A stretch of 64,000 nt of DNA, taken from positions 372,001 through 436,000 of the forward strand of contig CP045239.1 of assembly GCA_020541345.1 (NCBI GenBank). Reading direction: 5' to 3'. Below the pieces are notes generated by a model. That model made no database searches, was not told the origin of the DNA, and saw only the letters and a program-made list of their open reading frames with translations. The DNA comes from Candidatus Ecksteinia adelgidicola (GTDB lineage: Bacteria; Pseudomonadota; Gammaproteobacteria; Enterobacterales; Enterobacteriaceae). Below, piece after piece: positions 1 to 64,000 of the stretch. Numbering within the stretch: position 1 is the stretch's first letter; the number at the start of each line of letters is the position of its first letter. The translations under genes were made by a program, and so were the position numbers.

Positions 1-717
1 AAGACGACGATTATCTTGAAATTCTAATGTGCATAAAGAATGAGTAATACCTTCGATTGCATCAGAAATAGAATGAGCAAAATCATACATTGGATAAATA
101 CACCATTTATTGCCAGTTTTATAATGTTTAATGAATTTAATTCGATATAAAACAGGATCGCGCATTACAATAAATGGTGAATTCATATCAATTTTAGCAC
201 GTAAACATACTTGGTTCTCAAAAAATTTACCATCTCGCATTTTTTTAAAAAGCAATAAATTTTCTTCTATGCTTCGAGTGCGATATGGACTATTTCTTCC
301 TACTTTAGTTAGACCACCGCGATACTCAGAAATTTTTTCAGGTGATAACTCATCGACATATGCTAAATTTTTAGAAATTAATTCTAATGCATATTCATAT
401 AATTGGTCAAAGTAATCAGAAGCATAATGAATGCAGCCATCCCATTTAAAACCTAGCCATTCTATATCTTGTTTAATTTTTTTTATAAACATAGCGTTTT
501 CTTGTAATGGATTAGTGTCATCAAATCTTAAATTACAATGACCATTATAATCTTTAGCAATATTAAAATTCAAACAAATAGATTTTGCATGTCCAATATG
601 AAGATAACCATTAGGATCTGGAGAAAAGCGAGTACGAATTAACATATTTTTTTTTTCTAAATCTTTATTAATAATTTGATAAATAAAACTACTTTGATAC
701 GCTTTAATATTGCTCAC
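1..717 (-). CDS. glnS: Glutaminyl-tRNA synthetase, N-terminal 239 residues (partial)
   Basis: Charges tRNA-Gln with glutamine in the cytoplasm (class I synthetase). The reading frame starts at a GTG at 717 and is open to the window edge, so the C-terminal half lies outside. The start [15 protein letters not shown] matches the GlnRS N-terminus. The class I HIGH motif follows in [20 protein letters not shown], then NLRFDDTNP and the active-site stretch [17 protein letters not shown]. An AAGGA ribosome site lies nine bases upstream of the GTG and no ATG fits better, since the next one would delete conserved N-terminal sequence. The matching tRNA-Gln is at 40865. Identity is very secure; only the 3' end is missing. 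Confidence 0.96.
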
Positions 718-737
718 TTTAATATTTCCTTAATATA

Positions 738-2216
738 ATATATTAAATAATTATGAGTTATTATTTAATGAAATATACATATTATTAAAACAATCCTATA
801 TTTAAACATTGATAATATTATAATTTATTAAAAAGTCACAGATTTATAATTTATTAGAAATATTATTTATATATTTAACTTGAAAATAAAAAATTTAATA
901 AAAAATTTAATATTTGATCAAACATTATTATATTGTTTATTAAATTAATTTAATATATGTAATATTATTTTTCATAAAAATATTAAAAATTAATAATATG
1001 TTAAATTTATATTTTTATATATTTTTTAAAATAAAATAACATTATGTAAAAAATGATATTAATAAACATATTTTATAAAAAAGATAAATAAAATATAATG
1101 TTTACAAAAAAATAATATAATTTTTAATTGTTATAAATAAATATTTTAATATGTTTTTTAAAAAATAAAATGATATTAAAATTTATTTTTTATAACTAAA
1201 CAAGACAATAAAATATTATTTAGTAAATACAATATTAAGATAAATAAAATGTTTTTTAATATTAACAGTTTAATTTTACATTGTATTATTTTTTTTTAAA
1301 ATATCTTAAGCATAAAAAAATAAAAATAAAAAAATAAATATTTTAATGTTAGTTGAACTTTAATTTATTTATTAAAAAATTATTAATAAAGTATTTTATA
1401 GTAATATTTTATTTTATTATTTATTAAAGTTTTATTTTAAATATTTAATAAATACTATATAATTACATGATAAAATAGTATAATTTAATCATAAATTAAT
1501 AGTATCGCTGTTTTTTTTAATTTTATATTTAATTAATATAAAATATATCTTTTAGCTATTAAACTTCATTTATAGCATTTATAATTTATTAAAATAAAAA
1601 ATTTTACATAATAATTATTTTAAATTTTATTTTAATATAAATAAAAATTATGTTTTCATTAGTTATTAAAATATTTTATAAATATGATATTTTAAATAAA
1701 TTTTTATTACTATACATTAATATTATACTAATTTTTATAACGTTTAATTTTATAAATTCGAAAAGTTATAAAATTGTTATTTTAAAAAAATAAATTTAAT
1801 TAATTAATTTTTATAAAATAATAATTTTTTGTGTTATTCTAATTTATTATATTATTATATTAATTCATATATTAATATTTTATATATAATTATATTAAAA
1901 ATAAATATCTAAATATATTTAATAAAAAAAATATTATTTCTATCTTGAATATTTATATAAAAATATTTATATGTTTTTATGATTTGAACTGTACAATTAT
2001 GATTAATATTTAAAAAAATAAAAACATGACTAAATTTTTTAAATAAATGTTTAATGATGAGTATATACTTTATAAATATTTCATTTTAAAATTAAACTTA
2101 ATTTTATTTATATTATTTTTATATAAATATTGTGTTTTATATATTTATTAACAAAAATATAAATAAAACAATTTTTATTCTTAATTAGTAATATTTTAAA
2201 TTATAAAAAATCATTT
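738..2216. other. Non-coding gap, glnS to tusA
   Basis: About 1.5 kb of A/T homopolymer-rich sequence with stops in all frames. I see no gene, tRNA or convincing terminator. The upstream edge carries the glnS ribosome site. Nothing else can be supported. Confidence 0.7.
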
Positions 2217-2462
2217 TTATATATTTTTTTGTAAAAGGTAATAAAAAGGCATTACATCAATTTTTTTTATTATTAATGTATGGTTCATAAAATAGCAAAA
2301 ACATGGAATATCACGTGGAGTAACTGGATCATCAGTAATAATTAATAATGTTTCACCATGATTAACATTCCGAATTGTTTTACGTATTATCATAATTGAT
2401 TCTGGACAACGAAGTCCGAGTATATTTAATATTTGATTAACTTTCAAATAATAGTTGCTCAT
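2217..2462 (-). CDS. tusA: Sulfur-carrier protein TusA (CPxP motif altered)
   Basis: TusA accepts sulfur from the IscS cysteine desulfurase and passes it to TusBCD/E and MnmA for 2-thiolation of the wobble uridine in Lys, Glu and Gln tRNAs. The 81-residue protein matches E. coli TusA over its whole length: LGLRCPE, then [27 protein letters not shown] and FM-H. The acceptor cysteine is Cys19. The family CPxP motif reads CPES here: the second proline is serine (codon TCA, one C-to-T change from CCA). An AAGAGAT ribosome site precedes the ATG. It stands alone, with non-coding DNA on both sides. The family call is sure; the effect of the Pro-to-Ser change is unknown. Confidence 0.93.
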
Positions 2463-2935
2463 ATAATATCTCTTAATTGATAATTTTTATATTATCATAT
2501 TATTAATAGTCAATTTATATTGCTAATTTAATGATATAATTCATCGTATTGATTCTTTTAATTTTTATAAATTAATTAAAAGTAATATTATATAGAATCA
2601 TCAAAAAAAAATAAAAAATTTTATTGTGCATGCATATTATTGGTACTATAAAATTTTGTTTATTATTTTATATCGTTATGACATCAAAATAGTTATCATA
2701 TTACAAGTCATAATTTATTAAATTATGTTTTTTATATTCGTTAAATATCTTATAATACATAAAAAAATAAAAAATTATTAAATAATAATTTTTATAAAAA
2801 AGTTTATCAAAATAACATTTTCAATATTTATTTTATATGTTATTAAATTCTATATCTTTACGTATATTGATGTTAGTTTTTTAGATGTACGTATTAGTTA
2901 TACTTATGATGATTTTATCTAAGATAAAACAAATT
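2463..2935. other. Non-coding gap, tusA/polA divergent region
   Basis: Divergent interval of about 470 bases between tusA and polA that must hold both promoters. It is too AT-rich to pick out hexamers with confidence. No gene is visible. Confidence 0.6.
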
Positions 2936-3835
2936 ATGATTAAAATTATAAAAAATCCAATTATTTTAATTGATGGTTCTTTTTATTTTTATCGTGCATA
3001 TTATGCTTATCCTTCACTTAGTAATTCATTAGGTGAACCGACTGGAGCAATATATGGTATGTTAAAAATGTTACGTAATCTTCTTGTACAGTATGAATCT
3101 ACTCATATTGGAATAATATTTGATTCTAAAGAAAAAACATTTCGTCATTATTTATTTGATAAATACAAGTCAAATCGTCCAATCATGCCAGATGATTTAC
3201 GTCTACAAATTAAACCGTTATATAACATGTTAAAAACAATAGGATTACCATTCTTTATGGTCCCAAAAGTAGAAGCAGATGATGTTATTGGTACATTAGC
3301 GTTAGAATCTGATAGAGCAAATCGTTCAGTACTAATTAGTACTGGAGATAAAGATATGGCACAATTAGTAACAAGAAATATTGCTATATATGATACTATT
3401 CAGAATATTGTTCTCGGACCAAAAGAGATACACCATAAGTATGGTGTTCCACCTGAACTAATAATTGACTATCTTGCATTAATGGGTGATGCTTCAGATA
3501 ATGTACCAGGTGTTCCAGGAATTGGAAAAAAAACTGCAAAAATATTATTACAAAATTTTTTTGGATTAAATGCCTTATACAATAATCTTGACAAAATTTC
3601 TAAATTAAAGTTTTATGGATCTAGATCTATATCAGAAAAATTATATCAACATAAAGAAATCGCATACCTTTCTTTAAAACTTGTAAAAATAAAAACTAAT
3701 GTTAAGTTAAATTTTTCGTATGCTGATCTTATCGTATTTAAATCAGATATTAATCAATTAAAAAAAATGTTTATAAAATACGAGTTTAATAATTTGTTAC
3801 AAGATTTTTTTATTAAATATTTAGCTTATAGTTAA
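2936..3835 (+). CDS. polA: 5'-3' exonuclease (flap nuclease) domain of DNA polymerase I, standing alone
   Basis: This 299-residue protein aligns end to end with residues 1 to about 300 of E. coli DNA polymerase I, and not with the shorter Xni. Visible motifs are ILIDGSFYFYRAYYAYP, NSLGEPTGAIYGML, FDSKEKTFRH, VEADDVIGTLA, LISTGDKDMAQLV and MGDASDNVPGVPGIGKKTA, which carry the acidic metal-binding residues and the helix-hairpin-helix. The role is removal of RNA primers and 5' flaps, with nicks then sealed by LigA (26671). The start at 2936 (MIKIIKNPIILIDGS) matches the E. coli N-terminus; an in-frame ATG 17 codons earlier adds unrelated residues. The proofreading and polymerase (Klenow) domains are absent and no remnant follows the stop. 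The same reduction is known in Buchnera. Confidence 0.93.
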   Translation: MIKIIKNPIILIDGSFYFYRAYYAYPSLSNSLGEPTGAIYGMLKMLRNLLVQYESTHIGIIFDSKEKTFRHYLFDKYKSNRPIMPDDLRLQIKPLYNMLKTIGLPFFMVPKVEADDVIGTLALESDRANRSVLISTGDKDMAQLVTRNIAIYDTIQNIVLGPKEIHHKYGVPPELIIDYLALMGDASDNVPGVPGIGKKTAKILLQNFFGLNALYNNLDKISKLKFYGSRSISEKLYQHKEIAYLSLKLVKIKTNVKLNFSYADLIVFKSDINQLKKMFIKYEFNNLLQDFFIKYLAYS

Positions 3836-4700
3836 CAACTAAAAAAATTAAAATTAATTATATTGTAACAGTAGAAAACACTGTTCGAATAATATATAAA
3901 AATGTATTATGTTAAAAATGCATTATATAATATATCATTGAAATAAAAAATATATTATTATTAATAAAAATTATATTTTTATGAAATTATATTTTTACAA
4001 ATATAAATAATTATATCTTTATGAATTACTTAAACTATTTAAAAATAATATATTTATTTAATATTATAATAAGTAATTTAAAGAAATTAAGTATAAAATG
4101 ATTAAGTTTTTTAATAATATAAAATAAAAATATTTTTACTTTTTATAAGAAATAAAAATATTTTAATGTACTATTCAAATTCAATTGTGTTATGTAATTA
4201 GAAAATAAAATTAATATTAAAAAAAGTACTGACAATTAATAAAAAGATAAATTGAAATATATACGTTGTTATTTTAAAAATTTTTTTATAATTGTTTATA
4301 ATACTGATTTTTTATATTTTATATATTATAAATAATTATTATTATATAAAATTTTTTAATTATTACTTGAATTGTAAAATTGTAACTTTTTAAAAAACAA
4401 TAAAAAAATAAAACGATTTATTTTTTAATAAACACATTTAATTTTATTTAAATAAAGTATTTATGTACTATTATATTAAAAAATTTATAAAAATATTTTA
4501 TTAATTGAAAAAATAAACATTTAAATAAAAATATAATTAAGTTATATCTAGAAAAACTTAGTTTAAAATATATTTTTATATTTGACAACCTAATTATTAA
4601 TTATATAGTAATATATTTTATTATACTATTAAATAAAATATAAATAAAATTTTGATAGTATAGTATAACTATTAGTAGTATTTATCAATATAATCAAATA

Positions 4701-4746
4701 CTAATAATATAATATTATTAAAACTAATAATATAATATTATTAAAA
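4701..4746. repeat. Tandem duplication, 23 bp x 2
   Basis: Two exact, directly adjacent copies of a 23-bp A/T unit beginning CTAATAATATAATATT, at 4701-4723 and 4724-4746. It is non-coding and one of a series of such duplications in this window. Confidence 0.9.
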
Positions 4747-5164
4747 AATAGTATACTAAATTTAGTGCTATTGATACTAAAAAATTTATTATGTAAATTA
4801 CTTTTATAAATATACTAATATAATTACTAAAATTAAATTTTAACGGATATTAACAATTTTTGATATCTTTAAACAACATATAGATGTTTTTGTTTATTAT
4901 ATTTGTATTCAAAAGTGTATTTAGTTTATTAAATTTTTTACTAATGAAATATAGATATAATACTTTAAATATATAATGACATATTATATTATTAATAATA
5001 ATTTTTAAATTATACAGATACTAAAAAATAAAAATATTAATTACTTAATTGTAAGTAATTTTTACTATTAATTTTTAAAAACTTATAAACAAAAATATTT
5101 TTAAATTAAAAAATAAAATAATATTAAAAAAATGTTACTGTTATTTTTAAAAAATATATTCTTC

Positions 5165-5194
5165 TTAATTATAGAAAAATTAATTATAGAAAAA
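5165..5194. repeat. Tandem duplication, 15 bp x 2
   Basis: The unit TTAATTATAGAAAAA occurs twice without interruption, at 5165-5179 and 5180-5194. Confidence 0.88.
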
Positions 5195-6308
5195 GTATTC
5201 AGAATACAAAATATCATCAAAAAATATTTGATTTTTGAAGTATTATATTTTATATTTTTAGCATCAATTAAAATAAAAATAAATTAATTTTATTAAAATA
5301 AATTAAAGACATCGTAAAATAAATTACTTTTTTAAAATAAATAACTAAAATTTTTTTAATGTAGAAATATAGTAAAAAGTATATATTTAATTTTGTATCA
5401 CTTATTGTATTATGATCATATAATATTAAATAATACTAAAAATTAAACTAAATAATTAATATTAAATAAAAATAATAAAAAATTTTAATATTTTGTTAAC
5501 ATTTTTTAGCGTATGTATTGTATAATTATTTAAATTTTTTTATTAAATATTAATATCTTTTTAAAAAATAACATTAAGTAATTTAAATATATATTATAAA
5601 AACAAAAAATAATATTTATAATATTATTAAATTTAATAAAATATATAATAATAAAATATATAATAAATTTATCATTATTATAATATAAAAATAAAATATT
5701 ATAATTATTAATGTTTTTTATATTAAAAATATTTTAAATCTATAAAAATGACAATATAAGTTATTAATATAATATTTTTAAAAATTATTTTTATTGAATA
5801 TATTATATTATCTATATGGTTATTCATAAAAACTTTTATATATAAAGTTATATAAAATATTAATTTCTATAAAATTATATAATTATAAAAATTTTAAAAT
5901 TATATAAAATAAAAAAATGTTATACAGTATGTTCTTTACTAATCAACAACATACTTTACTCATCAATAAATTAAAAGACAAAATTAAATATTTTTTTATT
6001 AATTTATATTTTTAAAAATAATTAAAATTAAATCTAGATAAAAAAACAAATTATTGTCAATTAAAAATTAATATTCTAATGTATAAAAATTTTTAAATGT
6101 TGAAAGACGATATTTTAAACAAAATAATATATACATTTATAGTATTTATGAATCATGATATATCATTTTTATTATTATAATTTATTATTATAACATATTT
6201 TTAATAATTAACTTTTATTTCATTGTAAAAATATTAAAATTTATTAATAAGTACAATATAATTTTTTTCGTATTTAAAAAAATGCTAGTATTAATTAATA
6301 AAAATAAT

Positions 6309-6390
6309 ACCCGGAGCGGGACTTGAACCCGCATAGCCATAAGCTGAGGGATTTTAAGTCCCTTGTGTCTACCATTTTCACCACCCGGGC
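6309..6390 (-). tRNA. leuZ: tRNA-Leu(UAA)
   Basis: The 82-nt cloverleaf starts GCCCGGG at 6390. The acceptor pairs with TCCGGGT, the discriminator is A at 6309, the anticodon loop CTTAAAA gives anticodon UAA, a long variable arm typical of class II tRNAs is present, and the T arm is GCGGG-TTCAAGT-CCCGC. It matches E. coli leuZ closely. The 3' CCA is not encoded (TATT follows). It is the last gene of the Gly-Cys-Leu cluster, in the E. coli glyW-cysT-leuZ order. Confidence 0.97.
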
Positions 6391-6401
6391 AAAAAAAATG
6401 A

Positions 6402-6472
6402 AGGCGCGTTCCGGAGTCGAACCGGACTAAATGGATTTGCAATCCATCACATAACCGCTTTGTTAACACGCC
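6402..6472 (-). tRNA. cysT: tRNA-Cys(GCA)
   Basis: The 71-nt cloverleaf runs from GGCGTGT at 6472 to the discriminator U at 6402, with anticodon GCA in the loop TTGCAAA. It is nearly identical to E. coli cysT; acceptor position 5 now forms a U-G wobble. The encoded CCA has decayed to TCA. It is the middle gene of the tRNA operon. Confidence 0.97.
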
Positions 6473-6533
6473 CTAATTTTGTTTATCTTTAAACTTATCT
6501 ATCTTTAAAATTTAACAAAATAAAAAATACTTT

Positions 6534-6609
<76 letters not shown>

Positions 6610-7617
6610 ATTTAATTATTAATATATATTTATTTTCTTTTTTTATAAAAATTTTTATGTTTTTGTTATGAGTGTTCTATTCATTTTATATATTGAATTA
6701 ATAATATTATAATTTTAAAATATTTTTACTTTTCATTATTTTTTTGATATCGTAAATATTACTTTGAACGATTTTTTTTATTAAAGTATTAAAGTATCAA
6801 TTTAATTATGATGTATAATTATTATGTATAATGAATTCTTATATACTAAAAACTTTATGATAGCAATAAATAACTTTATGATAGAAATAAATAAATTGTA
6901 TCATAATTATTTTATATTGTTACATTTTTTTTTTATTTTTTTAATGAAGAGAACTCAGTTATTTATTTTTGTTAACTTTTATTCTTTATTTTTTTCGTCA
7001 CGATAAAATTGTAATTACATATATTATTACAAATTATTTTGTTACATTGTAAGTTGAAATAATATAATAATAGTCTATAATTAAAATTAATACTACAAAA
7101 AAATAATTTTTTTATTTTCTAGTAAATTTAAAATAATCTAAATTAAGTAATTGTTAAAACTTTAATAAAAAAATGTGTAAAATCATACATTTTAAAAAAA
7201 ATATAGTTATTAAATAATGTAAAATAAAAAATCTTTATTTATTTATTTGTATCTAAAATACTTTTTAAAAAATTATGAATAATTGTATTTTTTATAATGA
7301 ATAATTTTATTTTATTATAATGCTTTATTTATTAAATAAAAATAATATTTTATCAATAAACAATAGTTTTATATATTATTTTTATATTTATTATATATTT
7401 AATTCAATAAATTTATATATTAAATAAAATTAAATAATACAAATTCAATACAGTGCTTATTAAATAAATTTAATGTCTAAAATATTAATAATTAGTAAAA
7501 AAAAGTTATGTAAAGAATAAATATTTTTAATCAAAAATTATTATTGTGTTTAAATTTTAAAAACATATTTTACGAAAAATTTATAGAGAACATCCTTAAT
7601 TTTTTTTTGGAGAGCAT
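6610..7617. other. Non-coding gap, tRNA operon to sppA
   Basis: About 1 kb between the divergent tRNA operon and sppA. It should hold the tRNA promoter and the sppA promoter but gives no clear hexamers. A 60-codon frame at 6824-7006 is rejected as chance; it is largely built on the duplication at 6851-6892. Confidence 0.65.
6851..6892. repeat. Tandem duplication, 21 bp x 2 (20/21 identical)
   Basis: Adjacent copies of a 21-bp unit beginning AACTTTATGATAG at 6851-6871 and 6872-6892 differ at one base (GCAATAAAT against GAAATAAAT). Confidence 0.87.
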
Positions 7618-9471
7618 ATGCATACGTTAAGATATATTTTTGTCAATTCGTTTAAATTGACATGGCAGTTATTGTGCTTTCTTAGAGAAATAATTCTGAA
7701 TTTTTTTTTATTATTACTAGTTTTACTTGGCATTAGTTTATTCTTATTTTTTAAAAATTTAAATATGCCAATTGAACTAAAAAGTGGTGCTCTTTTAATA
7801 AATTTAAATGGAATTATAGTCGATCAACCTTTAATAAACAACAAAGTGCGTCATTGGTGGCATGAATTATTTGGTATTTCTAGTGCTCGTTTGCAACAAA
7901 ATTCATTATTTGAATTGGTTAATAAAATTCGTCAAGCTAAAAATGATAAAACAATTACAGGAATTGTCTTACAACTAAATGATTTAATTCATGCTGATCA
8001 ACCTACATTGAATTATATTGGTAAAGCTTTACGTGAGTTTCGTGATTATGGTAAACCTATTTTTGCGATTGGTAATAACTATACACAAACACAGTATTAT
8101 TTAGCTAGTTATGCTACTAAAATTTATCTTTCACCTTATGGTAGAGTTGATCTTCACGGCTTTGCTAGTAATAAATTATATTACAAATCATTGTTAAATA
8201 AACTAAATATTACTCCTCATATTTTTCGTATTGGATCGTACAAATCAGCAATTGAACCCTTAATTCGTGATGATATGTCAATGGATGTACGAAAAGCAAA
8301 TACGCGTTGGATTAATGGTTTATGGAACAATTATTTAAAAACTGTGTCTAGCAATCGTCACATTACTCCAGAAGAAGTCTTTCCTCAAGTTGAAAAATTC
8401 TTATATAAATTAAAAAAATGTGGAGGTAATACTTCGAAATACGCTTTAGATGCGCAATTAATAGATCAAATAGAATCACGTACTGTAATTGAAAAAGAAT
8501 TATCAAAAATATTTGGGTGGAATAAACATACCAATAATTTTAATGCTATTAGTATTTATGATTATCCATTAAAAGTGGATGATAATCAAAAGAATGAAAT
8601 CGCTGTAGTTTGTGTCAACGGTATTATTATGGATAAACAAAAATATCCAGGTATTGTAAATAATCAAACTATTATAGAAAATTTGCGCAAATCTCGTTTA
8701 GATCCAAAAATTAAAGCTGTCATCCTCCGTGTCAATAGTCCAGGAGGTAGTGTTTATGCTTCTGAAGAAATTCGTTCTGAATTAGAAGAAATTCATGCTT
8801 CTGGTAAACCAATAGTGGTTTCTATGGGTGGTATAGCAGCTTCTGGAGGTTATTGGATTTCAACGCCAGCCAATTACATTATTGCAAGTCCAAGTACGTT
8901 AACGGGCTCCATTGGTATTTTTAGTGTTATTAATACATATGAACGAACACTAAACAGTCTTGGTGTACATGCTGATGGTGTAGCAACTTCTCCGTTAGCT
9001 GATGTTACAGTTACTAAAAATTTATCACCTGAATTTTCAAAAAGCATGCAAATAAGTATTGATCATGGTTATAAAACTTTTATGAATTTAGTGTCTCAAT
9101 CAAGAAAAATAAAATTAGAAGAGCTAGAAAAAATTGCTCAAGGACGTGTTTGGTTAGGCATTGATGCTAAAAATAATGGATTAGTAGATTTATTAGGTGA
9201 TTTTGACGATGCTATAAAAATAGCCGCTAAGTTAGCTAATTTAAAACAATGGCAGTTAAACTGGTTTATTAATACTCCAAATATTACTAAATTATTTTTT
9301 AGTCATTTTTCTGATTTAGTACAGAATATATTATTAGAAACTATAAAAATTATGTTACCACCTCCAATTTTATCTTTAACAGAAATGACTAATGAACAAA
9401 CAGATATTTTTAATATTTTAAATGATCCACAAAATCGTTATGCATTGTGTATTCATTGTATTAACATTTAA
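7618..9471 (+). CDS. sppA: Protease IV, signal peptide peptidase SppA
   Basis: Inner-membrane serine protease that degrades signal peptides after they are cleaved from exported proteins. It has 617 residues against 618 in E. coli. One membrane anchor spans about residues 25-46 (LNFFLLLLVLLGISLFLFF). Two SppA/ClpP-like repeats follow: the N-terminal repeat carries the catalytic lysine in GSYKSAIEP (Lys209) and the C-terminal repeat the nucleophile in GGIAASGGYW (Ser409). Both sit at exactly the E. coli positions. GGAGAG lies five bases before the ATG, a strong ribosome site. Neighbours are unrelated, so it is probably transcribed alone. It appears fully functional, which argues that Sec-dependent export is retained. 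Confidence 0.97.
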   Translation: MHTLRYIFVNSFKLTWQLLCFLREIILNFFLLLLVLLGISLFLFFKNLNMPIELKSGALLINLNGIIVDQPLINNKVRHWWHELFGISSARLQQNSLFELVNKIRQAKNDKTITGIVLQLNDLIHADQPTLNYIGKALREFRDYGKPIFAIGNNYTQTQYYLASYATKIYLSPYGRVDLHGFASNKLYYKSLLNKLNITPHIFRIGSYKSAIEPLIRDDMSMDVRKANTRWINGLWNNYLKTVSSNRHITPEEVFPQVEKFLYKLKKCGGNTSKYALDAQLIDQIESRTVIEKELSKIFGWNKHTNNFNAISIYDYPLKVDDNQKNEIAVVCVNGIIMDKQKYPGIVNNQTIIENLRKSRLDPKIKAVILRVNSPGGSVYASEEIRSELEEIHASGKPIVVSMGGIAASGGYWISTPANYIIASPSTLTGSIGIFSVINTYERTLNSLGVHADGVATSPLADVTVTKNLSPEFSKSMQISIDHGYKTFMNLVSQSRKIKLEELEKIAQGRVWLGIDAKNNGLVDLLGDFDDAIKIAAKLANLKQWQLNWFINTPNITKLFFSHFSDLVQNILLETIKIMLPPPILSLTEMTNEQTDIFNILNDPQNRYALCIHCINI

Positions 9472-9535
9472 TAAAGTATTATTTTTGAAATTTAATGAAT
9501 ATTATTAAGCTATTAAAGATTATTCATTATACTCA

Positions 9536-9567
9536 TATAGCTAAATACAAATATAGCTAAATAAAAA
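9536..9567. repeat. Tandem duplication, 16 bp x 2 (15/16 identical)
   Basis: TATAGCTAAATACAAA at 9536-9551 is followed at once by TATAGCTAAATAAAAA at 9552-9567. Confidence 0.85.
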
Positions 9568-9713
9568 CAATATTTTATATAAAAGATCTAAAATTTAACA
9601 ATTCATTACATTTTTATTATCTTATTTAAAAATACTTTATTTTTTGTTATGTTTGATTGCTGTATTTATAAAAATTATAATTACATTGTTATTTAACATG
9701 TTAATAAAAACTA

Positions 9714-9747
9714 AAATCTTAGTTAATCAAAAATCTTAGTTAATTAA
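9714..9747. repeat. Tandem duplication, 17 bp x 2 (16/17 identical)
   Basis: AAATCTTAGTTAATCAA at 9714-9730 is followed by AAATCTTAGTTAATTAA at 9731-9747. Confidence 0.86.
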
Positions 9748-9801
9748 AAGTATTTTTTATTGTTTTCATAAAACTAATATTTATCTTTTTTATTTTCATA
9801 A

Positions 9802-10980
<1,179 letters not shown>

Positions 10981-12237
10981 AAAGTAATAAAATATTTAAG
11001 AAAAGTGCCACGTTAATAATATTAAAATATAATGTATAAAAAAATAGAATAAACAATATTTATTAGGAAAAAGTAAAACGTTTTTATTAAGTTAAAATTA
11101 TTCAGTGTATTAGAATATTATTTAATAAAAGTACATTCAATGTTTATTTATGGCTGTTATACAAATAAAAATAAATAACAAATTATTAACAATTATTACC
11201 TATTCAATGCAATGCTATAATAATTATTTTATATTTGACTAATATTTATATATTCATTATAATATATTTCCATGATAAAAATATTTAATTAATAATGTTT
11301 TAATTTTGTAATATATAAAATTTTTTATCTTTTAAAAATAAAACACAAAAATTATAATAAACTATGTTTTTATTCAAATATAAATATAAATATTTTTTAT
11401 TATATTGTCATTTATTAAAATAAAAAATTTATTAAAAACTAATTTATTTTAATGATTAATACATTAAATAAATATTAACTGATTTAATTTTATATATTTT
11501 TTAAAACATTAAATAATAATTTATATTTATATGTTAATATATAATTATAATAATAATCTGATTCAAAGATGTAAAATTTTTTATTGAGCTTAATAAGCTT
11601 AATTTTAAATAATATTAATTTAAATAAAATATAATTTTATATTATATTTTGTCTATATTGTGTATTTCTTTTAAAGAATGCTGTTTATTAAACAATAAAA
11701 GAACTAATTATAAGAAATTATTACTAAGTCTTTTATAAGATTAAATCAGTAAATTATATATATATAACACAATAAAAATTAATTTAATTTAATAACACAA
11801 TTATTCATATATCATTAATAATATTTTATTTCACATATCCAAAATATATGTTTATTATATTTTTTATAAATATTTATATTTATTTTCACATTGTTAAAAA
11901 CAAATTAAATCAATAAAATTATAATAAGATATAATAAAAAAATAAATTATGAATAAATAATATTTAATTATTTCATGTTTTAAAAACATTTAATATTAAA
12001 TATAGATATATTTTTTATTAAAATAACTTGCTATTATATGCAGAGTATGTAAAAATATTTTTCTATAAAGTTAATAAACTTATGTATTAGTTTAATGTTT
12101 TAAATTAAAAATGCTCTAATAAAAATACAAAGTGTATTTGTAATACTAATATATATTTAAGATATAATTACTCTAATTTTTTTTTGTTATAAACAATCAT
12201 TATCAATTTTTAAACAATTTACAGGAATATAGTTAAG
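10981..12237. other. Non-coding gap, obgE to cspC
   Basis: About 1.25 kb of AT-rich DNA without a supportable gene. A partial palindrome around TTAATAAGCTTAA near 11590 is the only local structure noticed. No obgE terminator could be picked out. Confidence 0.65.
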
Positions 12238-12447
12238 ATGGAAAGAATTAAAGGTCAAGTAAAATGGTTTAATGAATCCAAAGGTTTCGGTTTTATTACT
12301 CCTTCTGACGGGACTAAAGATGTCTTTGTTCATTTTTCTTCAATACAAAGTAACGGATTTAAAACTCTAACTGAAGGTCAAAACGTTGAGTTTGAAATTC
12401 AAGATAGCCCAAAAGGTCCATCTGCAATAAATGTCACTGATTGTTAA
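12238..12447 (+). CDS. cspC: Cold-shock-family RNA chaperone CspC
   Basis: Single OB-fold protein of 69 residues that binds single-stranded RNA and DNA and melts RNA secondary structure. The RNP1 motif KGFGFI and RNP2 motif VFVHF are intact. The segment FEIQD together with the N-terminal [19 protein letters not shown] fits CspC better than CspE, though the paralogues are hard to separate. The leader is short and AT-rich, with AGGA eleven bases before the ATG, and I see no cold-box. That suggests constitutive expression, unlike the second csp gene at 30455. A hairpin overlaps its stop codon (next entry). Confidence 0.93.
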
Positions 12448-12456
12448 TCAGTGACA
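12432..12456 (+). terminator. Hairpin overlapping the cspC stop codon
   Basis: TGTCACTGATT and AATCAGTGACA form a perfect 11-bp stem with loop GTT; the stop codon (12445-12447) lies in loop and arm. It is followed by AAAATATAAA, not a T-run, so it is not a textbook intrinsic terminator. It may act as a 3'-end stabilising hairpin or weak terminator. Confidence 0.6.
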
Positions 12457-12888
12457 AAATATAAAATATTAATCTTCTTGAATAAGAATTTTAATTTTAC
12501 TATTAAATAACTAATATAAAGTTAATAATATTATTATAATATGTATTTTATTTTTTATCTTTAATATCTAAATTTTTGTAAAAATATATTATTAATTTAT
12601 AAAATATTAAAAATATTTAAAATACTAAAAGTAATATTTCAGATTTATTTATTTTTTATATATTATCAATATATTATTAAATATTAATTTTAATTTGCAA
12701 ATTTAAATGATACAATAACAAATATAAACATTTTATTATGTTAGTAACAAAAACATATATGACATAATACATAACGAAAATTATTTTAAATACTTTAATA
12801 AATAAAAGTATTATAACTATCTAATTTTATTAAATAACATTATATAAAACATAAGAATTTATAAAATATAAGCATAATATTAACAAAA

Positions 12889-12932
12889 TTTAGTTTTTTA
12901 AATTATATAATTTAGTTTTTTAAATTATATAA
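12889..12932. repeat. Tandem duplication, 22 bp x 2
   Basis: Two exact adjacent copies of a 22-bp unit beginning TTTAGTTTTTTAAATTA, at 12889-12910 and 12911-12932. Confidence 0.9.
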
Positions 12933-13009
12933 ATAAATAAATTAATGTTTTATTGTTAAAATACAACTTTTTATACTGTATAAATTTGTAAATTATAATT
13001 TTATTAATT

Positions 13010-13042
13010 ATTAGAACTACATTTAGTTATTAGAACTACATT
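13010..13042. repeat. Short direct repeat, 14 bp, period 19
   Basis: ATTAGAACTACATT occurs at 13010-13023 and again at 13029-13042, five bases apart, consistent with an older 19-bp tandem duplication. Confidence 0.75.
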
Positions 13043-13413
13043 ACAAGATATTTTTTATAAACAATAATTTATTAAAATCTAATAAAATTTTTATTAATAT
13101 GAACATATAATATTTATTAAAAAAAAATCTAAATATAATAATATTTTTTTATTATATTTTTATTTTATTTAATATTTTTAAAATGTGCTGATAACTATAA
13201 ATTAATGATTTTATTTCTAATAAAAAACTTATAATAAAATCATTTTTTATTTTATCATTTCATATTTAATTTTTATAAAATTTTTTTTTAAATTAAATTT
13301 TAAATTCAAACGTATATGATTAATTATTGTATAAAAAAAATATAATATATAACTTTTACATATTAGTCAATATGTAATTTATAAAAATATTATCTTTAGT
13401 TCTTCTATAACAG

Positions 13414-15060
13414 TTAACGCCATTTTTTAAAACAATTAATTAAAGAATTAGTTGATTGATCATGACTTATAACTGTGTGATTATCTTCTAATTCTACAAA
13501 AATTTGATTAGCTAATTTTTTTCCTAGTTCTACACCCCATTGATCAAAACTAAAAATATTTAAAATAACACCTTGTGTAAATATCTTATGTTCATATAAT
13601 GCAATTAAACTTCCTAAAATAAACGGAGTGATTTTTCGTACTAAAATAGAATTACTTGGACGATTACCTTTAAACATTTTAAATGGAGCTATATAATTAA
13701 TATATTCAGGATTTTCTATTGTAGAAGCGAGTTCTAATTTTACTGCTTCTAATGATTTTCCAAAAGCTAATGCTTCTGTTTGGGCAAAAAAATTTGATAA
13801 TAACTGTCTATGATGATCACGTAATGGATTATGACTAATTGCTGCTGCTATAAAATCACAAGGAATTAACTTTGTTCCTTGATGAAGTAGTTGATAAAAT
13901 GCATGTTGACCATTAGTACCAGATTGCCCCCAAACAATTGGACCAGTTTGATAATTAACTAAATTTGAATTTCGATCAACACATTTACCATTAGATTCCA
14001 TATTTCCTTGTTGAAAATAAGCAGGAAATAAAGATAAATATTGATCATACGGTAGAATGGCTTCAGTTTCAGCATGAAAGAAATTATTATACCAAATTCC
14101 TATGAGTGCTAATATTACAGGTAAGTTTTTTTCTAATGGAGTGTTCAAAAAATGTTGATCCATTGTATGTGCACCAGACAATAATTGTTTAAAATTTTCA
14201 TATCCTATAGATAGTGCAATAGATAAACCAATTGCTGACCATAGTGAATAACGCCCACCTACCCAGTTCCATAATTTAAACATATTATTAACATGTATAC
14301 CAAATTTATTTACTTCTTGAATATTACTAGACAATGCTATAAAATGTTTGTTTATATACTGATGATAATGCGCTTTGTTTAAGAACCAATCACGAGCACT
14401 ATAAGCATTAGTCATAGTTTCTTTAGTTTTAAACGTTTTAGATGCAATTAAAAAAAGGGTGGTTTCTGGATTTAGTAATTTTACTGTTTCGACAAAATGA
14501 GTACTATCAACATTAGAGATAAAGTGCATATTTAAATGATTTTTATAAGGTTTAAGTGCTTCAGTTACCATATAAGGACCAAGATCTGAGCCTCCAATAC
14601 CAATGTTTACTATGTCAGTGATTGATTTTCCAGTATAACCTTTCCAAATTCCATTAATTATTTTATGACAAAATTCTTTCATCACAGATAATACAATATT
14701 AACTTCTTTCATTATATCTTTTCCATCGAGTATAATTGGATTATTTTTTCGATTTCGAAGAGCAATATGTAATACTGCACGATTTTCAGTATAATTAATT
14801 TTTTTTCCAGAAAACATTGATATAATTGCATTTTTTAAATCTGCTTCTTTTGCTAACATTTGCAATTTTTCTAATGTTTTACTAGTGATATGATTTTTAG
14901 AATAGTCTACTAATATTTGATCATTAAAAACGATTGAAAATTTAGAAAAACGTTCGTGATCTTTTTTAAAAAAATCAGAAATGTGAATATCTTTTATCTG
15001 TATAAAATGTTTTTTCAAATCTTTCCAAGCAGTAGTTTTAATTGGATTAATATTTTTCAT
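13414..15060 (-). CDS. pgi: Glucose-6-phosphate isomerase
   Basis: Interconverts glucose-6-phosphate and fructose-6-phosphate in glycolysis and gluconeogenesis. It has 548 residues against 549 in E. coli, collinear throughout. The catalytic residues fall at exactly the E. coli numbers: Glu355 in GNMESNGK, His386 in NGQHAFYQ and Lys514 in ELGKKLAN. The phosphate-binding stretch [13 protein letters not shown] and the [12 protein letters not shown] motif are intact. The ATG at 15060 has AAGAG upstream and gives [13 protein letters not shown], matching E. coli. No neighbours are co-transcribed. Nothing suggests decay, which implies that hexose phosphates are used or made by the cell. Confidence 0.98.
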
Positions 15061-16292
15061 AAAATGCTCTTAAATTTAAATATGATATACGATATAATGA
15101 AATTATTGTTATTTTTTGTTATATTTGTTTTATAAAAAATGGTTGTGAATATAATTAATATTATAATTATAGATTTAAATATTTAAAACATTATCTAATA
15201 AAATATATTTTAAAAATGATCATGTTAATAATTTATACTATTTTAATAATAGATTATTATATATTTACTACATTAAATTATTTACTAATTTATAGAGTGT
15301 AAAAATATTTATACTATAATAAACGTAATTTTTATCTTTATATTTTATTAATTTAAACAAAATTTATTAGTTAATTGGAGTTTTAATATACTTAATATTC
15401 AATATAAATTAATAGAGCATTAAATATATTGTTTTAATAAGTTTTTTTTAGATAAACATTATATATTAATATTTAATAAAATTGTCGTTGTTTTCACAAA
15501 GTATAAAAATTTTAATTTTATATTTATAACAATATAGTAATATAAATTTTACATTATTATAAATAAAAAAATATATTTTTATTTTATATTTTATAAATTA
15601 ATGCACGTTTTTAAAATTTTACTAATTTAATTTATACTTTTTAATACATACTCTATACATATTTTTTTATTATATGATAATTTTATTGTTCTTTTATTTA
15701 TTAATATTTTTATTTTTATGAATTTTTTTATCAAAAAAATATTATTTCTTTAATATTATAACATTAATATTTTATTTAATATTACTATTTTATTTAACAC
15801 TCCATTATAGCATTATTATGCAATAACTTAATTTTCTAATATGTACTTACATTTATTTTTTATATATCACTTCATGTTTTATACAGCTATTTATATCAAA
15901 AATGTTGATTATATAAATTATTTAATATAATAATGAAAAATTAATTTATTCATAACAGTATAATTAGTAGTATAATAATTTAAAAATTAAAGCTATAATA
16001 TAATTAATTTTGTTATTTATAATTATAATTATTTTTTATTTTAAGTTATTTTATAATAATTATTTTTGTTTATCATTGATTTTATTGAAAATTATTTAAA
16101 TATTTTATAATTTAAATAATTTATAAATTATACTTTTTATAAAAAAATTATTTTCACTTTTACACAAATAAAAACACAATGTCGCCATATAAAAAATCTT
16201 ACTAAAAATATTTTATATTTGAAATTTTAATATTTTTATAACTAGTTATTATCCATAATTCTAATTTATTAAAAAATTTTATAGGAATAATT
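15061..16292. other. Non-coding gap between divergent pgi and ahpC-type gene
   Basis: About 1.2 kb of AT-rich sequence that should carry two outward promoters. I cannot pick them out with confidence. No gene, RNA or strong hairpin is seen. Confidence 0.65.
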
Positions 16293-16895
16293 ATGATTTT
16301 AGTAGCTCGTCAAGCCCCTGATTTTACCGCTCCTGCTGTATTAGGCAATGGAAATATTATTAATAATTTTAATTTAAAACAATACTTAAATAATAAACCA
16401 GCTATTTTATTTTTTTGGCCAATGGATTTTACTTTTGTATGCCCGTCTGAATTGATTGCTTTTGATCGTCGTTATGAAGAATTTCATAAAAGAGGTGTTG
16501 AAGTAATAGGCGTTTCGTTTGATTCAGTATTTGTTCATGATGCATGGAGAAAAACATTAATTAAAAATGGAGGAATAGGTGAAGTAAAGTTTGTCATGGT
16601 TTCTGATATTAAACGTAAAATTCAAACAGCGTATGGCATTGAACATCCTGAAGAAGGTGTTGCATTACGTGGATCTTTTTTAATTGATAAAATTGGCATT
16701 GTCCGCTCTCAGATAGTTCAAGATCTATCAATTGGTCGCAACATTGATGAAATGATACGTCTTGTCGATGCATTACAATTTCATGAGCAATATGGTGAAG
16801 TATGTCCTGCACAATGGAGAAAAGGTAAAGTAGGTATGCATCCTTCTTCAGAAGGTGTTATTAAATATTTGAGTAAATATGCTACGACTTTATAA
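16293..16895 (+). CDS. Typical 2-Cys peroxiredoxin (AhpC/TSA family)
   Basis: Thiol peroxidase that reduces hydrogen peroxide and organic peroxides. The 200-residue protein has the peroxidatic cysteine in FTFVCPSE (Cys50) and the resolving cysteine in EVCPAQW (Cys171), the arrangement of typical 2-Cys peroxiredoxins that work as dimers or decamers. It resembles the 200-residue TSA-type enzyme of Yersinia, Serratia and Buchnera more than the AhpC of E. coli, and no ahpF reductase is adjacent, so its electron donor is probably thioredoxin (inference). AGGA lies seven bases before the ATG. An excellent terminator follows, so it is a single-gene transcript. Its conservation suggests exposure to host-derived oxidants. 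Confidence 0.93.
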   Translation: MILVARQAPDFTAPAVLGNGNIINNFNLKQYLNNKPAILFFWPMDFTFVCPSELIAFDRRYEEFHKRGVEVIGVSFDSVFVHDAWRKTLIKNGGIGEVKFVMVSDIKRKIQTAYGIEHPEEGVALRGSFLIDKIGIVRSQIVQDLSIGRNIDEMIRLVDALQFHEQYGEVCPAQWRKGKVGMHPSSEGVIKYLSKYATTL

Positions 16896-16912
16896 CGTTT
16901 AATTTTTTCAAG

Positions 16913-16941
16913 AATAAACCGACTTTATGTCGGTTTATTTT
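16913..16941 (+). terminator. Intrinsic terminator of the peroxiredoxin gene
   Basis: AATAAACCGAC pairs perfectly with GTCGGTTTATT around the loop TTTAT (11-bp stem with a GC core), followed by a short T-rich tail. It lies 18 bases after the stop codon and is the clearest intrinsic terminator in the window. Confidence 0.88.
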
Positions 16942-18512
16942 AATTAATGAAATATTATAACATTTTTTTAAAAAATTTATTTATTATTACTATAATAAAC
17001 ACATCTTTTAAAAACAATTAAACTAATTTATTTAATAATTAACTATATATTAAAATATAAATTATTTATTTTATTATTTTTAATTGAATTCGATAAGGAT
17101 TTTGAATTACAAAATATTTTTTAGACATTTAAATATAAAAGTTTTATAAACGTTAGAATTTTATCATTCAATAAAAAAATAAATTTTTACACATAAAAAC
17201 ATAATTCACATCTACCTTATTTTATCTTCTTTATGATTTTTAAATATAATAAAATATATTATTATATGATTAATATTATTAAAACTTTAATGAAACATTA
17301 TATTTTATTTATATGAAAATTATGTTGATTTTTAACAAAATTTTATGTTTTTATAGTATTGATTTTATCATACAATAAAATTTTTTATGTTAAAAATTAT
17401 TAAATAATCCATGTTATAAATTATCTAATATTTTATAATATTTATTGTAATAGATTATAAAAATTTTTTCTTATATTTATTAATATGTGAATCAAAAAGT
17501 TTTTTATTTTTAAGTGTTTAAAGTAATAATTTTAATAAAAATATTTTCATATGTTAATGTATTTACAATTTTAAATATTTAAATAACTTAATAGTAATTT
17601 TATTACATTATAAAAACAAAAAAATTTATTATACTATATTAAAATAAAAAAATATATGTTAATTAAAAATTAATTATTAAATTAAATTATTGTTCAATAT
17701 TAAAATAGTCATAATATTTAAATATATAAATTATTTTTTTTAAATTAACTAAGAAAAGTAATAAGTATATCATTTATAATATTTTTTAAAATTATAAAAA
17801 ATAATCGATAAATAATATGTTATGATTATCTTAAATACTTAATACAAAAATATTGTTTTAAATTAATGTTAATATATTTTTTTTAAAAATTTATTTAAAA
17901 ATAAAATATAAATTAATTTATTAAAAAAATATTATTAAAAAATATGTAATTTCTTGTATTAATATTATATTATATTTTAAATAAAATATATTCAAATTAT
18001 AAGAAAAATATTTTCTATTATGCATTGTGTCTTATATTACTAATAGTAATAATTTTAAGATGATTGATATAAAAGGATTATAAAAATTTGTTATATTATA
18101 TAAATATGAATGTCTTATTTTTTTCTTAAGACTAACGTTACAATTCATAAAAATATTTTTTTAAATATTTTATAAATTCATTAAATCTTATAAAGAAAGA
18201 AGTTATTTTTTATTTAGAAATATAAGTAGAAAATTTAATATTTTTTCTTAATATTATGTTCTATTATGTTTATTTTTTTTGTTTGTTATTATTTTATAAT
18301 ATATGAAAAAATTTTTCTTTTTCTTTAGATAATTACTGCTATTTGATAAAACTAAAATAGTATAGGAAAATTATAATATTTTAACAAAATTAACTTTTTA
18401 TTTCTGAAAGAATATAAATATTTTATTATATAATAATATTTTGTTAAGTAAAATTTTAGAAAATAAAATGTATACAATAATAAAAAATACAATACTTACT
18501 TCATCTATATCT

Positions 18513-18548
18513 ATTGTTAATGTTTTAAAAATTGTTAATGCTTTAAAA
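18513..18548. repeat. Tandem duplication, 18 bp x 2 (17/18 identical)
   Basis: ATTGTTAATGTTTTAAAA at 18513-18530 is followed by ATTGTTAATGCTTTAAAA at 18531-18548. Confidence 0.86.
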
Positions 18549-18781
18549 TAATGATTTAAAATGAAACGTTTATGTTGTTATATTTTATTTTAAATATTTT
18601 TATTTTTTTTGTTATATTATTTTTAGTTAATCTTTATAATCTTACTTATAACAGAAATATAGATCTTTATTATAAATATAACAATAAAAATTTTAAAAAT
18701 GTAAAGTAAATATGTTTAATAAAGTTTAAAATAACGACAATTATTATTACAACGGTAGTTAAGTTTATGTTTACTTTGATT

Positions 18782-18802
18782 AATAGTGTATGTAACACTA
18801 TT
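18782..18802. terminator. Orphan terminator-like hairpin
   Basis: AATAGTGT pairs with ACACTATT around loop ATGTA (8 bp), and two further T residues follow. No gene lies within 1.8 kb on either side. It could be the fossil terminator of a deleted gene. Evidence is structural only. Confidence 0.35.
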
Positions 18803-19502
18803 TTAAATTTAAATTTAAACATCTTTTTTTAGTTATTTCTTTTATTGATTTTATTATATTAAAATTGTTCCTAATCATGAATTACCATAAGTTAAAAAAA
18901 TTATAGTATTTAATATAATGTTTAATAAATTTATGACTATAATAATAATTAAAAAATTTTCTTTATTATCAAGTATTGAAAGTATAATTATTATTATTTT
19001 AATATCTTTCTCTAATTTTTCATGAATGAGCTACAATATTACCTAAATAATTAAAAATTTAAATAAAAAAAGAATTTTAATTTTACATTTAGCATTAAAA
19101 TTAGTGTATGACTTAAAATTAGTTATTTTTTATATCTATTAAAGGTTTTTTAAGTTAAAAGTGAATTACATATAATAAGATTGCTACTTATTAAAAATAA
19201 ATTAATAGACTTAATAATATAATATATTTGTTAAAAATACATTTTTTATTTTAAATAATATTTTATAATTATTTACAATAATAATTTATTATTTTATACT
19301 ATAAAATAGTAATAAACATAAAAATGTTATTAATATTCAATGCGTTATTATTATAATATTTTTATATTTTATTATTAATAATAATATGATAAATTTTTTT
19401 ATATTTTGTAAAAATTTTATAATAAAAAATATATTAAAAATCATTATTTTATTTTTAATAAAAAGTTTTTTATTTATAATATATCTTAATAAATATTATT
19501 TA

Positions 19503-19540
19503 TTTTATATTAACATAACTTTTTTATATTAACATAATTA
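19503..19540. repeat. Tandem duplication, 19-bp period
   Basis: TTTTATATTAACATAA occurs at 19503-19518 and 19522-19537 with a period of 19 bases; the last bases of the unit have diverged. Confidence 0.8.
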
Positions 19541-20696
19541 ACATTTAAATTTATAAAATGTATATTACTATATTAATGATATAATGATATAAAACATTTA
19601 ATATCCTAATATTTATAATATACATGATATGTTATTATTATAATAACTATCTTAATAAATATTATTAAATATTTATAATAATATAATTTAATGATTAAAA
19701 AATATACATTATCATTTAATATTATTATACTTTATAAAACATATAGTTTTTTAAATTTTATATATTATTATATAATATATTTATTTTAACATGTTTTAAA
19801 TTATTTATTTAGACAACATATAATATGTTAACATTAATAAAAAAATAATTCTTAATTTTTAAAAAATGTTCATTATTTTCTATTATACATTTAATATAAT
19901 GAAGAGATTAAAAATTATATAAATTTTAATTTGATTATAATTTTTTAAATTTTCTATACATAATGTAATGAGTTATGTTTTACATGTATAATATTTTTTA
20001 ATATTTAATATTTTGTAGTAATTATTTAGTTTTTTAAAAAAGCTATATTTTTAAATATATACTATAGAATTTATTGATTATTTTATTTATTGTAATTTAT
20101 ATTTCTTTATAATGATATATATTTTATAATAATATAAATAAATAATCTAACATTTCAAAACATATTAACTATAAAATATTACGATGAATAGCATAAAAAT
20201 ATTATTTTTATAAATTATAGTCAATTAATTTTAATTTATATAAAATAATAAATTAATAAAATGTTTAATATATTTTCATTAAAAAGTAAATATCACGTTT
20301 TATACAGAAACATAAATACGTTATTACTGATCAATAACATTAACATGAAATAAAAAAATTTTAAATATTTATTAATAGAATAATCGCAATAATGATGATA
20401 TATTATTATTTATTAACATAAAAATTAAAAATTTTTTAAAAATTATATCAATATACTATAAATTAATAAAATACTATAAATAATAAAATTATATATATTA
20501 CAAATTGTTTAATTATAATTACTATTTTAACTATTACTTAAATAACAAAATATTATTTATTAATCAATTTCATGTAATATAATTAAAAAATCATTAGTTT
20601 TTTCATACTAAAATATGATAGCTTTTAGTCTAAAAAATATAATATAAATAAAAACATATAAAATGTTAATAATTAGAATACTATAGGTAATTAAAA

Positions 20697-21788
20697 ATGG
20701 GATTTACATGTGGTATTATTGGATTGCCTAATGTAGGTAAATCTACTCTATTTAATGCGTGTACTAAATCAAATATTAATGCTTCTAATTTTCCATTTTG
20801 TACTATTACACCAAATATTGGTATAGTTTCTATACCTGATATACGTTTAACAAAATTAGCAGAAATTGTAAAACCACAACATATTGTTCCAACTACTATA
20901 GAATTCATTGATATTGCTGGTTTAGTAAAAGGAGCTTCTAAAGGAGAAGGAATGGGAAATCAGTTTTTAACTAGTATAGGTAAAGCTGATGCAATTGGAC
21001 ATGTAGTACGTTGTTTTGAAAACAATAATATTATTCATGTTAATAACAAAGTCCATCCAACTAAAGATATTGAAATAATTAACACTGAACTTGCTTTATC
21101 TGATCTTCATACATGTGAACGCGCGATTTATCGAACAAAAAAAAAGGTTAAATGTGGAAACAAAGATGCTGAAGCTGAAATTATTATTTTAAAAAAATGT
21201 TTCTTACATCTAGAAAATTTAGGTATGTTACGATCTCTTAATTTAAGCAAAAAAGACCAATTAATTATTCATTACTTAAATTTTTTAACATTAAAATCTA
21301 TTATGTATATTGCTAATGTTAATGAAAGTGGTTTTTATAATAATCCTTATCTAGATGAAGTATATAAAATAGCAAACATTGAAAATTCTATAGTAGTACC
21401 TGTATGCGCTATTCTTGAATCTGATATTACTTCATTAAAAGATGAAGAACGAGATGAATTTATTAAAGAATTAGGTTTAAAAGAAACAGGTTTAAATCAG
21501 GTAATTCGTGCTGGTTACAATTTACTTAACTTATTAACTTATTTTACCGTCGGTATTAAAGAAGTGCGTGCTTGGACTATTCCAGCATATAGTACAGCTT
21601 TTCACGCTGCAGGAAAGATTCATACTGATTTTAAAAAAGGTTTTATTCGTGCTCAAACTATTTCATACGAAGATTTTATACAATATAATGGTGAATCAGG
21701 TGTGAAAGAAGCAGGAAAAATAAGATTAGAAGGAAAAAATTATATTGTTAAAGATGGTGATATAATTAAATTTTTGTTTAACATTTAA
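20697..21788 (+). CDS. ychF: YchF/OLA1-family P-loop ATPase
   Basis: Obg-related translation-associated NTPase that binds ATP more readily than GTP and interacts with the ribosome. It has 363 residues, the E. coli length. Walker A GLPNVGKS is at residues 9-16 and the switch II region is [20 protein letters not shown]. The base-specificity motif is NVNE (IANVNESGF) in place of NKxD, the hallmark of the ATP-preferring family. The C-terminal TGS domain ([19 protein letters not shown]) is complete. An AGG ribosome site precedes the ATG. In E. coli ychF lies near prs-ispE-lolB on the same strand; here it is next to them but points the other way, and pth is missing between. Confidence 0.96.
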
Positions 21789-22317
21789 TATATAACATTA
21801 AAAACAACATAATTTTTAATATACAATATTTTTATATATTCATTGCAAACATAAAATAATATCTTTTTTTAAAATAGTTAAGTTATTAAATATTAACAAT
21901 ATAAAAATTTTTTATAATAAGTATTATCATATTTTTAAAAAAAATAATAATTTTTAAATAAAATTAAATATTCTACATATTTATAAGATTTTTTTTAATA
22001 TAAAGATTATATTTTTCTTAAAAATAATCACTTTTTTAAATTATGATGATTAATGATAACAATGTATTAAATTATAAAAATAGATAATGTACATTGATAC
22101 AATGTATAATATTTTTACTATTTTTTTTTAACATATGACATCAAAAACATCTTGTATGTTATATTAATTAATATGAGATAATATGTGTAATATACAATAT
22201 AATCTTTTAGAATAAAATTATTATAATAATATGCTATGTTAATAAAAAATTATTCATTATTAAATATATAATATAAAAATAGTATGTAAACTTTTTTTCT
22301 TAAAAAATCTAAATACA
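21789..22317. other. Non-coding gap between convergent ychF and prs
   Basis: About 530 bases. A small hairpin TACATTG-ATA-CAATGTA at 22090-22106 followed by T-rich sequence could end ychF transcripts, but it is 300 bases from the stop. No gene is seen; pth, which lies here in E. coli, is absent. Confidence 0.6.
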
Positions 22318-23265
22318 TTAATATTTAAACATCTCAGAAATTGATTCTTCATTGCTAATACGTCGAATAGCTTCAGCTAACATATTAGAAAGTGTTAAAG
22401 TTCGAACATTTTTTAATTTGTTGATTTCTAGCGATAATGGAATAGTATCACAAACAATTACTTTATTAATAACTGAGTTTTTAATATTATGTAAAGCGTT
22501 TCCGGAAAAAATTGGATGAATTGCATAAGCAAATACACGTCTAGATTTACATTTTTTTAAAGCTTCTGCTGCCTTACATAAAGTTTCGCCAGTATCAATC
22601 ATATCATCAACTAGTACGCAATCTCGATCTGCAACATCACCGATAATATTCATGACTTGAGAAACATTTGCATGTGGACGCCGTTTGTCAATAATAGCCA
22701 TATCACTATCATTTAATAATTTAGCAATTGCTCGAGCACGTACTACTCCACCAATGTCTGGAGAAACTATAATAGGATTCTCTAGGTTTTGAGTTAACAT
22801 ATCTTCTAAGAAAATAGGACTTCCAAAAACATTGTCAACTGGAACATCAAAAAATCCTTGAATTTGTTCAGTATGAAGATCTACAGTCAGTACACGATCA
22901 ACTCCGACACTAGAGAGAAAATCAGCAACTACTCTAGCAGTAATTGGAACACGTGCAGAACGAACACGGCGATCTTGACGAGCATATCCAAAATATGGAA
23001 TTACAGCAGTAATTCGTCCTGCTGAAGCACGGCGTAAAGCATCAACCATAACTACTAGTTCCATCAGATTATCATTAGTTGGAGCGCAAGTAGATTGAAT
23101 AATGAAAACATCACTACCACGTACATTTTCATTGATTTTTACACTTACTTCACCATCACTAAAACGACTAACAGTAGCTTTACCAAGATTAGTATATAAA
23201 CGACTCGCGATGCGTCGTGCTAGGTCTGGAGTAGCATTGCCAGAAAAAAGCTTCATATCAGACAC
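22318..23265 (-). CDS. prs: Ribose-phosphate pyrophosphokinase (PRPP synthetase)
   Basis: Makes 5-phosphoribosyl-1-pyrophosphate from ribose-5-phosphate and ATP for purine, pyrimidine, NAD, histidine and tryptophan synthesis. The 315 residues match E. coli Prs closely: [14 protein letters not shown], the FGYARQDRR flexible loop, [12 protein letters not shown], the PRPP-binding loop [13 protein letters not shown] and the C-terminal [13 protein letters not shown]. The start is GTG at 23265 (GTG-TCT-GAT-ATG-AAG), as in E. coli, with TGAGGT upstream; starting at the ATG three codons later would lose the conserved position. It is the last gene of lolB-ispE-prs, with a 151-base gap after ispE that may contain its own promoter. 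Confidence 0.97.
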
Positions 23266-23416
23266 AAAAACCTCAATTTTACTATTGTAAAAAGATATTA
23301 TAGAATAATCATTCTGCGAAGAGTAATTACTCGTTTTAGTTCATTTATTTAAAAATAACGTAATAAAATGTTATAAAATTATTAAATAAAAAATCTTATT
23401 TTATGCATTTAACCAT

Positions 23417-24265
23417 CTAAAATTTACATTGGTATAATGGAGAAATATTAACACCTTGTGAAATAAAACCGTGTATCGAAACTGGAAATTGATGTAATAC
23501 TTTATAAGCAGCTTCTTGACTATCAAATTCTGAGAATACACAAGAACCTGTGCCAGTTAAACGTGATGGAGCATATCGTAATAACCAGAAAATAAGTTGT
23601 TCAACTTTGTAAAAACGCTTTCGTACAATTAATTCACAATCATTTTTATAAGGAATTGATAACAATTCGTTAAATTTCCGAATTGGAGTATTTCGCGTTA
23701 GTTCTTTATCATTAAAAATTGTTTTAGTAGAAATATTAATGTTAGGGTAAGCTACCAAATACCATTTTTCTGGTGCATTAATGAATGTTAATTTTTCTCC
23801 TATACCTTCAGCAAACGCAGTATGTCCACATATAAAAAAGGGTATATCAGCACCAAGTTGAATACCTAATTGAATTAGTTGATTATTATTTAAGTTGCAA
23901 TTCCATAATTCATTTAATGCAACAAGTATAGTAGCAGCATTAGAAGAACCACCTCCTAAACCACTACCTGTCGGTAAACGCTTGTTAATTTTAATATCCA
24001 TACCATATGGTGCATTTATGATTTTTTTTTTATTACAAAATTTTTCTAATAAAAGAGCTGCTCGTATAATTAAATTATTTTTATTTGATATGTTCTCTAA
24101 TGGTGTTAACAATTGAATTTTATTATCTTTTCGTGGAATTAAAATTAAAATGTCACTGTAATTAAGGAATTGATACCATGTTTGTAATAAATGATAACCA
24201 TCCTTTCGTTGACCTGTAATGTATAAAAATAAATTAAGTTTAGCAGGAGAAAGGAATTGATACAT
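23417..24265 (-). CDS. ispE: 4-diphosphocytidyl-2-C-methylerythritol kinase
   Basis: Phosphorylates CDP-methylerythritol in the non-mevalonate (MEP) route to isoprenoids, which supply undecaprenyl carriers for peptidoglycan and LPS and ubiquinone. It is a GHMP kinase of 282 residues: N-terminal [11 protein letters not shown] with the conserved lysine (Lys9), the glycine-rich ATP loop [14 protein letters not shown] (98-111) and the catalytic aspartate in LGADIPFF (Asp140). Its ATG shares one base with the lolB stop (TAATG), so the two genes are translationally coupled. This lolB-ispE-prs order is that of E. coli. The protein appears intact. Confidence 0.96.
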
Positions 24266-24906
24266 TAGTTAAATGCCCAATGATTGATTTTTAATTTAAT
24301 AATATTATTACCTTGTTTTAATTCTATTGTTCTTGGCAAAAGAAATTTATTAACGTAGTGATAATCTAAATAATTTATCGTCCAAGTTACATTGTTACTT
24401 TTATAAATTAATTGATTTAGATAATGATTATGATTTAATATGAATTTTTGAGCATTACCTGCTAATCCAAGTATCCATTCATTTAAATTATATAATGGTA
24501 TATCCATACCACTTAATTTTTTAATAATTTTTTCAGGATTATGCCCATAGTAATGTTTCCCTTTAGAATTCGTCCATTCTATTATTTTTGGTAATACGCT
24601 TATATCTAATTGAGTAAAACCAAATAAATCAGTAAATAGTAAATGATAATGTTGTTTTGAGAATTGTTCTAAAAAGAAATGTGCATATATACGTTTTTTA
24701 TTAGATATGCAAGCGAATGATCCACTAATTTTATATTGAATAATACTTTGTATTCTTTTTTTATGATGTAACCATTGCGTTGAAATAATTTTATTTGTTC
24801 TAAAAGCTCTAGTAGTAAAATCAATTGGTTTAGTAATGGTACAAGCAGGTAATAATAGACTAATAATCACAATTAGTTGAAATAATTGTTTTTTATAAGT
24901 AAACAT
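24265..24906 (-). CDS. lolB: Outer-membrane lipoprotein receptor LolB
   Basis: Receives lipoproteins from periplasmic LolA and inserts them into the outer membrane. The 213-residue protein starts with a lipoprotein signal peptide: basic KK at 5-6, a hydrophobic stretch [10 protein letters not shown] and the lipobox LLPAC, with lipidated Cys22. The mature part has the diverged LolB pattern ([43 protein letters not shown]). It is the first gene of lolB-ispE-prs and overlaps ispE by one base. The divergent hemA found in E. coli is gone. Its survival indicates that the outer membrane still carries lipoproteins. Sequence similarity is weaker than for neighbours, but the context makes the call firm. 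Confidence 0.93.
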
Positions 24907-28704
<3,798 letters not shown>

Positions 28705-30298
28705 CTAATATTTTTTGTATATTATAAAAATTTTTTATTATTAAATATGTAAGTAATATCTTTAAATTTTAATGTTATAGTATTGTAAAGATATTATTTT
28801 ATTAAAAATATTTAATACCATGTTAAATAAAATATATATTTTAACATTTATTAATTTTTTACATAGTATATTTTTCAAAAAACATTTATATAATCGATGT
28901 TATATATATAATTTTAAATTATATTTTTATTAATATATTGAATTAATATAAATATACAATTTTATATTAATAAATTTAAATTTTAGTAAATTATTTTTTT
29001 ATATCTATTTAAAAATTATTATTGTATTTAAATAATATTACTAATAATTAATATGCATGATTTTTCTTTGAAAAATATTTAATATTATCAAATTTAATGT
29101 TAAATATTAATATTAAAAAATAATATTCGAATTATTATCATATTTTATTAATTAGTAAAATAGCATAGTTAATTATTTTAAAAATAAAATATTACATTAA
29201 TATAATTATTTGTAATAAAGTATAAAATATTTTTATATATTTGTTATTTTGTATAATATAATAAATTTAAAAAATTAAATAATTTTTAATAAAATAAACT
29301 ATGTTATAAAATTATTGCTATTAGAAAATAAAATACTTTTTAAAATAATTTATTAAAAAGTAACTATCTTTGTTATATACTATTAAAAATAATTTTTACA
29401 TAAGAAGTTACTATAACATAAAAAATTATAATATGTTATGAAATATAGAATTAAAAAATATATTATTAATAACAATTTAATTTATTAAAATGCATAAAAA
29501 TTTTAATAAATTAAAAATAATAAATAACACAAATAAAGTACGTTTTATAAAAAATTCATTAAACGTTATATGTCATTCATAAATGTTTTAATAGAATATT
29601 AAAAATAATATTTTTACTTTGTTTGTATAATTAAATTGAATATACTAATTTTATAAAAACATGATATTTTTATTATTTAATTTTATTTGTATCTAATATA
29701 TATTATTGTATGTTTATAACGCAATTAACAAAAATTTCTTCTTAAGATATAGAAATTAAAATTTTAAATAATTAATAAAGTTTATTAGACATTTGAATAC
29801 ATTAATAATTTTTTAACATAAAACATTATGTGAGATTAAAAATACTATTTATTTGTCAACTATTATTAAATAATAAACGTTGTTAAGTAATAAAATAAAA
29901 TTATACTACACATTGTAACTGTTGCTATAAGTTAGCATATAATTAGTTAATACTTAATATAAATACTGGAATATTTTTAATTAAAAAAAAATAAAAAATA
30001 TTTTTGTTTTATAAAAGTTATTTTAATAATATTAATAATAATTAATAAATTATGCTATTTTACATTTATTAATAAAACATATGTACATTATGAATTTGTT
30101 ATAACAATTTTTATTTGATATCTTAATCATAGTACATCGTAATAGAATAAAATATAAATTCATTACTAGTATTAATAAAAAACACTATATAAGTAATAAA
30201 AGTTTATTTTTAGTAATATTTTAACATTTTTATAATGTTTATATATATATCAAAAAAAATGTATGTAAAATGTTACATTTACAGTCTAATCTAAAAGG
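28705..30298. other. Non-coding gap between convergent ligA and cspE
   Basis: About 1.6 kb of AT-rich DNA with stops in every frame. I see no gene, tRNA or notable repeat. The only structure is the terminator at 30299 at its right edge. Confidence 0.68.
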
Positions 30299-30332
30299 TT
30301 AGCAGAGAACGTTTCATAACATTCTCTGCTAA
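30299..30332 (-). terminator. Terminator of the cspE transcript
   Basis: TTAGCAGAGAA (30299-30309) pairs with TTCTCTGCTAA (30322-30332). The stem continues after one mismatch with GTT/AAC around a 4-base loop. On the minus strand CCTTTT follows. It ends the cspE message after a 3' tail of about 120 bases. Confidence 0.8.
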
Positions 30333-30454
30333 TTTTAAAGTAAATGGAAAAGCCACACACTTAATTATTTATTAAAAAATTGGGATATTTCATTGTTCTG
30401 ACCGATTTATTAAAATTATTAACATTAAGTTAACTTTTTGATCAGTTTGACTAA

Positions 30455-30667
30455 TTAAATAGCAGTAACATTAGCAGCTGATGGACCTTTAGCTCCATTT
30501 TCAATAGAGAACTGCACGTTTTGACCTTCTGTTAAAGTTTTAAAACCTTGATCTTGAATTGCAGAAAAATGCACGAATACATCTTTACTACCGTCTTCTG
30601 GAGTGATAAAACCAAAACCTTTAGACTCGTTAAACCACTTTACTTGACCTTTGATCATGTTAGGCAT
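30455..30667 (-). CDS. cspE: Cold-shock protein, CspA/CspE family
   Basis: RNA chaperone of 70 residues with one cold-shock domain; RNP1 KGFGFI and RNP2 VFVHF are intact. The start ATG at 30667 ([15 protein letters not shown]) has AAGGAA seven bases upstream. An in-frame ATG 12 codons earlier would run translation through the ribosome site and is rejected. The C-terminus [14 protein letters not shown] resembles CspE, while the segment before the ATG (TTATTATTAAAGG...AGTATG) resembles the cspA leader, so the exact paralogue is uncertain. Unlike cspC (12238) it has a long, less AT-rich leader with a cold-box-like element (next entry) and a strong terminator, which suggests temperature-responsive expression. 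Confidence 0.92.
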
Positions 30668-30842
30668 ACTAAAATTTCCTTTAATAATAAATGTCCCCAC
30701 CATGGGTATATTATAGCCAGTTATCAGTTACTTATGGAGGCACTAGAAAGGAAATTCGTCATAGAAGAGCTATCTAGAGGATAACGCTTGAAATTTGAAC
30801 TACTTTACTCAAAATGTCGTGCATAAATAGGTCTGTACTACA
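30668..30842 (-). promoter_or_regulatory. Long cspA-type 5' leader with cold-box-like element
   Basis: On the minus strand TGTAGTACAGA (30842-30832) matches the cspA cold box TGACGTACAGA at 9 of 11 bases and lies about 165 bases before the ATG, close to the roughly 160-base leader of E. coli cspA. The last part, TTATTATTAAAGGAAAT, resembles the cspA ribosome-site region. The whole stretch is visibly richer in G and C than the DNA around it. A TATAAT lies at 30715-30710 and could be a second, inner promoter. Presence of the motifs is seen; thermosensing is inferred. Confidence 0.6.
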
Positions 30843-30849
30843 GGCCATA

Positions 30850-32132
30850 TTCATTAACTTATGACTGAGTTTTAATAGCAACTCTTTAATTACACTTATA
30901 GAATAATAAAACAAATATAAACTGTCAACTACTCAAATTCAAAATTTTTATAAAATACGTTTGTAAATAAACATAGTTATTAAAAATAACAGTAATGTAA
31001 GTTTTAGTTAAGAATTATTTTATAAATATTATAACATTAACTACATTATTTACTCTATTTTTTATAAAAAATATTAGTAAAGTTTAAATTAAATATACTA
31101 CTATATAAATCGTTTTATTTTTTTTAATTAAATTAATTATTTAATAGATTTTTAAAAATGTTTAAAAAATATAAAATTTTTCATTTTATAAAAAAAATTA
31201 ATTATATCATTCTATTTAACATTAATTATATACATATTACAGTATAAATTTTTATTTTTTATTAAAATAAAAAACATTCATTGTAAAAATTAATAATTTT
31301 AGCTATATTGTAACATTTTATTATATAAATATAATATTTTTTTAAAAAATATTAATTTTAAAAGTACTCTTAAACAATAATATAAACTTTAATTACTGTT
31401 AGGATAAACAAAGAAATGTTCATTTTCAATAATATTAAAATATTTTATATTACTTTTTACTTTTACTAAAAAAATTATTTTTACTGTTATAAATCAATAT
31501 ATTTTGTCATTTTATGTTCAGATAGTAATTTTTATATAAAAACTTTTTATTTTTAATCATAGAATATAATACAACATTATAAATAACTGATTGTAGTATT
31601 AAAATAAAGTAATATAAAACAATCAGTGTTATTAATATAAACAAAATTATTTTTTAATAAAATAAAAATATTACAAATGATATTTTATATTAAAATAATG
31701 TTTTATTTTTTTTTTTAACATAAAAAAAATAAATAAAAATTTATTGTTTTAAAAAAATAAATATAAATAATTTTTATAATTCTAATCATAGTAACAATTT
31801 TTTAAAGCATTAAATGTTACAAAAATATTTTATTTAACAAAATTTTTACTACTAAATAATATAGTATTAAAATATTAAAAATATTTTTAAATTTTTATAT
31901 TATATTTTAAAAAATAGTTGTATTGCAAAGCAAATGGTTCTCTTTAGTTATTTAACAAATATTAAAAAAGATAATAACATTATTTTTATATGTTAATAAA
32001 AGAATTGAAATGTAATAACACGAAATATATTATATCTTATCATTATAAACATGTTAATTAAAATTAATGTAATATATAATTTTAACGTATATAAAATACA
32101 TATATAATTAAATAATATATTTATAAATAATA
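30850..32132. other. Non-coding gap between cspE leader and nth
   Basis: The first 60 bases probably hold the cspE promoter (a TTGCTA lies near 30880 on the minus strand, with imperfect spacing to a TGAATAT). The remaining 1.2 kb is AT-rich with no gene or clear structure. Confidence 0.6.
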
Positions 32133-32777
32133 TTATTTAATTAATTTATAATGTTTTTTTTTAAATTCACATACATCGTAAATAATACAAAAATTACAAT
32201 GTGGTTTTCGTGCAATACAAGTATAACGTCCAAGAAAAATAAACCAATTATGACAGTAAAATTTAAATTTTTTAGGAACTAATGTTAATAATTTTTTTTC
32301 TACTAAATTTACATTTGTTCCAAAAGCGAAACGTGTTCGATTGCAAACACGAAATACATGTGTATCTACAGCAATAGTTGGCCATTTAAAAATAGTATTA
32401 AGTATGACGTTAGTTGTTTTTTTTCCTACACCTGGCAATGATTCTAATGCAATTTTATTGTTTGGAACTTCTCCATTATATAACGTTATAAGTATATGAC
32501 AAATCTTTATTATGTATTCTGCTTTACGATTAAATAATCCAATAGTATGAAGATACATTTTTAAATTATTAATACCTAATGCTAATATAGAATGAGGTGT
32601 ATTAGCAACCTTATATAGTTTTTCTGTTACTTTATTTACGCTAACGTCAGTGGTTTTTGAAGAAAGTAAAACTGAAATGAGAAATTCAAATGGAGTAGTA
32701 TATATTAGTTCAGTAGTTGGATGTGTATATTTATTTTGTAATCGAGTAAGTATTATTAATCTTTTTTGTTTATTCAT
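32133..32777 (-). CDS. nth: Endonuclease III (DNA glycosylase/AP lyase)
   Basis: Base-excision repair enzyme removing oxidised pyrimidines. The 214 residues from ATG 32777 (MNKQKRLIILTRLQ) align without gaps to E. coli Nth; an upstream in-frame start would add 39 unrelated residues. Catalytic Lys120 (LPGVGKKT) and Asp138 (AVDTHVFRV) are at the E. coli positions. The 4Fe-4S cluster motif C-x6-C-x2-C-x5-C is intact (CIARKPHCNFCIIYDVC). Position 41, glutamine in E. coli (LLSAQATD) and part of the loop inserted into the damaged helix, is lysine here (LLSSKTTD). It stands alone with a weak GAGA ribosome site. Confidence 0.95.
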   Translation of the reverse strand: MNKQKRLIILTRLQNKYTHPTTELIYTTPFEFLISVLLSSKTTDVSVNKVTEKLYKVANTPHSILALGINNLKMYLHTIGLFNRKAEYIIKICHILITLYNGEVPNNKIALESLPGVGKKTTNVILNTIFKWPTIAVDTHVFRVCNRTRFAFGTNVNLVEKKLLTLVPKKFKFYCHNWFIFLGRYTCIARKPHCNFCIIYDVCEFKKKHYKLIK

Positions 32778-34185
32778 TAAGATGTCTCTGCATGTTTTAA
32801 ATATTAACATTGTTATGTTTAACTTCTTTAATAAAAATAGATCTTTTTTATTGATTATGCAGTAATCACTCAATAAAATATTATCAGTAATCATGATGAA
32901 AAAATTAAAACATTAATACACAACATAATAATTTGTAAAATTTTACACATATAATTAAGAAATATTTTTATATGATAACTACTTAATATTAGATATATAT
33001 GTAAAAAATGTGATGTTGTCATAAAAATACTTAATGTATGTATTAATTAAATTTTTAAAATGAGTTTTTATATATTGATTTATAAAAAAATTTATACAAA
33101 TTATCATATATGTTTTAATATGATTGTATATTTTATATAGAGTATTAATAAGAAAAATAAATATATGATTTCAAAAGATTTTGATGTATAAAATTAGTAG
33201 TAATTTTAATAATAAAAAAACTTTTTTATTTTAATGACAATGATCATGTATATTTATAAAAAAATAAAAAATTAATATCAATATAAATATTATGAATCAA
33301 TATTTATTTTAAATAAGAATAGTGTGACTAAACATAAAAAATTAACTAAAACTAAAGATGTTATTCATTATAATGTTTATGTAAAACATTAATTTTTTGT
33401 TAATTATTAAAGATAAAAAATGACATATAATATTATATTAATAATAAATTTAGTATAAATAAACCATGTTTAATTTTGTTAAAAAAATACTAATTATATT
33501 AAAGTATATAATTTTTATTAAATAATAAATTTATGTATACATTTTAATATGTATTATTTTTTAGAATTATAATTTTATATGTAGTGTTTAAAAAAACTAA
33601 ATAAAAATTTTTAAGTTTTTACGAAAACATACTGCTTTCAATTATAATAATAATATTTATATTTAATATTTTATATCATGTAAAATTATTAATTTTATTA
33701 AATATATATATTTGTAAAAAATATAAATGTTATTTTAGTTAACACTTATAAAGTATTTATATATAATATAATATTAAAAGTTAAATAGTGTATTTAATAA
33801 ATTATAAACATAGAAACATTTAAATTTTATATATATTTTATTTAAAACAAAATAATTTATTATAAATTAAAAAATATAAATTATAAAATTTAATGTATTT
33901 TTAAAAATCATTTAAATATAATTATCGTTAATTATATTAGCATATATTAAATATTAAATATGTTAAATAATTTACTTGTTATTAAAATTAGTATAATCAT
34001 TCAACTTGTTCATACAGTGCATTATAAGATATTAAGTTTAAATATATTATTTTAATAATATATTTAGTATAAAATTTATTAACAATAATAAAAAACAATG
34101 TATAATTTTTATATTTTGTTAAATAAAATAATAACTTTTTCATATAGTAATTAAAAAATTAAAATGAAAATATTTCATAAATACT
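32778..34185. other. Non-coding gap, serS to nth
   Basis: About 1.4 kb of AT-rich sequence downstream of serS and upstream of nth. I see no gene, RNA or strong hairpin, and no clear nth promoter. Confidence 0.68.
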
Positions 34186-35478
34186 TTATCCAATAAATTT
34201 TATTCCTTTCATATAATATTGTAATACTTCAGGAACTTCAATCAGGCCATTTATTTGTTGATAATTTTCTAAGACTGCAACTAGTGTACGGCCAACTGCT
34301 AAACCAGAACCATTAAGTGTGTGAAGAAGACATTTTTTTTTCTTAATTTTATTGCGATAACGTGCATTTATACGACGTGCTTGAAAATCTCCCATATTAG
34401 AACAAGATGAAATTTCACAATAAGAATTTCTTGAAGGTAGCCATACTTCTAAATCATATGTTTTACATGCACCGAAAGCCATATCTCCAGCGCATAGTAA
34501 AATTTTACGATAGGGTAACTTCAATAGTTGAAGAACTTTTTCAGCATGACCTGTTAATATTTCTAGAGTTTCTGTTGATTTTTCTGGAGAAACAATTTGT
34601 ACTATTTCAACTTTATCAAATTGATGTGTACGGATTAATCCACGTGTATCTTGACCATAAGAGCCAGCTTCAGCACGAAAACATGGTGTATGTGCAGTCA
34701 TTTTTAATGGTAAAACATCTTCTTCTACAGTTGTATCTCGAATTATATTAATTAACGGTACTTCTGCAGTTGGAATTAAAGCATATTTACTAGCATTATC
34801 CATGTCTTTTAAAGGTTTAGTATGAAATAGATCTGTACTAAATTTTGGCAATTGACCAGTACCATACAACGTAGCATGATTGACGAGATATGGAACATAA
34901 GTTTCTATATAACCATGCTGTTCAGTATGAAGATCTAACATAAATTGTGATAATGCTCTGTGCATGCATGCAATTTGTCCTTTCATTACTACAAAACGTG
35001 AACCTGTGATTTTAGTTGCTGCAGAAAAATCTATACCTTGAACCATTTCTCCTAAATCAACATGATTACGTATAGAAAAATCGTATTGACGAGGCATACC
35101 CCAACGACTTACTTCTTTATTTTGAGTTTTTAATGTGCCAGTCGGAACAGAATCATCAGGTATATTAGGTAATATAAGGGCATAATTCCAAATATCTTCT
35201 TTTAAAGCATGTAATTCATTTTTAGAAATAGATAACTTCGTTAAAAGTATATTTATTTTTTTAGATAGTATTTCTATACTCTCTCCACGTATTTTCATTA
35301 TTCCAATTAATTTTGATTGTATGTTTCTCTGTTCTTGCAATTTTTCAGTTTTTATTTGTAAATATTTACGACGATTTTCTCTTTTTCTTATTGATTCTGA
35401 ATCAAGAATAAAACCTCGTCGAGCTAATTTAGTAGCAACTATATCTAAATGATTGCGTAGAAGATTTGGATCTAGCAT
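34186..35478 (-). CDS. serS: Seryl-tRNA synthetase
   Basis: Charges tRNA-Ser (and tRNA-Sec where present) with serine; class II synthetase. It has 430 residues, the E. coli length, from ATG 35478 ([23 protein letters not shown]) with AGGA six bases upstream. An ATG five codons earlier is rejected. The N-terminal coiled-coil arm that grips the tRNA-Ser variable arm spans about residues 30-100. The catalytic core has motif 2 ([19 protein letters not shown]) and motif 3 ([12 protein letters not shown]). All key parts are present. It is flanked by large gaps on both sides, so it is probably monocistronic. Confidence 0.97.
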
Positions 35479-36489
35479 ATTCATCCTATACATTTAAAAA
35501 ATTTTTATATATTATATAATTAATATATTTATATATTATAAAAAAGAATAAAGTTTTATTAGCTTTATTATAAAAATTCTTTCAAATAAAAATATAAATT
35601 ATATTTTTTAATGTTGTTATTTAAATTAGTAATAAATTAAACTTTTTATTTAATTTAACAATTTAAAACAACTTGATATTTATTAATAAAACATGTAGTT
35701 TTATTAATTTTATACATAATACTGATTTAAGTAGTAAAAGCGTTAATATAAAAATATATAGTATAATATTTTATTTCTTTTATTAGATCTATATAGATGT
35801 TTAATAAAAAATTATTGTCACATTTTTATGTTTTATTTATATAAAATATAAATACAATTGATATCAAAATATTATTAGTTGATTATTAAATTTTTTAATT
35901 TAAAATATTTAATACATTGATCTATTTTTTAAATTTTCAAATAACTTTATATATTATATAAATAAAATTTATTAATAGTGATTACATTGTTTTTAATAAT
36001 TTAATAAAATTCTGTAGTATAAAAACTATAGAAATTCATTAAACAATTATTAAGATATTTATAATATTAGTCTTTAAAGAGTTATATTAAAATATTAAAA
36101 AAGAAAATAGAAGCAATGATTTTTTATAATTTTATACTGTAATAATATAAAATAAAATTATGTTAAGTAAAACACTTTTATTATCAAAGTAGTATTTATT
36201 TTAGTACATATATGAATAATTAATATTTAAAAAAATATCATACATAATAAAATGCGAAAAAAATTTTAATTTATAATATGATCGTTAATAAAATGTTAAT
36301 ATAAAACATTTTATAGAATCGTAATTCTATTAAGAAATTTATAATAATAAACAATAAGATAAAAAATATATTTAAAAATAATATTATAGTTTAAATATTT
36401 TAAAATTAATAAAAATTATAATAAAATAAAAATTTAATTACTAATTAAATAAAATTTAATGTTAATAAAACAATACTAAATATACAATT

Positions 36490-36523
36490 ATTATTGATGA
36501 TTTTCTATTATTGATGATTTTCT
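36490..36523. repeat. Tandem duplication, 17 bp x 2
   Basis: ATTATTGATGATTTTCT occurs twice without a gap (36490-36506 and 36507-36523), both copies exact. Confidence 0.9.
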
Positions 36524-38512
36524 TTATATTTATGATGGCACTAATATTTTATTATAATTTAATATATATTATTTATTGTTATAAAATATTAATAATTATG
36601 TTTTTTTTAAATTTTTTATATATTTTATTATTTTATAATAAACAAGATAATGATTGTCTTTTAAAAATAATATATAATAGTTATTATTTATTATTTATAC
36701 TATACTTTGTTTATTATGTTTATTATATTAATTTAAAATTAATTTATTTAGATATATTTTATATTAATATTGTATTGATAATGTAATTATAACAATCATA
36801 GGTTTTTGATTATTTATATTTTTTTATTTTAACAAAAAAAATTACTTTAATTTATTATTAAAAATTGTTTATTTATACTTTATTTCTGCTATTTATTATG
36901 ATTTGATATTAATCATAAATTAATAATTAAAAATAATTTTTTATTATCTATTTTAATAAAATAGTAATAATTTTTAAAATAAACTATAAAGTTATAGTTT
37001 ATATTAAATTTTAATTTTTATCTTATAATATTTTTATTAAAATTTTAAAATGCTAATTAATGTATTAAAAATAAAATTAATACAATAATTTTTAATTAAA
37101 AGTTTATTTGTTACAATGTAACGATTTTTTTATGTAAAAGTTTAACATTTATTACGTTTAAAAAAATAAATATATTGTGTTTAAAGTAAAATGTTTAATC
37201 TAAAGGTATTGTTTTAAATAAAAAAATTTTAAGAATATAAATTGTTATCTATTAAAAATATTAAAATAAAAGTTTATATAAAAATTATTAATTAGATGAT
37301 ACAATTGCATTATATAAACAGTAATCGTATATTAAAATTCAATATCTAAAAATTTATAAAGTATTTTTAATATAACATATCATATTATACATAAAATTGT
37401 TTTAAACATTCATATCTAATGATAAAAATAACATTTTAAGTTGTTAAACTTTTAAAATTAACTATAAACAATAACATTAAATTATTAAATCAAAATATTT
37501 TATTTTTAATATTTTTTATTTATATAAAGATTCTATAAAACGTTTTCTATTATTTTAAAATAAAGTAATCATAATATTATATAATTAATTATAAAATTTA
37601 AATTAAAATATAAATAATAAAAATTTTATTAATAAGTATTAATATTAAAAATAACTAAAATAAATTACAATTATTATTGTAATAACAATTATTTTTAATA
37701 TTAAAAATAACATGCTATGACTAGTTATCTTAATTGTTATTATATATTTAATGACGTTAATTTTAAGTTTAAAAATGAACTAATAGATAAAAACGCATAA
37801 AATTATATATATTTTATAATAATTAATTTTTATATAATATATTAATATAAAAATAAAAAAGATCTTTATAAGAAAACTAATTACTTTTATCAGTATGTTT
37901 TTTTAGTTAAAGCAACAGTATGCATTATATATTAATTTGGCATTAGTTTATATATTATAATATTTATTTAATAATATTATTGTTATTTTAAAAATTAAAA
38001 AAAATAAATATGTGTAAAATCTAAATTTTTTTTAAATTAGATGTAACATTTTTATATTTATTATTAATATAATATTATTTTTTAATAAAAAGTAAGAATT
38101 TTCGTTGTTAATTTTTAAAATGAATATTTAATATTAACATGAAAAAATATTTAATATAGTAATAATATTTTTTTAATGTTTTATGTTTTATTCATTTTTA
38201 TGAAAATGTATTATGAAGTAGTATTAAATTATATATTTTTCTATTATTATACTTTTAGCATTAATTTATCAAAATTATTATTAACAATAAAAGTAGTAAA
38301 TTACGTTTTTTTATTCTATTTTTAAGATATGTTTCTTATTTAGAATTAATATTAATTTTAGTATTATAATGTAATAACAGTATTAATGAGAGCTAAAATA
38401 AAGTATATTAAACTTAATAAAGTGAAACAATATATTTTTAAAAAATGAATTTTTTAAAATGTTTATTTTTTAATATAACTTTTAAAAATCGCTCAAATTT
38501 TTATTTTACTGT

Positions 38513-38543
38513 ATTATTAGTAGTGTAATTATTATTAGTAGTA
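38513..38543. repeat. Tandem duplication, 18-bp period
   Basis: ATTATTAGTAGT begins at 38513 and again at 38531, an 18-base period, with the tail of the unit diverged. Confidence 0.75.
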
Positions 38544-40493
38544 TTATATATAGTGTTATTCGTAAATATTATAAACTTATTGATGTTTTGAAAATGTTCG
38601 TTTTTAGTACATTTTTCACAAAAAATCAATATAATAATTAATTAAAAAAACATCTATTATACTATTTAAAAATTTATATAAGTTTTTTATCTTTTTAAAA
38701 ATCATGATAAATCTTAAAATATTATGAATTAGTTAAAAAAATATTAATTCAGTATGTCATTGTTAATTTTTGTAAGATGATTAATTTTGTTCATTATTTC
38801 TAATATCAAGATCAAAGAAAATGTTATTTTTAAAAGTTTTATTATTATACTTAGTAGTAATGAACATTGTCTATAATAACCATGTCAATACTATTCAAAC
38901 TAAATAAATATAAAAATGTTAATTTTATTTTAAAAATTTTACTACAAAAAATCATAAAGTTTTTTTACATATTAAATATAACAAAATATTATATATAATA
39001 AATTAAAAACGATTACTTATAGATTAGATGTTTTAATTAAATAAAAAAATATTTTATCATATTAAATTAAATAATGTTTTATATTATTTTAAAATTAAAT
39101 ATTAATATTATTAAGATATTTTATTGTTGTGTATTGTTTTGTTTTATATATAATGTCAACAACAGTATAATATTAACAACAGAATATTACATAATTAAAA
39201 AAACAATTATATATAATCGATAATAAACATACATAAAAATATTAATTATTGAGGTTTAATATATAATAGTCAAATCTTAATTTTTATCTATAAAAATAAA
39301 AATTTTAAAATATAATTATATTAACATAGATACATAATAATATTGAAAAAAACTAGCGTAAAACAAGTAATCCAATTTAAAAATAAAACTTCTTATTTAA
39401 AGAAAGAATAAAAACATTGTTTTGTTATGATCATCTAATAAAAATTGATATTTTTATTTTTAAATATTTATTCTTCTATGTTTTTATATTTTTAATTTTA
39501 TTATAAATAATAAATGATGATTTTGTAAAATATTTTTATCACTGAAACAATTTTTAATACTAATTATGATTTACTATTATTAGTTATAAGTCTATAAGTT
39601 AATATTGTTTTTTTAAAAAATATGAAAATCTATCAATTATTTTATATTTTATTATTTATTACTATTTTTAATTGATTAAATATTTTTTTATGTTGTAATT
39701 TAAAGTTATTGTAATCTACAGTTAATTAATTTTATGTTATGAGATAACATAACAAGAATATTTATTTTTTCAATAAAAGATAAAAAAATTTTTAAAAAAC
39801 ATTAAAATAAAATAAAAACATTGTGATTAATGATTTTATAAAAATGATAAAAAATTTTATGAAAAAATGTTAATATATAAAATTATTTTATATAAAGAAA
39901 TATATTATAATAATTAAAAAAGTTTATTATTTATAAAGTTAATAAAATTTTTACTAAACTTATAATATTAAAAATAAAATACAAATTATGTAATGTATTA
40001 AATAAATTTTAATTCTTATTTATAATATGTCTATATTAAATATTATTATATGAAATTGATATAAAATTTATTAAAAACAAAATATAAAAATTTTATTATG
40101 TTTAAGATAAAAATATTTATTATATATAAATATAATTTTTATTTTTAAGTAAATTTAATATTATACTATTTATAAAAATAAATATTATTATTTTATATTT
40201 TTGTTTGTTTTTTTTTAATTATAATTATCTATTATATTGTTAATTTTACAATTTTTATAATAAAATATTTTTATTATTAAAAATAATCATATTTAACTAA
40301 GCTGTATCATACACAAACATACAGTATAAAAGATTATTTTATTTATAGCTTTAGTTCACTTATCTAAAATTTTTAATATTTTTCAGATTCATGCTCAATA
40401 ATATAATTCTTAATTATTTTTAACTTTTTATAATAAATATATGTTTTTAAATAAAACAAATTTTCGATAAACGTAAGTACATATTTTATATAT

Positions 40494-40566
40494 TGATAAA
40501 ATAATTCTTATGTTTGCTATAATAGAATTATAAAACATCTCATAAAAGATGAGTATATTTTTTAAG
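40494..40566 (+). promoter_or_regulatory. Promoter-like element closely followed by a hairpin and T-run
   Basis: TTGATA near 40494 is followed 19 bases later by TGCTATAAT, an extended -10 box. Within about 20 bases comes a short hairpin, CTCAT-AAAAG-ATGAG (or the alternative CATCT/AGATG), and then TATATTTTTT. This would give a transcript of roughly 40 bases. It lies about 300 bases before tRNA-Gln. It may be a tiny RNA, an attenuated leader, or a coincidence of AT-rich DNA. Confidence 0.35.
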
Positions 40567-40843
40567 ATTTATATAGATATGAGTATTTATATAATTTATC
40601 TATTTAAATAATGATTGTATAAAAATTAAATTTATTTCAAAAAAACTAGTTGCTTTAAATAAATTATATAGGCATAATTTATTATATTCTTTTAAAATTA
40701 TTATAATAAAACTTTACTATAATTGTCATACTTTCAACATAATCAATTTTATAAAAATATATATTTATATTTTATAGAATACAATTTGTAATTTTAACTA
40801 TTTTAACTCTTATCTTTTGTATTATTTCTATTGATAATTTTTT

Positions 40844-40849
40844 TATAAT
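40844..40849 (+). promoter_or_regulatory. -10 box of the tRNA-Gln/tRNA-Met transcript
   Basis: A perfect TATAAT lies 15 bases before tRNA-Gln, followed by a locally G/C-containing start region (TTGCGATAGAAG). No good -35 box sits at 17 bases. Confidence 0.5.
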
Positions 40850-40864
40850 TTGCGATAGAAGTCA

Positions 40865-40939
40865 TGGGGTATAGCCAAGTGGTAAGGCACCGGTTTTTGA
40901 TACCGGCATTCCCTGGTTCGAATCCAGGTACCCCAGCCA
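40865..40939 (+). tRNA. tRNA-Gln(UUG), CCA encoded
   Basis: TGGGGTATAGCCAAGTGGTAAGG and the rest match E. coli tRNA-Gln(UUG) at all but a few bases. The anticodon loop TTTTGAT gives UUG, and the encoded CCA ends at 40939. It reads CAA and, by wobble, CAG, so it serves all glutamine codons; it is charged by GlnRS (1-717). Confidence 0.97.
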
Positions 40940-40968
40940 TAAAGAATATTACATATAAATTATATTTT

Positions 40969-41042
40969 GGCTACGTAGCTCAGTTGGTTAGAGCACATCA
41001 CTCATAATGATGGGGTCATAGGTTCAAATCCTGTCGTAGCCA
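40969..41042 (+). tRNA. tRNA-Met(CAU), elongator
   Basis: GGCTACGTAGCTCAGTTGGTTAGAG and the CTCATAA anticodon loop match E. coli elongator metT; the start is not CGCGGGG, so it is not the initiator. CGTAGCC closes the acceptor, the discriminator is A41042, and CTC follows, so CCA is not encoded. It is 29 bases after tRNA-Gln, probably the remnant of the E. coli metT-gln cluster. Confidence 0.96.
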
Positions 41043-41743
41043 CTCATGTTAAATGTTTATTTAAAAAATATAAATATTTATGTATTGATATATTAATGAT
41101 TAACCATAGTTAAAATAATTATCTCATTTTTTATGTAAAACAAGATAATGATTATTAGTTATAATAATTTTTACTTTGTAACTCACTTTAGATATATTTA
41201 AAAATAAAATTTATTTAAATTATCATTATACTTTAATATTTTAAATAAAATTTTATATTTCTGAATTATGTGACAAATCAATATTTTTATTTAAAAATAC
41301 GAGTATAAAACTAAAATATTATCATCGATAATTGTAATTTTAAATAAAATATTATTATTTATTAAGCACAATAAAAATAAAAATAATTTATTAAAAGTGA
41401 ATTTTTTATTATATAAATAGTTTAATATATTCATTAATTAATTTAAAAAATTAAAAAGTATATTACATAAAATATTTTATATGAAATATATAAATAATTT
41501 TTTATTTTTTTATAAAAACATTTCATATAAAAAATATTTAATAACATATATAATAAATTATTAGTATTTGATTTATTTAAAATAAACAGTTTATTATTAT
41601 AAAAATAAAACATTTTTTAAAAAAATAATTGTTAAATTAATTTTAATATTTTCTTTTAATTTTAATTAAAATAATATAACATTGATTAAAAAATAAGTTG
41701 TTATTTAATTGATTAAATTAATAAAACTATATATTATATTTAT
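41043..41743. other. Non-coding gap after tRNA-Met
   Basis: About 700 bases between the convergent tRNA pair and birA. No gene or terminator could be picked out. Confidence 0.65.
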
Positions 41744-42703
41744 TTATTCTATAGTTCGAAGAGATATTTCTCCATTAAAAAAAGATTTAACGATACCTTC
41801 TTGATCTAGTAATAAAGCTCCATGTTGATCAATTCCTCTACAAATACCAAAGATATAATGTTTATTAATTAATAATTTAACAGATTGATTAATAAAGTTA
41901 TCTAATCGTCGCCAACGGTCTAAAAATGGGATCATTCCACTGCATTCAAATTTCTTTAAAGAATATCTTATTTCATTAATCAGAATAGCAGTAAGTTTAT
42001 TCCGATCAATGTAAATACCTGCTTCTTGTAAATTAATCCATTTTTTATTAATAATATTCTTAAAAGTATCTTGCATAGCAATATTAATACCAATTCCAAT
42101 AACAAGATAATTGAAATTGTTTTTTTTTACACACTCAATTAAAATACCTGCCAATTTTCGATTATTAAGATATATATCATTAGGCCACTTTACTCTAACA
42201 TCTGTTGCACCAAAACCTTGTAATACTTCAGCTACAATTATTCCGATGATTAAACTAAGTCCAATAACTGTTATTAATTCTTTTTTAAAACACCAAAATA
42301 TTGACAAACAAATATTCATTCCAAATGGTGATATCCACTTCCGTCCATAACGACCTCGTCCATGCTTTTGATATTCAGATATACAAACATCTCCTGATTT
42401 AAGAGAACAGATATGATCTAGTAAATATTGATTAGTTGAATTTACTATTGGTATCACAATAATACGCTTATCTTCTAAAAAATTAAGGATGTGATTAATT
42501 TTTAAACATTGTATTGAATTTAAAAGAATATATCCTTTATTAGGTATAATAAGTACATTAACACCCCATGTTAGAATGCTCTGAATGTACTGATCAAGAG
42601 TTTTTTGATCAATATTTAACATTTTAATTAATGTTTTAGAAAAATGAAAATCACCATTAGATAAAAGTGTAATTAATTTCATTTTTATTTTTATATTTTT
42701 CAT
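41744..42703 (-). CDS. birA: Biotin-protein ligase / biotin operon repressor BirA
   Basis: Attaches biotin to the AccB subunit of acetyl-CoA carboxylase and, in E. coli, represses bio genes. It has 319 residues against 321. The N-terminal winged helix-turn-helix (about 1-60) is still present but the recognition helix has drifted (DQKTLDQYIQSI). The ligase core has the biotinyl-AMP loop GRGRYG at 115-120 (Arg118 kept, Arg119 changed to Tyr), VRVKWPNDIYL and KLAGILIE with the catalytic lysine, then the C-terminal SH3-like domain. Its ATG overlaps the murB stop by four bases (ATGA), as in the E. coli murB-birA pair. Ligase function is near certain; repression is doubtful. Confidence 0.96.
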   Translation of the reverse strand: MKNIKIKMKLITLLSNGDFHFSKTLIKMLNIDQKTLDQYIQSILTWGVNVLIIPNKGYILLNSIQCLKINHILNFLEDKRIIVIPIVNSTNQYLLDHICSLKSGDVCISEYQKHGRGRYGRKWISPFGMNICLSIFWCFKKELITVIGLSLIIGIIVAEVLQGFGATDVRVKWPNDIYLNNRKLAGILIECVKKNNFNYLVIGIGINIAMQDTFKNIINKKWINLQEAGIYIDRNKLTAILINEIRYSLKKFECSGMIPFLDRWRRLDNFINQSVKLLINKHYIFGICRGIDQHGALLLDQEGIVKSFFNGEISLRTIE

Positions 42704-43746
42704 GATAATATTTTCAGTGCGTCTAATACACCAGTTGCACCAATGAAGCGTACCTCAGGTTCTAACCATAAATTAAATTTTTTTCCTACAGTATTACGCA
42801 CATATCGAGCTAAATTAACAATATCTTGGCTAGTGGCGTTATTTTTATTTGTTATAATTAACGCTTGATGATTAGATATAGAAGCTCCACCTATTTGAAA
42901 TCCTTTTAGTTTACATTGTTCAATCATCCAAGCTGCAGATAATTTAATTTCTTTTGTTATTTGTGGATAATATGGCATATTTGGATATTGTTTAATTAGT
43001 GATTTAAAAATATCTTTTTTAACAAATGGGTTTTTAAAAAAACTACCTGCATTTCCAATTTTTCGAAAATCAGGTAATTTACTACGACGAATGGCACAAA
43101 TAAAATTAAATATTTGACTTGGTGTTACAGTCTTTATATCTAATTTTATTAAATCTTGATGTGTTAATATTGGTTTCCATTTTTTTTGTAAACATAGACC
43201 GATTCCAACAATAATATATCCAATTTGAAATTGATATTTAAATATGCTATCACGATAACTAAAATAACAATTTTTGTTCGGAATACGCATGATATTACCA
43301 GTAAATAAATTTAAAAGATCAACATATTCGCAAACATTTTTTAATTCAATTCCATAAGCTCCAATATTCTGAATTGGAGTAGATCCTGCTAAACCTGGAA
43401 TAAGTGCTAAATTTTCTAATCCAGCAATACCAATTTTTAGTGTATAACAAACTAAATTATGCCAATTTTCTCCTGATTTTATATGAAGGTGCCATGTATG
43501 TTTTTTCTCTACAATGTCAAGACCTTGTAATTTATTAATCATGATTGTACCAATAAAATTTTCAAGAAATAGCACATTACTACCTTCACCTAATACTAAT
43601 AATGGCATTTTATATTTTTGAATTTCCTTCCAAACTGTTAGCATTAAATCAATTGTATCTGCAATAACAAAATGTGCAGTACGAACTGGAAGTAAAAAAG
43701 TATTATTATATTTTAAAGAAGTGTTATTAGTAGAAAAAATGTTCAA
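42700..43746 (-). CDS. murB: UDP-N-acetylenolpyruvoylglucosamine reductase
   Basis: FAD enzyme that reduces enolpyruvyl-UDP-GlcNAc to UDP-MurNAc, the second committed step of peptidoglycan synthesis. It is type I MurB: FAD-binding LVLGEGSNVLFL, LENLALIPGLAGSTPIQNIGAYG, the substrate-binding YRDSIF, the proton-donor serine in GNAGSFFKNP and the glutamate in LEPEVRFIGATG. The start is a TTG at 43746 with AGG upstream. There is no ATG before residue 35, and the segment TSLKYNNTF matches the E. coli start HSLKPWNTF, giving a short extension of about seven residues. It is co-transcribed and translationally coupled with birA. Confidence 0.95.
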   Translation of the reverse strand: MNIFSTNNTSLKYNNTFLLPVRTAHFVIADTIDLMLTVWKEIQKYKMPLLVLGEGSNVLFLENFIGTIMINKLQGLDIVEKKHTWHLHIKSGENWHNLVCYTLKIGIAGLENLALIPGLAGSTPIQNIGAYGIELKNVCEYVDLLNLFTGNIMRIPNKNCYFSYRDSIFKYQFQIGYIIVGIGLCLQKKWKPILTHQDLIKLDIKTVTPSQIFNFICAIRRSKLPDFRKIGNAGSFFKNPFVKKDIFKSLIKQYPNMPYYPQITKEIKLSAAWMIEQCKLKGFQIGGASISNHQALIITNKNNATSQDIVNLARYVRNTVGKKFNLWLEPEVRFIGATGVLDALKILS

Positions 43747-44601
43747 TATTTTATACCTGTAAAGAACAGCATATTTTTAAAATTTTTTAGATATTATAAT
43801 TCTTTGTATAAATTTAAATAGTATTTATTACTTAATGAAAATTGTTACGAACATATTATTATATAAAAATTTATCATTTTTAAAATATTTTTATTAGTTT
43901 TGTAAAATGATTTTAAAAATATAAAATTAATAAAAAAGATTCATTTAAATATATAAAATGAATATTTTACTACTTTTTAAAGTATATAAAAATATTCAAT
44001 ACACATTTTTAATATCTTATTTTATTTATGAATCAAGAAAAAATATTATTTTAATATATTAAGATAATTTAATACATTTATAAATTAATTATAAAGATAA
44101 TAGATAATATAATAGTTAATATAAAATATAATTAATACTGAAAATGTAATATTAAATGTATGTATTTAATGCTAGTGAATTTACATTTTATATTATTATT
44201 TATATTTTTTTATATATATTTATAATTATAATACTTAACAAATAGTACTTAATTAAAATAGAACGAAATTTTATAAAATTTAATAATTTTAAATTAAATA
44301 ATAATATTAATATAATCAATTATAAAAATCTTAATTATCAATTATAAAAATAGATTTATATATCTTCATTTAATACGAAGAATATCTTCATGAATGAACA
44401 CTTTACTAAAAAATTAATATATAAAATTAAAATTTTTTCAATAAATTTTAATTATTGTAAGATAAATGTATTATGCATAAAAACAATATTAAAATTTTTT
44501 ATTAAAGTTAAATATATATTATCTATCATTTCAAATGTGATATTATTTTTTTATTTAATTAATAGTATATTATTAACTTTTTTATAATGTTACTTATAGA
44601 T
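43747..44601. other. Non-coding gap, topA to murB
   Basis: About 850 bases between topA (which ends at 44602 and continues away) and murB. It has a direct repeat at 44316. A 65-codon plus-strand frame at 44390-44587 is low-complexity and rejected. No topA terminator was recognised. Confidence 0.65.
44316..44351. repeat. Direct repeat, 14 bp, period 22
   Basis: TCAATTATAAAAAT occurs at 44316-44329 and at 44338-44351, consistent with a partly diverged 22-bp tandem duplication. Confidence 0.75.
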
Positions 44602-47199
44602 TTACTTTTTATCTTCGATCCATTTTCCTTTTACGTAAAAAGAAAACCAACCAGTAGATTTTCCATCTTTTTCTGAAGTAATATATTGTTGATTTTTTTT
44701 ATGACTAAATCGTACTAATGTCTCATTACCTACATTATCTATTAAAGGAGCATCTGTTAGATAATGAAATTTTTTTGGTAAACGATTTTTAAAGTATATT
44801 AATTCTTTTACTAGTGGAGCACGAGTTTCTCGAGATTTCGGAAATGTATTAGCTGATAAAAACAAACCAGATTTACCATCTCTCAAAACAAAGTAAGCAT
44901 CAGATTTATGACACAATAACTCTGGTAATGGAACAGCATCTTCTCTTGATGGTTCAATTTTACCGTTAGATAATATTTTTCTAGTTTTTTTACAATTCTC
45001 GTTAGTGCAACTCATATATTTACCAAAACGGCCTATTTTCAAATTCATTGTAGAAGAACATTTGTCGCATTGAACTATTAGTTTATGATGTCTTTTTAAA
45101 CAAAATTTTCCTTCTTCAATTGTATAACCATTACACGTTGGATTATTACCGCATATATGTAATTTAGATAAGTTATTAATGAAATAACTATCCATTGCTG
45201 TGCCGCACTTTTGACAACGCTTTCGAGCAAGTAATGCATTTGTTTCAGCTTCATCTCCTTCTAATATATTAAGTAATTCTATTTCTGGTATTAAATTAAT
45301 AGTAATTTTACAGCGTTCTTTTGATGATAATGTATATCCAGAACATCCAAGAAAAACTCCAGTACTAGCAGTTCGTATACCCATTTTTCGGCCACAATTT
45401 AAACAATTGATACTTGTTATAACTACTGTGTTTTGGCGCATGCCTCCTTCTTCTGAATTTTTTTCTGCTATTTTCAATTGTTTATTAAAATGAATAAAAA
45501 ATTCATTTAACATAGTTTTCCACTCAGTATCATTTTTTGAAATTTGATCTAACCTGTCTTCCATACAAGCTGTAAAATTATAACTCATAAGATCATTAAA
45601 ATTTTCTATTAAGCGATCAGTCACAATCTCACCTATTTTCTCTGCGTAAAAACGCTGATTTTCTACTCGAACATATCCTCGATCTTGAATAGTTGAAATA
45701 ATTGAAGCATAGGTTGACGGGCGACCAATGCCCCGTTTTTCTAGTTCTTTTACTAAAGAAGCATCACTGTAACGTGATGGAGGTTTGGTAAAATGTTGAG
45801 TTGATAGCAATTTTTTTAAATTTAGCTCACTATTAACTTTAATACATGGTAATATGCATGTTTTATATCCTTGAAGTTGTGAAGGTATTATTTTCGTCCA
45901 ACCATCAAAACGAAGTTGATAACTTTTAGAACGTAAATAATAATTATCAGCTTGAACTAATAATATACTAACATCATACTGCGCTGGTAACATTTGACAT
46001 GCTACAAATTGACGCCAGATTAAAGAATACAATTTTTTTGCGTCTAGTTTCATGTCTTTTAACTGATTAGAAAGTATAGTGACATTTGAAGGACGAATAG
46101 CTTCATGTGCTTCTAATAAATTTTTTTTATTACTATATTGATTTGGTAATTGTGGTAAATAATTAGAACCAAATTGATTTTTAATATAATCACGAACCAC
46201 ATTAAGAGCATCTTTATTTAAACTAGTAGAATCAGTACGCATATATGTAATATATCCAGCTTCATATAATGCTTGAGATAAAGCCATGGTTTTTTTTACA
46301 TTAAAATGTAAATGTGTACTAGCAGCTTGCTGTAAAGTAGAGGTAATAAACGGTGAATTGGCTTTACGACTGACAAGTTTATCTTGACGACTTAAAACAG
46401 TGTAACGTGCTTTTTCTAATAATTTAATAGCACTTTGAGTATCTTGATGATTTATTAATTTTAAGGATTTATTATAAATATGTGATACTTTCATTCGTAA
46501 GATTATATTATGTTCTATAAATAAATCAGCATGTATTGAAAAATATTCTTTGGGAATAAATTTTTTAATATCACGTTCTCGATCAACTAATAATCTAAGA
46601 GCTACAGATTGAACGCGTCCTGCAGATAAACCCCGTGCGATTTTTTTCCAAAGTAATGGAGAAATCATATAACCTACTATACGATCCATAAATCGCCGTG
46701 CTTGTTGTGCATGAATTCGAGAAATGTTTAATTTTCCTGGATTCTTGAACGCTTTCTGAATAGATTTTTTAGTAATTTCATTGAAAACTACACGACTAAA
46801 TTTTTCATCTTTTTCACCAATTACTTCTTTTAAATGCCAAGCAATAGCTTCTCCTTCACGATCAAGATCAGTTGCAAGATAAATATGTTCAACTTGTTTT
46901 GCTAAAGATTTTAATTCAGAGACTATTTTTTCTTTACCTGGAAGAATTTCATAATTGGCTTTCCATCCATGATAAGGATCAATTCCTATACGTTTTACTA
47001 ACATTTTTTGATGTTGATTGTCTTTACTTATATTTTTCTTAGATTGAACTAAGTTAGTTTTTTTTTTATTAGTTGATCGTTTAGGCGACAAATCACGAAT
47101 ATGACCAATACTAGATTTAACTATAAAATTTTCTCCTAAATATTGATTGATAGTTTTAGCTTTTGCCGGAGACTCAACTATTACAAGAACTTTTTCCAT
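44602..47199 (-). CDS. topA: DNA topoisomerase I
   Basis: Relaxes negative supercoils behind RNA polymerase (type IA). It has 865 residues, the same as E. coli. The Toprim domain starts at [13 protein letters not shown] and has [15 protein letters not shown]. The active-site tyrosine in [10 protein letters not shown] is Tyr319, the E. coli position. All three C-terminal four-cysteine zinc motifs are intact (CLNCGRKM..., CQKCGTAM..., CDKCSSTM...), followed by the C-terminal ribbon repeats. AAGG lies about six bases upstream of the ATG. The insert around residue 56 is lysine-rich and coded by an A10 tract (47058-47067) that is in frame. Confidence 0.98.
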
Positions 47200-49027
47200 A
47201 TTTGCCTTTATATAACATGTAAATTTAAATAATAAAATAACTATTTTATTATGATGTTATAATCGTATAATTTTTTTTAATAAAATCGTTAATATACTTT
47301 TCAAGTATTTAGCTATTTTAATTAAAAATAATTTATTAATTTTAATATTGATTTAATAAAATCATATTTATATTAATAATGTAAATATGATTTATGTTTA
47401 ATAAATTAGTTTGTTTAAAAAAATAAATTATATTTTCGTTTTTTAATAAAGATACACTTTTAATGAATATTATAAATTTTGTTATTAAAACATAAAACTA
47501 TAATAATTATAAAATATTGTTTATAATTTATAATATTATATACTAAATCAGTATTCTCATATACAATATAAAATATGAATATTTTTTATGAATCATATTT
47601 ACAATAATATATTTTTATAAATTGCATGATATTATTTAAAAATTTAAACAAACATGTTATTTTTAAGATAAAAAAATATCAAAAATAAAATTGTTTTTTA
47701 TAAGAAACGAATTTTAAGTTTTGTATTATACTTTAATAAAATATTTATTGTTATTACATAATATTTATACATTAAATCTTATATTTTGATCACTTATTTC
47801 TTAATTTAAATAAAATAAAACAAATATCAATAATATCATATTTTTTTTTATCAGATAAATATAAATCATACAATGTTAGTATTTATTATAAATTTTACAA
47901 ATGGATATTAATTTCTAATTTTTAATCTATAACGATAATGTTTGATTATGTAATATATCATTTAAAATAATATTTTTATATATTGAAATATATTTCTTAC
48001 TTTTAAACATAACTAAAAACAGTTTATAGAGTAAATCCTTGAATAAAACTATAAAATTAACATTAATTACATGAAGTTATATAATGTATAAAATAACAAA
48101 GTATAAAATAATAAACAAATTATTTTTTCACTATAAATATTATTATAATTATAAAATATTTTCTCTAAAAAATTTTGTTTTAAGTAACTTGTCGTATTTA
48201 ATAAATGTAATCGTATAATTGTGAATTTTAATTTACCATTATTTTTATATATTTATATTTTATATAATTTTAAGTCTATATTTAAAATAAAAAAATAAAA
48301 TATAAAATATATTATATATTGTATAAATATTTAATTAGTTTTTTTATTTTTAAAATATTTTTATAAAATATATAGCATATTTTACAGAATATGTTATATT
48401 AAAATAGAATAATTATTTTAATATTATGCAATAAAATTTATTAAATGTGATAAAATAATACAAAATTTTAAAAAATACTATTTTGTATTATTTATGCTAT
48501 TTGTGTTAAACATAATAGATAAAACTACTAATTAATATAAAAGTATATTTTTATTAAAAATGTTTTTATTGCGTTAAGTTTAAATTCTGATTGATTAAAT
48601 TAACTAATAAAAATAAAAATTCAGAACAAATATCAATACATTTATGCATAAAAATATATTTAAAAATTGTAAATAATTTAATCAATTTTAGAAAAATTAT
48701 AAAATATTATTAAAATTTATTTATCATTTTAAATAATAACAATTAATTTATAAAATGATTATATGTTTAAAACATAAAACATAAAAATAAATAAATTTAA
48801 ATATAATTTTTTTATTAAAGTGTGTATTATAAAAAATATAAAAATATATTTTTTTATAAAAATACGAGTTAATTTTTTTTAAATAAATTTTATTATAATT
48901 AAAAATAAAAAATATATTCTTATAAAGAAATATGAACTCTTTAGTAAAGATTTTTATTGATTTATTTATAACAACTATTTTTTTAAAAAAAAAGCCTATA
49001 TTTCCTTATAATAAACGTAAGATTTCT
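47200..49027. other. Non-coding gap between divergent topA and kdsB
   Basis: About 1.8 kb that must carry both promoters. I see no gene, RNA or strong hairpin. A 32-codon in-frame extension of kdsB (48932-49027) has no family similarity and is treated as non-coding. Confidence 0.65.
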
Positions 49028-49783
49028 ATGAATTTTATTGTCATTATTCCTGCTAGACATGCTTCAACTCGATTTCCAGCTAAGCCATTAGCTAATATTA
49101 ATGGAAAGCCAATGGTAGTAAAAGTTATGATGTGCGCTTTAAAATCTGGCGCTAGTCGTGTAATTGTTGCTGTTGATCATCCAGAAGTTGCAAAAGTTGT
49201 AAAAGAAGCAGGAGGTGAAATTTGTATGACTAGTTCAGATCATAATTCTGGTACTGAACGAATAGCAGAAGTAATAGAAAAACATAAATTTTTTGATAAT
49301 CAAATTATTGTTAATTTACAAGGCGATGAGCCAATGATGCCTCCATTTATTATTAAAAAAGTAGTAGATAATCTTTATAAAAACCATACTAAAATGGCTA
49401 CGTTAGCTGTGCCAATTAATAGTGACTCAGAAGCTAAAAATATTAATGTAGTTAAAGTAGTTGTAGATTCTAAAGGTTATGCTCTTTACTTTTCTCGCTC
49501 TGTAATTCCTTACCACAATCAAAATTTAAAAATTCAAAAATATATGATGAACACTCTATACTTGCGTCATATTGGTATATATGCTTATTACGCTGGATTT
49601 ATTCGCTATTATGTTCGTTTGAAACCAAGTCCGTTAGAAAAGATTGAATTACTAGAACAGTTGAGAGCACTTTGGTACGGAGAAAACATTTACGTTACTA
49701 TTTCCAAAAATATAGAACTGATTAGTGTTGACCATGTTGAAGATTTAAAACGTATACAAAATAATTTTTATAGTAAAAAGTAA
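49028..49783 (+). CDS. kdsB: CMP-KDO synthetase (3-deoxy-manno-octulosonate cytidylyltransferase)
   Basis: Activates KDO with CTP for the inner core of lipopolysaccharide. The 251 residues match E. coli Kds[25 protein letters not shown] (nucleotide-binding start), [52 protein letters not shown] and [20 protein letters not shown]. The start at ATG 49028 fits the E. coli N-terminus MSFVVIIPAR. The ribosome site is weak (AAGAT). Together with LolB this implies that the cell still makes an LPS-bearing outer membrane. Confidence 0.96.
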
Positions 49784-50325
49784 TATTTAACATTAAATAT
49801 ATTATTATTTTTTACAAACTTTAAAATAGCAGAATTTATATAAGTCTATAAATTACAAAATTACTGTAATAATTTTTCGTTAAAACATTAAATTTTTTGA
49901 CATTTATACATAAACATGATATTAATTTATAAATAAATATTAAAATAAATCGCTATAGATTATTCTAACAAAAAACGTTCAAAATTCACTATAAAATTAG
50001 TGTCATTAAAATTATTTTCGTTTTATAAAATTTTTTAGATCAAAATAAAATTTATATAAATCTAAAAAGTATAAAATTAATTAAAGAATTAAAAAAATAA
50101 AAATTAATAATAAATATATTTCAGTTGAATATTAAAAAAAACACACACAATTATTATTAATAGATAAAATTAATACATACATGATAAAATGCTAATTATG
50201 AAACATAAAAAAATATTTTATAGATGATATATGATACAATCATAATATAATTAAATATTAGTATTTCATAATATTTAATATACTTAAAATTTTTTTATAT
50301 TAATTATCATAATTAAAAAATAATT
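49784..50325. other. Non-coding gap between convergent kdsB and nadK
   Basis: About 540 AT-rich bases. No gene or convincing terminator is visible for either neighbour. Confidence 0.65.
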
Positions 50326-51204
50326 TTAAAATAATTTTTTTGACCAACCAAGTTTTAAACTTAATGTCTTAAAATAATCATAATGTTTAGGATGAATGAG
50401 ATTTAAATAAAAGTCACTACGTCGTATGAGTATTTTTTCATCTCCTTGAATAGACATACTGGTTTGACTATCGCAACTAATCTTAAGGTCAATATTGTTT
50501 TTTAAAAACTTTAATTGAATAATACTATTGCTATTTATTACTAGTGGACGATCAGATAAAGTATGTGAAAACATAGGAACTAATGCAATAGCATCTAAAG
50601 ATGGACTAAGTATAGGTCCACCAGCAGAAAGTGAATAAGCTGTAGAACCAGTTGGAGTCGTAATAATTAAACCATCAGATCGTTGAGAAAAAGCAAAACA
50701 GTCATTAATATATACTTCAAACTCAATCATATGTGCTACTTTTCTAGAATGCAATACAACTTCATTGATAGCAGTTCCAATACAATATGACTTTTTCCCT
50801 TTATATATAATACTTTCTAGTAAAAAACGTTGTTCATCGATATATTCACCTTGTAATATACTTTTTAAGTATTGTAATGTATTATCAGGACCAAGATCAG
50901 TAAGAAAACCTAAATTTCCACGATTAATTCCAATTACTTTAATATCATAATATGCTAATATTCTTGCAGCACCAAGCATATTTCCATCACCACCTACAAC
51001 TATTGCTAAATCAGCTTCTTGACCAATATAATTTACATCACCAATAATAGCTTTTTTTATTTTTAAAGTTTGAGCTATTTTATTTTCAATAATTACATAG
51101 TAACCATGCGTAAGAAGCCAGCAATACAATGTTTTATATGTTTTTAATATTAAAGAATTATAAAAATGACCTATAATACCAATAGAAGTAAATTTTTTAT
51201 TCAT
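50326..51204 (-). CDS. nadK: NAD kinase
   Basis: Phosphorylates NAD to NADP, the only route to NADP in the cell. It has 292 residues, the E. coli length. The ATP-site motif GGDGN is at 71-75, followed by [10 protein letters not shown], the NE motif in TAINEVVLH, and [16 protein letters not shown]. The gene is divergent from grpE with 127 bases between, as in E. coli. The ribosome site AAGGAA lies eleven bases before the ATG, rather far, and sits in the 3' arm of a small hairpin (see 51215). The protein appears intact. Confidence 0.97.
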
Positions 51205-51214
51205 TTTTAAAATG

Positions 51215-51231
51215 TTCCTTTCTAGAAGGAA
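51215..51231 (-). promoter_or_regulatory. Hairpin covering the nadK ribosome site
   Basis: In the nadK leader TTCCTT pairs with AAGGAA around a 5-base loop, so the Shine-Dalgarno AAGGAA is the 3' arm of the stem. It might dampen nadK translation. The stem is only 6 bp. Confidence 0.4.
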
Positions 51232-51260
51232 TTTAATATGCCATATTATGACTTAATTAG

Positions 51261-51288
51261 CTTGAAAGAATAATCTTCATCCCCATTA
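51261..51288 (+). promoter_or_regulatory. Sigma-32 heat-shock promoter of grpE
   Basis: CTTGAAA (51261-51267), a 13-base spacer, then CCCCATTA (51281-51288) match the RpoH consensus CTTGAAA-N13/14-CCCCATnT almost perfectly. The expected start is near 51296, leaving a leader of about 35 bases before the grpE ATG. It implies that rpoH is kept elsewhere in the genome. Confidence 0.88.
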
Positions 51289-51331
51289 TAAGCCAAGTTA
51301 GGAAATCTTTACTAAGATACGGAGAAATTTC

Positions 51332-51931
51332 ATGATTAGCAAAGAAAATGAAATATTAAATAAAAAAACATTAGATAAAGTAGAAGAACTACAAGTAGTT
51401 CAATCTCATGAAATACTAAAAGAACCTGAAAAAAATGTTGATTTACGTGATGCTCGCATTTCTGAATTAGAAATTCAATTGCTTGAAAGTCAAAAAAATG
51501 AACGAAATAAACATGACGCTTTTCTTCGAGCAAAAGCAGAAATAGAAAATATAAGACGACGAACTGAACTAGATATAGAAAAAGCTCATAAGTTTGCATT
51601 AGAAAGGTTTTCTAGCGATTTATTATTTGTAGTTGATAGTTTAGAACGCGCACTAGAACTAATAGATAAAAATAATTATGAATTGAAATCAACAATTCAA
51701 GGTATTGAATTAACGTTAAAATCTTTACAAGATTTATTATATAAGTATAAAATTAAAACTATTTCTGATATAAATGTACCGTTTAATCCAGATATACATC
51801 AAGCCATGAGTCTTATTGAATCTATTGATCAAAAACCAAATTATGTCATATCAGTAATGCAGAAAGGTTATATGTTAAATGGACGATTATTACGTCCGGC
51901 AATGGTAACAGTTTCTAAATTAAAAGAATAA
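51332..51931 (+). CDS. grpE: Nucleotide exchange factor GrpE
   Basis: Releases ADP from DnaK in the Hsp70 chaperone cycle. It has 199 residues (E. coli 197). A charged N-terminal region and long helix (about 1-90, [33 protein letters not shown]) form the dimer stalk; a four-helix part ([21 protein letters not shown]) and the C-terminal beta domain contacting DnaK follow ([35 protein letters not shown]). GGAG lies eight bases before the ATG. It is driven by the heat-shock promoter at 51261 and ended by the shared terminator at 52011. It is likely to be highly expressed, as chaperones are in symbionts. Confidence 0.97.
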
Positions 51932-52010
51932 CTTAATATTAATATAAAAAATATATATTGTAAATATGTTATTTCTATTTTAGAAATGTAAAAATTATGT
52001 AAAAATATGT

Positions 52011-52045
52011 AAAATCCGGAAATAAACACTATTTTCGGATTTTTT
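52011..52045. terminator. Bidirectional terminator between grpE and ung
   Basis: AAAATCCGGAAAT (52011-52023) pairs with ATTTTCGGATTTT (52031-52043) around the loop AAACACT, with one G-U pair. It is flanked by T residues on the plus strand and preceded by A residues, so it can serve both convergent genes. It abuts the ung stop codon. Confidence 0.85.
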
Positions 52046-52723
52046 AGAAATTTGGTAATAACCAGTTAATTGGTTTTAATCCTATGCTTTTTATTAATTG
52101 ATTAGTTTTTGAAAAATGTTTACAACCAAAAAAACCTCGATAAGCAGAAAGTGGTGATGGATGTGATGTCTTTAAAACATAGTGATAATTATCATTGATA
52201 AAAGAAGCTTTTTTTTGTGCACATGCCCCCCATAATAAAAATACTATTGGATTAGAATTTCTATTAAGTATTTTGATTACTTCATCAGTAAAAATTTCCC
52301 ATCCTAATTTAGTATGCGAATGTGCACAACCATGCTCTACAGTAAGCACTGTATTAAGTAATAGTATACCTTGTTTAGCCCAACTTTTTAAATTTCCATG
52401 TTTTTGTCGTTTAAATTGAGGAATATCAATTTCTAATTCTTTATATATATTAATAAGAGATGGAGGTAAAATAGAAACATTAGGATATGTTGAAAAAGCT
52501 AAACCATTAGCTTGATTGAAATCAAAGTAAGGATCTTGTCCAAGAATAACTACTTTAACATTTTCTAAGCTAGTAAATTTAAAAGCATTAAATATATCTT
52601 TTTGTGGTGGATATATAATTTTTCCAATTTTACGTTCAGAAATAATAAAATTGATTAAGTTAATAAAGTAAGATTTTTTTTTTCTTGATTAAAAAAGTGA
52701 TGCCAAGTAAAAGAAGAAAGCAT
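52044..52723 (-). pseudogene. ung: Uracil-DNA glycosylase, one-base frameshift in an A10 tract
   Basis: Ung removes uracil from DNA. From ATG 52723 the frame reads [14 protein letters not shown], then a run of ten A (52674-52683, T on the plus strand) throws it out of frame and a stop follows seven codons later. With eleven A the frame continues [11 protein letters not shown]...[12 protein letters not shown]...VVILGQDPY to [14 protein letters not shown], a full protein of about 226 residues against 229 in E. coli. The downstream frame is open to 52044. Catalytic Asp (GQDPY) and His (HPSPLS) remain, but the conserved YHGPGQAHG has become YFDFNQANG. It could be a young pseudogene, a gene rescued by slippage on the A-run, or a sequencing error. 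Confidence 0.85.
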
Positions 52724-54291
52724 AAATTTTCTCTACAAAAAATTCTTTTGAATAAATAAAATTTTTTCTATTATAGTTTATAATATTTATTATATAATAA
52801 TTTTTATTTTATAAATACTTATAAATATTTAGTTGATAATATTATAAATATTAAATTGAATTTTATAAAAATAATTTAATTCATTTTTAAGTAATTTTAA
52901 TTAGTTATTATATGTATATAACAAATTTTATAAAAATAAAGTTTACAAAGTTTTTATATGATTTTATTTTTATTATTTTTGATATAAAATGAAACAAACA
53001 TCGTGTTATTTAAAATAATTATTAAATATAATATGAGATAATTTTTTTTAAAAAATATTTTAACTTAAAAAATAAAATTTATATCGTTAGATATTTTAAT
53101 AAATATATTTTATTATATTATCTTATTAAAACCATCATAAATATGTTTTATTTATGAAACAAATATCGTTATTTTAAATATAAAAATTATATTAAACTAA
53201 TAGTTTTTAACATTGTATTTTTGATTATTTTTAATAATTTATTTTTTTAATTTTATAATTTTATTATATTAAAATACATAATAAACATATTATGTTGTTT
53301 TAGTTATTAATTTTAAATGATAATTAATTTTAATAAAAATAAATAACATTTATTATAATTAAACAAAAAAATAGTTTTTAAAAAAAATGTTGTTATAATA
53401 ATTTATAGTTTTTATAATTATTGATATAATAGTTATTATAAAAAAATATTATTTATTAAAACATCAATATATTATTTTAAATATTTATATAAAACAATTA
53501 AGAAATTTTATATAGATAATATTCTAAATATAATTTAATAATAATGCTAGTAATTATTAAAAATCATTTTAATATAATATTGTAAATTGATATAATATTT
53601 TATAAAATGTTTATAAAAAATAACTATGTAAATATATTATATTTTATAAAAAACTTTTATTGATAGCTATTAAACAATTTTATATTATTTTAAATATTTA
53701 ATGATTAAATAATATATTATTGATATATGAATTAATATTGTATAAAATATTATTATGAATTTTTTTATTTATTTAATGCATTATAAGACATTAAAATAAA
53801 TAAAAAAAGTATTTTTTATTTATAGATAGTTAAAATTAAATTTTTAATTTTAATATTTTTAATATATAAAAGATTCAAGTAATCACAATAATGATTTAAA
53901 TATAAAAAATTTTTTATATTATAATTATGACAATATTTAATAATATTAATAGAATACTATGCCAATATTTTTATAAAAGTAATATTACTTTAAAAAATTA
54001 TTATAACTAAAAAGTATAATTTTATTATTATTTATATATTAAACATATTTTTTATTAAAGATATTAGATATTATTTGATAAAAGTATAAATATATTAATT
54101 ATAATTTTAGTAAAATTTTATATAAATGAAATTATGTGATAAAAGAGTATTATATTTAATACATAAAAATATTTAATTCAAAATAAAATAATATACATTA
54201 ATTTTAAATATTAAAAAAATTTGTTATAGTCTTATACGTTTTGATAAAAATTATTATATAATGTCTCGATTTTAAAACATTTTATATGTAT
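52724..54291. other. Non-coding gap, ung to tRNA-Gly
   Basis: About 1.6 kb with no gene. A TATAAT at 54257-54262 followed by GTCTCG lies 29 bases before the tRNA and is its likely -10 box. Nothing else is supportable. Confidence 0.65.
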
Positions 54292-54362
54292 GCGGGTGTA
54301 ATTTAGTGGTAAAATGATAGCTTCCCAAGCTATATACAAGGGTTCAATTCCCTTTACCCGCT
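54292..54362 (+). tRNA. glyU: tRNA-Gly(CCC)
   Basis: The 71-nt cloverleaf starts GCGGGTG, with anticodon stem ATAGC/GCTAT and loop TTCCCAA (anticodon CCC at 54324-54326), T arm AGGG-TTCAATT-CCCT and discriminator U at 54362. It resembles E. coli glyU(CCC) rather than glyT(UCC). CCA is not encoded (CTC follows), and a T-run after it could end transcription. It reads only GGG, which should be rare in such an AT-rich genome. Confidence 0.94.
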
Positions 54363-55100
54363 CTCTTTTTTAAGAATTCTATAAATTAAAATATGTAAAT
54401 ATTAATTAGTTATAACAATTATTTTAAAGAATATTTACATATTATTTATATTAAAATATCATATAAAAAAATGAAGTATATATAAATTTTTCATCTTATA
54501 ATAAACATAATCAAAAATTTTTAAAAAATATTTGTATTAATTTTATATTATATTACTGAAGATTTTAATTAAAAATATCAAATAAACTTTATTTTTTTAT
54601 TATATTAATAAACTACTATTAATATGAAAATTTATTTATAAATATTTTTTTTAATTTTAATTATGATTTGTAAATAGCGTTTAAAATTTTTTAAATATTG
54701 TTTAAAATTGAAACAATAATAAATTTAAGAAATATAAAAACATTAAATAATTTTATAATAACAAAGTTATATAAATATATTATCATACATTAATTTTTTA
54801 AAATAATTTTAAAAAAAATACCTTTTTACAGTTAAAAATAAAATTATAATTTTAAACAACATTACTAATAAGAATTTTAGTAGTTTATTAAATTTAAAAA
54901 TTTAATATAAAATAAAAAAAAATAAAAATTAGTATTTAAATCCTAATGAATTTATTTTTATTAAGTTAAAATTTAGTTTTAAAAAATATTTTTTACTTAA
55001 AATATTAAACATAAGATAATTATTTTTCATATAATTAAATTTACTAATCAAGTTATATTTATCATAAAAAATTAAAATAAGGTTATCGAAATACAATATT
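54363..55100. other. Non-coding gap, tRNA-Gly to alaS
   Basis: About 740 bases downstream of convergent tRNA-Gly and alaS. It opens with CTCTTTTTTAAG, probably the tRNA terminator tail. No gene is visible. Confidence 0.65.
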
Positions 55101-57737
55101 TTATATCGACAATTTTAAAATAATCCAAGATTCTATACTATTTAAAGCAGAAGGCAAAGCGATAATATCTGTTCCACCTGCTTGTGCTATTTCTGAAGAC
55201 CCCCCTCCTTTTCCGGCTATTTTTTTAGAAATAACATGAATTAGTTCTTTAGCTTGTATTCGATCTGTAAGATCTTGAGTTACACTAGCAATTAAATTAA
55301 TTTTATTATCAATGATACTAGAAAGTATAATAATTGATGATCCTAACTTATTTTTTAGATTGTCAACCATAATTCTTAACATTTTTGATTCGATATTAGT
55401 TAGGTTACTAACTAAAAGATTTATACCACTTACTATTTTTACTTGACTAGATAAATATGAACTTGCTTTAATTGCTTGTTGATTTTGTTCTTGTTGAAAT
55501 TTTTTTTCTAATATACGAACACGATTTAAAGTTTTACGAACATTATCAATTAAATTATCATAATTAGTATGCATTAACGATGAAATTCTTTTTAAAAGAT
55601 TACTTTTTTCATTTAAAATGCGGATAGCACTCGTTCCAGTAACTGCTTCAATACGACGAATGCCTGCTGCAGTACTATGTTCACTTAAAATATGAAATAA
55701 ACCAATATCACCAGTACACTTAGCATGAGTACCTACACATAATTCAGTAGAGAAATTTCCTATAGTTAATACGCGTACATTCTTGTCATATTTTTTATGG
55801 AATAATGCCATTGCTCCTTTTTTTATAGCATCATTTAATGTCATTAAATTAGTTTTTATTAAAAAATTATAACGTATTTGTTGGTTTATTAGATTTTCTA
55901 TTTTTTGAATGTGTTCTGATGTAACTACTTTAAAATATAAAAAATCAAAACGTAAATATTTTTCATTAATTAAAGAGCCTTTTTGAGTTACTTGATTTCC
56001 TAGTATTTTTCGAAGAGCAGCATGTAAAAGATGAGTAGCTGAATGATTTAAACAAATATAATTTCGATGTTGAACATTAATTTTTGCATGAATGTAATCT
56101 TTTATTTTTAGTGTACCTTTTAATACTTTTCCATGATGAAAGATAGCTTTTCCATATTTTTTTGTATTATTTACTAAAAATTTTGTTCTTATAGTTTTTA
56201 AAAAACCTTTGTCGCCTACTTGACCACCTGATTCAGGATAGAATGGTGTTTTGTCTAATATAACTACTGCTTCTTCACCAGCGTGAATCTGATAGACTTC
56301 TTTATTATTACGAAAAAGAGCTATTACTGTTGATTTCTCTTCTTTATGATCGTAACCAGTAAAATAACTTTTAGTATTTATACTTATTATGTCTTCATAA
56401 CTTTTTCTTTTAAAACAACTAAATTTACGTGTACGTTTTTTTTGTATTTGCATTGCTTGATTAAAACTAAATTCATCAATTTTTATTTCTTTTTCCCGAC
56501 AGATATCGCGAGTAAGGTCAAATGGAAAACCATATGTATCATATAATCGAAAAATAGTATTTCCATCTAAAGTCTTATTTTTTACATTTTTTAATTCATG
56601 ATACAATAATCGCAAACCACGATCTAATGTATTGATAAATTGCTCTTCTTCTATTTTTAAAACTTTTTCTATTAAAGATTGGTTAGATTGTAATTTATTT
56701 GAAATTATACCCATGATCTGAATTAGTGGTGAAACTAATTTATAAAAAAAAGCTTTTTTTACTCCTAGCATATTTCCATGACGAATGGCACGGCGAATAA
56801 TTCGTCGTAATACATATCCTCGTCCTTCATTCGAAGGAATTATACCATCTGAAATTAAGAAAGCGCAAGAACGTATATGATCAGCAATGACACATAAAGA
56901 TTTATTGTTAAGATCTAAAGTATGAGTAATTTGTGCAGTAGCACTAATTAACATTCGAAATATATCAATATCATAATTAGAATATACATTTTGTAATACT
57001 GAAGCAATACGTTCTAGACCCATTCCAGTATCTACAGAAGGTTTAGGTAGTGGTAGCATGCAACCATTAGATTGACGATTAAATTGCATAAAAACAATGT
57101 TCCATATTTCAATATATCGATTATTATTTATTTTATGACCGTGATCAGGAATGTTAACAATTTGATCTCCATAATCATAAAAAATTTCTGTACATGGACC
57201 ACAAGGTCCAATATTACCCATGTTCCAAAAATTATCTGAGTTAAAATTGCCTTTTTTATTATTACCAATACGAATAATACGTTTAATTGGTATTCCAATA
57301 TTTTTATTCCAGATGTTAAAGGTTTCATCATCATTTTGATAAACAGTAACTAATAATTTGTCTTTTGATAAATTAAAATAATTTTTTGAAGTAAGTAATT
57401 CCCATGCATAATTAATTGCTTCATATTTAAAATAATTACCAAAGCTAAAGTTTCCTAACATTTCAAAAAAAGTATGATGACGCGTAGTATAACCAACATG
57501 ATCAAGATCATTATGTTTACCTCCTGCGCGAATGCATCGTTGCACAGTAGTAACTCTAGAATATATGTATTCATCTGGATACAGAAATGCGTTTTTAAAT
57601 TGATTCATTCCAGCATTTGTAAATAGTAATGTTAAATCATTCTCTGGAATTAAAGAACTACTTGTTATAACTTGATGATTTTTAGTATGAAAAAAATCAA
57701 TAAAAATTTTACGAATCTCACTAGTACTTATGTTCAT
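55101..57737 (-). CDS. alaS: Alanyl-tRNA synthetase
   Basis: Charges tRNA-Ala and edits mischarged Ser and Gly. It has 878 residues against 875 in E. coli. The start is ATG 57737 ([22 protein letters not shown]) with AGGA five bases upstream; an in-frame ATG 42 codons earlier is unneeded. The class II core has [35 protein letters not shown] and [18 protein letters not shown]. The editing domain zinc motif is intact (HSATHLLH and CVGTHAKC). The C-terminal domain ends with the glycine-rich [14 protein letters not shown] motif. All domains are retained, including editing, which some reduced genomes have lost. Confidence 0.97.
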
Positions 57738-58504
57738 ACTTTTCCTAAAAATTAGAATAATACGCAATTTAATAATGTTCATGAAAATAATAACGTTTAT
57801 TTTAAAATTTAATGATATCTTAAAATAAAATTTATTTTGTAAAAAAATAGAAGCTAAAAACATTTATATGAAATTATAATAAATTATAACATGATAAATG
57901 ATAAAATTTAAAAAATAGCAAATTTCTTTTTTTAATTATTTGATATATGTTATTGTTTTTTTACGTGTTATATATGATATTGTAAATATTAAAATTTTTA
58001 CTACTTTCTTAATGTTCTATTAAAATCGTATACTTTTTTTGTGAATTATTATTAATTATATTAATAATATTATATGTTTTAAGAAAGTAAATATTATTTT
58101 TTTAAATTTTATTTACATTATTATTGTATAAATTTTTTTTAAAAAATATCATAGAAATCTATATTAGATTATATTAGTATTTTAAGTTGTACAGCTTAAT
58201 GCTAAATATTATTTTTTTTGATGTATATATAAATATAGATAAAACATATATTATTAATAATATTAAAATAAATACTGCATGATTTATAAAAATGAAAATA
58301 TTTTTATATTTATTTTTTGTAACATAATATCATTTTATAATTCAATTAATTTATATAGCATATTAATTTTAAATAAAACATAAACATTTAATATATTTAA
58401 CATTATAGATTCAAATAAAATCTGTTGATTTAAACATTAAAAGTTATTTTAATATTTTTTATAAATAATCAACGAAGTGCAACTAATGTTTTTCAAGGAG
58501 TTTT
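57738..58504. other. Non-coding gap between divergent alaS and phrB
   Basis: About 770 bases that must carry both promoters. The last 20 bases hold the strong phrB ribosome site AAGGAG. Hexamers cannot be told apart from the AT-rich background. Confidence 0.65.
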
Positions 58505-59944
58505 ATGAGTACACATTTAGTTTGGTTTCGTAATGATTTAAGAATAAATGATAACACAGCGCTTTATACTGCTTGCCTTACACCTAATATTTATGTATTA
58601 GCAGTATTTATTGCTACTCCAAAACAATGGTTAAAACATAGTATGGCACCCTGTCAAGCAAAATTCATTTATGACAATTTAATCAAGTTACAGAAAGAAT
58701 TAGCAAAAAAAAGTATTCCTCTTTATTATTATCAATGTAATGACTTTTTTGATTCAATTAATTGGTTAATATCTTTTTGCATGAAAAAAAAAATAACAGC
58801 ACTATTTTATAATTTACAGTATGAATTAAATGAATGGAATCGCGATCAAATATTAGAACGTCGACTAAGTGGAAAAGTACATTGTTATGGTTTTAATGAT
58901 AGTTTATTATTCCCACCAAAAAGCATAACCAATACCACTGGAAATATGTATAAAGTGTATACACCATTCCGAAATGTTTTTATTCGTCGTTTGATGAATT
59001 CTAATATTGATTGTTTTCCTGAACCAAGAGTACGTGGTAATATGTTATCAATATTAAATATACCTCCAATGTTTAAATATCCATCTTCATTAATAGATAA
59101 CATGTTTCCAGCTGGAGAAAAAGAAGCATTACAACGATTAAAAAATTTTTGTTTTACAAAAGAAAAAAAATATTTTTCTCAACGTAATTTTCCAGCAATA
59201 GATAGTACTAGTAAACTTTCTCCGTATCTAGCTATAGGCGTGTTATCTCCTCGTCAATGTTTCAATCAATTATGTATTGCATACCCTTTAATGTTAAAAA
59301 AAGATAATCATAATACTTTTTATTGGCTTAATCAATTAATTTGGCGTGAATTTTATCGTAATTTAATAATAGTTTATCCTGAATTATGTAAACATCAACC
59401 ATTTATCAAATGGACTAATATCATTTCTTGGAATAATAATACAAAAATGCTTCATGCATGGAAAGTGGGGAAAACTGGTTATCCAATTGTTGATGCAGCT
59501 ATGCGTCAACTTATACATACAGGCTGGATAAATAATAGACTACGGATGATTAGTGCAAGTTTTTTAGTAAAAGATCTATTAATTGATTGGCGTATTGGTG
59601 AACGTTATTTTATGTCTAAACTATTAGATGGAGATCTAGCAGCTAATAATGGTGGTTGGCAATGGATTGCTTCTACTGGTACTGATTCTGTTCCTTATTT
59701 TCGAATTTTTAATCCAACTACTCAAAGTAAATTTTTTGATCCATTAGGAATTTTTATTCGAAAATGGTTACCTGAATTAGAGCATTTGTCAAATGATGAA
59801 ATTCATGAACCTTACAAAAAAAAAATAAATAAAAAAATTCTTCTAAAGTATCCATTACCAATAGTTAATCACCAAAAATCTCGTTTAAAAATTTTATCTG
59901 TTTTTCAAACTGCAAAATTAGAATTTAATTCTAATAAAAAATAA
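58505..59944 (+). CDS. phrB: Deoxyribodipyrimidine photolyase (CPD photolyase)
   Basis: Light-driven repair of cyclobutane pyrimidine dimers using FADH and a methenyl-tetrahydrofolate antenna. It has 479 residues against 472 in E. coli. The N-terminal antenna domain begins THLVWFRNDLRINDNTAL. The helical FAD domain has WLNQLIWREFYRN, KTGYPIVDAAMRQL, GWINNRLRMISASFLVKDLLIDWR, GERYFMS and DGDLAANNGGWQWIASTGTD, which contain the electron-transfer tryptophans and dimer-binding residues. The consensus-like AAGGAG is the best ribosome site in the window. An A10 run at 58784-58793 stays in frame. Photolyase is kept in several insect symbionts although they live in the dark. Confidence 0.97.
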   Translation: MSTHLVWFRNDLRINDNTALYTACLTPNIYVLAVFIATPKQWLKHSMAPCQAKFIYDNLIKLQKELAKKSIPLYYYQCNDFFDSINWLISFCMKKKITALFYNLQYELNEWNRDQILERRLSGKVHCYGFNDSLLFPPKSITNTTGNMYKVYTPFRNVFIRRLMNSNIDCFPEPRVRGNMLSILNIPPMFKYPSSLIDNMFPAGEKEALQRLKNFCFTKEKKYFSQRNFPAIDSTSKLSPYLAIGVLSPRQCFNQLCIAYPLMLKKDNHNTFYWLNQLIWREFYRNLIIVYPELCKHQPFIKWTNIISWNNNTKMLHAWKVGKTGYPIVDAAMRQLIHTGWINNRLRMISASFLVKDLLIDWRIGERYFMSKLLDGDLAANNGGWQWIASTGTDSVPYFRIFNPTTQSKFFDPLGIFIRKWLPELEHLSNDEIHEPYKKKINKKILLKYPLPIVNHQKSRLKILSVFQTAKLEFNSNKK

Positions 59945-60970
59945 AAATTTTTATAAAATTTTTTTATTAAAGATTTACATCAAAAAATTAAAAATAAAAA
60001 CCATTTAAATAATGACTAATATTTATAAAATTATAGATAAATGTTATTTTAATTTTAAATATAATATAACTACATATGTTTTTTTATTGTGTTAATTTAA
60101 AAATTTTTATTGCTTTTTTTTAAAATTTTATTTTATCAATAATAAAAAACTTTTTAATAAAATAATATATATTATTTTTACATGTTTAATGTTTAATTTG
60201 ACATATAAATATTTATATAAAATATAAAATATTTTAAGATGTTATCTCTTAAGTTCAGAATATTATTAATATTATATTTTAAATATATAAAATTAATTTT
60301 TAATTTTATGCTCTTAATATAAAATTTTATGCTCTTAATATAATATGTATTTTTTATATATTTAATACATTTTCATATATAAAGTCAAAATAAAATTGTT
60401 TTAATTAAAATGAAGAAATGATATACAATTTCTGTAAGTACGTATGTAAAAATATAACTTTCTTTAGTTATAGAAAATATAAATATTTTAATGTTTTCGT
60501 TTTAAATTATTTTTAAATAAAACATTGCTACTACAAGAGTATAATAAGTTTATTACATACTAATATATTTTAATAAAATTTTTTTTATAAAGTTAAATGT
60601 TATTAAAAAATTTTTGTTAATTTAGTAAGTGATAATAATTTAATTACTTAAATAAATACTAAAATTAATGAATATTAAAAATAAAAAAACGCTATTTAAT
60701 AATAAGAATATATATTTAATTTTTTATTTATATAAAAAATTATACAATGAATATTGTATTAAAATTAATATAATTTAACATAAAAAACTAAATGAGTAAT
60801 AAAATTTTAACTTATTTTTTTTAAATACTTAACTTTAATAAAAAAATAAATTTTTATTAAATATTTTTAAACACTCTATATAATTCAAAAATATTCAAGT
60901 GTTTTAATTTTCATTAAAAAAACAATAAAAGATAAATAAAATTATTTTTAAATGATTATCATAAACATTC
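59945..60970. other. Non-coding gap between convergent phrB and rplS
   Basis: About 1 kb with no gene. It contains the tandem duplication at 60302. An all-A/T hairpin directly after phrB (AAAAATTTT region) could act in termination but is indistinguishable from background. Confidence 0.65.
60302..60343. repeat. Tandem duplication, 21 bp x 2
   Basis: Two exact adjacent copies of a 21-bp unit containing TTTTATGCTCTTAATAT, at 60302-60322 and 60323-60343. Confidence 0.9.
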
Positions 60971-61318
60971 TTATTTAAGACGTTCTTTAATGCGTGCTGC
61001 TTTACCAGTTCGATTACGTAAATAATATAATTTTGCTTTACGAACACAACCATAACGTTTAATTGTAAGACTATGAATGATTGGCGAATAAGTTTGAAAT
61101 ACTCGTTCTACTCCTTCATTATTTGATATCTTACGAACAGTAAATGCAGAATTTAAGCCACGATTACGTATAGCAATTACTAATCCCTCAAATGCTTGTA
61201 ATCTTTTTTTGTTACCTTCAACAACCCATACTTTTACTTCTATTAAATCACCTGATCGAAATATAGGAAATGTTTTTTTCATTTGTTCTTTCTCAATTTC
61301 TTTGATAATATTATTCAT
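60971..61318 (-). CDS. rplS: Ribosomal protein bL19
   Basis: 50S protein at the subunit interface. It has 115 residues, the E. coli length, and matches throughout ([80 protein letters not shown]). GGAAG lies eight bases before the ATG. It is the last gene of rpsP-rimM-trmD-rplS, 70 bases after trmD. No clear terminator follows. Confidence 0.98.
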
Positions 61319-61388
61319 AATATATCTTCCTTATATTGTTTAATATGTTATTTTTGATATTATAGATTTTTTAACTTTCTTTTTTATT

Positions 61389-62123
61389 TTAATGTTCTTT
61401 TTTAAATTGATTTAATAAAGTTATTTGTTCTTCTGTTAATATTAAATTTTCTAAAAGATCAGGTCGTTTAAGCCAAGTATATCCTAATGATTGTTTAAGT
61501 CTCCACTTTCTTATTTTATCATGATTTCCAGATAAAAGAACTGGAGGAACTTGAAGTCCTGATAAAATTTTTGGTCGAGTATAATTCGGAAAATCTAATA
61601 ATCCATTAGTAAATGATTCTTCTTTCGTTGATTTAATATTATTTAGTACACCTGGCGTAATTCGTGCAATTGCATCAATAAGAACCATTGCAGGTAATTC
61701 TCCATTACTAAGTATATAATCACCTATTGAGTATTCTTCATCGATTTCTGTTTCAATAATTCGATTATCAATACCTTCGTATCGACCACATACAAGAATG
61801 ATATTTTGATTATTAGATAAATCATAAACACTATTTTGATCCAGTTTTTTTCCTTGCGGAGAAAGATAAATAATTTTTTTTCTTTCTCCTAACATATTCT
61901 TTGCAGCGTGAATAGCTTCTCGTAAAGGTTCTGCCATTAGTAACATACCAGGTCCACCACCATAAGGACGAGCATCTACAGTATGATGTTGATCATATGT
62001 AAAATCACGTGGATTCCAATATTTTAATTTAAGTAATCCATTTTTAACTGCTTGACTAGTTATTCCATAATTAGTAATTGCATGAAATATTTTTGGAAAT
62101 AAACTTATAATAGAAATTAGCAT
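61389..62123 (-). CDS. trmD: tRNA (guanine-37-N1)-methyltransferase
   Basis: SPOUT methyltransferase making m1G37 next to the anticodon of tRNAs that read CNN, which prevents +1 frameshifts. It has 244 residues (E. coli 255, the missing part being the C-terminal tail). The AdoMet knot motifs are present: [43 protein letters not shown]. The substrate loop [11 protein letters not shown] and the catalytic-region [11 protein letters not shown] follow. GGAG lies nine bases before the ATG. It is third in the operon, 56 bases after rimM. Confidence 0.97.
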
Positions 62124-62179
62124 AAATAAATCTCCATACTGAATGAGTTTATTTATATGTTGATGTGAAGTTAAACAGT

Positions 62180-62725
62180 TTAAAAATTAACATTCCAATC
62201 TACTAAAATAATTTGAGTAATAAGATTAATTTTTTTTATTACTTTTTTATCAAGAAAAGGAACTAAATATTCTTTTATAGAATTTTTATTCTGCATATGT
62301 GATCTTACAATCATAACATCATTAGAACCAGTTTCTATCATATTGATTACTTTACCTAGAAAAATTCCTTTTATTGTAATTACTTTGCAATGTATTAAAT
62401 CTGTCCAATAAAAATCTTTTGTCAAGTGAGGTAATTGTTTAGAAGTGATAACAATTTTACACTGAGTTAGTAAATGTGCTTTATTGCGATTTTGAATGTT
62501 TTGAATTTTGATAACAAGATTTTTTTTATGGTATTTCCAAGTTTCCAAGTATATAGATTTCCACGTTCCTTCTATACAAATAATCCAAGGTTGATAATTA
62601 AAAATATTTTTTTTTATTTCAGTGTATGAAAAAATTTTAAGCCAACCATAGATACCATAAGTAGATCTTATTTTACCAATAATAATTGGATTTATAGGTG
62701 TTTTTAATGTAGGTAGCATATCCAT
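62180..62725 (-). CDS. rimM: 16S rRNA processing / 30S assembly protein RimM
   Basis: Assists assembly of the 30S head by binding uS19. It has 181 residues (E. coli 182). The N-terminal RimM barrel ([34 protein letters not shown]) and the C-terminal PRC barrel ([52 protein letters not shown]) are complete. The start ATG 62725 is followed two codons later by another ATG; either would serve, and only a weak GTAGA-type site is seen. It lies 22 bases after rpsP, in the standard operon order. Confidence 0.96.
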
Positions 62726-62747
62726 AATCTACAAATTTTCTATAAAA

Positions 62748-62996
62748 TTAAGTATCTTTTTGATTTTTTTTTATTAAAGTTTGAACACGATTAGAAATAT
62801 GCGCGCCTACGCTTATCCAATATATAATACGATTAAGTTTTAAGTATAGTGCTTGAGTTTGACCAGAAGCAAATGGATTAAAAAAACCTATACGTTCAAT
62901 AAAACGACCATCACGTGAATTACGACTATCTGTTACAACAACTTGATAGAATGGACGTTTTTTCGAACCATTACGTGACAAACGAATTTTTACCAT
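62748..62996 (-). CDS. rpsP: Ribosomal protein bS16
   Basis: Early-binding 30S protein. It has 82 residues, the E. coli length ([58 protein letters not shown]). A GAGAGAGAG run upstream of the ATG supplies the ribosome site. It is the first gene of the rpsP-rimM-trmD-rplS operon, 136 bases downstream of ffh, an arrangement shared with E. coli. Confidence 0.98.
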
Positions 62997-63132
62997 AATA
63001 CTCTCTCTCTAATTAATAATAGATAATTTCTTAAGACTATGAATTTAGCTATAATATATAAAAATTTTAATTTTAATAAAAACTAATTTAACATAACAAA
63101 ATATTTTTAATAATGTTAATAAAAATCTAATA

Positions 63133-64000
63133 TTATCGATTTATAAAACTTGGTTTAATTATATTTTTCATGCTACGCATGACCTTAGTAATACCATTAT
63201 ATTTTATTTGCTTTATTATATTCTGCATTTCATGAAATTGTTTAAGCAAATGATTCACTTCTTGAATTTTTGTTCCAGAACCATTGGCAATACGACATTT
63301 ACGAGAAACTTTAATTATTTCTGGATGCTCTCTTTCTTTAGGAGTCATTGAATGTATAATTGCTTCCATTTTTATCACTTTGTGGTCATTCATATTTAAT
63401 TTTAAACTATTTGGTATTTGATTTAAATTTGGTAGTTTGCTTAATAGATTTTCTATATTACCTATATTACGTATTTGCTTAAGTTGAGATAAAAAATCAG
63501 TAAGATCAAAATTTTGATTATTATTAAATTTTTTTCGTAATTTTTCTGTTTCTTTATAATCTACTTTTTTTTCTACTTCTTCTATGAATGATAACATATC
63601 ACCCATTCCTAGAATTCGTGATGCCATTCGATCTGGATAAAAAGCTTCTAAATCATCAGTCTTTTCTCCTACACCAATAAATTTAATTGGTATACCAGTA
63701 ATATGGCGAATAGATAAAGCAGCTCCACCATTTGAATCGCTATCAGCTTTTGTAAGTATTGCGCCAGTTAAAGGTAATACTGTATTAAATATTTTTATTG
63801 TATTAGCAGCGTCTTGACCAGTCATAGCATCAACAATAAATAAAGTTTCTATTGGTTTAGCAGTAGTATGTATTTCTTTAATTTCTTTCATCATTGATGT
63901 ATTAACATGTAATCGGCCAGCTGTATCAACAATTACAACATCATAAAATTTTAGTTGTGCATATTTTAATGCGTGATTAAGAATGTCAATTGGTTTTTCT
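63133..64000 (-). CDS. ffh: Signal recognition particle GTPase Ffh, C-terminal 288 residues (partial)
   Basis: Binds 4.5S RNA and delivers nascent membrane proteins to FtsY at the inner membrane. The frame is open to the right edge and the N-terminal third lies outside. Visible are the G3 motif VDTAGRLH, DAMTGQDAANT, the G4 region, HITGIPIKFIGVGEKTDDLEAFYPDRMASRILGMGD, and the RNA-binding M domain. Two highly conserved places are altered: TKxDGDARGG reads TKADSDSNGG, and the M-domain SRKRRIA reads SRKCRIA. The M domain is also poor in methionine apart from its end. The reading frame is otherwise intact, and Ffh is essential, so the gene is probably functional. Confidence 0.95.
   Translation of the reverse strand, partial: EKPIDILNHALKYAQLKFYDVVIVDTAGRLHVNTSMMKEIKEIHTTAKPIETLFIVDAMTGQDAANTIKIFNTVLPLTGAILTKADSDSNGGAALSIRHITGIPIKFIGVGEKTDDLEAFYPDRMASRILGMGDMLSFIEEVEKKVDYKETEKLRKKFNNNQNFDLTDFLSQLKQIRNIGNIENLLSKLPNLNQIPNSLKLNMNDHKVIKMEAIIHSMTPKEREHPEIIKVSRKCRIANGSGTKIQEVNHLLKQFHEMQNIIKQIKYNGITKVMRSMKNIIKPSFINR

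Follow-up and report, generated by a model that had tools for sequence, protein, structure and literature searches.

The ung gene of Candidatus Ecksteinia adelgidicola raises the question whether a gene that loses its reading frame within a homopolymer is dead or still in use. The gene encodes a family 1 uracil-DNA glycosylase and is complete save for one frameshift at a run of ten A near its 5' end. The window, meaning the whole stretch of 64,000 nucleotides that was analysed, corresponds to bases 372001–436000 of a genome assembled as a single 980,458-bp contig, with a G+C content of ~20% in the sampled parts. Coordinates of the features at the locus are collected in Table 1.

Table 1. Features of the ung locus (window coordinates).
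Feature	Position	Strand	Remarks
ung (uracil-DNA glycosylase, family 1)	52044–52723	−	One frameshift, rest complete; 226 aa with eleven A
A10 tract, site of frame loss	52674–52683	−	Codons 14–17, E-K-K-K; includes the heptamer A AAA AAA
N-terminal 5' piece of ung	52684–52723	−	Includes the start codon and invariant Trp
Catalytic core of ung, shifted frame	52044–52673	−	
Altered segment behind the catalytic Asp of Ung	52512–52541 (approximate)	−	Variable across symbionts generally
grpE, convergent neighbour of ung	51332–51931	+	

The ung locus and its lesion

The plus strand holds exactly ten T at 52674–52683, and the first-pass annotation was right to place the loss of frame precisely there. 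Beyond the tract, zero other stops or shifts were present, and the coding composition of the gene was not lost. Read on the minus strand, ung starts with an ATG at 52723–52721, regains the Ung frame at the tract and stops at 52044. The zero-frame codons across the run are GAA AAA AAA AAT, and the −1 frame then continues with TCT. Eleven A in the tract give a product of 226 residues that has the family's catalytic residues along with GQDPY and HPSPLS, in agreement with the earlier claim that one more A would complete an Ung of about 226 residues.

The gene order nadK-grpE-ung is common to this genome (G000) and genome G029, in which ung is intact. A scan for a terminator between grpE and ung found none, and promoter matches at the grpE-ung junction were no more numerous than in shuffled sequence.

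Ung identity and the altered motif

The core of the protein scored 310.7 bits against the NCBIfam equivalog model for uracil-DNA glycosylase (cut-off 223), and ung gave the single match to PF03167, the UDG-family model, in the whole genome. The protein was aligned with 109 reference Ungs of free-living as well as symbiotic bacteria. The catalytic Asp in GQDPY, the Asn of LLNTVLTV and the His of HPSP are invariant in the 109 and are all found in the window Ung; the N-terminal Trp is likewise kept in 109 of 109.

The alignment upheld the earlier observation that YHGPGQAHG, beside the catalytic Asp, has become YFDFNQANG, with GQDPY itself retained. Soon after this segment the window Ung has further odd residues (V to T, R to Y and one extra Leu). 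The residue directly following GQDPY is His in 108 of the 109 references and Phe here. This change had been taken to favour relaxed selection, a reading that did not survive the wider comparison. Among the 92–93 symbiont ungs counted (Providencia siddallii enters twice), Tyr, Phe, Cys, Ile or another residue takes the place of the His after GQDPY in 14 of the 24 with a frameshift and 38 of the 69 that are in frame (Fisher p = 0.82); Asn or Asp often stands at the His of AHG as well. Because replacement is equally common in both groups, the motif was rejected as evidence of relaxed selection or decay. Judged from the aligned sequences, the His after GQDPY cannot be relied on to define Ung in symbionts; YFDFNQANG is the usual look of Ung in AT-rich symbionts and uninformative on the decay of the window gene.

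Recurrence of ung frameshifts across symbionts

We collected ung from ~92 symbiont-sized Enterobacterales genomes in a frame-aware alignment that was checked by eye. The lesion proved to be one of many. Frameshifts were found in 24 of the 92 ungs, each with a single lesion in an A/T run, and none of the 24 carried a second lesion. The N-terminal A-tract, formed by the E-K-K-K codons ahead of a YF pair, was out of frame in 18 genomes belonging to 11 genera. Six further ungs were shifted at other A/T runs, namely at an A10 near residue 172 in all three Wigglesworthia-type genomes (one genus), at an A10 near residue 168 in G078, at an A9 near residue 26 in G014 and at a T10 in G317. That ung is frameshifted at A-runs time and again among symbionts appears to have no description in the open-licence papers searched.

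On a tree of the Ung core (92 rows), frame state changes ~16 times, and at least seven of these changes are forced by strongly supported branches. In-frame and shifted species are mixed in genera g68, g97 and g83, and every sampled member is shifted in genera g134, g115 and g125. Frame state also followed the length of the N-terminal tract, with 0/54 out of frame at nine A or fewer and 18/38 at ten or more (p = 6e-9; the counted genomes are kin, so that this and the following p-value overstate independence and the tree count is the safer guide). A steep rise of indel mutation with run length contributes to this pattern, which is not proof in itself, but dead genes would be expected to gather stops and shifts at other sites as well, and none of the 24 has any. 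In-frame tracts made up more than the one third to be expected were frame irrelevant (25/43 in frame and 18/43 out, p = 0.001); therefore, the reading frame matters.

A different peculiarity was seen in G235 and G127, two genomes of genus g126 (~0.26 Mb, ~12% GC at ung). Both have TGA at invariant Trp sites of ung and no other lesion in the gene, which suggests that TGA may be read as Trp in these organisms.

Selection on ung

The frameshifted ungs of other symbionts remain under purifying selection. The dN/dS comparison among related symbionts that the first-pass annotation had recommended was run, and values for the shifted sets lay mostly at 0.2–0.3 (g134, 0.23–0.27; g115, 0.25–0.33; g68, 0.21–0.29; g97, 0.30–0.33), similar to the 0.17–0.35 of the in-frame sets. 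For the Wigglesworthia-type ungs, dN/dS was 0.18–0.43 ahead of the tract and 0.23–0.24 behind it, where dS was unsaturated.

Selection in the window lineage, which has no close relative with ung, was gauged indirectly by composition and relative rate, dN/dS coming from the other frameshifted ungs. The GC content of the ung core by codon position (.376/.314/.100) resembles that of a live gene; two intergenic stretches had a GC of 0.08–0.11. The G000/G029 branch ratio was 1.90 for ung versus 1.58 for grpE and 1.70 for nadK, a slightly long branch for ung. The gene is dispensable in some relatives, since it has been lost in G001, a member of the same genus, and in two other reduced genomes, G204 and G407. 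A search between grpE and gyrB of G001 found no ung remnant. Three tRNA genes and a very AT-rich spacer occupy the place of ung beside grpE in that genome (L120 12317–12638).

Other tracts and repair genes in the same genome

The survey of homopolymer tracts took in the window plus another 16 stretches of 20 kb each, 384 kb in all. Coding-embedded tracts that are read in frame comprised 43 of nine bases, 12 of ten bases and one A11. Genes with an A10 tract in frame include topA, ispE and phr. The truly shifted tracts were those of ung and pth; other flagged tracts were judged from their translations to be gene boundaries or rRNA. The pth gene (G000:C1:551198–551751, minus strand) is present in a single copy and carries a G followed by an A10 that is one base short (tract at L228 11633–11642), where one extra A restores EKKKFFGYTS. 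In E. coli, pth is essential. Two options apply to ung and pth alike: rescue of both genes, or an A11 that was undercounted in each. Runs of ten or more were scarcer than the Markov expectation, and runs of 11–12 exist in the assembly.

The genes acting downstream in uracil repair, xthA and ligA, are intact, and Nfo is absent from the genome. The polA of the window (2885–3835) encodes a stand-alone 5'-3' exonuclease (5' nuclease) domain of 316 aa. Coding density in the window is less than half, and ~5 kb at 35600–40800, with 11% GC, contains no recognisable gene. A cspA thermoregulator RNA (159.5 bits) is kept at a cold-shock gene (30417–30849) despite the reduced genome.

Proposed rescue by slippage

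We consider it probable, at roughly 0.6, that ung is a living gene which would be rescued by slippage on the A-run, either through transcriptional addition of an A or through a −1 ribosomal shift. The window ung has its sole lesion, an indel, within a long A/T run, as is characteristic of slippage-rescued symbiont genes. The gene is most likely read through rather than dead because 24 of 92 symbiont ungs share this kind of lesion and yet stay conserved. The parallel deficit in pth, the intact xthA and ligA and the live-gene composition of the ung core also speak for a living gene. That slippage takes place here, and how much product it gives, is our inference. Under AT pressure, the conserved E-K-K-K codons would become nearly all A, and long A-runs would arise. 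Such runs may drift into and out of frame, with out-of-frame alleles lasting only where the run is ~10 or longer. RNA polymerase would then insert an additional A at the A10, so that the mRNA carries 11 A and a fraction of the product regains the frame; alternatively, the ribosome may slip by −1 on the heptamer A AAA AAA. The extra A and the ribosomal slip would yield an identical 226-residue Ung, and a reduced quantity of active enzyme may suffice to hold the gene under purifying selection.

An undercount in the assembly, a possibility also named in the first-pass annotation, would dispense with slippage altogether. The chromosome would truly carry 11 A at ung (and pth), one having been dropped in sequencing or consensus, and the gene would be intact. 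It is consistent with this that both broken genes in the 384 kb are exactly one A short at an A10 and that runs of ten or more fall below the Markov expectation. We nevertheless think it rather unlikely, given the nine-base, ten-base and A11 coding tracts of the survey that are read in frame, the freedom from error of the shorter tracts and the survival of runs of 11–12 in the assembly. Moreover, the homologous frameshift recurs across many independent assemblies, and run lengths in Buchnera genes naturally end near 11 too (PMC5574713). A very young pseudogene, in which Ung has only now been lost to the frameshift and the remainder is still undecayed, is the reading that the first-pass annotation had set against slippage. 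That rivalry stands, but the lean towards relaxed selection does not, as the comparative data point in the opposite direction. The absence of ung from G001, G204 and G407, the standing of A-runs as the likeliest first site of loss and the slightly long ung branch all fit recent death. However, ~24 genes would all have to be caught during the short time that passes until another lesion arises, affected lineages keep low dN/dS, whole genera share the shift and the coding composition of the ung core is intact. If pth is essential in this organism, moreover, the same lesion there cannot mean that the gene is lost. We therefore regard recent death of the gene as unlikely.

A restart at another initiation codon, producing a slightly shortened Ung without slippage, is very improbable for the window gene. 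Its core frame has no ATG, GTG or TTG from a TAA immediately upstream of the tract until a GTG at nt 374, far beyond GQDPY; an ordinary alternative start for an active enzyme is thereby ruled out, and initiation would have to use a rare codon such as ATT. The Wigglesworthia-type and G078 lesions sit late in the gene, where bypass by restart is impossible. The idea draws its support from the frameshifted Buchnera-type ungs of G030, G098, G217, G358 and G301, in which an ATG lies in the core frame at the tract itself. This ATG is a possible new start, use of which would drop the invariant Trp, and it may be the answer in some Buchnera-type ungs.

Implications for uracil repair

Annotation pipelines would tend to label such ungs pseudogenes, and uracil repair would accordingly be reported as lost in many symbionts. 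Pseudogene calls on ung would in turn feed the story of repair loss driving AT bias. On the comparative evidence, we argue that many frameshifted symbiont ungs are probably still in use. The length threshold of the N-terminal tract, together with the sister species of mixed frame state, provides a natural testable series in which frame restoration can be followed per A-run length. More speculatively, and in our view doubtfully, the 5' A-run of ung could be a recurrent switch in AT-rich symbionts, its frame drifting at ten or more A and uracil repair being repeatedly lowered to a slippage-limited level. If the A-run did act as such a switch, the amount of Ung, and hence the C-to-T rate, would be determined by how long a single homopolymer is.

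Comparison with known systems

Transcriptional slippage reportedly rescues poly(A)-frameshifted genes of Buchnera and Blochmannia, in studies attributed to Tamas 2008 and Wernegreen 2010. Slippage rescue of frameshifted poly(A)-tract genes in these two symbionts is reported, with the homopolymer-frameshifted pth of B. vafer as a candidate, in PMC3017870, and the Tamas 2008/Wernegreen 2010 cases are also cited in PMC4389277. Two published results we count against slippage rescue. Insertions/indels in Buchnera transcripts climb exponentially with the length of the A/T run, and no frame-restoring case was found genome-wide (PMC5574713); for E. coli RNA polymerase, runs shorter than 7 T or 8 A led to no detectable rescue, and the enzyme slips little on A-runs of ~8 (PMC6260861).

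The window ung resembles the Buchnera and Blochmannia cases in having a single indel in a long A-run within a gene that is otherwise intact and conserved, in an AT-rich insect symbiont. It differs in that the lineage is not Blochmannia, the gene is ung and the slippage is putative. Ribosomal frameshifting of the dnaX type operates at −1 on A AAA AAG. The window ung has A AAA AAA in the right register and requires a −1 shift, but the shift is needed here for the full protein, whereas in dnaX it serves the shorter one. In Citrobacter rodentium, the frameshifted tssM is restored by transcriptional frameshifting, as described in PMC4256274; its products are demonstrated there and the function of the gene is unrelated, whereas the scheme of frame restoration is alike. 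The ung lesion is of an ordinary kind for such organisms, one with precedents in Buchnera and Blochmannia.
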